Below are positions 1 through 64,000 of a stretch of DNA of 64,000 bases, piece after piece (the first letter of the stretch is position 1; every line of letters begins with the position of its first letter). Source of the DNA: Desulfuromonas sp. AOP6 (GTDB taxonomy: Bacteria; Desulfobacterota; Desulfuromonadia; Desulfuromonadales; SZUA-540); assembly GCF_009731355.2 (NCBI RefSeq), contig NZ_AP022810.1, forward strand, positions 3,128,001 to 3,192,000, given 5' to 3'. The notes below the pieces were generated by a model. It saw nothing but the letters and a program-made list of their open reading frames with translations. It ran no database searches and was not told the origin of the DNA. The translations under genes were made by a program, and so were the position numbers.

Positions 1-53
1 TCAAAACCATCAAAGGCTTGTTGTGGCAGGCGAGCTGGCGATAACTTCTTCAT
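1..53 (-). CDS. Possible 5' end of a gene leaving the window (uncertain)
   Basis: On the minus strand an ATG at 53-51 follows a good Shine-Dalgarno (GGGAGG, about 6 bases upstream) and opens a frame reading MKKLSPARLPQQAFDGF to the window edge. The plus strand of the same bases could instead be the last 13 codons of an upstream gene, ending in TAA at 42-44. That reading fits the plus-strand terminator just downstream (72-123). The sequence cannot decide between the two, and no product is recognised. Confidence 0.3.
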   Translation of the reverse strand, partial: MKKLSPARLPQQAFDGF

Positions 54-71
54 TGCAAACCTCCCGAACAA

Positions 72-123
72 TCAAGGCCGAAAGCAGGGATGCCTCCCCC
101 TGACTTCGGCCTTGAGTCTTTTT
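72..123 (+). terminator. Rho-independent terminator
   Basis: An 11-bp perfect stem (TCAAGGCCGAA at 72-82, TTCGGCCTTGA at 105-115) has an inner caggg/ccctg pairing and is followed by GTCTTTTT. The T-run lies on the plus-strand side only, so it would end a plus-strand transcript entering from before the window. Confidence 0.7.
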
Positions 124-230
124 GGCCCGGATAATTCTCAGCCAAGGCCCCTTATGACTTGCAGATTCCTTGAAATGGGATTGCTTTCCTGCTTCAATGG
201 AGCAGAACCCGCACCCTGCAAGGAGATGCC

Positions 231-2222
231 ATGAAAAATCCTGACTTCAAGGTCCCTGCTGTCAAGGCTTCTATCGACACCCTGCGCCTGCTATCGGCCG
301 ACATGGTGGAACAGGCCAACTCCGGCCATCCTGGCACCCCCATGGAGGCGGCGCCTCTGGCCTATCTCCTCTTTCAGCGCCACCTGCGGCATAACCCCGC
401 GAATCCGGCCTGGCCGGGCCGGGACCGCTTCATCCTCTCCTGCGGGCACGCCTCCGCACTGCTCTACAGCCTGCTGCACCTGAGCGGCTACGACCTCTCT
501 CTCGACGATCTCCAAAACTTCCGCCAACTCGACAGCCGCACCCCCGGCCACCCCGAATTCGGCCACACCCCCGGCGTCGAGACGACCACCGGACCCTTGG
601 GGCAGGGCTTCGCCGTCGGCGTCGGCATGGCCATGGGAGCCCGCCACCTCGCGCAAACTATCGACACCCAGCTTTTCGATACCCGCGTCTACACCATCTG
701 CTCCGACGGCGACCTTATGGAAGGGGTGGCGTCCGAGGCGGCGTCCCTGGCGGGGCATCTACGCCTGGGCAACCTCATCTCCCTCTACCTCGACAACCGC
801 ATCACCATCGAGGGGGAAACCGACCTGGCTTTCAGCGAAGAGGTCGCCACGCGTTTTCTCGCCTACGGCTGGCAGGTACAGCGGGTGGAAGGGGAGAATC
901 TGGCCGAAATCGACGCGGCTATCGAGGCGGCCAAGAAGGATCCGCGACCGTCCCTCATTATCGCCCGCACCCATATCGGCTTCGGCGCTCCCACCAAGCA
1001 GGACACCGCCGAGGCCCACGGCGCTCCCCTCGGCGCCAACGAACTGGCGCAGACCAAGCGGGCCTTCGGCCGCAAGCCCGACGGGCACTTTGTCATCCCC
1101 GCCAGTGTGCGCCAGCACATGGGCCAGGCCGTCCGCCGCGGCCGCGCCTGGGAGCTTCAATGGACACGCCGCTTTGATCGCCTGAACCAGTCCCTGCATT
1201 CACCCCTGACGGCCTGGCTGCAGATGCGCGAAGGTGGCCTGCCAGACGGTTGGGGGGAGGATCTGCCGACCTTCGACCCTGCCGACGGCCCCTTGGCCAC
1301 CCGCAAGGCTAGCGGCATCGTCCTTAACGCCCTGGCCGCCCGGCTCCCCCTGCTGTTAGGCGGCTCGGCCGACCTCGCCCCTTCCAACAACACCGAACTC
1401 AAGGGTGAGGCCGCCTTTCGCCCCGGTCACAGCGGCCGCAATATTCACTTCGGCGTGCGGGAACACGCCATGGGAGCCATTCTCAACGGCCTCGCCCACA
1501 CCGACGGCCTCATCCCCTTCGGCGGCACCTTTCTCATCTTCTCCGAATACATGCGACCGCCCATGCGCCTGGCCGCCATGATGGGGCTGGCCCCCATCTA
1601 CGTCTTTACCCACGACTCCATCGGCCTTGGCGAGGACGGTCCCACCCACCAACCGGTGGAACAGCTCGCCGCCCTGCGGGCCGTGCCTAACCTCCGCGTC
1701 ATCCGTCCCGGCGACGCCAACGAAACGGCGGTCGCCTGGCACGAGGCCATCGCGCACCGAAGTGGTCCCACCGCCCTTATTCTCTCCCGCCAGAACCTGC
1801 CCATCCTGGACCGCGGCAAACTCGCTTCGGCAGAGGGGCTGCGGCGCGGCGGCTATGTACTGGCCTCGGAGGAAGGCGATCTCGATATACTGCTGCTGGC
1901 CAGCGGCTCGGAAGTCTCCCTCGCCTTGAAGGCCCGGGACATGTTGCAGCAACAAGGGAAGGGGACCCGGGTCGTCTCCCTGCCTTGCTGGGAGCTCTTC
2001 GAGGCCCAGGATGAAACCTACCGCCGGCAGGTGCTGCCGCCTTCCTGTCAGCGACGCCTCGCCGTGGAAGCAGCCAGCCCCTTCGGCTGGGAGCGCTACG
2101 TCGGCCTGCAGGGTGCTGTCATCGGCCTCGACGGCTACGGCGCCAGCGCCCCGGCTGACCAGCTTTTTGAGCGCTTCGGTTTCACGGCGGCCCAGATCGC
2201 CGCCCGCGCCCTGGCCCTGTAA
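231..2222 (+). CDS. tkt: Transketolase
   Basis: This 663-residue protein is the full length of a one-chain transketolase. That enzyme moves two-carbon ketol units between sugar phosphates in the pentose phosphate pathway, using thiamine diphosphate and a divalent metal in the cytoplasm. The N-terminal cofactor domain shows GHPG (32-35), GPLGQG (121-126) and the metal/diphosphate motif GDGDLMEG region (about 158-165). The middle domain carries the catalytic-Glu segment FGVREHAMG, and a C-terminal transketolase domain follows. The ATG has AAGGAGATGCC directly upstream. The gene stands alone between a terminator and the ECF sigma operon. Confidence 0.95.
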
Positions 2223-2247
2223 ACCTTTTCGCGGCGGCAGCGTCTAA
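2221..2247 (+). promoter_or_regulatory. Candidate ECF-type promoter for the sigma operon
   Basis: An AACC-type -35 (AAACCTT, 2221-2227) and a GTCTAA -10 (2242-2247) sit at near-canonical RpoE-family spacing. They overlap the transketolase stop codon and lie about 70 bp before the sigma factor start. This would allow autoregulation. A separate sigma70-like pair, TTGACA (2281-2286) and TACTCT (2304-2309), would give an almost leaderless mRNA. Confidence 0.4.
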
Positions 2248-2315
2248 TGAAACAAAATCACCGTGGCGGCAGCCGCCGCGTTGACAGCTGAAGACCCTGG
2301 GGATACTCTCTGCGC

Positions 2316-2903
2316 ATGGATGAAGGTACGGAAAAAATTCTCCTCGAGCAGATACGCCAGGGCAATAACCGCGCTTTTGAACAGTTGGTTCAGGGCCATG
2401 CCGCGCAGATACTGTCCCTGGCCACCCGTCTCATCGGTGATCGCGACGAGGCCGAGGATATTGCCCAGGAAGCCTTCCTGCGGCTGCACCGCTCGTTGGC
2501 CACCTTTCGCGGCGACAGCAAAATATCGACCTGGCTCTACCGCACCGTCAGCCGCCTGGCCATCGACCACCTGCGAAGGGAACAGAGACGACGGAAGCTG
2601 TTCTTTTTCCGTAAAAACGACGACGAAGAGCAGCCCGATCCGGTTGAAAGCGCCGCGGCACCCGATCCTTCGCCGCGAGAGGCGCTGCTGGCACAAGAGA
2701 CGCAGCGACGCCTCAACACCGTGCTGAAAAAACTCTCGCCCCGGCAGCGGGCCGTTTTCATCCTGCGTCACCAGGAGGAACTGCCGTTGAAGGAGATTGC
2801 CCGGATACTTGAATTGGAAGAGGGGACGGTCAAGGCCCATCTGCACCGCGCCGTCACCGTCCTGCGCCACGAACTGCACGATCTGAAGGAAGGTTCGCCA
2901 TGA
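2316..2903 (+). CDS. RNA polymerase sigma factor, ECF (RpoE-like) family
   Basis: This 195-residue protein has the two-domain ECF layout. Region 2 (about 20-95) carries the DEAEDIAQEAFLRLHRSL and WLYRTVSRLAIDHLRRE segments. A charged linker (about 90-125) follows, then region 4 (about 130-185) with the helix-turn-helix PLKEIARILELEEGTVKAHL. It should direct RNA polymerase to envelope or stress promoters. No Shine-Dalgarno precedes the ATG, and the only upstream in-frame option before a stop is a CTG. The 3' end overlaps the anti-sigma gene by ATGA, so the pair is translationally coupled. Confidence 0.92.
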   Translation: MDEGTEKILLEQIRQGNNRAFEQLVQGHAAQILSLATRLIGDRDEAEDIAQEAFLRLHRSLATFRGDSKISTWLYRTVSRLAIDHLRREQRRRKLFFFRKNDDEEQPDPVESAAAPDPSPREALLAQETQRRLNTVLKKLSPRQRAVFILRHQEELPLKEIARILELEEGTVKAHLHRAVTVLRHELHDLKEGSP

Positions 2904-3370
2904 CCAGAGCCAACACAGGGCGCTGCCCAGAAGAGGAACTCACCCTCTATTATTATGGGGAGCTGGAACCGGCCGATCGCCGCGCCATCGACAAACACCT
3001 GGAAGGCTGTGCCGCCTGTCGCCAGCAGCTGGCCGCCCTGGAATCGCTGCTTGGCGCGCTGCCGACGCCGGTCATCGAACTGAGTACCGAGGAAAAACAA
3101 CGCTTCAGCGCCCAGGTCATGGAACACCTCGACCGGCGGCAAAAGCGGCGCTTTTTACCCCTCTTCGGCGGCGGGCTCGCCACGGCGGCGGCCGTGCTCC
3201 TACTGCTGCTCAATACCGGTTCGCCCCCCGATTTGGCGCCACCGGCCGACAGCAACGGCCTGGTCGCCGAGCTGGAGGGGCTGCCGGAGATGGAGCTCCT
3301 GCGCAACCTGGATATCCTGGAGGAACTCGAGCTGCTGCAGGAACTGGGGGATGTGAATGACCATGCCTGA
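2900..3370 (+). CDS. Membrane anti-sigma factor with zinc-finger (zf-HC2) domain
   Basis: This 156-residue protein has a cytoplasmic zf-HC2/ASD domain with zinc ligands H33-xxx-C37-xx-C40. One membrane span (about 88-106) precedes a short periplasmic tail. Such proteins hold the partner ECF sigma factor inactive, and the 4-bp overlap with the sigma gene supports that partnership. The tail (about 121-150) is an acidic, leucine-rich helix (MELLRNLDILEELELLQEL). It closely resembles the C-terminus of the small exported protein encoded next, which suggests contact in the periplasm. Confidence 0.88.
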   Translation: MTRANTGRCPEEELTLYYYGELEPADRRAIDKHLEGCAACRQQLAALESLLGALPTPVIELSTEEKQRFSAQVMEHLDRRQKRRFLPLFGGGLATAAAVLLLLLNTGSPPDLAPPADSNGLVAELEGLPEMELLRNLDILEELELLQELGDVNDHA

Positions 3371-3584
3371 ACGGACGCTCGCCCTTGTGCTGCTGCTGGC
3401 GTCCCTGCTGCTCAGCCCCGGCTCTTTGTCGGCGGCCGAGACCCACACCAGGGATGAAAAGCCGGCCGAGGAAGAACCCCTGAGCGCTACGGATCGTGAA
3501 ATCGTCGAGATGCTTGAGCTGCTGCAAATGCTCGAACTGCTACAGAATATGGAAGTGCTGGCCATGGTGGAGGAGACCGAATGA
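3357..3584 (+). CDS. Small exported acidic leucine-rich protein
   Basis: This 75-residue protein has a signal peptide (hydrophobic residues about 7-26, cleavage near SAA-ET). The mature part is about 48 residues, acidic, and ends in the heptad-like helix EIVEMLELLQMLELLQNMEV. Its start lies 14 bp inside the anti-sigma gene, behind GGGGGATGTGA, and its end overlaps the next gene by 4 bp. No family is recognised. The likeness to the periplasmic tail of the anti-sigma factor suggests it modulates that protein. Confidence 0.7.
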   Translation: MTMPERTLALVLLLASLLLSPGSLSAAETHTRDEKPAEEEPLSATDREIVEMLELLQMLELLQNMEVLAMVEETE

Positions 3585-4099
3585 AACGTATAGGGATTAC
3601 CCTTTTGCTGCTGATGGCTATGCTTGGGCTGGCCGGGCCGGTTCTGGCCGACTCGCCGCCCCCGGCGACCGCACCGACCACCGAGCGCCAGCAGGCCCTG
3701 GAGCGCTGGCAGAATCTTTCGGACGCCGAGCGCCAGCAACTGCGCGAACGCTACCAGCAGTTTCAGACTCTGCCCGCCGACGAGCAGGAGCTGCTGCGTC
3801 AGCGTCTGCAACAGTTCCGTCAGTCGCCACCTGAGAAACAGCAGCAACTGCGCGAACGCTTTCAGCGCTGGCAGCAGCTCCCTGCCGAGCAACGTGAGCA
3901 GCTGCGCGACACCTATCAGCGTTTCCAGTCCCTACCGCCCGAAGAGCGCCAGCAGCTGCGGCAGGAGTTGGAGGATTTGCGCTCCCTGCCCAATGAACAA
4001 CGCCCGCAACGCCGCCAGGAAATCCGCCAGCGCTATTTCGGCAGCCCGGCGATGCGCTCCGGCGGCGGCAGCCGGAACAGCGGCGGCATGCACCGATGA
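3581..4099 (+). CDS. DUF3106-like periplasmic helical-repeat protein
   Basis: This 172-residue protein has a signal peptide (about 1-23). Five imperfect repeats of about 19-20 residues follow, built on LPxEQRxQLRxRYQxF, then a Gly/Ser-rich tail with Met and His. It is strongly helical and rich in Gln, Arg and Glu, as in DUF3106. Many helical periplasmic proteins linked to ECF or two-component systems (CpxP, CnrX, ZraP types) sense metals or misfolded envelope proteins. A similar role here is an inference from the operon. ATGA overlaps join it to both neighbours. Confidence 0.75.
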   Translation: MKRIGITLLLLMAMLGLAGPVLADSPPPATAPTTERQQALERWQNLSDAERQQLRERYQQFQTLPADEQELLRQRLQQFRQSPPEKQQQLRERFQRWQQLPAEQREQLRDTYQRFQSLPPEERQQLRQELEDLRSLPNEQRPQRRQEIRQRYFGSPAMRSGGGSRNSGGMHR

Positions 4100-5085
4100 C
4101 AGGCCCAGCGCGTCCCGCCCCCAAAGCCATGGCCCCCCGTTATGCGGTGCAGGCGGGCTTTTTGCTGTTCTATCTGTGGATCGGCTGGCGCTTCGCTCTC
4201 TGGGCCGCCGCCCTGGCCGGCAGCCAGACCCCCGCCATGGCCCGTCCCGCCGCCGTCGACGGCTTTTTACCCATCAGCGGCCTCATGGGGTTGCGGCACT
4301 GGGCGCAGACAGGTGAACTGCACCCTGTCCATCCAGCCGCCGCCCTCATTCTGTTGGCCGCCATCCTCACCGCCCTCCTGCTCAAGCGCGGCTTCTGCTC
4401 CTGGGTCTGCCCCATCTTCCCGCTGTCGGAAGGGCTCTGGCGCCTGGGAAAACGCCTGACCGGAAGGACTTTCGCTCCCCCTTTCTGGCTCGACCTGCCC
4501 CTGCGCAGCCTCAAATACCTGCTTCTCGGCTTTTTTGTCTACCAGATCCTGTGGATGATGCCGCTGCCCGCCCTGCGGGCGTTCTTGTCCTCCCCCTACC
4601 ACAAGATCGCCGACGTGCGCATGCTGCACTTCTTCCAGGATCCTTCCCTGACCTTTCTTGCTTTTATCGCCGCCATGGTTCTGCTCAGCCTCTTCGTGCA
4701 GATGCCCTGGTGCCGCTACCTCTGTCCCTACGGGGCTCTCCTCGGACTTTTTTCCCTGCTGTCCCTCAGCAAGATCCGCCGCAACGAGCGCCACTGCATC
4801 CGCTGCGGTCTCTGCTCCTCCCGCTGCACCGCCTGGCTGCCGGTCATGCACAAGCGCACCATCCGCTCGGCCGAGTGCTATGGCTGCTACCGCTGCGTGC
4901 AAGGCTGCCCAGCCCCGGGCGCCCTGCAGATGCAGGCAGGCGGACGACCCATCCCCTCCGTCCTTTTCGGCCTGGCCGTCGTCGCTCTCTTCGTCGTCAT
5001 CTCGCTGGCCGGCCGTTTCAGCGGCCACTGGCACAGCCAGGTACCCCTGCAGGAAATCTCCCACTGGCTGCAGCTCCCCCGCTGA
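4096..5085 (+). CDS. NapH/CcoG-like membrane polyferredoxin
   Basis: This 329-residue protein has about five membrane spans, a CSWVCP loop (101-106), a CRYLCP loop (206-211) and two 4Fe-4S motifs: CxxCxxCxxxC (234-244) and CxxCxxCxxxCP (261-272). This pattern matches the NapH/NosR/CcoG group, which pass electrons from the quinone pool or cytoplasm to periplasmic acceptors or help insert copper. It is the last gene of the sigma operon and starts within the end of the DUF3106 gene (ATGA). That links the stress operon to a membrane redox step. The exact substrate is unknown. Confidence 0.85.
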   Translation: MTGPARPAPKAMAPRYAVQAGFLLFYLWIGWRFALWAAALAGSQTPAMARPAAVDGFLPISGLMGLRHWAQTGELHPVHPAAALILLAAILTALLLKRGFCSWVCPIFPLSEGLWRLGKRLTGRTFAPPFWLDLPLRSLKYLLLGFFVYQILWMMPLPALRAFLSSPYHKIADVRMLHFFQDPSLTFLAFIAAMVLLSLFVQMPWCRYLCPYGALLGLFSLLSLSKIRRNERHCIRCGLCSSRCTAWLPVMHKRTIRSAECYGCYRCVQGCPAPGALQMQAGGRPIPSVLFGLAVVALFVVISLAGRFSGHWHSQVPLQEISHWLQLPR

Positions 5086-5123
5086 ACCTTACTTCTTCCG
5101 GCAGCGCCCGGCATTTTCATTTC

Positions 5124-5152
5124 TTGACATACGCCAAACTTACGCCTATAAC
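5124..5152 (+). promoter_or_regulatory. lexA promoter with embedded direct-repeat operator candidate
   Basis: A consensus -35 TTGACA (5124-5129) and -10 TATAAC (5147-5152) are 17 bp apart. The spacer is bounded by a direct repeat TACGCC (5130-5135 and 5141-5146), one helical turn apart. A repressor bound there would block RNA polymerase. It is the best LexA operator candidate in this intergenic gap. Confidence 0.6.
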
Positions 5153-5182
5153 TAGGGGCATCCCCAGCAGAAAGGAGGCCCC

Positions 5183-5785
5183 TTGAGTCCACTGACGCCG
5201 AAACAGAAACAGATTTTCGACTACATCCGCAGCCACCTCGACCAGCATGGCTACGCCCCCACCCAACAGGAAATCGCCCGCGCCTTCGGCTTCTCTTCCC
5301 TGGGTACGGTGCAGAACTACCTCAAGCGCCTGGAACGGGACGGCTATCTGGCCCGCGATTGGAACGCCCGCCGCGGCGCCCGCCCCCTGGCCCAGCGGCG
5401 CGACAGCTGGGAACTCCCTCTCGCCGGCTGGGTGGCCGCCGGCAAGCCCATCGAAGCGGTGGAGCAGCAGGAGAGCATCGAGGTGCCTCCAGCCATGCTC
5501 GGTCCCGGTGAACATTTCGTCCTGCGCGTCAAGGGGGATTCCATGATCGGCGACGGCATTCTCGACGGCGACTATGTCATCGTGCGCAAGCAGGCCGAGG
5601 CCGTCAGCGGCCAGACCGTCGTCGCCCTCATCGGCAACGAGGCCACAGTCAAGCGTCTCTACCGCAAGGGTGCCGCCATGGAACTGCACCCGGCCAACCC
5701 GGCTATGGCTCCCATCCTGGTCGACCCCACGGACGATTTTCGCCTCGAAGGGGTGGTGGTCGGCGTCATCCGCCACTGCGCCTGA
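5183..5785 (+). CDS. lexA: LexA repressor / self-cleaving SOS regulator
   Basis: This 200-residue protein has an N-terminal winged helix (about 1-65; QIFDYIRSHLDQHGYAPTQQE). The S24 peptidase domain shows the cleavage site A86-G87 (WVAAGKP), nucleophile S120 (GDSM) and general base K157. It represses SOS genes until RecA-ssDNA triggers self-cleavage. The start is TTG, chosen because AAAGGAGG lies at 5171-5178 and the family N-terminus begins there. It heads a lexA-imuB-dnaE2 operon, so it probably represses its own mutagenesis genes. Confidence 0.95.
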   Translation: MSPLTPKQKQIFDYIRSHLDQHGYAPTQQEIARAFGFSSLGTVQNYLKRLERDGYLARDWNARRGARPLAQRRDSWELPLAGWVAAGKPIEAVEQQESIEVPPAMLGPGEHFVLRVKGDSMIGDGILDGDYVIVRKQAEAVSGQTVVALIGNEATVKRLYRKGAAMELHPANPAMAPILVDPTDDFRLEGVVVGVIRHCA

Positions 5786-5814
5786 AGACCGAGACCGATT
5801 TCGCCCTTGCCACC

Positions 5815-6999
5815 ATGCCCCGCGATATCCTGCACCTGCATATTCCCGACTTTGCCGTCGCCGTCGCCCGCGTCATCGATCCGGCCTTGCGGCAACGCCC
5901 CGTCGCCCTGGCCCCCGGCGCCTCGGAGCGGGCCCTGCTGCAATGCGTCTCCGCCGAGGGGCGCGCCGAAGGCCTCGTCCCCGGCATGGCGGTGCGGGTG
6001 GCCAGGCGCCTATGTCCGCGTCTCACGCTTATCCCGCCCGACCCGGCGGCCCTGTTCCGGGCCCAGGCCGCTCTCTGCCGCCTCGGCGCCGAAATCTCAC
6101 CCCTGGTCGAACCGGAAATCGCCGGCCGCCTCTACCTCGATATCTCCGGCAGCCGCCGCCTGCTCGGTCCCGGCCGCGATGTCGCCGCCCACCTGGAAGG
6201 GGAAGTCGACCGGCAGCTGCGCCTGAGCGGCGCTGTCGGCCTCGCCGGCAACAAACTGGTGGCCCGTATCGCCGCCGGTTATCTCGAACGCCCCGGCGTC
6301 TGCGACGTCCTGCGCGGCAGCGAGGCCCCCTTCATCAGCTCATTGCCCGTCAGCGTCCTTCCCGGCGTGGGACAAACCCGCGCCTCCCTGCTGCTGCGTG
6401 AGCTTCACCTGCGCCGTGTGGGGGATTTGGCCGCGCTTTCCCTGGACGATCTGCGCCTGCTCTTCGGCGGTTTCGCTCCCCTGCTGCGCCAGCGCGCCTG
6501 TGGCATCGACCCCTCGCCGGTGAGCCCGCCGGCCCGGACGCCGGAAGTCAGGGAACAAGCCTTTCTGCCCCAGGCCGACAATGACGACGAGGCCCTGCTG
6601 GCGACCCTCGCCCGTCTGGTGGAAGGCTGCGCCTATCGCCTGCGCCTGCGCGGGCAAGGGGCTGGCCTCCTCGTACTGACCCTCTATTACGAGGACGGCG
6701 TCACCGCCCGCCGCAGCCGCCGCCTGCCTAACCCGGCTTCCGCTGACACGATCCTCATGGAAACCGCCGAAACCCTCTTCTACGCCACCTGCCAGCGCCG
6801 CGTGCGTCTCAAGGGGATGCGCCTGGCCTGCCAGGAGCTGGGCACGGCCCGGCAGCTTCATCTTTTTACTGAGGCCGGTGGGGAACTTTCGCCGCGGGAA
6901 AGCACCTTGCTGCAGGCCCTCGACCAGCTGCGCCAGCGTCACGGGGTCGACGTCGTCCGGCGCGGGCGCACGCTCCTCAGCCCCCGCCTGGAGGGCTGA
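5815..6999 (+). CDS. Inactive Y-family DNA polymerase, ImuB-like
   Basis: This 394-residue Y-family polymerase resembles Pol IV/DinB overall, but the catalytic acids are gone. The first motif reads HLHIPDF (7-13) instead of HVDMDCF, and the second reads AGRLYLD (103-109) instead of LDEAYLD, so the acidic pair is replaced by G104 and R105. A beta-clamp motif QLHLF occurs at 347-351. Loss of catalysis with a kept clamp motif is the signature of ImuB, which brings DnaE2 to damaged DNA. It lies 29 bp after lexA and 4 bp before dnaE2. No ImuA (RecA-like) gene is present. Confidence 0.88.
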   Translation: MPRDILHLHIPDFAVAVARVIDPALRQRPVALAPGASERALLQCVSAEGRAEGLVPGMAVRVARRLCPRLTLIPPDPAALFRAQAALCRLGAEISPLVEPEIAGRLYLDISGSRRLLGPGRDVAAHLEGEVDRQLRLSGAVGLAGNKLVARIAAGYLERPGVCDVLRGSEAPFISSLPVSVLPGVGQTRASLLLRELHLRRVGDLAALSLDDLRLLFGGFAPLLRQRACGIDPSPVSPPARTPEVREQAFLPQADNDDEALLATLARLVEGCAYRLRLRGQGAGLLVLTLYYEDGVTARRSRRLPNPASADTILMETAETLFYATCQRRVRLKGMRLACQELGTARQLHLFTEAGGELSPRESTLLQALDQLRQRHGVDVVRRGRTLLSPRLEG

Positions 7000-7003
7000 A
7001 GCC

Positions 7004-10000
7004 ATGTCCTTTGTCCATCTTCACTGCCAGTCGTCCTTCTCCCCCGGTTGGGGCGTCCACACACCCGACGTTCTCTGCGAGCGGACCGCCGCCCTGGGCC
7101 TTACCCATCTGGCCCTGACCGACCGCAACGGCCTGTACGGCATCCCCCATTTTCTAGAACAGGCCAGGCACCACGGACTCAGGCCCCTTATCGGCGCTGA
7201 AGCCGTGACGAGCAATCACCGCGCCGTCCTTCTGGCCCGCACACAGGAAGGCTACGCCAATCTCTGCCAACTCCTCTCCGACCTGCACACCCAGACGGGA
7301 TTCTCCCTACCCCGGAAGCTGATGGATCGGCGCCAGGGCCTCACCATTCTCAGCGACGACGGCGATCTCCTGACCGCTCTGGCCGCGCAGGACCGCCACC
7401 ACCTCTACGTGGAAATTTCCCCCGGCCACGCCATGGAGGCGGCCCTGGCCCGCGCTCGCCAGCTGGAGTTGCCGCCGGTGGCCACCGCCCGCACCCTGCT
7501 GCTGGAGAAAGCGGACTTCCCCCTGCACCGGGTGCTGCGGGCCATCGCCCTCAACCGCACCCTGTCGCGCCTGCGCCCCGAAGAGACCGCCAGCCCGCGC
7601 GACTGCCTCTACAGCGCCGAAGAGATGATCGCCCTCTTTCCTCATTGCCCGCAGGCCGTGGAAAACAGCTGGAAGATTGCCGTTGACTGCTGTACGGATT
7701 GGGACTTCTCCACGACGGTCTTCCCCCGCTTCCGCGACCTCGACGACGAAGCTGCTGCCCAGGAACTGCGCCGCCGCGCCAACCAGGGTGCCCTGAGCCG
7801 CTACGGCCAGCTGACCGAGGTGGTTCGCCAGCGCCTGCACAAAGAGCTGGCCATCATCGAGGCCAAGGGCTTCGCCCACTACTTTCTGGTGGTGGAAGAG
7901 CTGGCCCGCCTGTCGCCACGGACCTGCGGACGCGGCAGCGCTGCCGCCTCTCTGGTCGCCTACTGCCTGCAGATCACCCACGTCGACCCCATCCGCCACA
8001 ACCTCTTTTTCGAGCGCTTTCTCAACGCCGAGCGGGTCGACCCCCCCGATATCGACATCGACTTCCCCTGGGACGAGCGCGACGCCGTCCTCGATGCCGC
8101 CTTCGCCCGTTACGGCAGCCGCCGCGCCGCCATGGTCGGTGCTCACATCGGTTTCCGCGGCCGCGCCGCCCTGCGCGAAGTGGCCAAAGTCTACGGTCTG
8201 CCCGAGGCCGATATCGGCGCCATGACCGAGCGCATCTCCGGCTACTGGAAAGCCGAGCAGACTGCGGGCGCCGTCACCAGCCACCCCCTCTTTCGCGACG
8301 CGCCCCTGTCCTCGGAATGGCTGGAGATCCTCGCCGTCGCCCGGCGCCTGCAGGGGCAGATGCGCCACCTCGCCCTGCACTGCGGCGGTCTGGTCATCGT
8401 ACCCGAGGACATCCGCCACCACGTTCCCGTCGAGATGGCCGCCAAGGGCCGGCCCGTCATCCAGTGGGAGAAGGATCAGGCCGAAGCGGCGGGGCTGGTC
8501 AAGATCGACATCCTCGGCAACCGTTCCCTCGCCGTCATCCGTGACGCCGCCGCCGCCATTCGCGCCCACGGCGGCCCCGACCTCGACCCGGCCCGCTGGT
8601 CTCCCCTCGACGATGCGCCAACCCGGCAGCTGCTGCAGCGGGGCGACAGCATGGGCTGCTTCTACATCGAGTCGCCGGCCACCCGCCAGCTGCTGCGCAA
8701 GATGTGGCAGGGGCAGGCCGATGGCCAGCTCGGCGCCGAAGAGCTCTTCGAGCACCTGGTCATGGCCTCTTCCATCATCCGGCCGGCGGCCAACCGCTAC
8801 ATCCGCGAGTTCGTCGCCCGCCTGCACGGCAAGCCCTGGCATTGCCTGCACCCGCGGCTGGAGAGCGTCCTTGGCGAAACCTACGGCATGGCCATCTACC
8901 AGGAGCAGATCACCCAGATGGCCATGGCCCTGGCCGATTTCACCCCCTTCGAGGGGGACCAGCTGCGCAAGATCATCAGCAAGAAACATCCGGGCCAGAG
9001 GCTGATTGATTACCGGCAGAAGTTTTTTCAGGGGGGAAAAAAGAAGGGACTGTCACCGGATTTGCTGGAGCAGGCCTGGCAGGAGGTGCTCTCCTTCGCC
9101 GGCTACTCGTTCTGCAAGCCGCACTCGGCCTCCTACGCCCTGGTCAGCTGCCAGTCGGCCTGGCTCAAGACCCATTACCCGGCCGAGTTCATGGCTGCGG
9201 TCATTTCCAACCAGGGCGGCTACTACTCACCGCTGGCCTATCTGTCGGAGGCAAGGCGGCTCGGCCTGCGCATCCTGCCACCCGACATCAATGCCAGCGA
9301 CCGGCCCTATCGGGGACAGGGCAGCGAGCTGCGCATCGGCCTCATGCAGATTGGCGGGCTGTCGCAGGTGACATTGAAGGGGATTGTGGAAGAGCGGGAG
9401 CGGGGCGGGGATTTCAACAGTTTCAGTGATTTTCTGCGGCGGGTGACCGTGCCGGTGGAGGACGGCCGCCTGCTCATCAAGGCCGGCTGCTTCGATGTCT
9501 TGGAGGGCCGGCAAGCGCGCGCTGACCTGCTGTGGCAGCTTCTGCGCCGCCGCAGCCAGGCGCCGCAGGCAGCCAGCGGCCTGCTGTTCGCGGAAGTGCC
9601 GCGCCGTCAGGCGGCCAGACCAGCCCTCGGCGCCGACGAGATGGATCAGCAGGAGGTGGAAGTTTTGGGGATGCCCATCTCCCGCCATCCCCTCAGCCGC
9701 TATGGCGCCCTGCTCGAGCGCCAGCAGACCATCGCCGCCGCCGACCTCTCCCGCTGGGTAGGCCGCCATGTCAGCCTCGTCGCCTGGTGGGTGACGGGCA
9801 AGGTGGTGCAGACCGCCAAGGGGCAGCCCATGGAGTTCATCTCCTTCGAAGACAGCACCGCCATCTTCGACACCACCTTCTTCCCCCGCGCCTACACCCG
9901 CTTCTGCCGCCTGCTATCGCGGCAGCGCCCCTATCTGCTCAAGGGCAAAGTCGAAGAGGAGTTCGGCGTCTGCACCCTTAACGTGGAATGGGTCGGATTT

Positions 10001-10024
10001 CTTGATGAAGGCGAAGGGACTTAG
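7004..10024 (+). CDS. dnaE2: Error-prone DNA polymerase III alpha subunit DnaE2
   Basis: This 1006-residue C-family polymerase has a PHP domain (begins FVHLHCQSSFS). The palm motifs are GRGSAAASLV (about 309) and PPDIDIDF (about 346), the latter holding catalytic aspartates. Fingers, helix-hairpin-helix and a C-terminal OB domain (WWVTGKVVQTAKGQPMEFISFED) follow. Length and context match DnaE2, the SOS translesion polymerase. The ATG at 7004 is used because the family N-terminus MSFVHLH starts there; an in-frame upstream extension to 6878 lies inside imuB and is not homologous. It ends tail to tail (4-bp overlap) with the minus-strand FG-GAP gene. Confidence 0.94.
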   Translation: MSFVHLHCQSSFSPGWGVHTPDVLCERTAALGLTHLALTDRNGLYGIPHFLEQARHHGLRPLIGAEAVTSNHRAVLLARTQEGYANLCQLLSDLHTQTGFSLPRKLMDRRQGLTILSDDGDLLTALAAQDRHHLYVEISPGHAMEAALARARQLELPPVATARTLLLEKADFPLHRVLRAIALNRTLSRLRPEETASPRDCLYSAEEMIALFPHCPQAVENSWKIAVDCCTDWDFSTTVFPRFRDLDDEAAAQELRRRANQGALSRYGQLTEVVRQRLHKELAIIEAKGFAHYFLVVEELARLSPRTCGRGSAAASLVAYCLQITHVDPIRHNLFFERFLNAERVDPPDIDIDFPWDERDAVLDAAFARYGSRRAAMVGAHIGFRGRAALREVAKVYGLPEADIGAMTERISGYWKAEQTAGAVTSHPLFRDAPLSSEWLEILAVARRLQGQMRHLALHCGGLVIVPEDIRHHVPVEMAAKGRPVIQWEKDQAEAAGLVKIDILGNRSLAVIRDAAAAIRAHGGPDLDPARWSPLDDAPTRQLLQRGDSMGCFYIESPATRQLLRKMWQGQADGQLGAEELFEHLVMASSIIRPAANRYIREFVARLHGKPWHCLHPRLESVLGETYGMAIYQEQITQMAMALADFTPFEGDQLRKIISKKHPGQRLIDYRQKFFQGGKKKGLSPDLLEQAWQEVLSFAGYSFCKPHSASYALVSCQSAWLKTHYPAEFMAAVISNQGGYYSPLAYLSEARRLGLRILPPDINASDRPYRGQGSELRIGLMQIGGLSQVTLKGIVEERERGGDFNSFSDFLRRVTVPVEDGRLLIKAGCFDVLEGRQARADLLWQLLRRRSQAPQAASGLLFAEVPRRQAARPALGADEMDQQEVEVLGMPISRHPLSRYGALLERQQTIAAADLSRWVGRHVSLVAWWVTGKVVQTAKGQPMEFISFEDSTAIFDTTFFPRAYTRFCRLLSRQRPYLLKGKVEEEFGVCTLNVEWVGFLDEGEGT

Positions 10025-11688
10025 GGCAACTCGTACAGGACGATACGCGATTGACGCTTGCCAAATACGCCAAGGTCGCCGGAGCCGCCCACGGCCATGA
10101 CGAGCTCGACCTGGCCATCGTTGTCCGCATCGGCCAGACGGAAATCGGCCAGATAGCCCTGTTCCTCCTGCGTACCCCACACCTCTGCCATGTCCATACC
10201 GTTCCAGCGCAGCGCCTTGACCTCAAAACTCTTGAAGCGTCGGATCTTCTCCAGGATGCCGCCGCCGTGATTCGCCGGCACCAGCAGGCTACCATCCGGC
10301 CCCGCCAGCAGGCGCGGCTTTAAATAGCGGCTTTCGTTGACCGCGCCGCGCTGGCGCGAGGGATATTCCATGGAGGTCTCACTGCCGCCATAGGATCGTT
10401 CGCTCCACCACAGGCGCTCCCCCCCGGCTCGCAGCACGCGCAGCTGCCCACTGTCGGCCAGCTCGGCATAAAGCGTCTCTCCCCGGAAGGAAAAAGGCCG
10501 GAGCGCCAGCAATTCGGCCCCCGCCGGCGCCGTCAGGTGCTCGGCTTCGATCAGACTGCTCCCCGCCCGCGCCAGGCGCACCAGCGGCCCGTCGAACTCT
10601 TTGCTGGAGGGGGTTTTACGCTGCCCCAACAGACGAACATGGCCCCGACCGTCGTCATCCTTGCGAAAGAACCAGGGCAGCTCCTTTTCCACCACGGCAT
10701 AGGCGGCCTGCTCCCAGGCGACAACGACGGAAGCGAGCCGCCCCCCCTGCACGGCCGAAACATAGAGTTCAGCGCGCCCGTCGCCATTCAGGTCGAAACC
10801 ATCCACCGCCAGAGTGGCGAGACCGGACGGTAACTCCACCCGGGCCACAGCTTCGTAGTGCCCCTGCCGCAATCGGCTGATTTCCAGGTGGTCACCATAG
10901 GCCACCACCATTTCCAGACTGCCATCCCCATCCAGGTCGGCCACCTCAATACCCACGGGTGTGCCAGCCTGAAAAGGCCCTTTCCACACCGCGGCGGCCG
11001 GCGTCTCAGCCAAAGTGATGACAGCACTTGACGCAGGCGACGCCGCCGCTACAGGAGGGGCCGCTGCCTCTTCGTCCCGGCCTTCTATCCGCGCATAGCG
11101 GCGCAATAGCTGCCCCTGTCCGTCACGCACCTCCAGGGTGTCACCTAGGTGATGGAAAAGCAGCAGCGGTTCCCCATCGTTTGCAGTCGCCGCCCTGGCT
11201 TGTTCCACCACCTCGTAACCGCGCCATTGCAGATGCGGCAACTGCTCTTTGATCTGCAAATATAGAACCTCTCCTGTACCCGTCGCATCCCGAAACAATG
11301 CCGGTACCGCCGTGAAGCGCTGCAGGGAATCGCCCACCGCCGCCTGCGCGGCCCCCAGCGGCCGTACCTGGGACAAGCCGCTCAGCACCAGGCTCACCTG
11401 CACATAACCGCGGGGGGCGGCGTAGACACCCAGCACCTTGCCGGTAACCGGATGCAGCACCGATTCGCCGCCTCCTGTTACGGCAAACAGATCACCACCA
11501 GCGACGCCATGGCTGTCATCCAGATCGATGAGATAGCCGTCGTCCACCACCTTAACTACCGTCGCAGCCAAGGGAGAAAAATCGTCGGCGACCTGCGCCG
11601 CGAGATTTTCGGCTAGAACAGGCGAGGGGCTGGCCATCCACCCTAGAGCCGCCACGATCAGAGTCACCATCCGCCAGAAACTGGTCAT
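10021..11688 (-). CDS. Exported FG-GAP/VCBS repeat protein, cassette A
   Basis: This 555-residue protein has a signal peptide (about 1-26). An N-terminal domain holds YLIDLDDSHGVAGGDLF, and a Pro/Ala-rich linker lies at about 205-235. The beta-propeller region carries calcium-type FG-GAP motifs DLDGDG (251-256) and DLNGDG (299-304) and a late ADADNDG. The ATG at 11688 is preceded by GAGGAGG. It is a clear paralogue of the protein at 15356-17095, and both are the third gene of a lipoprotein-porin-FG-GAP cassette. It is probably periplasmic or on the outer membrane. Its function is unknown. Confidence 0.85.
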   Translation of the reverse strand: MTSFWRMVTLIVAALGWMASPSPVLAENLAAQVADDFSPLAATVVKVVDDGYLIDLDDSHGVAGGDLFAVTGGGESVLHPVTGKVLGVYAAPRGYVQVSLVLSGLSQVRPLGAAQAAVGDSLQRFTAVPALFRDATGTGEVLYLQIKEQLPHLQWRGYEVVEQARAATANDGEPLLLFHHLGDTLEVRDGQGQLLRRYARIEGRDEEAAAPPVAAASPASSAVITLAETPAAAVWKGPFQAGTPVGIEVADLDGDGSLEMVVAYGDHLEISRLRQGHYEAVARVELPSGLATLAVDGFDLNGDGRAELYVSAVQGGRLASVVVAWEQAAYAVVEKELPWFFRKDDDGRGHVRLLGQRKTPSSKEFDGPLVRLARAGSSLIEAEHLTAPAGAELLALRPFSFRGETLYAELADSGQLRVLRAGGERLWWSERSYGGSETSMEYPSRQRGAVNESRYLKPRLLAGPDGSLLVPANHGGGILEKIRRFKSFEVKALRWNGMDMAEVWGTQEEQGYLADFRLADADNDGQVELVMAVGGSGDLGVFGKRQSRIVLYELP

Positions 11689-11773
11689 GCGTTTTCCTCC
11701 TCTATTTTGCTGCATTGACACCGGACTAAAATGACCCACATTCTAGCACCGGCCCATCGACATTTCTATCCTT

Positions 11774-11822
11774 GAAAAAACAGCAAAGCCCGCGACACCG
11801 GGCCGCGGGCTTTGCTGTTTTT
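11774..11822 (-). terminator. Strong symmetric terminator after porin A
   Basis: A long stem (AAACAGCAAAGCCCGCG pairing with its complement) is flanked by A-rich and T-rich runs. It lies between porin A and the downstream FG-GAP gene, so FG-GAP expression must come from read-through or its own promoter. Confidence 0.85.
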
Positions 11823-11846
11823 CAAAATAGCGATGCAACCGACGGA

Positions 11847-12866
11847 TCAGAAGTCCATCTGCCACTTGATGCCGGCGAAGTAGAGATCGCCCTGATCATT
11901 GCCGTTCCGATCATCCATCAGGTCATATACCGTGTAGTGGGGGATGATAGTGAAGTTTTTGGCCACGGGAAAGTGAGCCTGCACAAAGTAACCGAACTGT
12001 TCGTCCTTTTCGGCGTAGTCATCCCTGTCATTGGCCAAGTAACCAACACCGGCCACACCCAGCACTTCGCCAAATTCATGGGCCAATTGCACATACCCGG
12101 CCAGAGTAGTGGCGTCTTCACCGTTTGCATAAGCGCCATAACCTTCACCGACCCAATCCTGCATGCCGAAATCTTCCAGGTTTTGTCCATAAAAAAGATT
12201 GCCCTGGAGGGCGACGGGGCCGGCAGCGGTCTTCCAGTTGAAGGCCGCCAGGTAGGAATCCACCGACTTTTCATTGAGTTCGTAGGTCTGATAGGCCAGC
12301 GAGGCACCGTAGCTCATGAAACCGACATCGTGCATGTAGCCGATAGCCAGCTTGGGCAGCCAGTAATCATAATCGGCAGTATCATCTTTCATTTTCTGCG
12401 CATGGTTCTTGATAGCGGCGGCCCAGAAACCGTTATCCAACTCCACGCGAATCTGGGGCAGGCGGCCGTCGTAGCTGTCGCCCAGGCCGGCGAAACCGTT
12501 ATCTTCGTTGGCCACTTCCCAGGAGCCGTAGCCGTACAGGGTGTAATCCTGACCGATCAGCAGGGTGCCCTTGCCGAAATTCCAGGTGCCGTACATCAAA
12601 CGCAACCAGACATCCCCATCCGAGTCACCCGTCCCGAACTCAAAGCGACCGCCGATCTCTTCGGTATTGAATTTACCGCCGATACGGCTGTTGCTCTGCA
12701 ATTCCCAGTTCACATCGGAATCATAACCACCATAGACGGGACCCGTGCCCTCCATCAAATACGTGGCCATGCGCACCGATCCGTACAGGCTGAAGTCGGC
12801 CAGGGCCGGTGTTGCCATCAGCAGAGTCAGGGCGCTGACGAGCAGAACAGTTGAAATACGCTTCAT
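11847..12866 (-). CDS. Outer-membrane beta-barrel porin, cassette A
   Basis: This 339-residue protein has a signal peptide (MKRISTVLLVSALTLLMATPALA) and then alternating aromatic beta-strands rich in Gly, Tyr and Asp. The C-terminus is KWQMDF, with the terminal Phe typical of outer-membrane barrels. GGAGGTTATCAACT precedes the ATG. Such porins let solutes cross the outer membrane, but the substrate cannot be read from the sequence. It lies 88 bp after a small CPACGYEF lipoprotein gene and before an FG-GAP gene, the same order as in the second cassette. Confidence 0.85.
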   Translation of the reverse strand: MKRISTVLLVSALTLLMATPALADFSLYGSVRMATYLMEGTGPVYGGYDSDVNWELQSNSRIGGKFNTEEIGGRFEFGTGDSDGDVWLRLMYGTWNFGKGTLLIGQDYTLYGYGSWEVANEDNGFAGLGDSYDGRLPQIRVELDNGFWAAAIKNHAQKMKDDTADYDYWLPKLAIGYMHDVGFMSYGASLAYQTYELNEKSVDSYLAAFNWKTAAGPVALQGNLFYGQNLEDFGMQDWVGEGYGAYANGEDATTLAGYVQLAHEFGEVLGVAGVGYLANDRDDYAEKDEQFGYFVQAHFPVAKNFTIIPHYTVYDLMDDRNGNDQGDLYFAGIKWQMDF

Positions 12867-12954
12867 AGTTGATAACCTCCTGAATCACAAATGTTCATAA
12901 GATGGTCAGTTGATGGAAGAGGTCACTCTCCCGCGGACTCAATCTGGCAATGAC

Positions 12955-13086
12955 TTAATGGGCCTGGAACTCATAGCCGCAGGCAGGACATTTCACCTTG
13001 ACCGGCTCGCTGCTGCCCTGCTTGGCGCAGGCGCCCAGAGAGAGGGCAAAAAGGGTGACGAGTACCATGGCAATCAGCTTCTTCAT
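12955..13086 (-). CDS. Small CPACGYEF lipoprotein, cassette A
   Basis: This gene encodes 43 residues. It has a lipoprotein signal (lipidated Cys20 after LGA), a short linker and a CPACGYEF knuckle (residues 33-40) that could bind zinc or another metal. AAGGAGAAGAACATC precedes the ATG. It matches the 48-residue lipoprotein at 18549-18695 at nearly every signal-peptide position and has the motif at the same residues. Both are the first gene of a lipoprotein-porin-FG-GAP cassette. The CxxC is not followed by His, so it is not a haem site. Confidence 0.82.
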   Translation of the reverse strand: MKKLIAMVLVTLFALSLGACAKQGSSEPVKVKCPACGYEFQAH

Positions 13087-13174
13087 GATGTTCTTCTCCT
13101 TTCCTGATAGTGGATGTTCATTTCAAAAATGACTGGTCGAAAAGTGACTCCCTTTCTCGGAAGACACCGAAAAC

Positions 13175-13202
13175 CTTATACCACAGTCCCGTTTGTTCAC
13201 AA
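13175..13202 (-). promoter_or_regulatory. Candidate sigma70 promoter of cassette A
   Basis: On the minus strand, -35 TTGTGA (13202-13197) and -10 TATAAG (13180-13175) are 16 bp apart. Transcription would start near 13168, giving a leader of about 80 bases before the lipoprotein start. Confidence 0.5.
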
Positions 13203-13274
13203 CAGGGTTTTTCAATTTACGGTTGATTCCTGGTTTCACCCTGCTGCTTCACCGTAGATTTTTGTTTTGCCATC

Positions 13275-13304
13275 ACATCGTACGTGATATATGTATTACA
13301 CGTA
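13275..13304 (+). promoter_or_regulatory. Inverted-repeat operator of the toxin-antitoxin pair
   Basis: TACGTG (13281-13286) and CACGTA (13299-13304) form an inverted repeat that extends to 8 of 10 paired positions. An overlapping ATCAC/GTGAT repeat lies just to the left. The site is 20 bp upstream of the antitoxin start, as expected for autorepression by an antitoxin of this type. Confidence 0.55.
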
Positions 13305-13323
13305 ATGCAGCATGGAGGTTATT

Positions 13324-13554
13324 ATGAAAACAGTTAATGTCAGGGTTTCCGACGAGGTCGCTGAACGGCTGGATAAACTTGCGCAGGAGACCCATCGCAC
13401 CAAAAGCTATTATCTGCGCAAAATCATAGAGGATCATCTGGAAGATCTGGAAGACGCGTACCTCGCGCAACAGCGCCTGGAAGATATCCGCGCCGGAAAG
13501 ACAAAAACAATTCCCCTGAGCGAGGTTGAGAAGAGCCTTGAGCTGGAACATTGA
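13324..13554 (+). CDS. RHH-type antitoxin (RelB/DUF6290-like)
   Basis: This 76-residue protein starts MKTVNVRVSDEVAERLDKLAQ, a ribbon-helix-helix DNA-binding N-terminus (about 1-48). An acidic C-terminal tail would wrap the toxin. The second ATG is taken as the start because GGAGG lies at 13314-13318, five bases before it. The 3' end overlaps the toxin gene. It should neutralise the toxin and repress the operon through the inverted repeat upstream. Confidence 0.88.
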   Translation: MKTVNVRVSDEVAERLDKLAQETHRTKSYYLRKIIEDHLEDLEDAYLAQQRLEDIRAGKTKTIPLSEVEKSLELEH

Positions 13555-13810
13555 ATTTGATCCGGCGGCGGCCCGCGAACTGCGAAAACTCGATCGCCAA
13601 GTCGCCCGGCGCCTTCTACATTTTCTCTCCGACCGTATCGCTCACCTTGATGATCCACGCAGTCTTGGCGAAGCGCTGAAGGGGAGTCGATTTGGCGATT
13701 TCTGGAAATATCGTGTGGGTGATTATCGTATTATCGCCAGCATTCAGGACAAAAAATTCCTCATCCTCGTCGTCAGGATAGGAAACAGGCGAGACGTCTA
13801 CCAGCGGTGA
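13538..13810 (+). CDS. RelE/ParE-family toxin
   Basis: This roughly 90-residue protein begins SWNIEFDPAAARELRKLD, the usual start of the family, and ends with the strand segment KYRVGDYRIIASIQDKKFLILVVRIGNRRDVY. These toxins cleave mRNA on the ribosome or poison gyrase; the sequence is nearer RelE. The start is TTG at 13538 (family N-terminus), with another TTG at 13526 possible. It overlaps the antitoxin gene by 17 bp. Both lie on the plus strand inside an otherwise minus-strand island, which fits a mobile insertion. Confidence 0.88.
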   Translation: MSWNIEFDPAAARELRKLDRQVARRLLHFLSDRIAHLDDPRSLGEALKGSRFGDFWKYRVGDYRIIASIQDKKFLILVVRIGNRRDVYQR

Positions 13811-13842
13811 AATCCGTTACTTCTCTCTACGCATACTCACGC

Positions 13843-13872
13843 AAAAAGGCCCCCGGTAACGAGGGCCTTTTT
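13843..13872. terminator. Bidirectional terminator
   Basis: AAAAAGGCCC (13843-13852) pairs with GGGCCTTTTT (13863-13872). It serves both the toxin gene (plus) and the rhodanese gene (minus), which converge here. Confidence 0.85.
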
Positions 13873-13896
13873 GGTTTTGTGCTATGAAGCCGTGCT

Positions 13897-15072
13897 TTAT
13901 TTCTCGACGGTGAACTGGCCGTCGGGAGCGATGTTGCACTTGGCGTCGAGGTACTGCATGTTTTCCTTGTTGGTGTACTCGGACTCCAGCAGGGCGTAGA
14001 AAGAGCTGGCGCTGCGACCGCCGGTGGTGCAGTAGAAAACAACGCGGCCTTCCTTGTTCAGCTTGGCCACTGACTCCTTGGTGCGGAAGATGAAATCCTC
14101 TTCCGTGATGTTGATGGCACCGGGGATGTGACCGGCGGCGAACTCTTCGGGGTCGCGCACGTCGATGAACTGGGCGCCTTTACCGGCCACCAGTTTCTTG
14201 AACTCGTCGGGGCTGATGGCTTCGGGCAGAGCGTTGGCTTTGGCAGGGGCAGCCGCTTTAACAACACCGGAAGCCTCATCGCCCCACAAAGGCAGGCCCG
14301 CGTCTTTCCAGGCCGGCTCACCAGCGGCATAGACCATGACATTCGTGTAGCCGAGAGAAAGAGCGGTAGCCGCGGCCTTGTGGCTGAGCACACAGTCATA
14401 GCCACCGCAGTAGAAGATCAGCTTGGTGGCCTTGTCCGCCGGCAGCAGGCCCTTTTTCAGCTCCATTTCCACATTGGGGATACTGACAGCCGTGGGTATG
14501 AAAGATTTGCGATATTTGACGGCCGGACGGGAATCGACCAGCATGTAGGCGTCCTGGCTGGGCTTCATGACCAGCTTTTCGACGAACTTGGTCGCAACCT
14601 CATTGTAGTGCCCTTGCTTCACCCACTCGGGCTCGCCTTCATACCAGACCTTGACGTTGGTGAAACCGGCCTTCATGGCGATTTCGGCCGACTCGGGGCT
14701 GAGTTTGCAGGTAACGCCGCCGCAGTAGAAGATAATCAGCTTGTCTTTGGGCAGTTTGTCCAGGCTGTTCTGCAGCTGCACCTTGGGGATGCTGATGGCG
14801 CCGGGAACGTGACCGGCCTCGTATTTAACCGCCGGACGGGCATCAACCAGCACAAAGGTGCCGGCCTTGGCCGGATCGTTCACGAGGGCAGCGACTTCCT
14901 CGGTGGTGATGACCAGGGCCGGATCCTGGGGGACGGGCTTTTCTGCGACCTTCACTTCGGCAGGCTGAGCGGGCGTTGCCCCCAGATTGGAGCTAGACAC
15001 CGTGGTGGTGCAGGCGCTGAAGGTAAAGGCGGCCAAAATAGACAAGGCCAGAGTGCGAATCATGTGGGTCAT
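13897..15072 (-). CDS. Lipoprotein with three rhodanese domains
   Basis: This 391-residue protein has a lipobox (FSAC, lipidated Cys21) and three tandem rhodanese domains, with active-site Cys in YCGG at 117 and 222 and in YCTTGGRS at 348. The first two loops have the form YCGGxxC, with a second Cys at 122 and 227; the third is a classical single-Cys loop. Rhodaneses carry sulfane sulfur as persulfide. The lipid anchor puts this one on the envelope. AAGGAGAACCGC precedes the ATG. It sits between two porin cassettes and has its own sigma54-like promoter. Confidence 0.88.
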   Translation of the reverse strand: MTHMIRTLALSILAAFTFSACTTTVSSSNLGATPAQPAEVKVAEKPVPQDPALVITTEEVAALVNDPAKAGTFVLVDARPAVKYEAGHVPGAISIPKVQLQNSLDKLPKDKLIIFYCGGVTCKLSPESAEIAMKAGFTNVKVWYEGEPEWVKQGHYNEVATKFVEKLVMKPSQDAYMLVDSRPAVKYRKSFIPTAVSIPNVEMELKKGLLPADKATKLIFYCGGYDCVLSHKAAATALSLGYTNVMVYAAGEPAWKDAGLPLWGDEASGVVKAAAPAKANALPEAISPDEFKKLVAGKGAQFIDVRDPEEFAAGHIPGAINITEEDFIFRTKESVAKLNKEGRVVFYCTTGGRSASSFYALLESEYTNKENMQYLDAKCNIAPDGQFTVEK

Positions 15073-15144
15073 GCGGTTCTCCTTCATTGTGTTAGGGTGT
15101 GCACATTCTTAGTCATGGTTCGAAATCCGTTGCCCTCATTAAAA

Positions 15145-15158
15145 GCAGATTCTGTGCC
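15145..15158 (-). promoter_or_regulatory. Candidate sigma54 promoter of the rhodanese lipoprotein
   Basis: The minus strand reads TGGCACAGAATCTGCT, with GG (15158-15157) and GC (15146-15145) exactly 10 bp apart. This matches the sigma54 -24/-12 consensus (TGGCAC-N5-TTGCW) in all but one of the key bases. It lies about 60-70 bp upstream of the start codon. Confidence 0.6.
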
Positions 15159-15355
15159 ACAAACAGAAAGTTCATTCTACTTTCGAAATGGGGACCATGG
15201 CCTTTCCTTTTTCCCATGTCTTTACGCTGATTTATCACCAACAATTTTTTCACCGCCTTATTTCATCAGCAACCTTCCTGTCCAAGCCAGGTCCCGCCGC
15301 TGGCCAAAAAACGTCCTTTGCCGGATTAAAACAGTTTTTTGGAGAAATAGAAGTC

Positions 15356-17095
15356 CTACTGCAGCTCGTAGGCTACCACGTTGGACCGCCCCTTCGACAC
15401 AGGGCTTTCCCGCGTGAAGGTGACCAGGGTCACCAGTTCGTCGGCGCCGTCGTTGTCCACATCGCCCAGGCTGAAGTCGCTGAGATAGCCGTCTCGTTCC
15501 TGGCTGTGCCAGGCCTCGTACAGAGTGCGGCCGTCCCAGACCATGGCCCGCACCCGCCCCTTGTTAAATGTGGGCGAGCGGCTGAGAAAGCGGCTGCCCT
15601 CATGGGCAGTGACCAGCAGGTGGCCCTGGCCGTCGACTTCCAGGCGGGGAGGGATGAAGACATAGCGCGGCGTTTTGAGAATGGGATCGCTCATGGGATC
15701 GGGGCGTTCCGCATAGATCTCGCTGCCGCCGTAAAGCGCCTCCGACTCCCACAGGGTTTTGCCCTTTTTCGACAGCACTACCAGCTTGCCGGTAGTTTTC
15801 AGCAGCGCCACCAGCTCTTCGCCGATGGCGCCGGTGAAGGGGGTGAAACCAAAGAGGCTGACGCCCTTGGGCAGGGATAGGGTCTCTCCCGCCTTCCAGT
15901 CGCCTTTTTCAAAACGCAGGCGAAAGATCGGGCCGGAATAGTCGGTGGAGGTATCGCCCCGGCGCTGTCCCAGCAGAACGCGCCCTTCGCCGGGCAGGGT
16001 CACCGTGCGCAGATACCAGGGCAGGTGCTTGTCGACCATTTTAAAGCCGCCACCCTGCCATTCGACCACCCGCGACATGAGCATGTCGTCGCGCACGGCG
16101 GTCAGGTAAATTTCAGGGATGCCGTTGCCGTTAAGATCGGCGGCGTCGATCGTCAGGACCGACTGGCCGAGGCCGAGGTCAACCTCGGCAACCTGCTGGT
16201 AACTGCCCTGCACATTGCGGCCAATGATAATGCTCGTTGGCAGGGCCACAGCCATTTCCTGCTGCCCATCACCATCAAAGTCAGCGACTGCCACGCCAAC
16301 GGGGCGGCCCTTGATATCGGGGCCATACCACAGGCCCTGCTGATCGGGGGTGGCGTTGCGCACGATGGCCGCCGTGGTCGGTGGCGGCGACACCACCAGA
16401 GCGGGAGCACTTACCGGCGCCGGCGTGGGGATGGATGGGACCACGGGAGCCGGAGCAGCCACAGCCGCCTTTGCCAGGGGAGCGTCGAGGGGGTAGGCGT
16501 GAATCGGCTGAAAGTCAGGGCCGCGCACCACCAGGCCATCCTGCTGAAGGATAAAATAGAGCTGAGCATCGCCTTTGCCTTGTTCATCGGCCCGGGCCGG
16601 GCGCACCGCCTGGGCGGCGTCGTAGGCCTGCCACTCCAGTGCCGGCGCCGCCGCTTTGATTTCAACGAAGAAGGTCTCACCGCCGCCGGCATAGTCACGG
16701 AAGGTGGCGCTGACGTTTTCGTAACGGCGAATCTCGTCGCCAGCCTTGAGAGCAACAGATTCGGTCAACGGACGGGCGTAGGAATAGCCCCCCTTCACCC
16801 GCGTCACCTGCAGCAGCGCTTTAACTTCGTCGAGGGAGCCCATCACTTCTTTCGTCACGGGATGCACGATGGGTTCGCCGGGCACGACCACCGAAAAAAG
16901 ATCGCCTACGGCGACACCACGGCTGGCATCGAGATCGATGAGATATTCGCCGTCCACCGGCATAATCACATAACCGGACAGGGAAGCGAAGTCACGGCCC
17001 AGGTCATCGCTCAGACCGGCAAGGGCCGGCAGCGAGAAACAGAGGGAGGCGAGCAGGGCACAGAGGGCAAGAGCGAAGCGCCGGAGGCTGAGCAT
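15356..17095 (-). CDS. Exported FG-GAP/VCBS repeat protein, cassette B
   Basis: This 579-residue protein has a signal peptide (about 1-26). An N-terminal domain with YLIDLDASRGVAVGDLF is followed by a Pro/Ala/Val linker (about 205-245). FG-GAP motifs are DFDGDG (272-277), DLNGNG (320-325) and a late DVDNDGADELV. AAGGAGAAAGACC precedes the ATG at 17095; the longer upstream frame has no signal peptide and is rejected. It is a paralogue of the cassette A protein along its whole length, including HPVTxxVxG and the YGGSE segment. Its function is unknown. Confidence 0.85.
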   Translation of the reverse strand: MLSLRRFALALCALLASLCFSLPALAGLSDDLGRDFASLSGYVIMPVDGEYLIDLDASRGVAVGDLFSVVVPGEPIVHPVTKEVMGSLDEVKALLQVTRVKGGYSYARPLTESVALKAGDEIRRYENVSATFRDYAGGGETFFVEIKAAAPALEWQAYDAAQAVRPARADEQGKGDAQLYFILQQDGLVVRGPDFQPIHAYPLDAPLAKAAVAAPAPVVPSIPTPAPVSAPALVVSPPPTTAAIVRNATPDQQGLWYGPDIKGRPVGVAVADFDGDGQQEMAVALPTSIIIGRNVQGSYQQVAEVDLGLGQSVLTIDAADLNGNGIPEIYLTAVRDDMLMSRVVEWQGGGFKMVDKHLPWYLRTVTLPGEGRVLLGQRRGDTSTDYSGPIFRLRFEKGDWKAGETLSLPKGVSLFGFTPFTGAIGEELVALLKTTGKLVVLSKKGKTLWESEALYGGSEIYAERPDPMSDPILKTPRYVFIPPRLEVDGQGHLLVTAHEGSRFLSRSPTFNKGRVRAMVWDGRTLYEAWHSQERDGYLSDFSLGDVDNDGADELVTLVTFTRESPVSKGRSNVVAYELQ

Positions 17096-17155
17096 GGTCT
17101 TTCTCCTTGGTTGCAGCTGTTCAGATGCGGGCGAAGGTTTTCGCCCCGGGCGGGT

Positions 17156-17183
17156 AAAAAAAGGCCGGGCACAAGGCCCGGCC
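17156..17183 (-). terminator. Terminator after porin B
   Basis: On the minus strand GGCCGGGC and GCCCGGCC form a perfect 8-bp stem followed by seven T. It lies between porin B and its FG-GAP gene, the same arrangement as in cassette A. Confidence 0.85.
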
Positions 17184-17217
17184 GAAAGCATAACAAAATC
17201 GTACTGTGGAGACAATC

Positions 17218-18510
17218 TTAGAAGACGTAGGTCAGCTTGGTGCCCAGCTTCCACATGTCGTCGGGGCCAAGATCGTCGTCAGCAAAGAGGTAACCGCCAC
17301 CGGTGGTCCACTTGAGACCCTTGGTGATGGCGTAGTCGAAGTAAGCGTCGAGCTCGTGACCAAAGGTGATGGCATCAGTACCATCGGGATGGTCAGCAGC
17401 TTCCTGCGCATAGATGTAGGCAGCACGGATGCCGGACTTCTCGTTAAAGAGGCGGGTCCCTGCATCAAGACGTACATACATGTAGTTGGAGTAGTAGTAG
17501 CCAGGATCGCCAGGTGCGCTCTTACCATCCAGATAAGCAGTGCCGGCCTTACCGCTCATGTTTCCGAACTCACCACCAGCCAGCATTTCTGACCAGTTGC
17601 GGAAGCCGTCAACATCAACAAATTCACCGTTGGCATTGTCCTCGTCACCGACAAAGGCGGCCGAGATAGCAAAAGAGGTAGGTCCGTCCACATACCCGGC
17701 TTTCGCATAAGCTGCGGTACCAAGGCCGTCATCACCACCGTCGACATCCCAGCTGCTGAAAAGGAGGTTACCTTCCAGGATAATTTTGTCTACCTTACCT
17801 TTGGCGCCAGCACCAAAGAAATAGACATCGGCCTCAGAGGTGGCGCGAAGGTAACCAACCTCAGGGGTCAGAGTGAAGTCGCCAACTTTTACAGCATAGC
17901 TGGCGCCATAGTAATCGCTTTCAAGGCTCTCGTGATCTTCACCGGACGGTGAAGTTGTGGTTTTTTGCACATACTGCCCAGCGTCTTCATCCCACACGGG
18001 GGAGGTGGTCGTTTTTGACCCAACAATGCCGCCGCCACCAATGTTGGTGGTTTCTGTGAGCTTGATGTAGCTAAAGGTCAGACCACGATACTTGGCGACA
18101 AGACCAGTAGCTTGCTCGTTCATGATGAAGCCATTGGCAAGGTTGAAGGTCTGGGTACCGACTTTGAAGTTGGTGTCCATAGCAGTGAAGTCGAGGTAAG
18201 CGGCACGAAGCTCGAGCTCATCCGTTTTATCCGCTCTTATGGAGCCACCATCACGACCCCAAGTGTAGTCGGCTTCGAAATCAACTACCATCTTAACTGC
18301 GTCACTGAGCGCGGCAGTGGTCATGAGGCGAAAACGCTGGTCAAAAGCGGCCGTTGAGTCATCGGTGTCATCATTGGCGTCTTTGACGTTGTCAGACATG
18401 ATGCCACGGACGATAAACATGCCCTTGGCGTCCAAGGTAATAGCCACAGCGGGGGTGGCCAGGGCTACGGCCGCCAGGGCCGCAACCAGAATCTTAAGAT
18501 ATTTGCTCAC
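17218..18510 (-). CDS. Outer-membrane beta-barrel porin, cassette B
   Basis: This 430-residue protein has a signal peptide (MSKYLKILVAALAAVALATPAVA) and a beta-rich body with many Asp/Gly loops. It ends in LTYVF, the aromatic terminus of a barrel. The start codon is GTG, with GGAGG eight bases upstream. An insertion near residues 160-190 (repeated KTTTSP) is probably an extracellular loop. It is second in the lipoprotein-porin-FG-GAP cassette. It shares position and type with porin A but little obvious sequence, so the two may carry different substrates. Confidence 0.83.
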   Translation of the reverse strand: MSKYLKILVAALAAVALATPAVAITLDAKGMFIVRGIMSDNVKDANDDTDDSTAAFDQRFRLMTTAALSDAVKMVVDFEADYTWGRDGGSIRADKTDELELRAAYLDFTAMDTNFKVGTQTFNLANGFIMNEQATGLVAKYRGLTFSYIKLTETTNIGGGGIVGSKTTTSPVWDEDAGQYVQKTTTSPSGEDHESLESDYYGASYAVKVGDFTLTPEVGYLRATSEADVYFFGAGAKGKVDKIILEGNLLFSSWDVDGGDDGLGTAAYAKAGYVDGPTSFAISAAFVGDEDNANGEFVDVDGFRNWSEMLAGGEFGNMSGKAGTAYLDGKSAPGDPGYYYSNYMYVRLDAGTRLFNEKSGIRAAYIYAQEAADHPDGTDAITFGHELDAYFDYAITKGLKWTTGGGYLFADDDLGPDDMWKLGTKLTYVF

Positions 18511-18548
18511 AGTGTGCCTCCTGAAATGAAATAAATGGTCAGCAAAGC

Positions 18549-18695
18549 TTAGCCGTCAATACCGACGGGCGCTTCAAATTCATACCCGCAAGCAGGGCAT
18601 TTTACACGGACGGAGTCCCCTTTGCCGGCAGGAGCGCAGGCAGCGAGTGACAGGGCGAACAGACTGACGAGAACCAACGAAATAAGTTTTTTCAT
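18549..18695 (-). CDS. Small CPACGYEF lipoprotein, cassette B
   Basis: This gene encodes 48 residues. It has a lipoprotein signal ending LAAC (Cys20), then a short linker, a CPACGYEF knuckle (33-40) and a short tail ending GIDG. GGAAGGAGGTG lies upstream of the ATG. It is nearly identical in plan to the cassette A lipoprotein. The pair of Cys could bind zinc or iron near the outer membrane or act as a redox pair; the sequence cannot say which. Confidence 0.82.
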   Translation of the reverse strand: MKKLISLVLVSLFALSLAACAPAGKGDSVRVKCPACGYEFEAPVGIDG

Positions 18696-18804
18696 GCGGC
18701 TTTCACCTCCTTCCCTAGAGTAAAATCGATGTGTCCGGTCTTTGGCAAGACCACCATGAGTCTGGCAACAACCACATCTTTTTCCCAAACAGGTTTTACA
18801 ACAA

Positions 18805-18818
18805 GCAAAAATAGCGCC
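18805..18818 (-). promoter_or_regulatory. Candidate sigma54 promoter of cassette B
   Basis: The minus strand reads TTGGCGCTATTTTTGCTTG, with GG (18818-18817) and GC (18806-18805) exactly 10 bp apart and a TTGCT -12 element. Transcription would start near 18793, about 98 bases before the lipoprotein ATG. Confidence 0.6.
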
Positions 18819-18866
18819 AACCTCATTAAAACACGAGCCAAAAACAAAAGGCTTAACTACCCGTCT

Positions 18867-19081
18867 TTAATGGGCCTGCAAAAAAACCCCGGGCCCTGAT
18901 GGCGCGAGGCTCTCATGATTTATCTCAAATGCACCACATCTTGTGGTGTATTCACCACACATTCCCGCGCTTTCACTGTGGCAAGATGAAGCAACGAGGA
19001 CCTTGACGCCAGCGGACGAACCGGGAAACCCTGGCCATGCCAGATAACTGGTCGTCATGAGGTTGACCTCCCTTTTTACCC
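18867..19081 (-). other. Unassigned structured region below the TlpA-like gene
   Basis: On the minus strand this stretch carries TGTGGTG, CACCACA and TGTGGTG in series (18959-18932). The central copy can pair with either flank but not both at once. A GC-rich hairpin followed by seven T comes after (18909-18880). A 63-codon frame (including stop) starts at 19058 behind GGGAGG but runs through the terminator and resembles nothing known. It could be an attenuator, a small RNA or a tiny gene. No known riboswitch class is recognised. Confidence 0.4.
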
Positions 19082-19612
19082 TCACCCTTTTGTCTCCGCG
19101 GCTTTTTGTGCTTTTTCCCGAGCTTTCATAACATCCCGGATCTTTAAACGCAGGTCATAGGCGGTGATAAGGCTGCCGTCGCGCTGCACCTTCATGTCGG
19201 GATCGATGATCAGCACACGGGGGATCAGGTAGACGTTGTAGGCCTTGAGGGCCGAACCGTCGTCGATTAGAGGCATATAGGAAATTTTTTCAGCCAGAGT
19301 TCCCGCATGCTTTTTCACCATATCCGGCGAATCCTGCACGTAGACATCAACGATCTGCACGTTGTTTTCCTTGAGGAAGTCGCGGACGTCGTTGAATTCC
19401 TGCATCTGCTGCTTGCAGGTGGGGCACCAGGTGGTGGCCAGCTTGAGAATGATGAACTGCCCTTTGTAGTCCGAAAGACGGACTTCTTTGCCATCGAGGT
19501 TTTTGAGTTTGAAATCGGGAGCGGCGGCGCCAACCTCAAGGGCGGCAGCCAGGGCGGGGGCAAAAAGCAGCAGGAACAACAGGGGGATTGCGGCAAACCA
19601 ATGTCTTTTCAT
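19082..19612 (-). CDS. TlpA-like exported thioredoxin-fold protein
   Basis: This 176-residue protein has a signal peptide (about 1-23) and an AhpC/TlpA fold: GAAAPDFKLKNLDGKEVRLSDYKGQ, active-site WCPTC, and the cis-Pro segment VYLIPRVLIID. It probably acts as a periplasmic disulfide or thiol oxidoreductase. The ATG at 19612 starts the signal peptide; an upstream in-frame ATG at 19651 would add a charged leader. It is the first gene of the minus-strand exported island. The rhodanese lipoprotein lies nearby. Confidence 0.85.
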   Translation of the reverse strand: MKRHWFAAIPLLFLLLFAPALAAALEVGAAAPDFKLKNLDGKEVRLSDYKGQFIILKLATTWCPTCKQQMQEFNDVRDFLKENNVQIVDVYVQDSPDMVKKHAGTLAEKISYMPLIDDGSALKAYNVYLIPRVLIIDPDMKVQRDGSLITAYDLRLKIRDVMKAREKAQKAAETKG

Positions 19613-19730
19613 GAAACTGTCTCCGCGTCGCTGAAGGAAAAAATGTTTCACTGACGCCTCAGTCTATCAACCCGTGCCGACAAGTCAAGAAAACCCGTTT
19701 TATTCTTCCTGCCTTAACTTTCGAGACTTC

Positions 19731-19758
19731 AGTATATTTTTATGAACATCAAAGTCAA
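19731..19758 (-). promoter_or_regulatory. Candidate promoter of the TlpA-like gene
   Basis: On the minus strand TTGACT (19758-19753) and TATACT (19736-19731) are 16 bp apart. A second pair, TTGACT (19688-19683) and TAGACT (19666-19661), lies closer to the gene. The 19613-19834 gap is AT-rich and holds nothing else clear. Confidence 0.5.
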
Positions 19759-19834
19759 GGCAAAAATACAGAGCCACCTCAACCAATTGTAATAGCGTGT
19801 CTTTTCACATACAAACATTGTTTTGTTTTTATTG

Positions 19835-20233
19835 TTATCCTTCACACAACTCTGTCAAAACACCCCCGGTCGCCTTGGGGTGAAGAAAGGCGATGCGGGT
19901 GTCATGGGCGCCCCGACGGGGCTTTTCGTCAATGAGGCGGACTCCTTTGGCGGCCATATCGGCCAGGGCCGCTTCAAGGTCATCGACCTGGTAAGCAATA
20001 TGATGCACGCCTTCACCGTTTTTCTCCAGAAACTTGGCCACGGGGGAATCCGGGCTCGTCGGCTCCAGCAGTTCGATGCGGCTTTCTCCCACGGCCAGAA
20101 AAGCAACACGCACTTTCTGCTCGGCCACTTCTTCGGTGCCCTCGAAGGCCATCCCCATGACATCACGATAGAGAGGCAGAGCGCTCTCCAGACTATGGAC
20201 GGCAATACCGATATGATTGATTTTTTTCGTCAT
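19835..20233 (-). CDS. mce: Methylmalonyl-CoA epimerase
   Basis: This 132-residue vicinal-oxygen-chelate protein begins MTKKINHIGIAVHSLE. Metal ligands include His in NHIGIAV, His in GVHHIAYQV and Glu in LTELCE. It interconverts the (S) and (R) forms of methylmalonyl-CoA, linking propionyl-CoA carboxylase to the B12 mutase. AGGGAG precedes the ATG at 20233. It lies 67 bp after the mutase gene, with a terminator-like hairpin in the gap, so expression relative to the mutase may be tuned. Confidence 0.95.
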   Translation of the reverse strand: MTKKINHIGIAVHSLESALPLYRDVMGMAFEGTEEVAEQKVRVAFLAVGESRIELLEPTSPDSPVAKFLEKNGEGVHHIAYQVDDLEAALADMAAKGVRLIDEKPRRGAHDTRIAFLHPKATGGVLTELCEG

Positions 20234-20250
20234 GAAAACTCCCTGAAAAG

Positions 20251-20286
20251 AAAAAGCCAGAAACCGGGGTGCGGCTTCTGGCTTTT
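20251..20286 (-). terminator. Attenuating hairpin between mutase and epimerase genes
   Basis: An 11-bp stem (AAAAGCCAGAA with TTCTGGCTTTT) is followed on the minus strand by TTTTTCTTTT, just before the mce ribosome site. It would reduce read-through into mce. Confidence 0.65.
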
Positions 20287-20300
20287 GTGAACCTGTTGAA

Positions 20301-21956
20301 TTAAAGAACCACGGTCTCCTGATGCTCGCCGAAGACATCGCGCAAGGTGTTGCAGATTTCGCCGAGGGAGGCGTAGGCCCGCACGGCCTCCAGGATGGGG
20401 GGCATGAGGTTTTCCGTGCCCTGGGCGGCTGTCTTGAGGGCGGCCAGCCTGGCCTCGACGGCCTGCTGATCGCGGCCGGTCTTGACGGCGGCAATGGCCT
20501 TGAGCTGCGCCCGCTCGACCTCAGGCTTGATCTTGAGCAGGTCCTTGGGAGGTGCTTCCTTCACGGTGAACTGGTTCACACCAACGATGATCTGCTCTTT
20601 GCGTTCAATGGCGCGCTGATAGGCGTAGGCGCTGTCCTGGATTTCTTTCTGCTGGAAACCGCGATTGATGGCCTCGGCGGCGCCGCCGAGATCGTCGATC
20701 TTCTGGATGTACTCAAGGGCCTTGGCTTCCATCTGATCGGTAAGGCTCTCAACCAGAAAGGAACCGGCCAGAGGATCGATGGAATCGGCCACGCCCGACT
20801 CATAGGCGATGACCTGCTGGGTACGCAGGGCGATGCGGACGGAATCTTCCGTCGGCAGGGCGAGGGCCTCGTCGCGGCTGTTGGTGTGCAGCGACTGGGT
20901 GCCGCCGAGGACGGCGGCCAGGGCCTGGATGGTGACCCGCATGATGTTGTTGTCAGGCTGCTGAGCCGTGAGGGTGCAGCCGGCGGTCTGGGTGTGGAAG
21001 CGCAGCATCTGACTGCGGGGGTCCTTGGCGCCGAAACGCTCTTTCATGATCTTGGCCCAGATGCGGCGGGCGGCGCGGAACTTGGCCACCTCTTCGAGGA
21101 GGTTGTTGTGGGCGTTGAAGAAGAAGGCCAGGCGGGGGGCAAATTCATCGACATCCAACCCGGCCTTGATGGCGGCCTCGACATAGGCGATGCCGTCGGC
21201 GAGGGTGAAGGCGACTTCCTGCACGGCGCTGGAGCCGGCCTCGCGGATATGGTAGCCGGAGATGGAGATGGTGTTCCACTTGGGTACATGGTCTTTGCAG
21301 TAAGCGAAGATGTCCGTAATGATACGCATCGACTCGCTGGGCGGGTAGATGTAGGTCCCGCGGGCCATGTATTCCTTGAGGATATCGTTCTGGATGGTTC
21401 CCATGATCTTGTCGGAGGAAACCCCCTGCTTTTCGGCCACGGCGATGTACATGGCCAGCAGCACGGCGGCAGAGGCATTGATGGTCATGGAGGTGGAGAC
21501 CTTGTCGAGGGGAATCTGGTCGAAGAGGGTCTCCATGTCGGCCAGGGTGTCGATGGCGACGCCAACCTTGCCTACTTCACCTTCAGCCATGGCGTCGTCG
21601 GAGTCGTAGCCCATCTGGGTGGGCAGGTCGAAAGCGACGGAGAGGCCGGTCTGGCCGGCGCCGAGCAGATAGCGGTAGCGCTCGTTGGACTCCTTGGCGG
21701 TGCCGAAGCCGGCATACTGGCGCATGGTCCAGAAGCGCCCGCGATACATGGTGGGCTGCACACCACGGGTATAAGGGTATTCCCCGGGCAGGCCCAGCTT
21801 TTCTTCGTAGCTCTGCCATTCGAAATCGGGGAGAAAGACGCGCTCCATTTCAAGGCCCGAGGTCGTGGAAAAATCCTCGCGGCGCTCCTTGGCCTTATCT
21901 ATCACTTTTTTAAGGGTCGTCGCTTCCCAATGCTTTTTCTGATCCTGAATGCTCAT
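20301..21956 (-). CDS. Methylmalonyl-CoA mutase large subunit (no B12 domain)
   Basis: This 551-residue protein is the substrate-binding TIM-barrel half of methylmalonyl-CoA mutase: [39 protein letters not shown], and the [14 protein letters not shown] loop. It isomerises methylmalonyl-CoA and succinyl-CoA. The cobalamin domain of one-chain mutases is absent, so a separate B12 subunit must be encoded outside the window. GAAGGAGCTTTGC precedes the ATG at 21956. It lies between the XRE-cupin regulator gene and mce on the same strand, and is probably co-transcribed with them. Confidence 0.93.
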
Positions 21957-22039
21957 GCAAAGCTCCTTCGCGGTAAAAATAGAGATATCGACGGCCATGG
22001 ACGCTGGCCGGGCGGTCGATTCAGTCAATCACAATGATA

Positions 22040-22606
22040 TCAGCGGGTCACCACGGCCAGCACCTCGACCTCCTGGCCATCGAGAGAGAGCAGGCGGTGG
22101 CGAAGATCGGAATCGAAGTAGATGGCGTCCCCTTCTTGGAGAATAAAGCGTTGATCTTCCAGGATGACCTCAGCGGTCCCGCGCAGAATAAGCAGGAATT
22201 CCTCCCCTTCGTGATTGTACAGGGTCTCCTCTTCGGCCCGCTCGGAAACGGTGAGGACAAAGGGTTCCATCTTCTTGTTCTGTTTTTGGAATGACAGGGC
22301 CTCATAAGTATAGCCATGGCCCGTGCCTGCCTTGGATATAACCCGGCTGATCACTCGCCTTTCGCCGCGACGTACTACTTCGTACTTACGGTCCTCTTCG
22401 TCATCTTCAAAAAAATGGCCCATTTTGACGTCAAAAAAACGGGCGATCTTGGAGAGGGTGGCGATGGGGGGCGAGACGTTGTTGTTCTCGATCTGGGAAA
22501 TCAAGGCGGGCGAAAACCCGGTTTCGCGGGCGACGTCCTGCAACGTGAGCTTGCGGGCCTTACGCAGCGCCTTGATCTTAGTGCCGATATTGAATTCGAG
22601 AGCCAT
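22040..22606 (-). CDS. XRE-cupin transcriptional regulator
   Basis: This 188-residue protein has an XRE helix-turn-helix (about 8-64; LTLQDVARETGFSPALISQIEN) and a C-terminal cupin sensor domain (about 115-186; NHEGEEFLLILRGTAEV, EGDAIYFDSDLRHRL). Such proteins bind a small acid or CoA-related metabolite in the cupin and control nearby catabolic genes. It heads the regulator-mutase-epimerase operon. A 30-bp element shared with the carboxyltransferase promoter overlaps its own -35 box. It is therefore the likely local regulator of propionate/methylmalonyl-CoA metabolism. Confidence 0.9.
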   Translation of the reverse strand: MALEFNIGTKIKALRKARKLTLQDVARETGFSPALISQIENNNVSPPIATLSKIARFFDVKMGHFFEDDEEDRKYEVVRRGERRVISRVISKAGTGHGYTYEALSFQKQNKKMEPFVLTVSERAEEETLYNHEGEEFLLILRGTAEVILEDQRFILQEGDAIYFDSDLRHRLLSLDGQEVEVLAVVTR

Positions 22607-22648
22607 GAGCCATCCAGCAAAAATAGAAAATGGTTTTATAAGGGTTTT

Positions 22649-22700
22649 TTCTTAGCGGAAAACCCCGTGATTGTCAATGTAATTATTTATCGTCAGTAAA
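22649..22700 (-). promoter_or_regulatory. Promoter and operator of the regulator-mutase-epimerase operon
   Basis: On the minus strand -35 TTGACA (22677-22672) and -10 TAAGAA (22654-22649) are 17 bp apart. The -35 lies at one end of a 30-bp element (22671-22700) that matches 28294-28323 at 24 of 30 positions. Within it, TTTATCGTCAGTAAA (22686-22700) is the best-conserved part. TTTATCGAAAATAAA at 22706-22720 may be a further half-site. Confidence 0.65.
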
Positions 22701-22744
22701 TGCACTTTATCGAAAATAAAGGAGATTTAGGCCCATTTCAGGCG

Positions 22745-22774
22745 ACGCCCCCATCTTGCCGATGGGCGTTTTTT
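22745..22774 (+). terminator. Orphan plus-strand terminator hairpin
   Basis: CGCCCCCATC and GATGGGCG form a stem with loop TTGCC, followed by six T. No plus-strand gene ends just upstream. It may mark a short untranslated transcript or attenuate the gene at 22899. Confidence 0.55.
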
Positions 22775-22898
22775 GTGTCGCCGCTCTTGCGGCTCCCGCG
22801 TCATCTTTTATACTTTTTTCATAAAGAAATACCGAGAACGAATCGCCGGCTGCCATCTGACGAATCCCGTCATCTCTTTTCATCAAAGGGGGTTTCCC

Positions 22899-23264
22899 AT
22901 GAACGGACTTGAACTGGCCAGAAAACTTGAGAAGCAACCGGATAGCCGCTACAACTTCATCCGCTGGTGGAGCGAAGACGCCGGCCAGGATGAATACGAA
23001 ACCCTGGAAGCCTTTATGGAGACGGCCTCGGAAGAACAACAGGTCGCCGGCTATGAACTGCTTGACCTGGAAGGAATGTGGGACACTCTGAATCGCCTGC
23101 ATCCCGATCAAGTGACCCGGGAAAAACGCCTGAACGGTGAGTTCATCGTCTGGGCCCACGACAGCGGCGCCGGCGAAATGGTCATCGAAGACTGCCCCTA
23201 CACGCCGGAAGCGCTGATGACCATTCTCAAACTGGAACTGCTACAGGAACGTCCGCTGACCTGA
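22899..23264 (+). CDS. Hypothetical acidic protein, 121 residues
   Basis: I do not recognise this protein. It is acidic, with no signal peptide or membrane span, and appears mostly helical (MNGLELARKLEKQPDSRYNF, then several Glu-rich helices) with a short strand segment GEFIVWAHDSGAGEMVIEDC. AAAGGGGGTTTCCC precedes the ATG at 22899. It stands alone on the plus strand between the divergent regulator operon and the convergent carboxylase gene. Codon use looks like its neighbours. Confidence 0.75.
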   Translation: MNGLELARKLEKQPDSRYNFIRWWSEDAGQDEYETLEAFMETASEEQQVAGYELLDLEGMWDTLNRLHPDQVTREKRLNGEFIVWAHDSGAGEMVIEDCPYTPEALMTILKLELLQERPLT

Positions 23265-23284
23265 GTCGGACTCCCCATACTAAA

Positions 23285-23349
23285 ACGCCTCGCCCGGCAA
23301 AGGGCGAGGCGTCAGCGAGCAGGCTCCCCGTGAAAGGGGGGCCTTTTTT
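23285..23349. terminator. Back-to-back terminators between convergent genes
   Basis: Hairpin 1 (23285-23312, ACGCCTCGCCC with GGGCGAGGCGT) is followed by TTTT on the minus strand and serves the carboxylase gene. Hairpin 2 (23322-23349, GGC-CCCC with GGGG-GCC) is followed by six T on the plus strand and serves the 121-residue gene. Confidence 0.8.
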
Positions 23350-23354
23350 GTGGA

Positions 23355-26255
23355 TCAGAGGATCACTTTCAGGTATTCGCTGGTGCGGGCGCGCTTTTCG
23401 CGCTCAATTTCTTTGGGATCGACCTCGACGAATTTCTCATCGGGGGTGATCTTGAACAACGGCTGTCCCTTGGAGACGATGATGCCGTCACCGCCAGAGA
23501 TGAGGATTTTGTCGAGGGTTCCCGAGAAGGGCGCCCGCACCGTATTGAACATCTTCATGACTTCGATGATGTAGAGTGCCTGCCCCTTTTCGAAATGCAT
23601 CCCTTCCTCGACAAATTGCGGCAAGCCCGGCGCTTCCTGGGCGTAATACATACCGCCGCAGACAGCTACAATCTCATCGGCCTTGGTTGCCGGCGGCGGT
23701 ACCAGCACCTTCTTCATGCGCACCTGCAGGTCGGGGTCGGTGAGATAGTCGGGAATGGTGATGTCGAGGTCGTCCTCGACTTTCAGGTCCCAGAACTTGG
23801 TGTTTATGGCGACCAAAAAGACCATGCCGAGCAGTTCGAGTCCGGCTTCGTAACCAAAGTGGGAGGCACGGATCTGCTCCCACATGTCGGCATCGAAACC
23901 ACCCTGCGGTTTATCCTTCTGCAGCATCTCATTGAGCTGGAAGTAATCTTCCTCGTGCAGGTCGAAGGCCTCGTTGAGCTTGGCGTAGAAGCGCAGAGCT
24001 TTCTGCAGAAGCTCGTCGTCGTGACTCCAGATCACTTCGGCGGCGGGATCCTTCGGATTGTAGAGCTTGTTGAGGTAGTCGTAGGTTTCGCTGAGGACCA
24101 CCACGGGATTGCGCAACCAGATGACCTTGCCCTTTTCAAGGCGGAAGTTGTTCTTGTTGAGGCTGAGCCAGCCCGAGAGCATGTGCGGATCATCCAAAAG
24201 CTTCTCGATGGGGCGCGTCAGCAGAGTACCCTTGCGGTCGAGCAGCTCGGACATGTTCTTCAGTTCTTTGCCGAGCACCTCGGGCTGATCGCCAAACTGC
24301 TCGGACACCTGCTGCGCATAGTGTTTCTTCATCTGCAGAAAGGCATAGACCGGGTCGAGCTTGTTGGCTTCTTCCTTCAGGGTGCCGACCAGGGTGAGGT
24401 AGGGCACGACGAAACGGGTGGTCGGCTTGGCGTTGACGGTATTGCCGATGAACCAGTTGACCAGGCCGTAGTGGAATTCGAGGTTGGTGGCCAGGTCCGT
24501 GCCGCGAATCTTGGCATTGCGGAGAACTTTCGAGAGGTGCTTGTAACTTTCCAGGCGATCCTCTCCCTTGGTCAACAGCAGGGCGATGTTGGAATCGTAG
24601 GCCCCGGCTACCCGGTACTTCATGAACAGGCCGGTGTCGGGATTAAGGGCGCTGATGCCCTGATCGTCGCGGATTTCCCCTTCGATCGGTCGGGACCAGT
24701 AGCGAATCATGCCGCCGGCATGGGGAGAAAGAGAGGCGTCGGTGGCATTGAGACGAGCCTCGACGGCGGCATTGAAGCGAACAACGCGCTCCGGCTTGGG
24801 CAACCGCTTTTTGTGGCGGGCCAGCAGAGCCATGGCCTCGACCAGAGACTCGACGATGAAATAATCGTTCTTGTCTTTGGGGTTGGTGAACTTGAGGCAG
24901 TAGCAGAGCTCGGTCACCCGGTGTTCGACCTGAATGCGGGTGTTGACTTCCATGAAATAGTGGCGGTCGCGGTCGACGATGCATTCAAAGGTTGAGGCCG
25001 AGTCGAGACCGACGGCCTGACCGAAGCGCTCAGCTTCTTCTTCCATGCGCTTGAGTACGGTGAGATCGGTCTCCAGGGCCTTGGCTGCCTTAGGCTCGCC
25101 GGCCGCGCGGGCTTCGGCGATACGGGTGGCCAGTCCCTCCTGGGTAACGGAGACTTCGAGCAGCTTCTGCTCGTGCATCTGCAGCGAGCAGTCGCGACCA
25201 CCCAGGGCGATACACCAGTCGCCATTGCCCAACAGCTGGATCTCGTTGTGACGGGTCTGCTCGATGTTGAGCTCAATGAGCACGTTCTTGTTGTCGCCAA
25301 TGCCGTTGGCCTTGACTTCGTTGAGGACTTCGCGCACCAGCGTCGGCGCCTGGGCAGCCTCCTGCTCAATGAGAGCGGCATTGATGTTCTTGGCCGTGAG
25401 CAGGGAAGCTCCGAGAATGCGCTGCCCTTTGCCGCCGCCGCCGCCGATGGCTTTGAGGCGCACACGGCTCTTGGGATACTTGCGGAACATCTCGGCCACT
25501 TCGAACTGCACCTGGGCGCAGAGCTCTTCGAGGGAAAAGAGATCGATCCCTTTCTGGTAAGAGGCGTAGAGGATGTGATCGGCCAGCTCTTCGAGAGAGA
25601 GGTCCTTGTTGTCGAGGACCGCCTTGTTGCAATCGAGGCTTTCGGCATCGACCAGAGCCAGCAGCTTCTCGCGGGTCGGGTGCTTTTTGACCAGGGTGCG
25701 GGCGGTGACATTGTCGATGCCGGGGGTGACACTGACGTTGACGCTGAGGGCGGTGCGCTTGGCTTCGTCCTTTTTGCCGGCATTGGCCTGGGTGGAAGCG
25801 CAGGGACCGATAAAGTTCAGGCCGGCCTTTTCGATAGCGGCGACAAACTCCTCATCCTCGGCCATGAAACCGTAGCCGGCAAAGATGGAATCATAGCCGT
25901 TGTCTTTGGCGATGCGAATGATCTGATGAATGCGCTCGATACGCTCTTCCTTGCTTGCCCCTGAGTAATCGGGCACGCGGTGCACCCGCCGTGAGTCAGT
26001 GAGCCGGCGAAGTTCGGGCGACAGGGCATTGGGGTAGACGATGGAGTCCTTTTCCGAAAGCAGGATGCCGTAGTGGGTTATCCCCATTTCATCGTAGATG
26101 TCCATCGTCTCTTTGCGGATGGGGCCGCGGCAGACGATGAGAGGTTTGAGATCCTCACAGGCGAAGGAGCGCACCCACTCGGAGGCGGCCTTGCCCAGGC
26201 GGCGGTCTCGGTGAATCAGGGGATTGTCGTTATAGTAATCTTTTTGTTGAGCCAT
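23355..26255 (-). CDS. Biotin carboxylase plus biotin carrier protein (acyl-CoA carboxylase)
   Basis: This 966-residue protein has an N-terminal biotin carboxylase domain (ATP-grasp; GGGGGKGQRIL, EVNTRIQVEHRVTE) interrupted by an insertion of about 80 residues before the Gly-rich loop. A middle region of about 350 residues follows. The C-terminal biotinyl domain has the biotin Lys in EVMKM (K901). It charges biotin with CO2 for the carboxyltransferase encoded just upstream. The acceptor is probably propionyl-CoA, given the mutase and epimerase nearby, but acetyl-CoA cannot be excluded. GGAGATATATACTG precedes the ATG. Confidence 0.88.
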   Translation of the reverse strand: MAQQKDYYNDNPLIHRDRRLGKAASEWVRSFACEDLKPLIVCRGPIRKETMDIYDEMGITHYGILLSEKDSIVYPNALSPELRRLTDSRRVHRVPDYSGASKEERIERIHQIIRIAKDNGYDSIFAGYGFMAEDEEFVAAIEKAGLNFIGPCASTQANAGKKDEAKRTALSVNVSVTPGIDNVTARTLVKKHPTREKLLALVDAESLDCNKAVLDNKDLSLEELADHILYASYQKGIDLFSLEELCAQVQFEVAEMFRKYPKSRVRLKAIGGGGGKGQRILGASLLTAKNINAALIEQEAAQAPTLVREVLNEVKANGIGDNKNVLIELNIEQTRHNEIQLLGNGDWCIALGGRDCSLQMHEQKLLEVSVTQEGLATRIAEARAAGEPKAAKALETDLTVLKRMEEEAERFGQAVGLDSASTFECIVDRDRHYFMEVNTRIQVEHRVTELCYCLKFTNPKDKNDYFIVESLVEAMALLARHKKRLPKPERVVRFNAAVEARLNATDASLSPHAGGMIRYWSRPIEGEIRDDQGISALNPDTGLFMKYRVAGAYDSNIALLLTKGEDRLESYKHLSKVLRNAKIRGTDLATNLEFHYGLVNWFIGNTVNAKPTTRFVVPYLTLVGTLKEEANKLDPVYAFLQMKKHYAQQVSEQFGDQPEVLGKELKNMSELLDRKGTLLTRPIEKLLDDPHMLSGWLSLNKNNFRLEKGKVIWLRNPVVVLSETYDYLNKLYNPKDPAAEVIWSHDDELLQKALRFYAKLNEAFDLHEEDYFQLNEMLQKDKPQGGFDADMWEQIRASHFGYEAGLELLGMVFLVAINTKFWDLKVEDDLDITIPDYLTDPDLQVRMKKVLVPPPATKADEIVAVCGGMYYAQEAPGLPQFVEEGMHFEKGQALYIIEVMKMFNTVRAPFSGTLDKILISGGDGIIVSKGQPLFKITPDEKFVEVDPKEIEREKRARTSEYLKVIL

Positions 26256-26303
26256 CAGTATATATCTCCAATCTGATTCCTTCGATAGGGTTCCGGTGAG
26301 GGC

Positions 26304-28028
26304 TTAATAGAACTCGCGCTGGACGCTCTGCATCGGGCCGGGCTTGTAATGGCGCAGGAAGAAGTTGAGATTCTCCCCGAGCACCTTGCGCAGGTCCGTC
26401 GGCATGACGATGCTGGAGATGGAGCCGAGGCTCAGGGCCTCTTTCGGATTCATCAGCTCTTTCTCGTAGCGCAGATTAAGCTCGGCCTCGGCGGCCTTGA
26501 GCCAGTCGGCCGCCTCTTTTTCGGCGTCCTTCTTGGCCACGTCGTCACGCAGGCCGGCGTCGAGGCGCTCCTGGATCCCTCTTTTGACCCGCTCAGCTAT
26601 CGAACCGCGCAGCTTGCGCAGCTCGTCCTTGTAGACGAACTCCTTGCCGGCCGGGCCCATGACCGCCAGGCGGGTGGTGGGCAGGGCCAGCACCAGGTCG
26701 GCCCCCGTCGGGTAGTTGTTGTAGGAGGCATAGGCGCCGCCGAAGGCGTTGCGGATGATAAGCAGGATGCGCGGCGTGCGGATGTCGACGATGGAGTCGA
26801 GCATGGCGCGGCCGGCCTGTACGATACCGCGGGACTCCTGCTCGCGGCCGGGAAGGAAACCAGTGGTGTCCTCCATGAAGATGAGTGGAATGTTGTAGAT
26901 ATTGCAGAAGCGGTTGAAGCGGGCGATTTTGTAGGCCGCATCGCAGTCAATCTGACCGGAATCGACGGCGCTGTTGTTGGCCACGAAGCCGACGACGTTG
27001 CCGCCGAGGCGGCCGAAGGCGGTGATGACGTTGCGGGCCCGGTCCGGCTGCATTTCGAAATAATCCCCGTGATCGCAGATCTGCTGGATCATGAGGGATA
27101 CGTCGAAGGGCGTGTTGAAGCCGGTGGGGGAATTGAAGGTCTTTTTCAGCAGAGTGTTGATCTCCCAGGTCTTGCGGTCGAGGGGATCACTGGTCTCCTG
27201 AAAAGGTGCCATGACGCTGTTGTTGTCCGGCAGGTAGCTGAGCAGGCTGATGGCCGTGCGCAGGGCGGAGACCTCGTCTTCGACGGTGAGATCGGCCACG
27301 CCCGACTTGCCGTGTACCTGCGGACCGCCCAGCTCTTCCGGGGTGATGTCCTCACCCAGGACCGACTTGACCACGCCGGGGCCGGTGAGGCCGAAGAAGG
27401 TGTCGTTGGGCTGAATGACAAAACTGCCCTGCCGTGGCAGGTAGCTGCCGCCACCGGCATTGAAGCCGAACATGCACATGATGCTGGGCACGACGCCACT
27501 GATCTTGCGCAGGGCGGTGAAGGCTTCGGCGTAGCCGTCGAGGCCGCCGACACCGGCAGGCACGTAAGCGCCGGCGCTATCGTTCATGCCGATGAGGGGC
27601 ATCCCCTTCTCACCGGCCATCTGGAAGAGGCGGGCCAGCTTCTGACCATTGGTGGCATCCATGGAACCGGCGCGCACGGTGAAATCGTGGCCATAGAGAG
27701 CGACGTCGCGCCCTTTGATGTTAAGAATGCCGGTGACCAGGGAAGCCCCGTCGAGGTTCTTGCCCCAGTTCTGAAAGAGGATATTGGGCTCTTTGTCGGT
27801 AAGAACGCGAATCCGCTCCCAGACCGTCATGCGCTTCTTGAAGTGCTGTTTTTCGATCTGGGCGACGCTGACCGACTTGATGGGGCGCTGAATGAGGTCA
27901 TAACCCTCCTTCATGGCCTCTTCATAGCCGCCGCTGACGCCGGCGATTTCGCCAGGAATGGTGAATTCGACTTTCTCTGGCGGATCAAATGGATTCTTCA
28001 GTGAAGGTTTAATCGCTTTTTTCGACAT
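26304..28028 (-). CDS. Acyl-CoA carboxylase carboxyltransferase subunit (propionyl-CoA type)
   Basis: This 574-residue crotonase-fold protein has both carboxyltransferase halves. The CoA-binding half includes [24 protein letters not shown] and [24 protein letters not shown]. The carboxybiotin half includes [27 protein letters not shown] and [12 protein letters not shown]. It moves CO2 between biotin and an acyl-CoA. GAGGGATAACCGAA precedes the ATG at 28028. It is followed 48 bp later by the biotin carboxylase gene, so the two form one operon behind a regulated promoter. Confidence 0.92.
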
Positions 28029-28261
28029 TTCGGTTATCCCTCTGATTTGATAAGTACGATCTTTTCGGCACGCGCCAGCCAACGGACCAGAGCTCCACGT
28101 ACCAACCTGTCCTGTCTTTACGGCAAAAAAACAAAATTCCGCCGAACCGGAGTCCCCTCCAAAGCCGGGCGGTGATTTTTTTCTGTCGACTCAAAAATTA
28201 AGCCTTCCGACAAAACTGCTGTCGCGGCCGAACTTTTTCGTCAAAATAAAAAGTAGTTTTA

Positions 28262-28323
28262 TTTTCGACACGATATAGCGAAAATGACCCTCTTTGTCAA
28301 TAAAATAATTTATTGTCGATAAA
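28262..28323 (-). promoter_or_regulatory. Promoter and operator of the carboxylase operon
   Basis: On the minus strand -35 TTGACA (28300-28295) and -10 TATATC (28277-28272) are 17 bp apart. The 30-bp element 28294-28323 overlaps the -35 and matches the regulator promoter at 24 of 30 bases; within it, TTTATTGTCGATAAA lies at 28309-28323. A second inverted repeat, TTTTCG-N11-CGAAAA (28262-28284), covers the -10. Confidence 0.65.
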
Positions 28324-28388
28324 AAGATTTAACCCTAATAAATGATAATTTCAAAGGGGTTAGACTGCCATGGCACCCTTGCCTCGAA

Positions 28389-28400
28389 AGTGTATACACT
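28389..28400. promoter_or_regulatory. Perfect 12-bp palindrome
   Basis: AGTGTATACACT is a perfect palindrome in the 569-bp gap 28029-28597, about 200 bp before the unknown-mqnB-mqnD genes. It looks like a dimeric repressor site. Apart from this and the carboxylase promoter, I see nothing clear in the gap. Confidence 0.35.
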
Positions 28401-28597
28401 ACTCTTTTCCCAAACTTTTGTTTTGTTTTCCCCCGGTTCTGCAATGAATGCCGCGGAAGGTCACCCCGTGCCATGAAGGGGGCGTTATTGACTTTTGGGC
28501 CGGGATCAACTACTTTGACGACAGTGCGCGGCCATGGGGCCGGCGCCCATCTCGCATCCGCGCAATACTCCCGTTTTCAGGCATCGTTTTGACCCCT

Positions 28598-29671
28598 ATG
28601 ACTTTCAATCTGCCCATTGGGCTACGGCTTTGGGAAACTGAATTCCGCCGTGGCAAGTCGCCCCTCCACAGGGGCTACACCTTTTCCCCGCTGGAGGCAT
28701 CCTCGGACGCCTATCGCATTACCGTCATGGCCGAAGCGGACCAGATTTCTCGGCTGTTCCATGACATTGGCCGCCTTTTTGGCCCTGAATCCTTTCTCAT
28801 CCTGGAATTTTATCCACACGAAATGGAGGCCACCGGCGAAGAACCGACCGGGCCCACCACTTTCTACAGCCCCTACCTGCCAACCGCCGATCTGCTCAAA
28901 GCCCTTGAATCCTATATGCCTCGCCTGATTCACGATGGCTTCGTCGGTTTCGGCCTGGCCAACAACAGGGCCGGCCTCGAGTTTTTTTATTCCGAGGAGA
29001 AGGTGCTGACCTGCTTTTCAGGAAACCACCTGCGCGTTATCGACCTGCTGAACCAGCATGGCCTGCCGCATCGCCCCGACTTGCCCACTCCCGGTGATTT
29101 TGGTCACGATCATCTTTCGCTGCTCTGCCATCCCTCGGATGATCTGCCCCCTTTTCTGGCCGAAATGGGTCAGGATGATCTCGACTACGTGCTTTTCTGC
29201 CAGGAAGTTGTCGAAGCCCTCGACATGTATCCCGTTGAGGAAACCCTCAGTTTTTTTCTGTCCAAGAAGGAGCAGGACGCCATCGAAGAATGCCTGAGCC
29301 GCCACAGCGAATTCTCCGAATTTGCCGAGGAAGATTTTGGCAGTTTGCTGCTGGACTGGAACGACTTCGTCAACGAGTGCGAGGCCGCCTTTGAAGGCGA
29401 CCTGTGGGAATATCAACAAGGGCTCAAGCTGCGCGACATGATCCAATACGTTATCGAGGGTACCCCGCCATCGCTTTCGGCCAAACTCAAGGAGATTCTG
29501 GCCGAGCCGGATGCCCAGTTCCAGCGCAACCTGATCGACCGCCGCAAGCGACTGGACGCTCCCGGCGACATTCCAGTGCGGGAGGAACGCTTCTGGTATC
29601 AGGGCGTGGTTCGCAACCAGGGTGCCTATCTGCGCCGCGACCTCATCCGCTGCGGCTGGTTCAAGCCCTGA
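28598..29671 (+). CDS. Hypothetical protein upstream of menaquinone genes
   Basis: I do not recognise this 357-residue cytoplasmic protein. It begins MTFNLPIGLRLWETEFRRGK and has an N-terminal alpha/beta part (SLILEFYPHEMEATGEE region). The middle is acidic and helical with many Phe and Glu, and the C-terminal segment (FQRNLIDRRKRL, WYQGVVRNQGAYLRRDLIRCGW) is basic. The start is uncertain: neither 28598 nor the longer option at 28448 has a Shine-Dalgarno, and the extra 50 residues look non-coding. It ends 46 bp before mqnB on the same strand and may be co-transcribed. Confidence 0.7.
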   Translation: MTFNLPIGLRLWETEFRRGKSPLHRGYTFSPLEASSDAYRITVMAEADQISRLFHDIGRLFGPESFLILEFYPHEMEATGEEPTGPTTFYSPYLPTADLLKALESYMPRLIHDGFVGFGLANNRAGLEFFYSEEKVLTCFSGNHLRVIDLLNQHGLPHRPDLPTPGDFGHDHLSLLCHPSDDLPPFLAEMGQDDLDYVLFCQEVVEALDMYPVEETLSFFLSKKEQDAIEECLSRHSEFSEFAEEDFGSLLLDWNDFVNECEAAFEGDLWEYQQGLKLRDMIQYVIEGTPPSLSAKLKEILAEPDAQFQRNLIDRRKRLDAPGDIPVREERFWYQGVVRNQGAYLRRDLIRCGWFKP

Positions 29672-29717
29672 GCGTCTCTCCTTCTATTCTCATCACCCTT
29701 CCCCATGGGACAAGTGC

Positions 29718-30464
29718 ATGATAGCCCTGATCGCCGCCGTACCTCTTGAAACCGAGTTGCTGCGCCAGACCCTGTCGCCGTGGGAGGTTCGCCATTGCGC
29801 TGGGTACGACCTGTTCCAGGGCAGTTATGCGGGACACTCCATTGGCCTGCTGCACTGCGGGGTGGGGAAAGTCAACGCGGGGGCGGCGGCCAAAGCCCTC
29901 ATCATCTCATGCGCTCCGCAACTCATGATCTCTTTCGGCTGCGGCGGCGCCTACCCCGGCGCCGGCCTGCACCCGGGCGACCTCGCCCTGGCGACAGAGG
30001 AAATCTACGGCGATGAGGGTGTTTTGACCCCCAGCGGCTTTTTCGACATGGAAGCCATCGGTTTTCCTCTCGTGCGCCGCGCAGGGACGGCCTTTTTCAA
30101 CCGGTTTCCGCTGACCACCCCCCTTGTCGAGCACGCCTTCCCTCTTTTGAAGGCGCTCAGTGATCGCCGCGGTTGCCATTGTGCCGCAGGGCCCTTCATC
30201 ACCGTATCCACCTGCTCGGGCACGCTGGCAGCAGGTCTGGCCATGGAAGAGCGCACCGGCGGTATCTGCGAAAACATGGAAGGGGCAGCTATCGCCCACG
30301 TCTGTCGACTGCACGACACCCCTTTTCTGGAGGTGCGTGGCATCTCCAATCTCACCGAAGACCGCGATCTTTCAACATGGGATCTGCGCGGGGCTGCCAG
30401 TATCGCCCAGCAAGGGGTGCTGGCCCTGCTGGAAAACCGGCCGGAAAGGGATATCTCCGCATGA
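29718..30464 (+). CDS. mqnB: Futalosine hydrolase
   Basis: This 248-residue protein has the MTA/SAH-nucleosidase fold: MIALIAAVPLETELL, the ribose/base pocket GVGKVNAGAAAKALI, and GGICENMEGAAIAHVCRL with the catalytic Glu-Met-Glu-type segment. It cleaves futalosine to dehypoxanthine futalosine and hypoxanthine in the alternative menaquinone pathway. The call over an ordinary nucleosidase rests on the ATGA overlap with mqnD. The ATG at 29718 gives the family N-terminus. Confidence 0.9.
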   Translation: MIALIAAVPLETELLRQTLSPWEVRHCAGYDLFQGSYAGHSIGLLHCGVGKVNAGAAAKALIISCAPQLMISFGCGGAYPGAGLHPGDLALATEEIYGDEGVLTPSGFFDMEAIGFPLVRRAGTAFFNRFPLTTPLVEHAFPLLKALSDRRGCHCAAGPFITVSTCSGTLAAGLAMEERTGGICENMEGAAIAHVCRLHDTPFLEVRGISNLTEDRDLSTWDLRGAASIAQQGVLALLENRPERDISA

Positions 30465-31297
30465 GCCGTCTTCTTACCCTGGGCTACTCACCCTGCCCCA
30501 ATGACACCTTTATCTTTCACGCCCTCATTCACGGCCTGATTCCAACAGGCGACCTGCGTTTTCGGGAACGCCTGGAGGACGTGGAGACCCTTAACCAGCT
30601 GGCTCTGGAGGGCATCCTCGACCTGACCAAAGTCAGCTACCACGCCTTCGGCCACCTGCGAGAGGACTACGCCCTGCTGCGAAGCGGCGGCGCCCTCGGC
30701 CGCGGCTGCGGTCCCCTGGTGGTGACAACCGGCACGACATGCATGAATGAGCTGAAAGGAAAAAAGATAGCCATTCCCGGGCGTCTGACGACGGCTAATC
30801 TCCTGCTGCAGCTTTATGGCGAGGGGTTCGAGGATGTGCTGATTCTACCTTTCGACCAGATCATGGCCGCGATCAGATCGGGGCAGGTGGAAGCCGGGGT
30901 GATCATACACGAGTCCCGCTTCACCTATCTGGCACACGGTCTGACTCAGGCAGTCGACCTCGGGGTCTGGTGGGAAGAGGAGACCGGGCTGCCTATCCCG
31001 CTGGGAGGTATTTTGGCGAGACGCTCCCTCGGCGCCGACATCATCGCCCGCGTCGAGACCGCTCTGCGTGAAAGCGTGGCCTACGCCCAGAGTCACCCGG
31101 AAAGCTCCCGGGCCTATATCCGGCAGCACTCTCAGGAACTGGCCGATGAGGTCATCGCCAACCACATCGCCCTCTACGTCAACCCCTTCTCCCTCGACCT
31201 TGGCGAAGAGGGGGTGCGGGCCGTCGAAACTCTGCTGCAACGGGCGGAGGAGCGGGGCATCATTCCGGCATGCCAGCAACCCCTCTTTCTCACCTGA
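30461..31297 (+). CDS. mqnD: 1,4-dihydroxy-6-naphthoate synthase
   Basis: This 278-residue protein has a periplasmic-binding-protein-like fold and begins SRLLTLGYSPCPNDTFIFHAL, the hallmark of MqnD. Also visible are LTKVSYHAFGHL, the anion-binding RTTANLLLQL-like segment (GRLTTANLLLQL) and GVIIHESRFTY with the catalytic His. It turns cyclic dehypoxanthine futalosine into 1,4-dihydroxy-6-naphthoate. It overlaps mqnB by 4 bp. The other mqn genes are not in the window. Confidence 0.94.
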   Translation: MSRLLTLGYSPCPNDTFIFHALIHGLIPTGDLRFRERLEDVETLNQLALEGILDLTKVSYHAFGHLREDYALLRSGGALGRGCGPLVVTTGTTCMNELKGKKIAIPGRLTTANLLLQLYGEGFEDVLILPFDQIMAAIRSGQVEAGVIIHESRFTYLAHGLTQAVDLGVWWEEETGLPIPLGGILARRSLGADIIARVETALRESVAYAQSHPESSRAYIRQHSQELADEVIANHIALYVNPFSLDLGEEGVRAVETLLQRAEERGIIPACQQPLFLT

Positions 31298-31315
31298 AAA
31301 AGTTTAAACAGACAC

Positions 31316-31353
31316 AAAAAAAAGCGACTCCCGAAAAGGGGTCGCTTTTTTTT
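31316..31353. terminator. Bidirectional terminator between mqnD and serA
   Basis: AGCGACTCCC and GGGGTCGCT form a stem bounded by eight A and eight or more T. It ends both the plus-strand mqnD and the minus-strand serA transcripts. Confidence 0.9.
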
Positions 31354-31375
31354 GTGGGAAGTTGGGCGGATCGAT

Positions 31376-32968
31376 CTAGCGTGGCATGTGGACGGCTTTG
31401 ATGAAGTGCGCTCCTACCGCCTCGGCCAGTCGAGTGACGACCTCTTCCGGAATAGGGGCATCGAGGGAGAGCACCACCATGGCTTCGCCGGCTTTCTCGC
31501 GGCGCCCCAGATTGAGGGAGCCGATGTTGATGTCGGCTTCGCCCAGGATCGTACCGATTCTTCCGATCAATCCCGGCTTGTCATCATAGGTGATGACAAG
31601 CATATGCTCTTCCGGCTGAAAATCTGTGTTGAAATCCCGCATTTTGACGATTTTGGGGACACCGTCGAACAGGGTGCCAGCGATGGTGCGCCGCCCCTCG
31701 GCAGTTTCAATGGTCAGGGTGACGAGATTTGAGAAGGAGCCGACCTCGGTATTGCGCACCTCTTCCACGGCTATCCCCATGTTGCGGGCGATGAGACGGG
31801 CATTGACCATGTTCACTTCCTGCTCGGTGTGACGATTGAGCAGGGCGGCCAGGCCACACACGGTAAGGGGGGCACAGTCGTAACGGGCCAACTTGCCATT
31901 ATAGGTGAAAATGACCTTGTTGGGGTTGGGTGTCGCCAACTGGGAGATAAAGTCGCCAATGCGGCTGACCAGGGCCATGAAGGGCTTCATGTGATCCATG
32001 AGGTCGGGGTCGAAACGGGGGATGTTGAGCGCATTTTCCATGGGACGGCCGTCCAGATAGTTGACGATCTCCCGACTCACGTCAATGGCGACGTTCCTCT
32101 GCGCTTCAAAGGTGTTGGCACCAAGATGAGGGGTCACGATCATCCTGGGATGGGCGATGAGCTTTTTCAGGGTTTCGGTGCGCGGGGGCTCTTCGCTCCA
32201 CACGTCAAACGCGGCACCAGCCACCTTGCCGCTTTCGAGGGCCGCCAGCATCGCCTCTTCGTTGATGATCCCGCCGCGGGCGCAGTTGACGATGATGACG
32301 CCATCCTTCATGCCAGGGAAATGGTCGGCGCCTACCAAGTCGCGGGTTTCCCCGTTCAGGGGCGTATGCACGGTAATGATGTCGGCAAAACGGACGATGT
32401 CTTCAAGGGGGACAAGCTTGACGCCGAAATCTTCCGCCCGCTTCTCGGCGATATAGGGGTCGCAGGCGATGACGTCGGCCTCGAAGGCCTTGCAGCGCAG
32501 GGCCACGCGGCCACCGACCTTGCCGAGACCGATGATGCCGACAGTCTTCCCTTTGAGCTCATAACCGGTAAAGGGAGCTCTCTTCCACTCCCCCCCCTTG
32601 AGAGAGGCGTTGGCCTGGGTGACGTTCCGGCACAGGGACAGCAGGATGGCCATGGTGTGCTCAGCCGCCGAATTGACGTTGCCGAAGGGGGCGTTGACGA
32701 CAATGACCCCCTTGTTGCTGGCTGCCTCGACATCGACGTTGTCGATACCGACCCCGGCGCGGGCTACAATCTTGAGCTTTTCGGCATGGTCCAGCAGCGC
32801 CTGATCCACCTGGGTGCCGCTGCGGGTAATGATGGCGTCATAGCCTCCGATGGTCTGGTGGAGCTCGGGAACGGGCAGGCCGAGCTTGACGTCAAGCTGG
32901 ATACGGGGATCATCGAGGAGAGGCTGAAGCCCTTCCTGGGAAATTTCATCAGTAACAAGGACCTTCAT
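31376..32968 (-). CDS. serA: D-3-phosphoglycerate dehydrogenase
   Basis: This 530-residue long-form enzyme has a split substrate domain and an NAD-binding domain (GIIGLGKVGGRVALR; catalytic Arg/Glu/His region INCARGGIINEEAML and TPHLGANTFEAQ). An intervening allosteric domain precedes a C-terminal ACT domain (ITYDDKPGLIGRIGTILGE). It makes 3-phosphohydroxypyruvate, the first step of serine synthesis. The ACT domain implies serine feedback. AAAGGAGCCGTC precedes the ATG at 32968. It has its own promoter. Confidence 0.96.
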   Translation of the reverse strand: MKVLVTDEISQEGLQPLLDDPRIQLDVKLGLPVPELHQTIGGYDAIITRSGTQVDQALLDHAEKLKIVARAGVGIDNVDVEAASNKGVIVVNAPFGNVNSAAEHTMAILLSLCRNVTQANASLKGGEWKRAPFTGYELKGKTVGIIGLGKVGGRVALRCKAFEADVIACDPYIAEKRAEDFGVKLVPLEDIVRFADIITVHTPLNGETRDLVGADHFPGMKDGVIIVNCARGGIINEEAMLAALESGKVAGAAFDVWSEEPPRTETLKKLIAHPRMIVTPHLGANTFEAQRNVAIDVSREIVNYLDGRPMENALNIPRFDPDLMDHMKPFMALVSRIGDFISQLATPNPNKVIFTYNGKLARYDCAPLTVCGLAALLNRHTEQEVNMVNARLIARNMGIAVEEVRNTEVGSFSNLVTLTIETAEGRRTIAGTLFDGVPKIVKMRDFNTDFQPEEHMLVITYDDKPGLIGRIGTILGEADINIGSLNLGRREKAGEAMVVLSLDAPIPEEVVTRLAEAVGAHFIKAVHMPR

Positions 32969-33032
32969 GACGGCTCCTTTTTCGGGGGATGGGGACATCT
33001 CTGAGAGCCTGTCCCTTTTCAGGCAAGCGCAA

Positions 33033-33061
33033 ATCTTAAAACTTTAGGGCGCCCCTGTCAA
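33033..33061 (-). promoter_or_regulatory. serA promoter
   Basis: On the minus strand consensus -35 TTGACA (33061-33056) and -10 TAAGAT (33038-33033) are 17 bp apart, about 60-70 bp upstream of the serA start. Confidence 0.65.
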
Positions 33062-33108
33062 CGCCGTATACCGGGTCAAAACTCCCCTCCCAAGGCAGGC
33101 CCGGCCGA

Positions 33109-33384
33109 TCATTTGATGCGTTTGAGATGACCGCCCTTGTCCCCGTTCTTCTCCTCGCCGGCAGAAGTCTTTTCTTCCTGGGGTTCGCCGTCCTCTTCTT
33201 CTCCCAGGAAGGGGAGGGTCTTTGTCTGAATCATGGTCTCAATGGAGGTGGCAATGGAGAGGCACTGCTTCATGCAGACCCGGCGCGCCGGGCAGGTGGT
33301 GCAATCGGCTTCGCCACCGGCGACCCGCAGGGCATGCACGACCAGTTCAACACTTTCGACCTGAGACAGTGGAATAAAAAACAT
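33109..33384 (-). CDS. Small cysteine-cluster protein
   Basis: This 91-residue cytoplasmic protein begins MFFIPLSQVESVELVVHALR. It carries a four-Cys cluster C28-xx-C31-x5-C37-xxx-C41 (CTTCPARRVCMKQC) and ends in a long Glu/Lys-rich tail. The spacing could bind zinc or an iron-sulfur cluster. No family is recognised. GGGAGAATAAGC precedes the ATG. It sits between aroF and serA on the same strand, 91 bp after aroF, and may be transcribed with aroF. Confidence 0.7.
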   Translation of the reverse strand: MFFIPLSQVESVELVVHALRVAGGEADCTTCPARRVCMKQCLSIATSIETMIQTKTLPFLGEEEDGEPQEEKTSAGEEKNGDKGGHLKRIK

Positions 33385-33475
33385 GCTTATTCTCCCGTGG
33401 AGGAGCAGATTCGGCCGGTGTAACCACACACCGGCTCAATCTGTCTCTTTTTTCGAGGGAACACCCTACACCCTT

Positions 33476-34495
33476 TTACAGGGTTTTGCCAGCGACCGCC
33501 GCGAACTGACGCAACTTCTCCATGACGATGGCAAACTCCTGCGGGCGCAGGGACTGGGGCCCGTCGCTGGCGGCTTTTTCAGGGCAGGGATGCACCTCGA
33601 TGATGAGGCCGTCACAACCGGCGGCGACAGCGGCATAGCTCATGGAGGGGACGAGGCTGGCATGACCGGTGGCGTGTGAGGGATCGATGATTACGGGCAG
33701 GTGCGTCTGCTCCTTGAGAACAGGCACCGCCGAGATATCCAGGGTGTTGCGCGTGGCGGTCTCGAAGGTACGGATCCCCCGTTCGCAGAGAACGACGCGC
33801 CGGTTGCCCTCGGCCAGAATGTACTCGGCGCTCATGAGGAACTCCTGGATGGTGGTGGCCATGCCGCGCTTGAGCAGCACCGGCTTGTCGAGCTGCCCCA
33901 GCATTTTGAGGAGAGCGAAGTTCTGCACGTTGCGGGCTCCCACCTGCAGGATATCGGCATAGCGGGCCACCAGCTCCACATCGCGGGGGTTGACCACCTC
34001 GGTCACGATGGGCAGGCCGGTCTCCTGGCGGGCCAGGTCGAGCAGCTTCAGCCCCTCCTCCTCCATGCCCTGGAAAGAATAGGGACTCGTGCGCGGCTTG
34101 AAGGCACCGCCACGCAGCACCTTGGCGCCGGCCGCCTTGACCGCTTTGGCCGTCTCCACGATCTGCTCTTCACTTTCCACGGAGCAGGGTCCGGCCATGA
34201 CCACCAGGGAAGAACCGCCAATAGTCAACCCCGGCGCCAGCTCGATTTCGCTGGGAGCGGGGCAGACTTCGCGACTGGCCAGCTTGTAGGGCTTCAGAAT
34301 GGGGACTACGCTCTCCACGCCGGGCATCGACTCCAGCGACTGCAATACCATCTTGCCCCTTTCGTCCCCGACAGCGCCAATGACGTTGCGGGTCTCTCCA
34401 TGAATGACGTGGGGCTTGTAACCAAGTTCACGGATCCGTTTTTTGACTTCGGAAAGCTCTTCTTTGCCGACGCCCTGCTTCATGACGATGATCAT
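33476..34495 (-). CDS. aroF: 3-deoxy-7-phosphoheptulonate synthase
   Basis: This 339-residue DAHP synthase of the I-beta type has an N-terminal ACT-like regulatory domain (about 1-70; [17 protein letters not shown]). The barrel shows [48 protein letters not shown] and [10 protein letters not shown]. It joins phosphoenolpyruvate and erythrose 4-phosphate, the first step to aromatic amino acids. CAGGAGGCACAAAG precedes the ATG. It lies behind a leader peptide and two terminators, so expression should follow aromatic amino acid supply. Confidence 0.96.
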
Positions 34496-34535
34496 CTTTG
34501 TGCCTCCTGATATGTGATCGTGCTGCCGTTAACTG

Positions 34536-34569
34536 AAAAAGGCCCCGGAGCGTGTCCCGGAGCCTTTTT
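34536..34569 (-). terminator. Second terminator before aroF
   Basis: AAAAAGGCTCCGGG pairs with CTCCGGGGCCTTTTT (two G-U pairs), giving a stem of about 14 bp with five T on the minus strand. It ends 40 bp before the aroF start, so transcripts must pass it to express aroF. Confidence 0.8.
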
Positions 34570-34585
34570 GATTTCGATCACAAGC

Positions 34586-34628
34586 AAAAAGACCACGGGA
34601 AAACCCTCTGCCGGTCTGCCCATGGTCT
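34586..34628 (-). terminator. Attenuator terminator of aroF
   Basis: AGACCATGGG (34628-34619) pairs with CCCGTGGTCT (34599-34590) and is followed by T's (TTTTTG). Its left arm overlaps the segment at 34611-34625 that can pair instead with the leader-coding sequence 34676-34688, so the two structures exclude each other. Confidence 0.8.
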
Positions 34629-34655
34629 CTGTCGGTTTGTTGTGTGGGGTTCTAC

Positions 34656-34745
34656 TTACGCCAGCAAACCTCTTCCCAGGGCAGACGGTCTAAAATAACC
34701 GTACCAAAAGAAAAAGCGGCTAAACTGGACGAATGAAGCAAACAT
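34656..34745 (-). CDS. aroF leader peptide (aromatic-rich)
   Basis: This 29-residue frame has a strong ribosome site (AGGAG, five bases before the ATG) and contains the run FFFWYGYF. In all, 10 of its first 18 codons encode Phe, Trp or Tyr. The CCGTCTGCCCTGG part (34688-34676) near its end can pair with downstream CCATGGGCAGACCGG (34625-34611), which blocks the terminator at 34586-34628. Ribosome stalling at the aromatic codons would leave that segment free and permit aroF transcription. This is classic attenuation. Confidence 0.85.
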   Translation of the reverse strand: MFASFVQFSRFFFWYGYFRPSALGRGLLA

Positions 34746-34773
34746 GTAGTTCTCCTAGAAATGCGTGATTTCC

Positions 34774-34802
34774 CTTGTAACAGGATTTTGAGCCTATAGC
34801 AA
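34774..34802 (-). promoter_or_regulatory. Candidate promoter of the aroF leader
   Basis: On the minus strand -35 TTGCTA (34802-34797) and -10 TACAAG (34779-34774) are 17 bp apart, just inside the short gap after otsA. Transcription would start near 34767. Confidence 0.45.
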
Positions 34803-34822
34803 GGACTAACTTCTGCTACGTT

Positions 34823-36250
34823 CTACCGGCTGCGCTGCAGCGTTTCAATAAAGCGTCTGACCCAGCGATGGACATCGTTGCGACGGATATCGGCTCGTAA
34901 AACCGACATCCGCCGCTTTCGCTCGTGCTGAGGCATAGTAAAAGCCTGACGAATAGCGTCGGCCGTCCCTTCAATATCGTAAGGATTCACCAAAAGGGCA
35001 TTTTCTCCCATGGTATCGGCGGCGCCAGCGAACTCGCTCAGAATGAGGACACCGTTGTTGTGGACCGAGCTGGCGCAGTACTCTTTGGCTACCAGGTTCA
35101 TGCCATCACATAAGGGCGTCACCAAGGCGATTTCCGCGGCCCGGTAGTGAGCCAGAAGCTGAACCCTGTCGAGACTGCGGTAAACGTAGTGAACAGGAAT
35201 CCAGCCATGTTCGGAATACTGGGCGTTGATCCGGCCCACCAACTGGTCTATCTGCCCCTTCAGATCCCGGTAATCGGGGACCATGGTCCGACTGGGCACC
35301 ACCACCTGAACAAGAGATATCTTTCGCATGAGGTCTGGATATTTCGCCAGGGCCCTCTCGAAAGCCAGCAACCGTTCAGGAATCCCCTTGGTGTAGTCGA
35401 GGCGATCGACCCCCAGCAGCAGTTGCCTCCCTTCAATGTTCTCGTGCAGAAACCAGGCGGCTTCATCGACCTCTTTGGAGGCGGCGGCATCGTTGAATTC
35501 ATCGAAATCGATGCTGATGGGAAAATGTCCCACCCTGACCTTTCTCTGGCCATGCCTCAAGGTGGTATGATGGCGGTGGCGCCGGATCACTTCTGTATCG
35601 GGGAGAAGAGAGTGTGCACAACGAATAAAATTGCGCCGGTCCCGCAGGGTCTGAAATCCCAGCAGATCATACTCCATCAGCCCGCGAATCAGTTCGAGGT
35701 TCCAGGGAAGACGGCGAAAGAGATCGAGAGAAGGAAAGGGGATATGATGAAAGTATCCCAAAGCCTGCCGCACTCCATGCTTCCGCAGATAGGCGCCGAC
35801 CAGGGTCAACTGGTAATCATGTACCCAGAGGAGGTCACCGGCTTTGCAGACCTCGGCAATCGTCCGGGCGAAGCGCTCATTGACCTGGCGATAGGTCTGC
35901 CAGTTTTCCAGGCTGAAATTGCAGTTGCCGAGCAGATCATGGAACAGGGGCCAGAGGGTTTCGTTGGAAAACCCCCAGTAATATCGCTCTACCTCTTCTT
36001 CCGTCAGGGGCACCGGGTGCAGCCGATACCCCTCCTCGGCCCTGAAACGGGAAAGAAGTTCATTCAGCGGGGCCTCTTCGCCGCAGCCAGGCCAGCCAAT
36101 CCACAAGCCATCGTTCTGCTTCATGACTGGCGAGAGAGCCGTCACCAACCCACCCGAGCCGGCGGAAATGTCCCAGCGCCCTTCAACACAGGAGACGACG
36201 ACAGGGAGACGGTTGGAGACCATCAGAAGCCGGTGTGACTGTTGACTCAT
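34823..36250 (-). CDS. otsA: Alpha,alpha-trehalose-phosphate synthase-like GT20
   Basis: This 475-residue GT20 enzyme shows the usual OtsA signature: [61 protein letters not shown] and [10 protein letters not shown]. It should join a nucleotide sugar to glucose 6-phosphate to make trehalose 6-phosphate. A related product such as a glucosylglycerol phosphate is possible. No phosphatase (otsB) domain or gene is present. It follows a TreT-like gene and a DUF5752-type gene on the same strand, with a terminator between. Confidence 0.88.
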
Positions 36251-36342
36251 TGCAATATCTTACCTTCCTGACATCCCTCCTGCACAGGAGGATCAGACCA
36301 TCTGCCCATACCCGATCCCCTATCAGGCACTTCAACTCCCTT

Positions 36343-36364
36343 AAAAAAGGGGCTTCCCCTTTTT
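36343..36364 (-). terminator. Terminator between GT4 gene and otsA
   Basis: AAAAAGGGG and CCCCTTTTT form a short stem with a 3-base loop, followed by T's on the minus strand. Confidence 0.65.
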
Positions 36365-36382
36365 CCAGCGTGCAGACTGCTG

Positions 36383-37648
36383 TCAGTCACCGACCTCAAT
36401 CCGCTCCTGACTTCCGCTGATCAAACCATTAATCAGCGTGAGATATTCACGCAGGTGGCGTGTTATCAGGTAATTTTCTCTGACGAAGCGTTGAGCCCTG
36501 GCCCCGATTTCATCCAGAACGTCCCTGCGATGCAGAAGGTAACGGATGCGAAGGGCCGCCCCTTCGGGGGTGTGAACCAAAAATCCGGTGTAATGATTGA
36601 TCACCTGCAGCCGGATACCCCCCGTATCGCCACCAATAACGGGCTTACCTTTCCACATCCCTTCCGAGACGGTGAGCCCGAACCCCTCCTTGATCGACTT
36701 CTGCAGGACAATATCAGCCGCCCTCTGCAGGGCATTGATTGTAGTATGCGCGTCGGACGGCAGCAGCAGGACATGGATATTGGGATCTCCCTCGGCGGCC
36801 TGGCGAACCTCCTGCAGAACGGCCTCGCCTTCCGGGTCATCGCTGGCGCCGCCCCCGGCCAGCACCAGCTGCAGGGGAGTCAATTTGCTGGCCAGCTTGT
36901 AAGCCTCAATCACCCCCAGGGGATCTTTGAAGCGGTCGTAGCGCGAGACCTGCAGAATCATGGGCAGGTCAGGGTCGAGCTTGAAGGTTTTAAAGACCGC
37001 CTTGATCTCCGCGGCTGGCAGGTCACGGTTCTTGGCACTCAGCGGATCGATACTCGGCGCAATGATGTACTGGAGATGAGGGAGTCTCTGGGCAAATTCG
37101 GGCAGGGAAAAAACACTGGCATCATAAGGCACAACCCACTGCTTCAGATATTTCCAGACCGGACGGTAGGGATGGCTCGCATCGATATGGCACCGCCAAA
37201 CCCATTTGCCCTTGCGCTCGGGCAACTTGGCCAAGAGGGGAGCCGGTTGCGGGTCGTGTATAAACACGATGTCCGCATCCACCAGCTTCTTCCGGAGTTC
37301 TTCGGCGTTGCGCTCGTTGGTCTCCTCATAGGCCTGCAGCAGCCCCTCGGAGAGACTCTGCGGCACCCCTTGCAGGGCATTGTGAAATCCCTTGGTGCAC
37401 TGGTAAAATTGCGCGTCACCGCTGACAATCTCCCAACTGGTGTCAATCCCCAGAGCCTGCTTCAGAGGGATGAGCTTGTGCAGGATTTCCGCGACCCCAC
37501 CCCCTTCACGAGTCGAGTTGACATGCACGACCTTTACCCCCCTCAGGGGCTTGGCAAGCTGCTCCAGTTGGCTGATAACCCCGTCGCCAACGACGGCACG
37601 ATAATCCTCTATGATATTGTTTTCTGTCTCCATGATTGGCCTCATCAT
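36383..37648 (-). CDS. TreT-like trehalose synthase (GT4 glycosyltransferase)
   Basis: This 421-residue GT-B glycosyltransferase has VVHVNSTREGGGVAEILH, DIVFIHDPQPAPLL, WRCHIDASHP and the GT4 motif KEGFGLTVSEGMWKGKPVIGG. The N-terminal GGGVAE loop and overall pattern match TreT, which makes trehalose from a nucleotide-glucose and glucose, or the related trehalose phosphorylase. GGAGGGGGCAAG precedes the ATG. It overlaps the DUF5752-type gene by ATGA, so the two are coupled. Confidence 0.85.
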   Translation of the reverse strand: MMRPIMETENNIIEDYRAVVGDGVISQLEQLAKPLRGVKVVHVNSTREGGGVAEILHKLIPLKQALGIDTSWEIVSGDAQFYQCTKGFHNALQGVPQSLSEGLLQAYEETNERNAEELRKKLVDADIVFIHDPQPAPLLAKLPERKGKWVWRCHIDASHPYRPVWKYLKQWVVPYDASVFSLPEFAQRLPHLQYIIAPSIDPLSAKNRDLPAAEIKAVFKTFKLDPDLPMILQVSRYDRFKDPLGVIEAYKLASKLTPLQLVLAGGGASDDPEGEAVLQEVRQAAEGDPNIHVLLLPSDAHTTINALQRAADIVLQKSIKEGFGLTVSEGMWKGKPVIGGDTGGIRLQVINHYTGFLVHTPEGAALRIRYLLHRRDVLDEIGARAQRFVRENYLITRHLREYLTLINGLISGSQERIEVGD

Positions 37649-38331
37649 CTTGCCCCCTCCTCAAAGCAGGATTGAAAGATGCCATGGACAATGCTCCGGA
37701 TTTCCTTCAAGGATGAAAAGAAGGGGTCGACATCACTCAGTCGATGGCACAGTTCCAGGTAAGGCTCGCCAAAGCCCTCCAGCCAGGCGGTAAAATCATT
37801 TAGATGCCCTTCCGTGCGGCCCCGGGCATCAATGAAGTGATAATAGATGCTGCCTGTGGAGAGAGTGGGAATGACCTGCAGGATATCTTTCGGAGTGGCG
37901 AATCGTTGACCGGTATCGAAAACGACAATCTGTGACCGCTGGAAGTGAAATTGCTGATCGGCCTTGGCCCAGGGCACCATTTCGCTTTCATCGAGGCGCT
38001 GCTCCACCACCTCGACGATTTCCCGACGCAAGGCCTCCAAATCTGAAAAATCCGTCGGGATGACCATGCTCAGCCGTTCGGCCAATGGCTTGTCATGCAG
38101 GCCATGGTAGGCCCAGGAGGCAAAGTCGTTGTTGTATTCCGGCTCGTCGAACTTGGGGGTCAGCAAGCGACCCCAGAAGTGGTAGATTAAACTGGAGGGG
38201 GGAGCCTTCTGCAGGCCGTCCGAGAATTCCCGTAGGTTTTGTGCCTTGATCCCCGTCGCCAGGGTAATCAGAGCGCAGTCCTTTAGGGCAAAAGGAGTGG
38301 AAGAGGAATGCATCTTTGATTCTTTAGCCAT
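37645..38331 (-). CDS. DUF5752-type protein linked to trehalose synthesis
   Basis: This 228-residue cytoplasmic protein has the core FALKDCALITLATGIKAQNLREFSDGL, SSLIYHFWGRLL, WAKADQQFHFQRSQIVVFDT and GSIYYHFIDARGRTEGHLNDFTAWLEG. I recall this pattern as DUF5752; its biochemical role is unknown. Two similar S-x-IYYHFxxxR segments suggest an internal duplication. GGGAGGATGAAAA precedes the ATG. It overlaps the TreT-like gene by 4 bp, which points to a role in the same sugar pathway. Confidence 0.75.
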   Translation of the reverse strand: MAKESKMHSSSTPFALKDCALITLATGIKAQNLREFSDGLQKAPPSSLIYHFWGRLLTPKFDEPEYNNDFASWAYHGLHDKPLAERLSMVIPTDFSDLEALRREIVEVVEQRLDESEMVPWAKADQQFHFQRSQIVVFDTGQRFATPKDILQVIPTLSTGSIYYHFIDARGRTEGHLNDFTAWLEGFGEPYLELCHRLSDVDPFFSSLKEIRSIVHGIFQSCFEEGAR

Positions 38332-38456
38332 TTTTCATCCTCCCACAAACAACCTTTATCTATATGAACTATAAGGGTTTTTATTTATATCACAAACTTT
38401 TAATGCTGCAACTATCGAGGCTGAAAGGCCCCCTTTTCTCACTCCGATATTTTTTC

Positions 38457-38485
38457 TTGACAGTCTCCACCGATTTAGCTATAAA
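38457..38485 (+). promoter_or_regulatory. tRNA-Phe promoter
   Basis: Consensus -35 TTGACA (38457-38462) and -10 TATAAA (38480-38485) are 17 bp apart, ending 13 bp before the tRNA. It is one of the strongest promoters in the window. Confidence 0.85.
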
Positions 38486-38498
38486 CGGGCTTCCAAAC

Positions 38499-38574
<76 letters not shown>

Positions 38575-38582
38575 GAAAAATC

Positions 38583-38615
38583 AAGGGGTTAGCCTACTCA
38601 GGCTAACCCCTTTTT
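38583..38615 (+). terminator. tRNA-Phe terminator
   Basis: AAGGGGTTAGCCT pairs perfectly with AGGCTAACCCCTT around the loop ACTC and runs into TTTTT. Confidence 0.9.
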
Positions 38616-38670
38616 CTTTTGACGGCATACTGGCAGATTCGGCGATGGTGCTGCAGGAAGGCGAAGTTGC

Positions 38671-39783
38671 TCATAGCGTCGGATAGGGAGGGAATTGGTT
38701 ATTGTCGTGGGACATCAGTCGCACCAGCTTCGTATGCATGAATAATTTTTCCTTGCCGGCGGACTTTTCTTCCAGCACGCCAATATCCACCAGTTGTTTC
38801 AGGTAAACCGAGGCCGTTTGCCGTTTGGCGATATCCCGCTCCACCAGCGAGCTGATGCGGCAATAGGGCTGTTCGAAGAGTACCTGCATCAACTCGTGAC
38901 TGTATATCTTGGGTAGCTGCCCTTTAACGTAGAGTGAGGTTTGCTCCATTAACTCCCGCACGGCGGCGATTTTCAGACAGGTCCAGCGCGATACCTGCTC
39001 GACCCCTTCGAGCATGAAAAGAATCCACTCCTGCCACCGACCATCCCGTGTCACCTGATTTAGCAAGCGGTAGTAGGCCGATTTGTTCTGCACGATATAG
39101 CGGCTCAGATAGAGTATCGGCAGAGTCAGCAGTCCCTGTTCGATCAGGTACAGGACATTGAGGATACGCCCCGTGCGGCCATTGCCATCGTAAAAAGGGT
39201 GAATGGCCTCGAACTGGTAGTGGCTGATGGCCATCTTGATCAGCGGGTCCAGATCGTCTTCGGCGTGGATAAAGCGCTCCCAATTGCTCAGCAGGTCGCG
39301 GAGGACGGATTCACCTTCAGGCGGCGTGTAGATCACCTCGCCTGTAGTTTGATTTCCAATGACAGTACCGGGCAGCCGGCGCAGCTCCATGGCCTGATTC
39401 TTCAGGGTGCTGCAGACCTCGATGGCGGTTGCGGTGGCCAGAGGCCGATCCCGCAGTTGCCTGAACCCCTGGTACAGAGCGGTACGGTAACGCAGCGCCT
39501 CCCGGGTGGCCGCATCGGCCTCGCTTTCCCGCTGGGCGTGGCGGAACAGCTTGTCGGTGGTGGTCAGGATATTTTCGATTCCCGAGCTGTCCTTGGCTTC
39601 CAGCAGCGGCAGCAGATTGATCAACAGGCCCTGATCCGGCAGTAATGCCCCCGCCTGCTTGAGCTCGGCAAGGGCGGCGCGAGCCGGGATACAGGCCTTG
39701 AGAATCGTCCGTGTTTCGACCGCTTCCACCGGGGGAGGCAGGGGCGGCAAGGCGTTGTAGGGTTGATTCGGCTGCCATTTCAT
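38671..39783 (-). CDS. Fic family AMP-transferase with inhibitory helix and winged helix
   Basis: This 370-residue protein begins MKWQPNQPYNALPPLPP. It holds the inhibitory motif S66-xxx-E70-N71 (SSGIEN), the Fic motif HPFYDGNGRTGR (195-206) with its catalytic His, and a C-terminal winged helix (about 300-365; SLVERDIAKRQTASVYLKQL). Fic enzymes transfer AMP from ATP to protein hydroxyls, and the N-terminal helix keeps this class self-inhibited. The winged helix may bind DNA and repress its own promoter. The start lacks a strong Shine-Dalgarno but matches the family N-terminus; longer frames are non-homologous. Confidence 0.92.
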   Translation of the reverse strand: MKWQPNQPYNALPPLPPPVEAVETRTILKACIPARAALAELKQAGALLPDQGLLINLLPLLEAKDSSGIENILTTTDKLFRHAQRESEADAATREALRYRTALYQGFRQLRDRPLATATAIEVCSTLKNQAMELRRLPGTVIGNQTTGEVIYTPPEGESVLRDLLSNWERFIHAEDDLDPLIKMAISHYQFEAIHPFYDGNGRTGRILNVLYLIEQGLLTLPILYLSRYIVQNKSAYYRLLNQVTRDGRWQEWILFMLEGVEQVSRWTCLKIAAVRELMEQTSLYVKGQLPKIYSHELMQVLFEQPYCRISSLVERDIAKRQTASVYLKQLVDIGVLEEKSAGKEKLFMHTKLVRLMSHDNNQFPPYPTL

Positions 39784-39803
39784 CTTTACAAATCCGTCTT
39801 TTA

Positions 39804-39985
39804 TCGACACATAGTGGGTAATAAGACCAAGATATGGCGAGAATATCGACATGTCAACCATCTTGTGTCGAAATAAGCCAGCTTTGTCGACACAAGATGC
39901 GCTGGTGCCCGGCCGATGTTGACGGCATCGACATGAGCAGGACCACATGTCGATAAATTTGAATTTTGTCGACATGTGGTCCTGC
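39804..39985 (-). promoter_or_regulatory. fic promoter within a phased TCGACA box array
   Basis: TCGACA occurs on the plus strand at 39804, 39846, 39887, 39928 and 39969, spaced 42, 41, 41 and 41 bp (four helical turns). Reverse copies (TGTCGA) at 39866 and 39948 create perfect inverted repeats of 13 bp (39859-39871/39887-39899) and 17 bp (39937-39953/39969-39985), each with a 15-bp spacer. A minus-strand promoter, TTGACA (39857-39852) and TATCTT (39834-39829), lies among the boxes. Confidence 0.75.
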
Positions 39986-40223
39986 CGTCCGCTATTATCA
40001 AAACGCTCCGTTGGAGGCTCGGGATTGCAGGGGCACGAACAGGGTATCGAGTTCGGCCAGATGGGCTCAGGCGCTGGATTTCGGGGTTCAACCGATTCGA
40101 CGATGGCGATAAAGCGGTGTTTGAGATCGATTTTTCTGAAATAAATCGGCCCTTGCAAATGTCAACTCAATTGCTACCTGAGGCTATAGCCAATTTAATT
40201 TTGTAGGTACAGGGGTTTTTACG
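39986..40223. other. Gap upstream of the fic array, possible gene remnant
   Basis: A plus-strand frame over 39976-40206 ends with protein-like text (NRFDDGDKAVFEIDF, then LLPEAIANLIL and TAG) but has no credible start, ribosome site or family. It may be a decayed gene. I see no other clear feature here. Confidence 0.25.
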
Positions 40224-40253
40224 GAACCGCCCGCAGCAAACTGCGGGCGGTTC
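40224..40253. terminator. Perfect GC hairpin after the 1113-residue gene
   Basis: GAACCGCCCGCAG and CTGCGGGCGGTTC form a perfect 13-bp stem with loop CAAA, 42 bp after the minus-strand stop at 40295. A T-run is missing on both sides, so termination strength is uncertain. Confidence 0.5.
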
Positions 40254-40294
40254 TGCTTCACCTTAATTCACGGGCAGGCCCGTCTGTCCAGGCA

Positions 40295-43200
40295 TTATGG
40301 CTGGGTGACTGTCGGATCGTAGAAGAGGATGCGCCGGAACCAGGCATCGGCGCCAACTTCGTTGCCGGCCATGTCAAAATCCCACTGATTCCAGACCGAG
40401 TAGAAGAACTGCCCGCCCGGACTGGTGGTGACGGAGGCCTCGCCCGATTCGAGGAACTGGCTGCCCTCGATGGCGTCGAACTCATTGCAAAAGTCGGCAT
40501 ATCCTGTCACCGTTTCCACACACTCTGCCGCCGTGTCGGCCCAGACCAGATAGTCATCCCCCCAGTCGACGGCGCGGCTGTAGAACAAGTCGAGAGGCGG
40601 TGCCTCGCCGGCGTCGTAGGCGCTGCTGTGTCCCGTCTCGTAAACCATGAAGAAGCGGGACGGATTGCGCACGTCGTCGGCATAAAGCGGTGCCACGAAA
40701 CCGGCGGGCAGCGACGTGGTGCTGACCCAGGCCTCGGTGATGCTGCGAGTGGTCGGCGAGTAGCGCGGGTCGAGGACCGTCACCTTGGAACCAAGCAATT
40801 GGGAGACGTTCCTGGCCTGCTCGAATTCACCGGCCGTGTAACTGACACATACGGGATATTCCGTCTCGGCGCCGGTCGCCCCCATCCACTCGCAGGTCGT
40901 GGTGCCGTCGCCCGCGTAGGTGATGCCGTCCGTGTGCGTGAAACTGGCCGGCAGGGTCGTCCAGGTCACGCCCCCGTCAAAGGAGCGCCGGACATAGAGG
41001 TTGACGATATCCTTGGCATCGGTCAGGGCCTTCCAGTTGTTGGTCCAGCCGTACATGGCCATCACCATGTCACCGGCCAGGAAGCCACGGTGCCCCTTGG
41101 CCATGTCGTAGGGATTGGCCCAGGAGGTATCATCGAGATTGCTCTCCAGCACGGCCTCACCACCATAACTGGCACCGTACTGCTGCCAGGTCAGGATCTT
41201 GGAGATCGGCTCGCTGTCTTCCATGTTCATATCGTCAAAGTAGTCGTTGAAAGGGAAGGCTTCCAGGCAACTGCTGGCATCGGCGCAGGTCTCGCCGGTG
41301 AGGATGGTATTGCCCGAAAGATTGATGGCCGGGGCGCCACACAAGCCCTTGACATAGCGGGGATTGCTGCCGTCGGTAAAGACCCAGGCGGAGGTGCCGT
41401 CGGGGTTTTCGCAAACCATGTTGGCATAATCGTAGGGATTAGCCTGGTAATCCAAACCACCCTGACACACTTCCTCTTCGCGGCAGCTGCTCTCATCCGT
41501 GACACAGGTTTCCACCTGATTGCAGACTTCCCCATCCTGGCAGGTTTGGGCCGCGAAGGTCGGGTTGCCGTTCGCATCGAGGTAAGGATAGCATTTCAGC
41601 GGCGGGTCGTCTCCCTGGCACTGCCCCGGGTTCGGTTTGTAGGCGGGATTGGGAACATTGTCCACACACTCTGTTACGAGCGTGCAGACCGTTTCGGTCG
41701 TGCACACTTCGTCACAGACCGTTTCCATCGTACAGACTTCGTCAACAAGGGGGATCGCGAAGCGTCGGGCCATGATATCGGCCGGACCGCCGCGGCGGAT
41801 GATGCCCTGTTTCCATAATTGAAGACCTACCAGACCGCTGGGACCGGCATCGTACCAATCCTGGGAGATGACACTCGGTCGCCGGGCGATCTCCGTCTGA
41901 TACAGGGTCGTCTCCAGACCACCCTGGGTCTCGAAAATCGGGTCTACCTTGAAGGCGTAGAAGTTGTGCCCGAACAGGGGAGCGGCTTCAAGCAGGTCGG
42001 TGGGATCTGACCAGTCATCCGGGTAGACCGCCGGCTGATTGAGCATCAGGCCCTGGGAGACCAGCTCGGGTTGGAACATGTCGAAAGTATGGTACCAGAC
42101 GTTCTTGCCCATATCGCGCTTGTCGGCATCGGTGAGCTCGTCGCAGTCGCCGTCGTCACAGACATCACCGAGCCCCTTGTTTTCTTCGTAGGCCATATAG
42201 AACCAAGCACTGTCGATGGGGAAAGCATCGGGATTGAGTTTGTCAAAGAGGCCGGTGGACGAGTAGCCGTGCAAGCCAAGGCGAGCACGGGTGGCGCCAG
42301 TGGTGCCGCGCATGAGGCGGCCGTCTTCGGTAATGCACATGTTGACGTCGTGCTGCACCGCCAGGCCCCCCTCATCGGGGACCTCGATGGTGACGGTCAC
42401 CGAGTCGGCACAGAAATCAGCCGTGCCGCTGCCATCGAAGTCGGCGTAACAGTAAGGCTTATCGCCCTCGGCCACGCACATGGTGTTGTCGGTCAGGCGC
42501 ACGGGCATCGCCATCGGTACGGCGGCCTGGGGGCTACCGGTCGGGTTGGCGGCGACCCAGGTGGCCAGATCCCCGGTCTCCCCATAAAACGTGCCATAGG
42601 TGCTGTCGGCGACCAGACCGAAGTCGTTCCAGCCAATATAGGAGTACCAGACGTCGGTCTGATGGTGCGCCACCGCGCCGCTCCAGCCCTCACCGGGGCC
42701 TTCCCCCTCGCCGGGACGGATGCCGTCCGGGTCTTCCTGCCAGGTGACCACACAGCCGGCCCCCTTGACGCAGACCACCTCCGGCCGATTGGCGTCGCGC
42801 TCGGCCGAGCTCAGGCGTTCGGCCTTGAACCAGGTGAAGGTGGCGGGCTCGCCTTCGGCAGCCGGGGGCAGCATGACGCCACGGGCCACCCAGACCGCCG
42901 CGTAGGGGAGTTCGCCGACCAGGGGATAGCCCTCGTCAGCCAGATCGGAGGACCCCTGCGAACCGGCAACACCGAAATGATCCTCCAGATAGAGGCAGGG
43001 GGTGCCGATCAGGTCGCCGTCCGTACAGGCCGTGGCATCGGGGATCCTTCCCTGCGCTTGCAGGTAGGCGGCCAGCAATTCGCGCTCACCCTCACTCATC
43101 GCATAGGTCGGGCTACCGCCGCTGGCGTAGCGGCTCACCCAGGCGATCATCACCTTGTTTCCATCCGAAGCGGCAAAGGTGCGGCCGACATCCCCCGGGT

Positions 43201-43636
43201 AAGGGATTTTTTTCCTGCCATCCTTGATCTTGAAGGAGGACAGGTCTCCAGACTTGGAAAGGTTGGTGCGTTTCCAGGTGGCGCCGTCATCGAGGCTGAC
43301 AGCCCCATAGGCGTCGCGCTGGCCATGACCGGGAAAGCCCCCGTAGCCTTCCTCCTCGATTAAATCCACGTGGCCATCGGTGTAGTGGCTGATTAAAGGG
43401 CGCGCGTAGGCGCGGGTTTCGAGGAGAGTTCCTTCGGCATCGTAGTATGGGATTCCGTCAGTCGGCAGAGTGCCATCCGAGGCTTGCGCCGGCACATAGA
43501 GGGGCAGCATACGGATAGCGGCGAATTCCGTTTCCAGCTCCGGTGTGTTGGAAATATTCTTGCGGAACATGGGGCCGTCATCGGCCCAGGCCGGGGCGGC
43601 GAGAAGAAACAGCAACAGAATGCTCAAGCATCTCAT
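40295..43636 (-). CDS. Giant secreted protein with Cys-rich insert (BNR/sialidase-like), copy 2
   Basis: This 1113-residue protein has a signal peptide (about 1-18) and then a beta-rich body with sialidase-type repeats (AVSLDDGATWKR, RRSFDGGVTWTTLP). A Cys-rich insert at about 630-750 repeats ETVCDEVCTTETVCT. It is homologous to the 1296-residue protein encoded just upstream: GEFEQARNxSQL, PLDLFYxxxxDxG and WFRRI match near both C-termini. It lacks that protein's first 350 or so residues. No membrane anchor is visible. It resembles proteins I recall being named choice-of-anchor O; this is unverified. Its function is unknown. Confidence 0.8.
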   Translation of the reverse strand: MRCLSILLLFLLAAPAWADDGPMFRKNISNTPELETEFAAIRMLPLYVPAQASDGTLPTDGIPYYDAEGTLLETRAYARPLISHYTDGHVDLIEEEGYGGFPGHGQRDAYGAVSLDDGATWKRTNLSKSGDLSSFKIKDGRKKIPYPGDVGRTFAASDGNKVMIAWVSRYASGGSPTYAMSEGERELLAAYLQAQGRIPDATACTDGDLIGTPCLYLEDHFGVAGSQGSSDLADEGYPLVGELPYAAVWVARGVMLPPAAEGEPATFTWFKAERLSSAERDANRPEVVCVKGAGCVVTWQEDPDGIRPGEGEGPGEGWSGAVAHHQTDVWYSYIGWNDFGLVADSTYGTFYGETGDLATWVAANPTGSPQAAVPMAMPVRLTDNTMCVAEGDKPYCYADFDGSGTADFCADSVTVTIEVPDEGGLAVQHDVNMCITEDGRLMRGTTGATRARLGLHGYSSTGLFDKLNPDAFPIDSAWFYMAYEENKGLGDVCDDGDCDELTDADKRDMGKNVWYHTFDMFQPELVSQGLMLNQPAVYPDDWSDPTDLLEAAPLFGHNFYAFKVDPIFETQGGLETTLYQTEIARRPSVISQDWYDAGPSGLVGLQLWKQGIIRRGGPADIMARRFAIPLVDEVCTMETVCDEVCTTETVCTLVTECVDNVPNPAYKPNPGQCQGDDPPLKCYPYLDANGNPTFAAQTCQDGEVCNQVETCVTDESSCREEEVCQGGLDYQANPYDYANMVCENPDGTSAWVFTDGSNPRYVKGLCGAPAINLSGNTILTGETCADASSCLEAFPFNDYFDDMNMEDSEPISKILTWQQYGASYGGEAVLESNLDDTSWANPYDMAKGHRGFLAGDMVMAMYGWTNNWKALTDAKDIVNLYVRRSFDGGVTWTTLPASFTHTDGITYAGDGTTTCEWMGATGAETEYPVCVSYTAGEFEQARNVSQLLGSKVTVLDPRYSPTTRSITEAWVSTTSLPAGFVAPLYADDVRNPSRFFMVYETGHSSAYDAGEAPPLDLFYSRAVDWGDDYLVWADTAAECVETVTGYADFCNEFDAIEGSQFLESGEASVTTSPGGQFFYSVWNQWDFDMAGNEVGADAWFRRILFYDPTVTQP

Positions 43637-43654
43637 GGTCTGTACCCCTTTCGA

Positions 43655-43691
43655 AAAAAGGCCAGGGACACCTGCCGAGCGTCCCTGGCCA
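43655..43691 (-). terminator. Terminator between the two giant protein genes
   Basis: GGCCAGGGAC and GTCCCTGGCC form a perfect 10-bp stem followed on the minus strand by six T. It separates the 1296- and 1113-residue genes. Confidence 0.85.
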
Positions 43692-43699
43692 TCACGGTC

Positions 43700-46600
43700 T
43701 TAAGGTGTCGTCGGCGTGCCGACATTATTCTCGAATTCCATCGGCATAATGCGCCGGAACCAGATGTCGCTTCCTTCAAAGTGGGTCGGGTTGGCTTCAT
43801 CCAGCGGGGCCAGTTCCTGCAACCAGGTGCCGTAGAAGCGGGAACCGTCAGGCGTCATGCGGATCTGGACCTCGCCCTGCTCCGGATCTCCTTTGGCAAG
43901 ATAGCCCCAGCGGGTGACGGTCTCACCGGCAAAGTTGCCATCGCTGTCCGGATTGACCTCCCATTCATCCAGCACGAAGGTCTCGCCTCGGTCCTGCGTA
44001 AAGGTGTAGAACAGGTCCAGAGGGACGGCATTTTCCTGCTCACCGGTGAGAGGATCCTTTTTCGGATTCGTCGAGGTGCCGTAAGCCAGGTAGACGACCT
44101 TGTTGTTGTAGAGGTCTTCCGGATGGGCCGTGGTGTCAGACAAGGTCGGATTCCCATTGAGATCCAATACCGTAGCGTCAAGAATCTTGCCGGCGGGAGG
44201 AGCGACGATGCGGGGCTCGATGACGCTGGACTTGGCGTTGGGCAACTGGGACATATTGCGGGCCTGTTCGAATTCGCCGGCCGCATAGGTATAAATGACA
44301 TCTTCGGTCACGATATTCCCGTCGGCATCCCTTTCAAAGTCCAGGTTGCCTTCGGCATCAGACGTCATCACCTTGAAGGTTTGCGTGTAACTGACGCCGC
44401 TACCCAGGGGATCGGTGGACCAGGTCTGTCCACCGTCAAAAGAGCGGCGAATGAAGAAGTCATATTTGTCGTTACCGTTGCGGGCTGCGGCCCAGTTGGG
44501 CGTGTAGGAGTAGCCGACCATGAGGAAGTCGCCCCGCATGACGCCGCGATGGGCACGGGCGTCCTCATAGGGATTGGAGGCAGTGGAATCGTCCAGGTTT
44601 TCTGCCGTCTGCTCCCAGCGCACCACCTTGATGGCACCATAGGGGTCATCCGTGGTCGGATCGCCCAAACTGGAGGTGGTAAAAGTGGGGGTGACGGTAC
44701 TGATGTTCTGGGTCCCAACTGCGCAGATCTGCTTGCCATCAGGGGCCGTCATCCATTCATCGCAGACGATGTTCGTAAACCGGTAGGGATTGCCGGTCTG
44801 GGTTTTCGGCGCCACCACCCGCCGCAGCAAAATATCGGAGGGTCGGCCTGAGCCTTCCTCGCCCTCTTTATAGACGATGACCATGACCGTGGCGGAAGGG
44901 CCTGCGGCGCTCTTGCCCTGCAGGATGAAGCGGGCCCGCCGGGCATTTTCATAGGCTAACTGCGGCCGACCGAGATAGTCGAGCACCAGGTTGCCGTTTT
45001 CATCTTTCAGGTACAGGATATTCCCATCGGCATCACGGGCCGGCAGGTTGACGATATTGCCGGCGCTGACGGTCTCGGGGTTCTGGAAATCGAAGCTGTG
45101 GTAGATGACATTCTTGCCTTCTTCGACGATGTAGGTGTCACCACCGAACCCGGTACCATCTTCGGGTTCACTCCCCGTTTCGCCGGTATCGGGGGCGCCG
45201 GAGCCGGCGCCTTTGGTCTCTTCATAATTGACAATGGCCCAGGCGCTGGGGACCGTGTAGGAGGTTTCCACCACGTCTGGCGTAGCCGGGTTGTCGCCCG
45301 TGATCGTCTTGGTGTACGGCTGCATCATCAGGTTGGGGCGGGAGGCGCCAGTATCCCCGTCCATCAGCCGGTCATCGGCGGTGATGCAGACATTCTTCGT
45401 TTCGCCCTGCTCATTGACGAAAGGATAATAATCTTCGCAAAGGCCGTCGATCATAAAGCCGTAACGGTGCGTACCGTCGCCATCGCCTACGGATTCATAG
45501 TTGGCAACGGGGGTCCAGGTCTCAAAGTCCGTGGTGGTCGCCATCAGGTTATCGCTGTTGAGCACGTCGTTATCCGAAATACGCACCGGTAGTGACATGG
45601 GCACCAGCGCCTTGGCGCGCCCGACCAGATCATGCTGAGGATCACCACCCGCAGCGAAGTTCGCATCGACCTTGGCGAAATCCGCCAAGGAAATATAGCT
45701 GTACCAGATATCCGTCTTGTGGTTGGTGGTCGCGCCGCTCCAGCCATGGCCTGGCCCCACGAATTTACCCGGCCGCAGTCCGGCAGGGTCTTCCTGCCAG
45801 ATCAAACCCATACCGGCGCTGTCGGCGCCCCCAAGGAAAAGCTGCAGAGCATCGCGGCGACCGGATGTCAACCGTTCAGGCTTGAACCAGACGATATCGC
45901 CGACATAGTCGCCCAGACCGGCCTCGACATTTTTCTGGGTGGCGATAATGCCGCGCGCCGCCCACACACAGCTGTAGGGCAATTCGCCGACCTCGGGAAA
46001 ACCGTCTTCCGTGTAGTCATGAGAGAGCTGCGGACCGCCGACACCCCAGATATCGTCTTCGTAGTAGGCGTTGTCGTAGGGATAGTCGTCTGTGAGAGGA
46101 TCGACATCGATAGCGTAGCGCGGCTTGCCGCCGTTGCAGAATTTGCTGGACCATGCCACCAGGATGTTGTTGCCCTGAACCTGCATGACCGGCTTTCTGG
46201 TATCCCCGTAGTAGGGGGTGCCGTTGGCCAGGGTAAAGGAAGACCGATCCGCCGAGCGGGAAAGATTCATGCGCTTCCAGGTGTTGCCGTCGTCGCGCGA
46301 CACGGCGACCCAGACATCGGCGGCACCCGTGGTGGGGTCTTCGTCCGTATAGGTGATAACCAGTGGCTTGGCCTCTTCGGCGGTGCGGATCAGGTTGCCC
46401 ACCTCATCATAATAACTGATGATCGTGGCCGAACCATCGGCTTTGAAAGCCGGAAACCACATGCGCATATCGTTCATCTTGGCCTTGGCGCTGGCCTCAG
46501 ACGGCGTTCGCGAGATATTCTTACGCAGCATGGTGCCGGCGACCGTCTCTTCAAGGTGCGCCTTGGCCTCGTCAGCGGAAACCATGACCAGACTCAATCC

Positions 46601-47590
46601 ACGCAGGCTGGCCTCGTAGAGGGCCTCATCGAGGATCGCTTCGATTTCGACCCCATTGCTGAAGTCGAAAGCGCTTAAACCCAGGCGCCCCATGGCGGCG
46701 TCCAGAGCCGCGACGACATCCGGGGTAATCGTGATGCGGTCACTCGGGTTGGCATCGGCATCCAAACTTTGCAGCAGGCGAGCCATGTTGATGACTTCGG
46801 CACTGTCCGTATCCGCCATCTCGAAAAGATCAAGAGGGGAGATGCGATGATCGGCAACGGTGCTACCCAGAGCATAGTGGCCAATGGACAGCGAAACCTT
46901 TTCGTCCGGGAAGAAATCAAAAGCGCCGGCCTCATCAGTTATGCCCCCATGGGTCGGGGTTGCAAAGGAGAGCCCTTCAACCGGACTATCAATGAAGTGG
47001 CCACGCCGTGGATGCGACAGCATATAACTGAACCACCAGCCTTTGCCCACCCCTTCGAACTCGGCATAATAGGCGTCATCGTAAATGCCGACCTCAGTAG
47101 CACAACCATCCCCCGTATAGGCCCAGGCCGCGGCTGATACCGGTTTTCCATCGGCCCCCACTCCCGCCATGCTGACATGAACAGCGATATTCTGGATTCT
47201 GAGATCCATGTACGGTTCCCCCCAACTGAAACCAAGATCATCGGCGAGGCTCAGTTCGAGATCATAGCTTGGCGCATGGAGAGCTTCGGCCTTGTAATTG
47301 AACTTCCCCGGGATGAGATTTCCTTTTTTGGTGGCGGGCACGGGCTCCACGCCGACATAAATATGAACGTCAAGCAACTGCCAGGACTCATCCACAGCAT
47401 CCAGCTTGACATGGAATGCATCCCCCGTGTTCCACACCTTGGCCGTTCCCACCTGCTGTAGCGTCTGAGTGATGAGCGGCGCCTGCAACAGTCCCGGGCC
47501 TTCGTGGTAAACAGCACTACCATAGGCCGGTGAAATAACTGTTGCCATCAAGACAACGGTCCCCATTACCAATCGTATCCACGTTTTCAT
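43700..47590 (-). CDS. Giant secreted multidomain protein (BNR/sialidase-like), copy 1
   Basis: This 1296-residue protein has a signal peptide (about 1-25). An N-terminal beta domain (about 26-200) is followed by a segment FIDSPVEGLSFATPTHGGITDE...GAFDFFPDEKVSLSIG typical of surface proteins, and a helical stretch (about 290-350). The long body starts at MLRKNISRTPSEA, with BNR-like repeats (AVSRDDGNTWKRMNLS, RRSFDGGQTWS). The body is shared with the 1113-residue neighbour. Few Cys are present, unlike that neighbour. GAGGAGGAG precedes the ATG. It is probably surface or matrix associated. The ligand is unknown. Confidence 0.8.
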   Translation of the reverse strand: MKTWIRLVMGTVVLMATVISPAYGSAVYHEGPGLLQAPLITQTLQQVGTAKVWNTGDAFHVKLDAVDESWQLLDVHIYVGVEPVPATKKGNLIPGKFNYKAEALHAPSYDLELSLADDLGFSWGEPYMDLRIQNIAVHVSMAGVGADGKPVSAAAWAYTGDGCATEVGIYDDAYYAEFEGVGKGWWFSYMLSHPRRGHFIDSPVEGLSFATPTHGGITDEAGAFDFFPDEKVSLSIGHYALGSTVADHRISPLDLFEMADTDSAEVINMARLLQSLDADANPSDRITITPDVVAALDAAMGRLGLSAFDFSNGVEIEAILDEALYEASLRGLSLVMVSADEAKAHLEETVAGTMLRKNISRTPSEASAKAKMNDMRMWFPAFKADGSATIISYYDEVGNLIRTAEEAKPLVITYTDEDPTTGAADVWVAVSRDDGNTWKRMNLSRSADRSSFTLANGTPYYGDTRKPVMQVQGNNILVAWSSKFCNGGKPRYAIDVDPLTDDYPYDNAYYEDDIWGVGGPQLSHDYTEDGFPEVGELPYSCVWAARGIIATQKNVEAGLGDYVGDIVWFKPERLTSGRRDALQLFLGGADSAGMGLIWQEDPAGLRPGKFVGPGHGWSGATTNHKTDIWYSYISLADFAKVDANFAAGGDPQHDLVGRAKALVPMSLPVRISDNDVLNSDNLMATTTDFETWTPVANYESVGDGDGTHRYGFMIDGLCEDYYPFVNEQGETKNVCITADDRLMDGDTGASRPNLMMQPYTKTITGDNPATPDVVETSYTVPSAWAIVNYEETKGAGSGAPDTGETGSEPEDGTGFGGDTYIVEEGKNVIYHSFDFQNPETVSAGNIVNLPARDADGNILYLKDENGNLVLDYLGRPQLAYENARRARFILQGKSAAGPSATVMVIVYKEGEEGSGRPSDILLRRVVAPKTQTGNPYRFTNIVCDEWMTAPDGKQICAVGTQNISTVTPTFTTSSLGDPTTDDPYGAIKVVRWEQTAENLDDSTASNPYEDARAHRGVMRGDFLMVGYSYTPNWAAARNGNDKYDFFIRRSFDGGQTWSTDPLGSGVSYTQTFKVMTSDAEGNLDFERDADGNIVTEDVIYTYAAGEFEQARNMSQLPNAKSSVIEPRIVAPPAGKILDATVLDLNGNPTLSDTTAHPEDLYNNKVVYLAYGTSTNPKKDPLTGEQENAVPLDLFYTFTQDRGETFVLDEWEVNPDSDGNFAGETVTRWGYLAKGDPEQGEVQIRMTPDGSRFYGTWLQELAPLDEANPTHFEGSDIWFRRIMPMEFENNVGTPTTP

Positions 47591-47635
47591 GAAAACTCCT
47601 CCTCTCTCTTTTTGTCCCTCGAATAACCAGTAACG

Positions 47636-47656
47636 AATAAAAACGCCGGTGCGTTT
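47636..47656 (-). terminator. Short terminator after the PilZ gene
   Basis: AAACGC and GCGTTT pair around ACCG and are followed by TTATT on the minus strand. The stem is short, so it is probably leaky into the giant-protein gene. Confidence 0.5.
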
Positions 47657-47695
47657 AAGCCACGCCTTGATGCAGGCAGGGTTACTTCAAAATGC

Positions 47696-48016
47696 TCAGA
47701 CAAAGGGCTTCAGCCTGTACTCCCCCGTGAACCGAACCGCAACGCCCGAGCTTTCCTGCCGCGTCACCTCCCCGTTTGTCACTAGATAGAGGTGGTGAAT
47801 CTCCTTTTCTGCCAGGGAAATCCGTATGAGCATTTCGATCTGAACCGCTTCCTTCTCACAGAAGGAAGCCCCGGTGTGGAAATAAGCCCCGCCGCTGGAA
47901 ATATCGCGCGTCAGCAAAAAAAGGGGTCTGGGGCTGTCATTGGAAGATTGGGGCATTATCAGAGCGGGCATCTGCATTTCAAACCGCTCAAAAACCCTCT
48001 GCTCGCTCTTTGGCAT
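47696..48016 (-). CDS. PilZ-domain c-di-GMP binding protein
   Basis: This 106-residue protein is a single PilZ domain with the RxxxR motif (R7-R11 in QRVFERF) and the DxSxxG motif (D38-I-S-S-G-G), both needed to bind c-di-GMP. The rest is the beta-barrel, ending GVAVRFTGEYRLKPFV. It should act as a c-di-GMP effector on another protein. It lies between a LuxR/CsgD-like regulator gene and the giant secreted proteins on the same strand, so it may link c-di-GMP to their production or export. Confidence 0.88.
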   Translation of the reverse strand: MPKSEQRVFERFEMQMPALIMPQSSNDSPRPLFLLTRDISSGGAYFHTGASFCEKEAVQIEMLIRISLAEKEIHHLYLVTNGEVTRQESSGVAVRFTGEYRLKPFV

Positions 48017-48262
48017 GGGCAGGAAGACTCCAGCATCGTTTCACAGGCTATTTTCACTGTTACTCATAGAAATACCGGACCCCGGCATAAACACCATCGG
48101 GCAGGTGACGGATTTTTTAATGATTTTTAACCTATTTTTAGTAAGCCATAGGGGGGAATGAACCAGACGGAACTCTCATACCGCCTCAACCTTTTTTCGT
48201 AGGCGGCCTTCATGTTCAGATAAAAATCGGCAGAGGAGTCCTGTGATAAAGCGGCGAGGAGA

Positions 48263-48955
48263 CTACTTCAGATGATGAGCTGCCCACAGAGCCGCCTGCA
48301 GGCGGTTACGGGCGCCAATTTTTTTGAAGATGTTGTAGAGGTGGGTTTTTACAGTGTGGGGGCTGATATAAAGGCGGGTGCAGATGGTCTCATTATCGGC
48401 ACCGGCGGCGAGAAGGGCGAGGACATCCCTTTCCCGGGGGGTCAGGATCGCCGCCGTATTCTTCTGTGGATGCGATACTTGCGTTCGCCGGCTAACATAC
48501 TCCATCATGACTTCTCGGGAAGCCCAGATTTCGCCCCGTTTCAGGGCGCAAATTCCTTTAAGGATGCTCTCGGCCCGGTCATCCTCGAAAAAAAATCCAC
48601 GTACTCCAAGCTCGAGCAGTTCAGAAACAGGGGCTTCATTACGCATCAGATTGAACAGAACAAGGGTTTCGTTCTGGAGAAAAGATGGAGCGTCTTTCCT
48701 GAGCTGCGTCAGCAGGTCGCTTCCGGCCCCCCCCGCGGCATCAAAGAAAATCAACCGAGGCATAACGGGAGCATTTTCCACGGACAGGGGAGGAATATCT
48801 TGCAGAAAAGGAACGACATTCCACTGGGCCGGAGTCTGGGAAGCGATAAAGTGGGAAAAGATATCCGTGGCGAAACGCCTATTCCCCACAATGACAATGG
48901 GGCGATCTCTGTGCTGGCAGGTTGTGCAATGACGAGAATCCGTGGAAGAGTTCAC
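48263..48955 (-). CDS. LuxR-family regulator with degenerate receiver (CsgD-like)
   Basis: This 230-residue protein has an N-terminal receiver-like domain (about 18-140; PIVIVGNRRFATDIFSHF, LIFFDAAGG, LELGVRGFFFEDD). A LuxR helix-turn-helix follows (about 165-225; LTPRERDVLALLAAGADNETI, ISPHTVKTHLYNIFKKIG). The receiver lacks the usual acidic cluster near its start, so ordinary phosphorylation is doubtful, as in CsgD/VpsT regulators that control matrix genes. A Cys/His stretch at the start (HCTTCQHRD) could bind metal. The nearby targets would be the PilZ and giant-protein genes. Confidence 0.87.
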   Translation of the reverse strand: MNSSTDSRHCTTCQHRDRPIVIVGNRRFATDIFSHFIASQTPAQWNVVPFLQDIPPLSVENAPVMPRLIFFDAAGGAGSDLLTQLRKDAPSFLQNETLVLFNLMRNEAPVSELLELGVRGFFFEDDRAESILKGICALKRGEIWASREVMMEYVSRRTQVSHPQKNTAAILTPRERDVLALLAAGADNETICTRLYISPHTVKTHLYNIFKKIGARNRLQAALWAAHHLK

Positions 48956-49146
48956 GGCTTATCCTGGCGCCGGACCGGTGACTTTCTGCCATATCCACTT
49001 TTTCATTTCTGGGCGCCAAATAATTATGCCATAAAATTCTAGACCGCAGCCCGGAACAGCTTGTTTTTTATATTAAAATTTTATCATATTCATAGTTACA
49101 TCTATTTTCAAATTCACGCCTTTACCGCCTTCCGGCAAACGGACGC

Positions 49147-49176
49147 TTGACATTGGCCCTTGAGCAGGTTTAATTA
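49147..49176 (+). promoter_or_regulatory. Candidate promoter of the DUF3015-DUF4105 pair
   Basis: TTGACA (49147-49152) and TAATTA (49171-49176) are 18 bp apart, about 40-50 bp before the DUF3015 ribosome site. The preceding AT-rich gap 48956-49146 probably also holds the divergent luxR-type promoter. Confidence 0.5.
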
Positions 49177-49225
49177 GTCGAAGTCATTTTTCATCGACCA
49201 TTTCATCAAAAAGGAGGTTTATCAC

Positions 49226-49693
49226 ATGAAAAGAATTCTCGTAGCAACTCTGGCCCTTTCCCTTCTGGCCACCACGGCTTTTGCTGCCGGTCAAGCCGAC
49301 AGAAACACGGGCTGCGGCCTCGGTTCCCTGCTGTGGGAAGGCAAGGCGGACGGGTCGGTTATCTCCCAGTCCCTGCAGGCGACCACCAACGGAACCTTCG
49401 GCAACCAGACCTTCGGCATCACCTCGGGTACCCTCGGCTGCGAGCAGCCAGCCAACATCATCAAGAATGACCGCGCTCTCGCCTTCACCCGCGACAACCT
49501 CGACCCGCTGGCTCGTGACATCGCTGCCGGCGGCGGTGAAACCCTGGAGACTCTCGCCGAACTGCTGGAAGTTCCTGCCGCTGAGCGCGCCAACCTCTAC
49601 AGCCGCCTGCAGTCTAACTTCGAGCAGATTTTTGTCACCGGACAGGAAAGCAGCGCCGACGTTATCGACAGCATCATCACCATCGCAGGTTAA
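49226..49693 (+). CDS. DUF3015 exported protein
   Basis: This 155-residue protein has a signal peptide (MKRILVATLALSLLATTAFA). The mature domain starts with the GCGLGSLLW segment and has a second Cys (TLGCEQP), so one disulfide is likely, then a helical C-terminal half. This is the DUF3015 pattern. AAAAAGGAGGTTTATCAC precedes the ATG. Its TAA overlaps the ATG of the DUF4105 gene by one base, a coupled pair. Function is unknown; it is likely periplasmic. Confidence 0.85.
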   Translation: MKRILVATLALSLLATTAFAAGQADRNTGCGLGSLLWEGKADGSVISQSLQATTNGTFGNQTFGITSGTLGCEQPANIIKNDRALAFTRDNLDPLARDIAAGGGETLETLAELLEVPAAERANLYSRLQSNFEQIFVTGQESSADVIDSIITIAG

Positions 49694-51627
49694 TGCGTTT
49701 CGCTTTTCACGACACCGTACAGGCACCTGAAAAGGGCGGGCTCGGGATTTTCATTCTCCCGGGCCTTGCCCTTTTTCTGTGCCTGATTTTTATCGGCTCC
49801 GCCGTCCAGGCTGCTGAGATCAGCGCCGAAAGACTGCGCGAACGCGCTCGCCAGCAGCAGCTTCACCAGGATCCCTACTGGCTTACCTTGCTGCACTATC
49901 GCCCCTCTCTGCGGGGGCTGGGCAGCCTGATCGACGACCCCGACTTCTTTGTGGCGGACAACGGCAAGTGGGACGCCCAGGCGGAACTGGACGCCACCCT
50001 GCAGGCTTTCTTTGCACCACCATCTATCGACCAGTCCCCGGCCCGCTGCCGTTTTCCCGCCCGCTATGAATGGCTGAAAGAACAGCTGGGGGCCGAGGAC
50101 GACGATTTCCCTGCCGCCACCTGCAGTGAACTCGACGAGGCCATCGCCCAGGTCGATCCCCGCTCGGCCGTCCTCATCTTTCCCGGCACCCACAACAACA
50201 GCCCTGCCTCCATGTTCGGGCACACCCTGATCATCATCGAAGGTCCCTACAAGAGCCGGCTGCTCTCCTACGCCGTCAACTATTCCGCCTTTACGGATGA
50301 AACCAACGGCTTCGCCTATGCGGTCAAGGGAATTTTCGGTCTTTACCGCGGCTACTTCTCGGTTCTTCCCTACTATCAGAAGCTGCGGGAATACAGGGAT
50401 CTGGAACGACGGGATGTTTGGGAATATCCTCTCGATCTTGACGAGGACGAGACACGGCGCATGTTCCTGCACATTTGGGAGCTGAAAGACATCTACTCCG
50501 ATTACTTCTTTTTCGATGAGAACTGCGCCTATCAACTGCTCTTCCTGCTGGAGGCAGCCCGTCCCGGCCTGACCCTCATCGACCACACCCGCCCCTGGGT
50601 CATCCCCATCGACACGGTACGGATTGTTCGCGAAGAGGGATTAATCGAAGCGAGCCTTTACCGTCCCTCCAAAGCCACCCGTATCGCGCGGATCGCCGCG
50701 CAAATGAGTGACGAGGAGCAAAAGACCACCTTGAGCCTGCTCGACGGCAGCATCGCGCCGACGGAACTGGCGGAGGCCGGGCTAAACCAGGCGGCTCAGA
50801 TCCGGGCCCTGGACCTGGCCACCGAATCGGTCGAATTCAGCTACTTCAAAAAACAGCTCGGCCAAGACGAATACCGCTCCCGCTACATTGCCTTGTTGAC
50901 CGCCCGCAGCAAGCTGGGACCGGCCAGCCCCGAGCCCGACTGGCAGGAGCCCGTGCGCCCCGACCGGGGGCATGGTTCCAACCGTTTCAGCCTGGGCACC
51001 GGTTTTCGGGCCGACGACTATTATCTGCAGGCCAAAATCCGTCCGGCCTACCACAATTTGCTGGATGCCGACGCCGGCTACATTGCTGGCTCGCAGATTG
51101 ACTTCGCCGACCTGGTGCTGCGCTACTATCCCGAGGACAACCGGCTCAGACTTCATAACCTCAATCTCATCGAGATTGTCTCCCTGTCGCCACGCAGCCG
51201 TTTCTTCAAACCGATTTCCTGGAAAGTGAAGACCGGCCTCATTCAGCGGCCAGCCGATGACGGCGGCGACCATCTGGTCTACGAGCTGTCGCCGGGAGGG
51301 GGATTCAGCTATGGCAACGATGCCGTGCTGGGATACGGCATGGTGGAGACGGAGCTGCTGGTTTCAGGACACTTTCGCGACAGCTTCGCCCTGGGGGGCG
51401 GTGGTTCCCTGGGGGTGCTGGTCAACCTGGCCGACCGCTGGAAAGTCCATGCCGCCGCCCGGCACATCTGGCACGAAGCGGGTGACCCTCACCGCAGCGC
51501 CGAGGCCCGGCTGGACCAGACCCTGGTCACGGGAAGATCCAGCAGCCTGACCCTGAATCTATCCAGGCAGAAGGTCCATGGACGCTACCTGACCGATGCT
51601 GGGCTGAACTGGAACTTCTTCTGGTAG
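49693..51627 (+). CDS. DUF4105 / Lnb-type periplasmic-facing protein with C-terminal barrel
   Basis: This 644-residue protein has a membrane segment (about 18-40) and a DUF4105 domain with HNNSPASMFGHTL (His177) and FFFDENCAYQLLFLLE (Cys278), a likely Cys-His pair. The C-terminal third (about 430-644) is beta-rich and ends in LNWNFFW, like an outer-membrane barrel. DUF4105 includes the Lnb domain that acylates lipoproteins in some bacteria; that activity here is inferred only. It shares a TAATG junction with DUF3015. Confidence 0.85.
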   Translation: MRFAFHDTVQAPEKGGLGIFILPGLALFLCLIFIGSAVQAAEISAERLRERARQQQLHQDPYWLTLLHYRPSLRGLGSLIDDPDFFVADNGKWDAQAELDATLQAFFAPPSIDQSPARCRFPARYEWLKEQLGAEDDDFPAATCSELDEAIAQVDPRSAVLIFPGTHNNSPASMFGHTLIIIEGPYKSRLLSYAVNYSAFTDETNGFAYAVKGIFGLYRGYFSVLPYYQKLREYRDLERRDVWEYPLDLDEDETRRMFLHIWELKDIYSDYFFFDENCAYQLLFLLEAARPGLTLIDHTRPWVIPIDTVRIVREEGLIEASLYRPSKATRIARIAAQMSDEEQKTTLSLLDGSIAPTELAEAGLNQAAQIRALDLATESVEFSYFKKQLGQDEYRSRYIALLTARSKLGPASPEPDWQEPVRPDRGHGSNRFSLGTGFRADDYYLQAKIRPAYHNLLDADAGYIAGSQIDFADLVLRYYPEDNRLRLHNLNLIEIVSLSPRSRFFKPISWKVKTGLIQRPADDGGDHLVYELSPGGGFSYGNDAVLGYGMVETELLVSGHFRDSFALGGGGSLGVLVNLADRWKVHAAARHIWHEAGDPHRSAEARLDQTLVTGRSSSLTLNLSRQKVHGRYLTDAGLNWNFFW

Positions 51628-51650
51628 GCGGCTTAAGCCGCCGCCCCTCT

Positions 51651-54080
51651 TCACCGAAGCCTCACCTTGAGAAATCCGGCCAGCTCTTCGAAAGAGGCCA
51701 GCCAGCGACGCGCTTTCTTGTCGCCGGCCGCCGCCCGCCGTTCCATCTCCGCCGTCAGCGTTCTGTGCAAGCCGAAACAGATGTTCTGCGCCTTCCAGAG
51801 GTCGACCTGGAGCGGGGGCCGGGTCATACAGGCCGCCAGCTCGACGGCCGTCTCCAGACGGTCGGGATCTTCCTCTTCGCCCGGCAACCGTTCCAGCTCG
51901 GCGGTCAGTCGACGCTCCGCCCGGTAATCGAGCAGAGGCTGTTCCAGGGCTAACCCTAACAGCTCGATTTCGGCCAGGGTCTGCCGGAATTGGTTCGCCT
52001 CAAAGGGTTCCTCGTCCAGCATCGTTCGTAATTGCCTGTTCAACACAAAACCGACAGGCAAAGCCAGCTGGGACGGCGCCGGCATGTCGATGCCATGCAG
52101 AAAGCGCATGAGGACGTAGTGTTCGTCATGGACCTCCTGAAAAGATGTCTCGATTTCCCGCAGCGTCTCGCGCAGAATCTTGTCCATGACCAGTCTCTGA
52201 TCATCTCGAAAAAGATGCTCCAGGCCAAAGGTTCCCTGCGGAAAGAGGTGGTCCAGCAGGCGGAGAACCCGAGGGATGTCTCCTTGTCGGAACGCCTCGA
52301 CCACCTTGTCTGCCGCGACAGCCGTTTCTCCTGCTTCGGCTGAGCTTCTTACGCCGGCCACCAGGCTGTGTCCGCCCAAATAAAGCGCGTGGAAGGTAAA
52401 ATCCCCCTCCTTGCGGGTCGCCCGGGAGCGGATGACGACACGGCCGCAAGCCAGCTTCATCTTGCCGGCCCGATACTCGTCATATTGTCGTCTTTGCGTC
52501 GAATAACTGTACATTTGCCCGTCGGCACCAGCCTGGAAGAGGGAAAGCATAGCGTGGTGGGCGGCGACTCGGGCCAGGTCCACCCGCATGGGCTTGACCG
52601 CCTGACGATAGATGGTGCCGCCGTCCTGCCAGGCTGCCACATTGCTTCGCGCCGCCCCGAGCCGCTGGATAAAGGTCTCCTCCAAAGGCCGGGCACCGAT
52701 ATCCTCGGCCAGCTGCAGGGCGCGACTGGCGTAGGCCAGAACCTGCACCGTCTCTATGCCCGAGATATCATTGAAGAACCAGCCGCAGCTGGTGAACATC
52801 AACATGGCGTGGCGCTGCATTTCCAGCAGCGCCAGAGCCTTGGAGCGCTCCGCCACACTCAGCCGGTGAACGGCCTGGGCATCCAGCCACAAATCGATCC
52901 GGTCTTCGGCCGGGTCGAGCAGCAAGTCGATGTAGTGGTCCCGGCTCTGCCAGGGGTCACGTAGAAGCGCTTTGCCTTCCTGTTCAAACACAATGGCCAG
53001 CTCATCTCGCAGCCAGTCCAGCGCTTCGCGCAGCGGCCGCCGCCACTGCTGGTTCCAGCCCGGTTTTCCCCCCGTGTGACAGCCACAGTCAGACCGCCAG
53101 CGCTCGACACCGTGGCTGCAGCTCCAGGACGAGTTTTCCTCGATTTCCACCTCATGGGTCGGCGGATGTTTTTCCAGGTATTCCCCATAGATCGTCACCC
53201 GAGCGAACCGGGAGGTGTCGACGTGACGCAAGGCATAGGCCAGAGCCATCTCGCCAAAAAGATGATGGTGCCCATAGGTCTCGCCATCGGTGGCAATATG
53301 GGCCAGCTGGGGCTCGGCCGACGAGACCAGGGTGCCCGTCAGGCGGTCGGCCAGGGTCTCCCCGCGCTTGAGCAGATCGGAAAAAGCCACTTCCTGGGCA
53401 ATCGCGCCGTCATAGAAGAAGATCGTGAGACTTTGCCCGTCCGGCAGACGACAGAGATAGGGGCGGCGCGGATCGACTCGACCGCCGCGCACATCCTGCC
53501 AGCGCTTTTCGGTGAGGCCCTTCACCCTCGCCGCCTGGCGGGGGGCCAGCACGGTAAAGCGGATGCCGTTCGTAGCCAGCATCTGCAGGGTTTCCAGGTC
53601 GACAGCCGTTTCCGGCAGCCACATCCCCTCCGGCTTCCGCCCGAAACGATGGCGAAAGTCACGGATCCCCCACAGGATCTGGGTCTGTTTGTCACGACGA
53701 TTGGCCAGCGGCATGATCAGGTGACTGTAGGCCTGCGCCATGGCCGCCCCGTGGCCGGAAAAACGCTCTTGGCTCAGCCGGTCCGCCTCCAGAATGGCCG
53801 CATGGATTTCGGGCCGGCACCGCTGAAACCAGCGCAGCAAGGTCGGCCCAAAATTGAAGCTGATGCGGGCATAGTTGTTGACGATATCCTGAATGTAGCC
53901 TTCGTCGTCGAGAATGCGAGCCGCCGAGTTCGGCTCGTAACACTGTTCGGTGATGCGCTCGTTCCAGTCGTGGTAGGGCTGGGCACTGTCCTGCTGCTCA
54001 ATGTGGTCGAGCCAGGGGTTTTCCCGGGGGGGCTGATAAAAATGGCCGTGTATGCATAGGTATTTTTCCATCATTCCCAT
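51651..54080 (-). CDS. GH57-family glycoside hydrolase with DUF3536
   Basis: This 809-residue protein has an N-terminal GH57 domain beginning EKYLCIHGHFYQPPRENPWLD. It contains the nucleophile segment GMWLPETAVD and the second acid region HIATDGETYGHHH. A DUF3536 domain follows (about 300-560; RWRSDCGCHTGGKPGWNQQWRRPLREALD, TSCGWFFNDISG). These enzymes act on alpha-glucans in the cytoplasm, with no signal peptide. The start could be any of three close ATGs. It may act with the trehalose genes in glucan storage metabolism. Confidence 0.88.
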   Translation of the reverse strand: MGMMEKYLCIHGHFYQPPRENPWLDHIEQQDSAQPYHDWNERITEQCYEPNSAARILDDEGYIQDIVNNYARISFNFGPTLLRWFQRCRPEIHAAILEADRLSQERFSGHGAAMAQAYSHLIMPLANRRDKQTQILWGIRDFRHRFGRKPEGMWLPETAVDLETLQMLATNGIRFTVLAPRQAARVKGLTEKRWQDVRGGRVDPRRPYLCRLPDGQSLTIFFYDGAIAQEVAFSDLLKRGETLADRLTGTLVSSAEPQLAHIATDGETYGHHHLFGEMALAYALRHVDTSRFARVTIYGEYLEKHPPTHEVEIEENSSWSCSHGVERWRSDCGCHTGGKPGWNQQWRRPLREALDWLRDELAIVFEQEGKALLRDPWQSRDHYIDLLLDPAEDRIDLWLDAQAVHRLSVAERSKALALLEMQRHAMLMFTSCGWFFNDISGIETVQVLAYASRALQLAEDIGARPLEETFIQRLGAARSNVAAWQDGGTIYRQAVKPMRVDLARVAAHHAMLSLFQAGADGQMYSYSTQRRQYDEYRAGKMKLACGRVVIRSRATRKEGDFTFHALYLGGHSLVAGVRSSAEAGETAVAADKVVEAFRQGDIPRVLRLLDHLFPQGTFGLEHLFRDDQRLVMDKILRETLREIETSFQEVHDEHYVLMRFLHGIDMPAPSQLALPVGFVLNRQLRTMLDEEPFEANQFRQTLAEIELLGLALEQPLLDYRAERRLTAELERLPGEEEDPDRLETAVELAACMTRPPLQVDLWKAQNICFGLHRTLTAEMERRAAAGDKKARRWLASFEELAGFLKVRLR

Positions 54081-54301
54081 CTGCCGTCTTGAAAGTTACC
54101 GTCCGTTGCCTCTCCTGCATTCTAACAGCCCCGCCTGCCCCAGCAAGGCGCGAAGAACAGAACTCACGAGACAACCACGATTTTTCTTTTATTTAATGCG
54201 GACTTGTGGCAGTATCCGCTATTGGCGACAAAAACGCTAGGGTATACGCCTTGCTTCAACCGGTTCCAAAGGATAGAGAGTTGCCACCCCTTGATCGTTT
54301 T

Positions 54302-55846
54302 ATGAAAATAAACAGTAAACACTATGCATGCACTCTTTTTACCCTGGGCGGGGCCCTCCTGCTCTGTCTTCTGACCCTGGCCCATGAATATTTCCTGCAC
54401 CCTGAACCCATTCTGTTCAGCCATCTGTGGATTTCCGGCCTGGCTGGCGGCCTGATTGGGGCTTGGATCGGCAGGCGCGGCCAGCTGGCGCACGGTACCT
54501 TGGATTCCCTGCGGGAAAGCGAAGAGCGCTACCGCGATCTCTTCGAGAACGCCAACGACCTCATCCAGTGCGTCGGTGCCGACGGCCGCATCCTCTATGC
54601 CAACCGCGCCTGGCGGCAGACCCTGGGCTACGAGGAGGAAGAACTTCGCCATCTGAACATGCTCGACTTTATCCACCCGGACAGCCGCAGCCACTGCCTC
54701 GACATTTTTCAACGCCTGCAGGAGGGGCAAAGCGAGGCGTGCGGCGAATTTCAGTTCATCAGCAAGGACGGGCGCGCGATCAGGGTCGAGGGCAACTGCA
54801 ACTTTCGCTTTGAAAACGGGCGCGCGGTTTCGTCCCGCGGCATCTTCCGGGACATCACCAGCCGCCATCAGATCGAAACGGCCCTGCTCGAAAGCGAGGA
54901 ATCGCTCTCCCGCTCTCTCGCCTTTACACGCACCATCCTCAACAGCATGAACGATGCCATTGCCATCATCGATGTGGAAGACCGAATTCTGCTGGGCGCC
55001 AACAATGTGCTGCTTCAATCCCTGGGCAAAGAGGAGCATGAAATTATCGGCAGAAAATGTGCTGAGATCACCTGCCTGGGTTCAGCCCCCTGCGACGCGG
55101 CCGACAAGCCCTGTCCTCTGCACCTGGTGCTGGAGACCGGCGAACACTGCCAGGTCGAACATGCCTACCAAGATCAGCAAGGGCATCTCCGCTATGCCGA
55201 AATCTCCGCCTCGCCCGTCAGGGACAAGGAAGGAAAGATCGTCCATGTGGTGCAGGTGAAAAAAGACATCACCCAGCGCAAAAACGCCGAACTGAGGGTC
55301 AAGCAGCTGGCCTATTTCGATTCCCTCACCGGCCTGCCCAACCGGCTGCTGCTGCTGGACCGTCTGAGCCAGGCCTTGGGCCGGGCCCGGCGGGACGAAC
55401 TCAAGGTGGGCGTCCTTTTTCTCGACCTGAACGGCTTCAAAGCCATCAACGATACCCTCGGCCACGAAAAGGGAGACATGGTGCTCAAGGAAGTTTCCAG
55501 ACGGCTGAAAAGCTGCGTTCGCGCCACGGATACAGTGGGGCGCCTCGGCGGCGACGAGTTTGTCGTGGTAATTGCCGGCATTCAGGACATCGAAGTCGTC
55601 CGGGAGATCGGCGCCAAGATTCTGGACAGTCTCTCCCGCCCTATTTCCCTCGACGGTCTCAACCTTTCGGCCACGCCGAGCATCGGCGCCGCTATCTTCC
55701 CCGATCATGGCGCTAACGCCGGCTCTTTGCTGCGTGTGGCCGACCAGGCCATGTATCAGGCCAAAGAGATGGCGAACGACCAGATCCTCTTTTACGATCC
55801 CGCTGGCGAGGCGGCTGCCCAGGCCCCGGCGCTCCCTTTACATTAG
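54302..55846 (+). CDS. Membrane diguanylate cyclase with PAS domains
   Basis: This 514-residue protein has two membrane spans (about 10-32 and 42-58), two PAS domains (from ESEERYRDLFENANDLIQCV and from RTILNSMNDAIAIIDVEDR) and a C-terminal GGDEF domain. The active site GGDEF is intact, and RATD lies five residues before it, a product-inhibition site. It makes c-di-GMP. Cys residues in the second PAS (CAEITCLGSAPC) might bind a cofactor. No clear Shine-Dalgarno supports the start; a GTG at 54206 would add 32 residues. Confidence 0.88.
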   Translation: MKINSKHYACTLFTLGGALLLCLLTLAHEYFLHPEPILFSHLWISGLAGGLIGAWIGRRGQLAHGTLDSLRESEERYRDLFENANDLIQCVGADGRILYANRAWRQTLGYEEEELRHLNMLDFIHPDSRSHCLDIFQRLQEGQSEACGEFQFISKDGRAIRVEGNCNFRFENGRAVSSRGIFRDITSRHQIETALLESEESLSRSLAFTRTILNSMNDAIAIIDVEDRILLGANNVLLQSLGKEEHEIIGRKCAEITCLGSAPCDAADKPCPLHLVLETGEHCQVEHAYQDQQGHLRYAEISASPVRDKEGKIVHVVQVKKDITQRKNAELRVKQLAYFDSLTGLPNRLLLLDRLSQALGRARRDELKVGVLFLDLNGFKAINDTLGHEKGDMVLKEVSRRLKSCVRATDTVGRLGGDEFVVVIAGIQDIEVVREIGAKILDSLSRPISLDGLNLSATPSIGAAIFPDHGANAGSLLRVADQAMYQAKEMANDQILFYDPAGEAAAQAPALPLH

Positions 55847-55895
55847 TCCGGCAGCTGATACTATTGCCCTAAAATCCGACCAGAAGGAGGGCATC

Positions 55896-56114
55896 ATGAC
55901 CTACGGCGCAGAACGGACCTACAAGAAGGTAGAAGTCATCGGAGTTTCCGGCCAAAGTATCGAGGCGGCCATTCAGGCGGCGGTTGGCCGCGCCCACAAG
56001 ACGCTGGAAGGCCTCTCCTGGTTTGAAGTGCAGGATATTCGCGGTCATGTCGGACCCGACGGACAAGTCAGTGAATACCAGGTCGTCCTGAAGGTCGCCT
56101 TTGAACTGAAATAG
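55896..56114 (+). CDS. Dodecin (flavin-binding)
   Basis: This 72-residue protein has the dodecin pattern: KKVEVIGVSGQSIEAAIQAAVGRA, a Trp in the flavin stack (SWFEVQDIRG) and a final strand YQVVLKVAFEL. Dodecins form 12-mers that store flavin or CoA. AAGGAGG precedes the ATG at 55896. It lies alone after the GGDEF gene and converges with tcdA. Confidence 0.93.
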   Translation: MTYGAERTYKKVEVIGVSGQSIEAAIQAAVGRAHKTLEGLSWFEVQDIRGHVGPDGQVSEYQVVLKVAFELK

Positions 56115-56135
56115 GATGGCGGCGGTCCGACGGGC

Positions 56136-56888
56136 TCAGGGCTCTGCCGACAGCAGGGCGCGGATGACTTCGCCGGCCATGGTCATGCCGAAAATAGGCG
56201 GCAGGTAGGAAGAGCTCCCCAGTAGAAGCTTGGTGAAATCCGGCGTGCCGCGGCCATCGCCCCGGCCGCCGATGGCTGGCAGCTGGCCCGGCGGCGGCTC
56301 ATATTCTTCTGTCGAATAGACGACCTGGATGCCGGAGGTGATGCCGCGACGCCGCAGCTCTTTGCGAAGGACTCGCGCCAGCCGGCATTTCTGGGTGTGA
56401 AAGAGGTCGCCGACACTGATTTTGGACGGGTCGAGCTTGTTGCCGGCCCCCATGGCCGAGATGACCGGCAGTTCCCGCTGGCGACAGCTTTGCAGCAGGT
56501 GCAGCTTGGACGTAATCGTGTCGATACAGTCGAGCACGTAGTCATATCCCCGGCTGAGAAGTTCTTCCGCCGTGGCGCTGTCGTAAAAGACCTTCAGTGG
56601 CTCCACCTGCACGGCCGGGTTGATGGCCTCGCAGCGCCTGGCCATCACGGCCACTTTGGCCTGACCCAGCGTGCCCTCCAGGGCATGAATCTGGCGATTG
56701 ATATTGCTGGGATTGATGACGTCAAAATCGACCAGGGTCAGGCGACCGACCCCGCTGCGGGCCAGCGCCTCCACGGCGTAACTGCCCACGCCGCCGACCC
56801 CGAACACGGCTACGGAGGCCTGGGCCAGCCTCTGCAAACCTGTTGATCCTACGAGAAGTTCCAGCCGACTGAAACGGTGCTCTTCCAT
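56136..56888 (-). CDS. tcdA: tRNA threonylcarbamoyladenosine dehydratase
   Basis: This 250-residue E1-like protein has the nucleotide loop FGVGGVGSYAVEALARSG, the metal/substrate segment DFDVINPSNINRQ and DYVLDCIDTITSK. The C-terminal GMTMAGEVIRALL helix is shared by TcdA/CsdL. It cyclises t6A to ct6A at tRNA position 37, using ATP. It follows the TatD-type gene by 4 bp on the same strand. Confidence 0.92.
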   Translation of the reverse strand: MEEHRFSRLELLVGSTGLQRLAQASVAVFGVGGVGSYAVEALARSGVGRLTLVDFDVINPSNINRQIHALEGTLGQAKVAVMARRCEAINPAVQVEPLKVFYDSATAEELLSRGYDYVLDCIDTITSKLHLLQSCRQRELPVISAMGAGNKLDPSKISVGDLFHTQKCRLARVLRKELRRRGITSGIQVVYSTEEYEPPPGQLPAIGGRGDGRGTPDFTKLLLGSSSYLPPIFGMTMAGEVIRALLSAEP

Positions 56889-56892
56889 TGTT

Positions 56893-57717
56893 TTAGGTCC
56901 ATCCTTTCCTGCGAAAATACGGTTTCCCCTCTTCCTTCTGTACCAGATTCAGAATGCGCTTGGCATTGGCCGTGGTAGTGACCGCGGTCTGTGCCAGGGT
57001 CCACCCCCTGAGATGCGCCACCCGCTCTGCAATGAGGGGAAGGTAGGAGGGGCGGTTGTCCTCCTGTCGGTGAGGATGAGGGGAGAGATCCGGCGCATCC
57101 GTCTCCAGCACGATCCACTCCTCCGGCAGCGCCGACAGCACCTCGGGCCCCCGCCGGGCTTCCGGGTAGGTCAGGGGACCGCCGAAACCGATGGCGAAAT
57201 GGAGCTTTACCGCCTGCAGGGCCGTTTCCCGGCTGCCGGAAAAGCCGTGAAAGATCCCGCCGACCTTTTGGGCGTCTTCCTGGTGCAGAATGTCCAGCAG
57301 ACGCGCGGTGGCTTTGCGGCAGTGGATGAGCAGGGGCAGTCCCGCCTCGACCGCCAGGCGAATCTGGTGCCGGAAGGCTTTTTCCTGCTGTTCCGGCGAT
57401 ACCCCCTGAATAAGGCCGTCCAGCCCGACCTCGCCGACGGCGACGACGGCAGGATTCGCCAACAGCGCGGCCAGCGCCTTGGCCACCCCGGCATTCCAAT
57501 CGGCGGCCGCCAGCGGATGGACACCCGGCGCTGCCAGGGCCTCGGGAAAATGGCCGACGGTTTGCAGCAGTCGCGGCCAGTCCCGGGGATGCACGCCGGG
57601 AACCAGAAAGGCGCCCACCCCGGCCCTACGGGCCAGACACACCTCACGCTGAATCATCGGTTCGTCGCCGAGGGCATCGAGATGGATATGGGTGTCGAAG
57701 TACACCGGTTCGCTCAT
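56893..57717 (-). CDS. TatD-family metal-dependent hydrolase
   Basis: This 274-residue protein begins YFDTHIHLD (metal-binding HxH) and has VAVGEVGLDG (metal Glu), LIHCRKA, GGIFHGFSGS and a final ETDAPDL. This is the TatD TIM-barrel hydrolase pattern, usually linked to DNase or deacylase activity. The ATG at 57717 starts the conserved N-terminus. It is encoded 4 bp before tcdA, so the two are co-transcribed. Confidence 0.9.
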   Translation of the reverse strand: MSEPVYFDTHIHLDALGDEPMIQREVCLARRAGVGAFLVPGVHPRDWPRLLQTVGHFPEALAAPGVHPLAAADWNAGVAKALAALLANPAVVAVGEVGLDGLIQGVSPEQQEKAFRHQIRLAVEAGLPLLIHCRKATARLLDILHQEDAQKVGGIFHGFSGSRETALQAVKLHFAIGFGGPLTYPEARRGPEVLSALPEEWIVLETDAPDLSPHPHRQEDNRPSYLPLIAERVAHLRGWTLAQTAVTTTANAKRILNLVQKEEGKPYFRRKGWT

Positions 57718-57793
57718 GGCGCCAGATGCTATCACAATGGGGGGCCCGGCGAAAGATTCCTTTGTTTTCCCACTTGCCACATGCGCCTTTCTA

Positions 57794-57807
57794 TGTTAGG
57801 TCTAACA
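57794..57807. promoter_or_regulatory. Small palindrome between tatD and chemoreceptor genes
   Basis: TGTTAG and CTAACA are separated by GT, giving a 14-bp inverted repeat in the divergent promoter gap. It may bind a repressor shared by the two genes. Confidence 0.35.
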
Positions 57808-57855
57808 GACTGAAATTGCGCCATTAACGTCATTTTTTCTGCGAAAGGATTTTCC

Positions 57856-59550
57856 ATGGACCCCTTGGGAACCCCGCAGTTTTCCACCATGAAAAAAGTA
57901 TTTCTCATCACCCTGTCCGCCGGGCTGGTGGCCGGGGCCGTTTTTCCGCTCTTTGCCGCTTTGATCATTGGTCGGCAAGCGGTCAGCCTGCCTTTTATCG
58001 CCGCCTGCCTGTGCATGGGGTTGACCCTCGGCGCCCTGATCTACCTGTTCATCCGTCTTACCCTGCAGAAGATTTTCCGCCAGCTGCTCAGTCGCCTTCA
58101 TCCCCTGGCCGGTGGCAATCTTCATGTTGAGGGCGACACGGTGGAAGCCCTGAATGGAGCCGTCGAAAAGGCGGTCTGCAAAGCCGAAAAGCTGGTCGAC
58201 AATCTGCTCTCCTCCGTCGACGAGATCAACTCCCTGTACCGCTCCATGGCCGAATCAAGCCACTATCTCTCCGAAAGAGCCCGGGAAGGACTGGCCGCCG
58301 CCATCGATACGCACCGGGACGTGCAGTCCATGGATGACAAGCAGCAGCAGATCACCGAGCAGATGGAAATTCTTTCCCATCGCACCCAGGATGAATCCGC
58401 CCTGTCCCGTCAGCTGTTCGCTTCTCTCGAGCAGATGTCGACCGCCATCGACCATTCCACGGCCCAGTTCATGGAGACAACGACCAGCGTGGAGGAAATG
58501 GCGGCCAGCGTCAAGGAGGTCGCCGGGCAGGCGGAAGAAATCTCCCGCGCCGTGGAAGAAACCTCCCATGACCTCGATTCCATCGGTGACTCCCTGGCCA
58601 AAATTCACACCGGGTCCCTGGCCAGCGCTCAGGCCGCCAACACGGTCAGGAAGGATGCCGAAGACGGCCTGCGAGTGGTACGGACCTCGATCGAGGAGAT
58701 GGAACGCATCGACCGCGAAAGCCAGAAAACCCGGGAAGCCATGGGTCGTCTTTCCCGGCAGACCGGCGACGTCGTCAAAATTATCGAGGTCATCAAGGAA
58801 CTGGTTTCAGATACGGAACTGCTCGCTTTCAATGCCGCCATCATTGCCGCCAAGGCCGGCGAAGAAGGCAAGGGCTTTTCCGTCGTGGCGGAGGAGATCC
58901 GCGACCTGGCCGACCGGACGACCACCAGCGCCACCGATATCCATCACATCGTCAAGGCCATTCAGGGGGACACCAAGGAGATGACGGAAGCGGTGGAAGC
59001 AACCAGCAAACGGATTTCGCGGGGGAGGGAACTGTCCCTGTCCACCGGGGAGGCCCTGAACAAGATACTCAAAAGCTCCAGCCAGGCGGCCGACAGTTCC
59101 GACGAAATCGCCAACCTGACCGCCCGTCAGGGCGAACGGGCCAAGGCCCTCATTCATGAAGCGGGAGCGAGTCTGCGTTCCGTCAGAGCCATCGCCCGCG
59201 CGCAGAATGAGCAGCAGATCGCCATCAGCCGCATCATGGAAGGGGTCAACCAGATGAATGCCGCCGCCGTGCAGATCCGCCGGGGCATGGAAGAACAGGT
59301 CAAGGCCAATCGCGAGTTTGACCGCAGTCTGGCCGAGCGCGAGCAGCAGTTCCTGGCCATCAACGAGGCCGCGCGTTTTCTGCGGGAGACCTCCACGCGG
59401 GTTTTCGCTCACTTCGCCCGCTCCGAACAACGGCTGCGGGGGAACGCCGACAAAGGCGCCGCGCTCTCCAGAGAGATCCACAGCCTGGAGTCCCTGGTTC
59501 GCAACCTGCGCCAGCTGGCCGATGCCTACCGGCGGGATGACGAAGGCTAG
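57856..59550 (+). CDS. Methyl-accepting chemotaxis protein without an external sensor
   Basis: This 564-residue receptor has two close membrane spans (about 14-37 and 43-66) with only a few residues between, so no periplasmic sensor domain. A long cytoplasmic coiled coil follows, with the kinase-control tip [47 protein letters not shown] (about 309-356). The tip has [17 protein letters not shown] where most receptors have xxQTNLLALNAAIEAAR. It probably senses a membrane or cytoplasmic signal. GCGAAAGGATTTTCC precedes the ATG. Confidence 0.88.
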
Positions 59551-59569
59551 AAGCCAAACCGCCCACACC

Positions 59570-59611
59570 AAAAAACCGGAGATACCCTCGAGGATATCTC
59601 CGGTTTTTTAT
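59570..59611. terminator. Bidirectional terminator
   Basis: AAAAAACCGGAGATA pairs perfectly with TATCTCCGGTTTTTT around a 10-base loop. It ends the plus-strand chemoreceptor and the minus-strand DUF2892 transcripts. Confidence 0.9.
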
Positions 59612-59623
59612 TCGCCGACAGCC

Positions 59624-59815
59624 TTACTTGTCCGGAACTCCCAGTTTGCGCAGAATGGTCATCAAAGGACACCAGTTGGTGAAAGCGCTCTGCAGCAGGT
59701 TCAGCCCGACAAAGGCCGTAAACCACAGCCAGTGGGGCGAATGCACCCGCGACAGCATCAGGCTCAGCAAGATAAAAAACCCCGCCGCCATCCGCAAATA
59801 TCTGTCTACTGTCAT
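59624..59815 (-). CDS. DUF2892 small membrane protein
   Basis: This 63-residue protein has two hydrophobic spans (about 9-24 and 28-45), a WCPL segment and a basic C-terminal part (LMTILRKLG). It fits the DUF2892/YgaP-like family. GAGGAGATATAGACC precedes the ATG. Its start overlaps the end of the RND pump gene by 4 bp, so it is the last gene of that operon. Confidence 0.85.
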   Translation of the reverse strand: MTVDRYLRMAAGFFILLSLMLSRVHSPHWLWFTAFVGLNLLQSAFTNWCPLMTILRKLGVPDK

Positions 59816-62800
59816 GGTCTATATCTCCTCTCATGTTGTTCGGCGTTTTTCCCGTAAACCAGCCAGTACACTACCGGTATCACCACCAGGGTAAAGGCGG
59901 TCGACGCAAAAACCCCGAAGATGATCGACCAGGCCAGCCCGGAGAAGATCGGATCGAGGGTGATGATCCAGTTCCCCAGCAGGGCGGCGCCGGCCGTCAG
60001 CAGAATGGGGCGCAGCCGCACGGCCCCGCTCTCGATAATCGCCTCTTTGAGGGATGCGCCTCGCTTGAGGGCATGGTGGATGAAGTCGATGAGAATGATG
60101 GAGTTACGCACCACGATCCCGGCCAGGGCAATCATGCCGATCATGGCGGTCGCCGTGAAAAAGACCGGGTTGTCGTACCCTCCGACAGGGCGGTCCATGA
60201 TGAGGTTCAGCAGCCAGAAGCCCGGCATGATACCGATCATGGTCAAGGGGATAGCGCCCATGATAATCAGCGGCAGCACATACGAACCGGTCTCGATCAG
60301 CAGCAGGATGAAAATGAGGATGAGGGCGGCGCCAAAGGCGATGCCCAGATCGCGGAAGGCATCCACGGTGATCTTCCATTCTCCCTCACCGCCCCAGACC
60401 ACCCTGGCCCCCTCGGGCAGGGGGTTTTCCTTGAAATGCGAGGAAAGATTCAGGATCGCATTGACCGGACTCTTGCCGGCCATTTCGCCAAAGACATAGA
60501 CGACCCGCTCCAGGTTTTTGTGATAAATGGTCGGTTCCAGTACTTCCTCTTCAAAATGACCGAGTTCGGACAGGCGCACCATCTTCCCCGAGGGGGTCCG
60601 TATCTGCAGTCCTTCGAGGGCTGCCAGCGAGGAGCGTTCGTCCAGGGGGAGACGCAGCATGATGTGCAGGGGGTGCCGCTCACTGGGAAGATGGACTGCA
60701 CCGACCTTTTCGCCGGCCAGCGCCAGGGCCAGCGTCTGCGCGATCTGGGCGTCGCTCACCCCCGACAGGGATGCACGGGTCCGGTCAGGCACGAACTGAA
60801 AGCGCCGTTGCGGAGCCTCGACGGAATCGTCCACATCGACGACCTTATCCTCCGTGGCCATGCGCTCCTTGACCAGACGGGCGGCGGCGATCTGTTCAGC
60901 GTACGACAGGCCCGGCTCCGCATACACCTCAGCCGCCAGGGTGCTGATGACCGGCGGTCCCGGCGGCACCTCGACAAGCTTGAGCAGGGCCCCGTGGGCG
61001 GCGGCGATACGGGTCAGATCGTCCCGCAGCCGCAGCGTGATGGCATGGCTCTGCTGTGCCCTACGTTCCTTGTGGGCCAGATTGACGCGGATATCGGCCA
61101 GGTTGGGCGCTTGGCGCAGGTAGTAGTGCCGCACCATGCCGTTGAAGTCCATGGCGCTGGCTGTCCCGACATAGGACTGGAAATCAGTGACCTCGTTGAC
61201 CGTCACCAGGTAGTCTTCCAGAGCCCGCACCGCCCGATCCGTCTCTTCCAGCGTGGCCCCTTCCGGCAGATCGACCACCAGCTGAAACTCGTTCTTGTTG
61301 TCGAAGGGAAGCATCTTCAGCGGCACCAGGTTGAAGGCCGGCATGGCGACCGAGCCCAGAAAGAGCAGCACTACCAGGCCCACCAGCAGCCAGGCACGAC
61401 CGCGGGACTCCAGAAAGGGGAGCATGAGGCGGCGATAGACCCGGTAGATGCGGCTTTCTTCCAGCACATACTCTTTTTCCTGCTTGCCGTACTCCCCCTT
61501 GAGGACATGGTAGGTCATCCAGGGTGTCACCGTGAAGGCCACCAGCAGGGACATGACCATGGTCAGCGGCACGTTCACCGCCATAGGTCGCATATAGGGC
61601 CCCATCATACCGGTAATAAAGAGCATGGGAAGGAAAGAGACAATAACGGCCAGGGTCGCCAGAATCACCGGCGGGCGCACCTCATCCACCGCGGTCAGCA
61701 CCGCATCGCGGGGAGGCTCCTTCTTCATCTTGAAGTGCCGGTAGATATTCTCCACGTCAACGATGGGGTCATCGACCAGCAGCCCCAGGGCCAGCACGAG
61801 GGCAAAGAGGGTCACCCGGTTAATGGTGTAGCCGAACCAGTAATTGACCAGCAGGGTGAGAGAATAGATGATGGGAATGGAGACCGCGACAATCAGGGCC
61901 TCCCGCCAGCCAAGGGCGATGAAGATGAGAGCCAGCACGGTGACGATAGCGATCACCAGGTGCTTCATGAGCTCGTTGACCTTGTGGTTGGCCGTTTCAC
62001 CGTAGTTGCGTGTGACCCGCAGCTCGATCTCTGCCGGAATGATCGTTCCCCGCATGGATTCCACCGCCTCGATGGCCTCCGCGGCCACCCGCACCGCATT
62101 GGTTCCCTTCTGCTTGGACACGGCGATGTGCACGGCCTGGTATTCCTTGCTGCGATCAGCCCCCGGTTCGGCCGGGCCAAAGCGCAGGCGGGTATAGCTC
62201 TTGACTTCCTCCATGCCATCTTCAACGACGGCCACATCCCGCAGAAAAACAGGTCTGCCATTCTGGACGCCGACGACCAGAGCTTCCATTTCGGCAGCGG
62301 AGCTCAGGAATGTACCGCCGCGCACGAGGACCTCTTCGTTGTTGCGCTGGAAGGAGCCGGCAGGCAGGTCCAGGTTGGCCGCCTGCAGGGCCCGTTTCAA
62401 GTCCAGCAGATCCAGGCCCCGCGCCGCCAGCGCGACGGCATCCACGGCCACCTGCACCTGGCGGGAATGACCCCCGATCACCGAAGTCACCGAGGTGTTC
62501 TTCACCGACTGCAGGCGGTCGACTACCTCTTCAGAGACCCGGCGCAAATCATAGGCGGACAGGGCTTCCGTATAGAGCGTCAGGTTAACAATGGGGACAT
62601 CATCCACTTCCACCGGCTTGATGACCCAGCCGCTGACCCCCGGCGGCACAATATCGATGTGAGTGATAATCTTGTTGTGCAGCTTGACAAGAGAATCGAT
62701 ACGATCCTCGCCGACATAGAACCGTACGGTGACAATGGCCAGATCCGGGCGGGACATGGAATAGACGTATTCGACCCCGTCGACCTGCAGCAGTAGCTTC

Positions 62801-63027
62801 TCCAGGCGGGTAGATACCTGCTTTTCCACTTCCTCGGCGCTGGCACCGGGCATGTGTACGTAGACATCGGCCAACGGCACCACGATCTGTGGCTCTTCTT
62901 CCCGGGGCGTGAGCATGAGGGCGGCGATACCGGCAATAACCGAAAGCAGGATGAGGATGACCGACAGGTTGCCGTCGAGAAACTTGTCGACAATCCGGGT
63001 CGGCAGTGAGAGCTTTTTTTCCGTCAT
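59812..63027 (-). CDS. RND-family efflux transporter, inner-membrane pump
   Basis: This 1071-residue protein has the RND layout: TM1 (about 20-40), a large periplasmic domain, TM2-6 (about 350-540) with the proton-relay acids in LGLLVDDPIVDVEN, a second periplasmic domain, and TM7-12 to the end. It exports drugs, lipids or metals using the proton gradient. No heavy-metal (CusA) Met triad is obvious, so it is of the hydrophobe/multidrug class. It overlaps both neighbours by 4 bp (ATGA), in one operon with its adaptor. Confidence 0.93.
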   Translation of the reverse strand: MTEKKLSLPTRIVDKFLDGNLSVILILLSVIAGIAALMLTPREEEPQIVVPLADVYVHMPGASAEEVEKQVSTRLEKLLLQVDGVEYVYSMSRPDLAIVTVRFYVGEDRIDSLVKLHNKIITHIDIVPPGVSGWVIKPVEVDDVPIVNLTLYTEALSAYDLRRVSEEVVDRLQSVKNTSVTSVIGGHSRQVQVAVDAVALAARGLDLLDLKRALQAANLDLPAGSFQRNNEEVLVRGGTFLSSAAEMEALVVGVQNGRPVFLRDVAVVEDGMEEVKSYTRLRFGPAEPGADRSKEYQAVHIAVSKQKGTNAVRVAAEAIEAVESMRGTIIPAEIELRVTRNYGETANHKVNELMKHLVIAIVTVLALIFIALGWREALIVAVSIPIIYSLTLLVNYWFGYTINRVTLFALVLALGLLVDDPIVDVENIYRHFKMKKEPPRDAVLTAVDEVRPPVILATLAVIVSFLPMLFITGMMGPYMRPMAVNVPLTMVMSLLVAFTVTPWMTYHVLKGEYGKQEKEYVLEESRIYRVYRRLMLPFLESRGRAWLLVGLVVLLFLGSVAMPAFNLVPLKMLPFDNKNEFQLVVDLPEGATLEETDRAVRALEDYLVTVNEVTDFQSYVGTASAMDFNGMVRHYYLRQAPNLADIRVNLAHKERRAQQSHAITLRLRDDLTRIAAAHGALLKLVEVPPGPPVISTLAAEVYAEPGLSYAEQIAAARLVKERMATEDKVVDVDDSVEAPQRRFQFVPDRTRASLSGVSDAQIAQTLALALAGEKVGAVHLPSERHPLHIMLRLPLDERSSLAALEGLQIRTPSGKMVRLSELGHFEEEVLEPTIYHKNLERVVYVFGEMAGKSPVNAILNLSSHFKENPLPEGARVVWGGEGEWKITVDAFRDLGIAFGAALILIFILLLIETGSYVLPLIIMGAIPLTMIGIMPGFWLLNLIMDRPVGGYDNPVFFTATAMIGMIALAGIVVRNSIILIDFIHHALKRGASLKEAIIESGAVRLRPILLTAGAALLGNWIITLDPIFSGLAWSIIFGVFASTAFTLVVIPVVYWLVYGKNAEQHERRYRP

Positions 63028-64000
63028 CGCGCCTCCTCGACCCTGGCGCCATGGCGGGCTTTTTCCACGTCATCGGCCAGGATGCGCTCCCCTGCGGAGA
63101 GTCCGGAGAGGATTTCCACCTCGTCACCGAGCTGACGACCTGTCTTCACCAGGCGGTAGTGCAAAATGTTTTTATCCAGGGCGTAGACTCCCGCCAGCTG
63201 GCCCCGTTGCAGAAGAGCCGAGCGGGGAATAAACAGGGTTGTCCGATCCGCGTCCGGTACGAACACCCGGGCGAAGAGCCCGGAAGTGAGTCCATCCTCG
63301 GCACCGAGAGCCACTTTGACCTGGAAGGTACGGCTCAGGGGATCGGCGGCTGGCAGCACTTCGGTAACGGCGCCTTCCAGTTGTCTTGAAAGGGAAGGAA
63401 TCTCGACCCGAAGCCGGGTGCCGGAAACAAAACGGCCCGCATAGGATTCGGGCACATCTACCCTTACCCGCCAGGAGCCCTGGCGTTCGATTTCCAGCAG
63501 GGGGGTACCAGGCAGGATCGTGCTCCCTTCCTCGACCAGATGCCGCAGGACTCGGCCATCATAGGGGGCCAGGATACGGGTCTGGGCCGAAGAGATTCTG
63601 GCAGCCTCAACGGCCGCGGCGGCTGCCGCCTGTCCGTCCCGGGCCACGTTCAGGTCGGCCACTACCTGGTCCAATTCCTGGGGTGTTATCGCTTCTTTTT
63701 CAAACAGCCGCTGGTAACGGGCAAAAGTCTTTTCCGCCAGTTCCAAACGGGCTGTCGCCATGCCCAAAGCGCCTTCGGCCTCTTGCAATTTCCTGCCGGC
63801 CGTGTTGTCGCCAATGGTCGCCAGCAGTTCCCCCTTTTTCACCAGACTTCCTTCACGGGCTGCCAGGCGCAGAAGACGGCCGTCGGTACGTGCCGTGAGA
63901 AGGGCCCGGTCAGAACTTTCCACCGTCGCGACCAGGGCTCCCTCTTCCAGGGCCACCGACGTCGTCACGGTATGAAACCGCAGGTCCGTCAGGAGCGTCT
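63024..64000 (-). CDS. RND membrane-fusion (adaptor) protein, 5' truncated by window end
   Basis: At least 325 residues are visible. The frame stays open from the window edge (TLLTDLRFHTVTTSVALEEG) through a lipoyl domain (LLTARTDGRLLRLAAREGSLVKKG), a helical hairpin, a beta-barrel and a C-terminal membrane-proximal domain. This is the HlyD/AcrA adaptor pattern that links the inner-membrane pump to an outer-membrane channel. The true start and signal peptide lie beyond 64000. It overlaps the pump gene by 4 bp. Confidence 0.9.
   Translation of the reverse strand, partial: TLLTDLRFHTVTTSVALEEGALVATVESSDRALLTARTDGRLLRLAAREGSLVKKGELLATIGDNTAGRKLQEAEGALGMATARLELAEKTFARYQRLFEKEAITPQELDQVVADLNVARDGQAAAAAAVEAARISSAQTRILAPYDGRVLRHLVEEGSTILPGTPLLEIERQGSWRVRVDVPESYAGRFVSGTRLRVEIPSLSRQLEGAVTEVLPAADPLSRTFQVKVALGAEDGLTSGLFARVFVPDADRTTLFIPRSALLQRGQLAGVYALDKNILHYRLVKTGRQLGDEVEILSGLSAGERILADDVEKARHGARVEEAR

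What the first reader, a model, noticed from the sequence alone, without database searches (positions are those of the whole stretch)
34536..34802. Aromatic-peptide attenuator controlling aroF
A 29-codon leader with its own AGGAG site encodes FFFWYGYF. Its later part (34688-34676) is complementary to 34625-34611, which forms part of the arm of a terminator (34628-34586). A second terminator (34569-34536) follows before aroF. Stalling at Phe, Trp or Tyr codons would free the leader segment to open the terminator. The principle is known from trp and phe operons of enteric bacteria. A single leader sensing all three aromatic amino acids ahead of DAHP synthase, with two tandem terminators, is notable.
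Basis: partly seen in the sequence, partly recalled or inferred. Interest (0 to 1): 0.72.

Follow-up and report, generated by a model that had tools for sequence, protein, structure and literature searches.

The report
Relay attenuator for aromatic amino acids
Ahead of the gene for the first enzyme of aromatic amino acid synthesis lies a short leader peptide rich in phenylalanine, tyrosine and tryptophan whose translation probably decides whether the gene is read, perhaps by opening two transcription terminators in a row.

Summary
Leader peptide, terminator, antiterminator complementarity and second hairpin are present as described, before a type I-beta DAHP synthase gene. All 57 orthologue upstream regions read (56 of 58 genomes) hold an aromatic leader; none of 23 paralogue regions does. 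Compensatory changes support antiterminator and terminator 1. So this is very probably a ribosome-mediated attenuator; 58 of 70 leaders contain Phe, Tyr and Trp. The 3' arm of terminator 1 co-varies with the 5' arm of hairpin 2, although this pairing is weak in the window's own sequence. A covarying stem around hairpin 2 ends at the aroF ribosome-binding site. I propose a relay: a stalled ribosome frees segment 2, which takes 3, freeing 4, which takes 5, so one leader opens both terminators and perhaps the start site. Elsewhere in the phylum the layout precedes ADH synthase, phenylacetate-CoA ligase and transporter genes, with differing leader codons. The principle is known (trp, his, C. glutamicum aroR); this is a new variant. 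Nothing was measured.

The parts
34774..34802 (-). Possible promoter: -35 TTGCTA 34802-34797, -10 TACAAG 34779-34774, 34 nt before the leader start
   Evidence: Scan with weights I set myself: 53 of 70 score above their shuffles, 29 of 70 place the -10 at 30-39 nt. The strict tool scan found none. Weak.
34752..34756 (-). Ribosome-binding site of the leader, AGGAG
   Evidence: sequence
34656..34745 (-). Leader peptide ORF, 29 codons, run FFFWYGYF
   Evidence: conserved
34697..34705 (-). Segment 1 (pairs with 34690-34683; hairpin 1:2 inside the aromatic run)
   Evidence: predicted fold -6.9 kcal/mol here, mean -8.4 in 70; not tested for covariation
34675..34691 (-). Segment 2, antiterminator strand inside the leader ORF
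34586..34629 (-). Terminator 1 (segments 3 and 4) with U-tract
34585..34600 (-). Segment 4 with U-tract, able to pair with 34570-34555 (helix 4:5)
   Evidence: 15 pairs, -20.5 kcal/mol, 4 of 200 shuffles as good. Covariation in relatives; in this sequence the arm pairs better with the segment 5 of 43 of 50 other species than with its own
34536..34569 (-). Hairpin 2 / terminator 2 (segments 5 and 6)
   Evidence: 39 of 51 relatives with this hairpin have 4 or more T in the next 8 nt
34575..34590 (-). 5' strand of the closing stem (34582-34575) and terminator-1 U-tract opposite the aroF ribosome-binding site
   Evidence: covariation
34504..34520 (-). 3' strand of the closing stem (34520-34513) and part of the aroF ribosome-binding site (34509-34504)
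34503..34508 (-). Ribosome-binding site of aroF, AGGAGG
   Evidence: sequence
33476..34495 (-). aroF, 3-deoxy-7-phosphoheptulonate synthase, type I-beta, 339 aa
   Evidence: NCBIfam NF006421 E 4.8e-153 and TIGR01361, both over cut-off

Best explanation
It is a ribosome-mediated transcription attenuator with six segments in a chain. With ample charged tRNA the ribosome passes the aromatic codons, helix 1:2 re-forms, 3:4 (terminator 1) stops most transcripts and 5:6 (terminator 2) stops those that leak; the closing stem around 5:6 also covers the aroF ribosome-binding site. When charged Phe-, Tyr- or Trp-tRNA is short the ribosome stalls on the run before segment 1, 2 pairs with 3, the freed 4 pairs with 5, neither terminator forms, the closing stem is hindered, and aroF is transcribed and translated. 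Supported by sequence comparison: leader, 2:3, 3:4, 5:6, closing stem, and, with less certainty, 4:5. Inferred: hairpin 1:2, the order of events, ribosome positions, termination itself and any effect on translation. My estimates: attenuator 0.92; relay through 4:5 in this group of bacteria 0.65 (lowered from 0.7); start-site clamp 0.5.
For: Leader in 57 of 57 orthologue and 0 of 23 paralogue upstream regions. Own-against-other pairing, n=70: 2:3 -23.6 against -20.2 kcal/mol, 0 of 2000 permutations; closing stem -16.9 against -11.8, 0 of 2000. In 23 divergent representatives: 2:3 z -6.7, closing-stem core without U-tract and binding site z -7.7, both 0 of 5000. Pair counts: 2:3 covariation score 0.267 against 0.175 shuffled, 3:4 0.210 against 0.147, closing stem 0.246 against 0.124, each 0 of 500. 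4:5: n=50, z -7.7, 0 of 5000; 10 representatives 2 of 5000, their two controls z -0.7 and -0.4; n=51 with the window's copy z -7.6. Outside the order n=27, z -5.7, 0 of 5000; thinned to 18, 9 and 7 loci z -4.9, -3.6, -3.1 (0, 0 and 2 of 5000). With the ribosome held at the Trp codon, nascent 2:3 forms in 62 of 63 (arm pairing 0.4 or more). GTCTGCC of segment 2 is read in three frames in different groups (PSA, VCP, GLP), so it is kept as RNA. Leader codons differ by downstream gene.
Against: At full-length equilibrium terminator 1 still dominates in 46 of 69 with the ribosome at the Trp codon (0.35 in the window's copy), so the switch would have to be kinetic. Some pair-count measures do not exceed shuffles clearly: number of pairs with double change and of pair types for 2:3 (45 and 64 of 500), for the closing stem (403 and 340) and for 4:5 (118 and 402). 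4:5 on the fixed alignment: score 12 of 500, cells paired 19 of 500, double changes 2 of 500. Its controls are not always clean: z -2.7 and -2.6, -2.6, -2.4. Shuffled segment 4 still makes 7 or more pairs in 409 of 510. In the window's own sequence 43 of 50 foreign segments 5 pair better than its own. 2:3 outside the order weakens when thinned to 9 and 7 loci (117 and 235 of 5000). Of 70, 18 lack hairpin 2 of the common type; of 51 used, 12 have fewer than 4 T after it or could not be scored. L013, L034, L049 and L058 were dropped for want of a proper terminator 1. No expression data.
Confidence: 0.72

Rival explanations
1. Plain four-segment attenuator: the leader controls terminator 1 only. 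Hairpin 2 is a passive structure or weak terminator whose arm resembles that of terminator 1 by descent, and the closing stem merely stabilises the mRNA.
For: 18 of 70 relatives do without hairpin 2 of this type while leader and terminator 1 stay; weak 4:5 on the fixed alignment and in the window's own copy.
Against: 4:5 co-varies in the order and outside it and hairpin 2 keeps a T-rich tail in 39 of 51; an unregulated strong terminator 2 would block aroF.
Confidence: 0.22
2. Nascent-peptide arrest: the peptide itself senses a free amino acid in the ribosome, as TnaC does (recalled), rather than tRNA charging.
For: Trp in 69 of 70 leaders and a well kept peptide.
Against: Phe, Tyr and Trp replace one another at several positions (42 aligned leaders); the tail after the run changes together with the RNA pairing and is read in other frames in other groups.
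Confidence: 0.04
3. Control mainly by a DNA- or RNA-binding protein on the GATCGAT pair or the hairpins (CsrA for instance); the leader only modulates.
For: aroG-2 of Geobacter sulfurreducens is 3.57-fold higher by RT-qPCR in a csrA deletion (PMC11934962, passages).
Against: The closing stem keeps pairing while its sequence changes completely in relatives, unlike a sequence-specific site; the csrA effect may be indirect.
Confidence: 0.08

Closest known systems
his operon leader of Salmonella (segments A to F)
   Same: Chain of alternative helices: E:F terminator when charged tRNA is ample, B:C and D:E when it is short, A:B when untranslated (PMC4046918, passages).
   Different: Here the middle helix also looks like a terminator, so two terminators would be switched; mixed aromatic codons; a closing stem at the gene's ribosome-binding site.
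trp and phe (pheA, pheST) attenuators of Escherichia coli
   Same: Leader peptide with codons for the product ahead of the genes (PMC11802643, passages); mutually exclusive antiterminator and terminator (recalled).
   Different: One amino acid each; other genes; one terminator (recalled).
aroR leader before the aroF operon of Corynebacterium glutamicum
   Same: Leader with Phe-Tyr-Phe ahead of a DAHP synthase operon; transcription rises when Phe is short, Tyr has no effect (PMC11802643, passages of a review; the original 2014 paper was not seen).
   Different: No Trp and no relay in that description; other lineage.
uORFC-13-1 before aroF of Acholeplasma
   Same: Short ORF with a run of U coding for at least one Phe, and a terminator, before a DAHP synthase gene (PMC8632094, passages).
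   Different: 24 sequences, one genus plus environmental sequences; no relay described.
Gmet_R0069 / GSUR082 of Geobacter
   Same: A predicted short RNA element 5' of aroG-2 and its orthologues in several Geobacteraceae (PMC2700814, section 9); by position probably this element. I did not fetch those two genomes.
   Different: Reported there without leader peptide, terminator or mechanism.

Membership tests
Ribosome-mediated transcription attenuator | Leader ORF with its own ribosome-binding site and a run of codons for the end product | tested here: met
Ribosome-mediated transcription attenuator | Intrinsic terminator before the gene | tested here: met
   my search and covariation; strict tool scan lists none
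Ribosome-mediated transcription attenuator | Antiterminator that excludes the terminator, one strand in the leader ORF | tested here: met
Ribosome-mediated transcription attenuator | Hairpin 1:2 within the control codons | tested here: inconclusive
   predicted by folding only
Ribosome-mediated transcription attenuator | Read-through depends on tRNA charging and leader translation | not testable with these tools
   needs experiment
his-type six-segment chain | Helices 1:2, 3:4, 5:6 against 2:3, 4:5 | tested here: inconclusive
   2:3, 3:4, 5:6 supported; 4:5 supported, weaker; 1:2 predicted only
his-type six-segment chain | Only the last helix is a terminator | tested here: not met
   3:4 has stem and U-tract in the relatives
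Any Rfam 15 family (leader peptides, T-box, riboswitches) | Match at the curated score | tested here: not met
   whole window and 10 loci: only two tRNAs; relaxed search of 34440-34840 gives 7 matches, all far below their curated scores
C. glutamicum aroR element | Common descent of leader and RNA | not tested
   sequence not fetched

The most novel reading that the evidence does not exclude
A phylum-wide class of relay attenuators: two terminators in tandem, the 3' arm of the first being the antiterminator strand of the second, with leader codons tuned to the gene downstream (Phe, Tyr and Trp for DAHP synthase; Tyr and Phe for ADH synthase; mostly Phe for phenylacetate-CoA ligase; and, in a simpler or the same layout, runs of Tyr or of Phe for different transporter binding proteins), and in Desulfuromonadales a third gate on translation. 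If so, leader codons predict which amino acid an unknown transporter or enzyme serves.
Probability: 0.52. Interest if true: 0.75.

Novelty: new variant of a known kind. Interest (0 to 1): 0.6.

Why it matters
It gives the entry step of aromatic synthesis in Desulfuromonadales and, probably, Geobacter a concrete, testable switch where the paper I found held only an unexplained RNA element. A relay that lets one stalled ribosome open two terminators would tighten the off state without a second sensor. Aromatic leaders before the same gene in single contigs labelled Nitrospirota and Deferribacteraceae and in several labelled Planctomycetes suggest that this kind of control of DAHP synthase is wider than the few groups where I found it described.

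Tried and rejected
Chance ORF: rejected by conservation and the paralogue control. Riboswitch or T-box: no Rfam match at the curated score. Other aromatic attenuators in the same genome: scanning and reading the trpE and pheA loci showed no leader with 6 or more aromatic residues in 9 on the gene's strand; each locus has one short ORF with 5, not followed. tyrA was not examined. An aromatic codon pattern has three matches in the genome, one being this leader, against five for its reversed control; the other two (L163, L164) were scanned but their neighbours were not identified. Equilibrium folding to show the switch: inconclusive. Counting pairs in nascent 4:5 folds (51 of 51 with 6 or more) looked decisive, but shuffled controls do nearly as well, so I rely on the own-against-other tests. 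One search puts some Desulfuromonadales leaders in a wrong frame because the motif occurs twice; only the VCP and GLP groups were used from it. Loci L192, L200, L202 and L206 gave no match to the four query proteins and were left. L078 and L110 (5 aromatic in 9) were left out of the distant terminator test by hand as not leader-like.

Full report
Observation. On the minus strand, between a trehalose-phosphate synthase-like gene (ends 34823) and aroF (starts 34495), lies a leader ORF of 29 codons with its own AGGAG and the run FFFWYGYF, a terminator, and a second hairpin. The gene is a type I-beta DAHP synthase (NCBIfam). The window is part of a 3.27 Mb genome; the nearest records in the named collection are mostly titled Desulfuromonadales, Desulfuromonas or Geoalkalibacter.

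Conservation of the leader. The aroF orthologue or a relative was found in 57 of 58 genomes, own included. I read 57 upstream regions from 56 genomes (G055 had no match, G047 only fragments and a paralogue, G054 two copies). 56 have a short ORF with 5 or more Phe, Tyr or Trp in 9 residues within 350 nt; the remaining one, L115, has it at -420. The 50-57% identical paralogue, read in 23 genomes, has none in 23. In the window 3 of 364 segments reach 5. In 42 aligned leaders of the RPSA type the first base of codons -8 to -5 is T in 88% or more while Phe, Tyr, Trp and sometimes Ser exchange, so the class is kept more than the residue. Of the 70 leaders used for structure work, 69 have Trp, 59 Tyr, 70 Phe and 58 all three; close to segment 2 all three occur in 48, and in the last 22 residues in 56.

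Which rows were used. Of 78 distinct leaders in the order and near it, 72 remained after removing near-identical ones and two without a terminator 1 by my rule (L013; L034, contig too short); L049 and L058 were dropped because the finder took another hairpin, and in L058 I see no good U-tract. Hence n=70. For hairpin 2, 19 were set aside by eye: 18 without the common type, and L003, which has it but an unusual terminator 1; 51 remain.

Antiterminator and terminator. On 67 aligned sequences the 8-pair core of 2:3 forms in 91.0% of cells (86.7% shuffled, 0 of 500; slid versions at most 49.8%), with 26 double changes against 5.1; terminator 1 in 95.5% (92.3%, 0 of 500), 28 double changes against 7.6. 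The number of pairs with a double change and of pair types is less telling (45 and 64 of 500 for 2:3; 15 and 2 of 500 for 3:4). Own segments pair better than exchanged ones, also in 23 divergent representatives (z -6.7). Where the leader ends in HRPAAGV or the like instead of RPSA (L042, L044, L117, L121), the terminator arm reads GGGTTGAT instead of GGGCAGAC and still matches.

Codons and stalling. A hairpin 1:2 is predicted across the run, its 5' strand containing the usual Gly codon. With a footprint of about 14 nt ahead of the A site (recalled), stalls at the codons just before that Gly block segment 1 and leave segment 2 free; in the window these are Phe, Phe, Trp and Tyr. This is inference.

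The relay. In 50 relatives (the window's copy was left out there because the motif finder misplaced its hairpin) the 3' arm of terminator 1 pairs with the 5' arm of hairpin 2 better than exchanged arms do (-17.7 against -14.9, z -7.7, 0 of 5000); in 10 divergent representatives 2 of 5000; arms that should not pair give z -0.7 and -0.4. With the window's copy, n=51, z -7.6, but that copy itself would pair better with the segment 5 of 43 of 50 other species. An earlier definition gave z -5.0 with controls +1.0, -2.7 and -2.6, and the fixed alignment of 48 only 12 of 500. In the window the helix has 15 pairs, 34600-34585 with 34570-34555, much of the length being U-tract with A-tract. Of 33 loci from outside the order, 27 have two terminators in tandem, and terminator 2 often begins with a near copy of the first arm of terminator 1; 4:5 -21.2 against -18.2, z -5.7, 0 of 5000, controls 0.0 and -2.6. 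Thinned to 18, 9 and 7 loci, 4:5 keeps z -4.9, -3.6 and -3.1 with controls between -0.1 and -2.4, while 2:3 falls to 117 and 235 of 5000 in the two smallest sets.

The closing stem. Sequence just after the terminator-1 U-tract pairs with sequence just before the aroF ribosome-binding site; the pairing survives complete changes of sequence. On a rough alignment of 42 of the sequences the score is 0.246 against 0.124, 0 of 500, and 66.3% of cells pair against 54.1%. In 53 of 70 at least 3 of 7 nt of the binding site are paired in the best duplex (2 of 7 in the window's copy by that method). In the window the minimum-energy fold of 34590-34500 has this stem with UUUUUG opposite CAGGAG, z -4.7, 0 of 200 shuffles. 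It encloses hairpin 2 and would be hard to form together with 4:5.

Specificity and spread. A covariance model of leader end plus terminator 1 (8 pairs, so mostly sequence; built from these very relatives, which therefore match by construction) has its best hit before aroF in 30 of 30 genomes; in the window's genome the next hit is E 0.04. In an even draw of the phylum 58 of 198 genomes match at E 0.01. Of the 30 loci returned, 23 hold a DAHP synthase of this type with an aromatic leader before it. The others: L177 and L179 phenylacetate-CoA ligase (L177 by NCBIfam, L179 by sequence), L190 a type I-alpha DAHP synthase with leader FFFWFYF, L191 and L195 ADH synthase, L193 with a stretch like the ligase, L192 unknown. 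I fetched 11 further weaker hits: 8 have an aromatic leader, before phenylacetate-CoA ligase (L203, L205; both just under the curated cut-off), an aldolase like ADH synthase (L204, Pfam only), DAHP synthase (L197) and binding proteins of ABC transporters with leaders YYYYGY (L196, L198) or Phe runs (L199, L201); three (L200, L202, L206) show nothing recognisable. L199 and L201 have one terminator only.

Beyond the phylum. Among 50 more distant loci (some of them of the same phylum), 22 have 6 or more aromatic residues in 9 and 25 have an aromatic leader followed by a terminator; 2:3 is -19.4 against -13.9, z -6.7, 0 of 5000. They include contigs labelled Syntrophaceae, Planctomycetes, Nitrospirota (L070, 2:3 unconvincing), Deferribacteraceae (L074) and Acidobacteria; labels are mostly those of metagenome bins. 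In two of the acidobacterial ones 2:3 is weak (L082 -7.1, L095 -6.9), so there the case is open. Eleven of these loci are also in the set.

Literature. Ten searches of the open library found no description of this element as an attenuator. The Geobacter metallireducens genome paper lists a predicted short RNA element before aroG-2 without mechanism (PMC2700814, section 9 read). A survey of premature terminators does not mention aroF or Geobacter (PMC2965389, term search only); one on Actinobacteria found no element for Phe or Tyr genes (PMC1262725, passages); one on Shewanella lists aroF among predicted elements (PMC2659441, passages). Other papers are given under Closest known systems with what I saw of each. 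The comparative study of attenuation in proteobacteria of 2004 is known to me from recall and from a reference list; I did not look it up.

Noticed in passing
L196, L198, L199, L201: Binding proteins of ABC transporters (Peripla_BP_6) preceded by leaders with runs of Tyr (YYYYGY) or of Phe, followed by a terminator: the leader may reveal the transported amino acid.
   Followed up: partly
L191, L195, L204: Tyr- and Phe-rich leader and tandem terminators before ADH synthase or an aldolase like it, the alternative entry to the shikimate route.
   Followed up: partly
window 33109-33429: A 106-aa ORF with several Cys just downstream of aroF, no NCBIfam match. In G. sulfurreducens the hypothetical gene GSU3141 is up together with aroG-2 (GSU3142) in two mutants (PMC11934962, PMC10599522, passages); whether it is the same gene was not checked.
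   Followed up: no
L085, L088, L089, L098, L102, L106, L107: Aromatic leader, terminator and 2:3 complementarity before DAHP synthase; five of these seven contigs bear planctomycete names at genus or family level, one at order level, one none.
   Followed up: partly
window 38499-38571: A tRNA gene on the plus strand.
   Followed up: no
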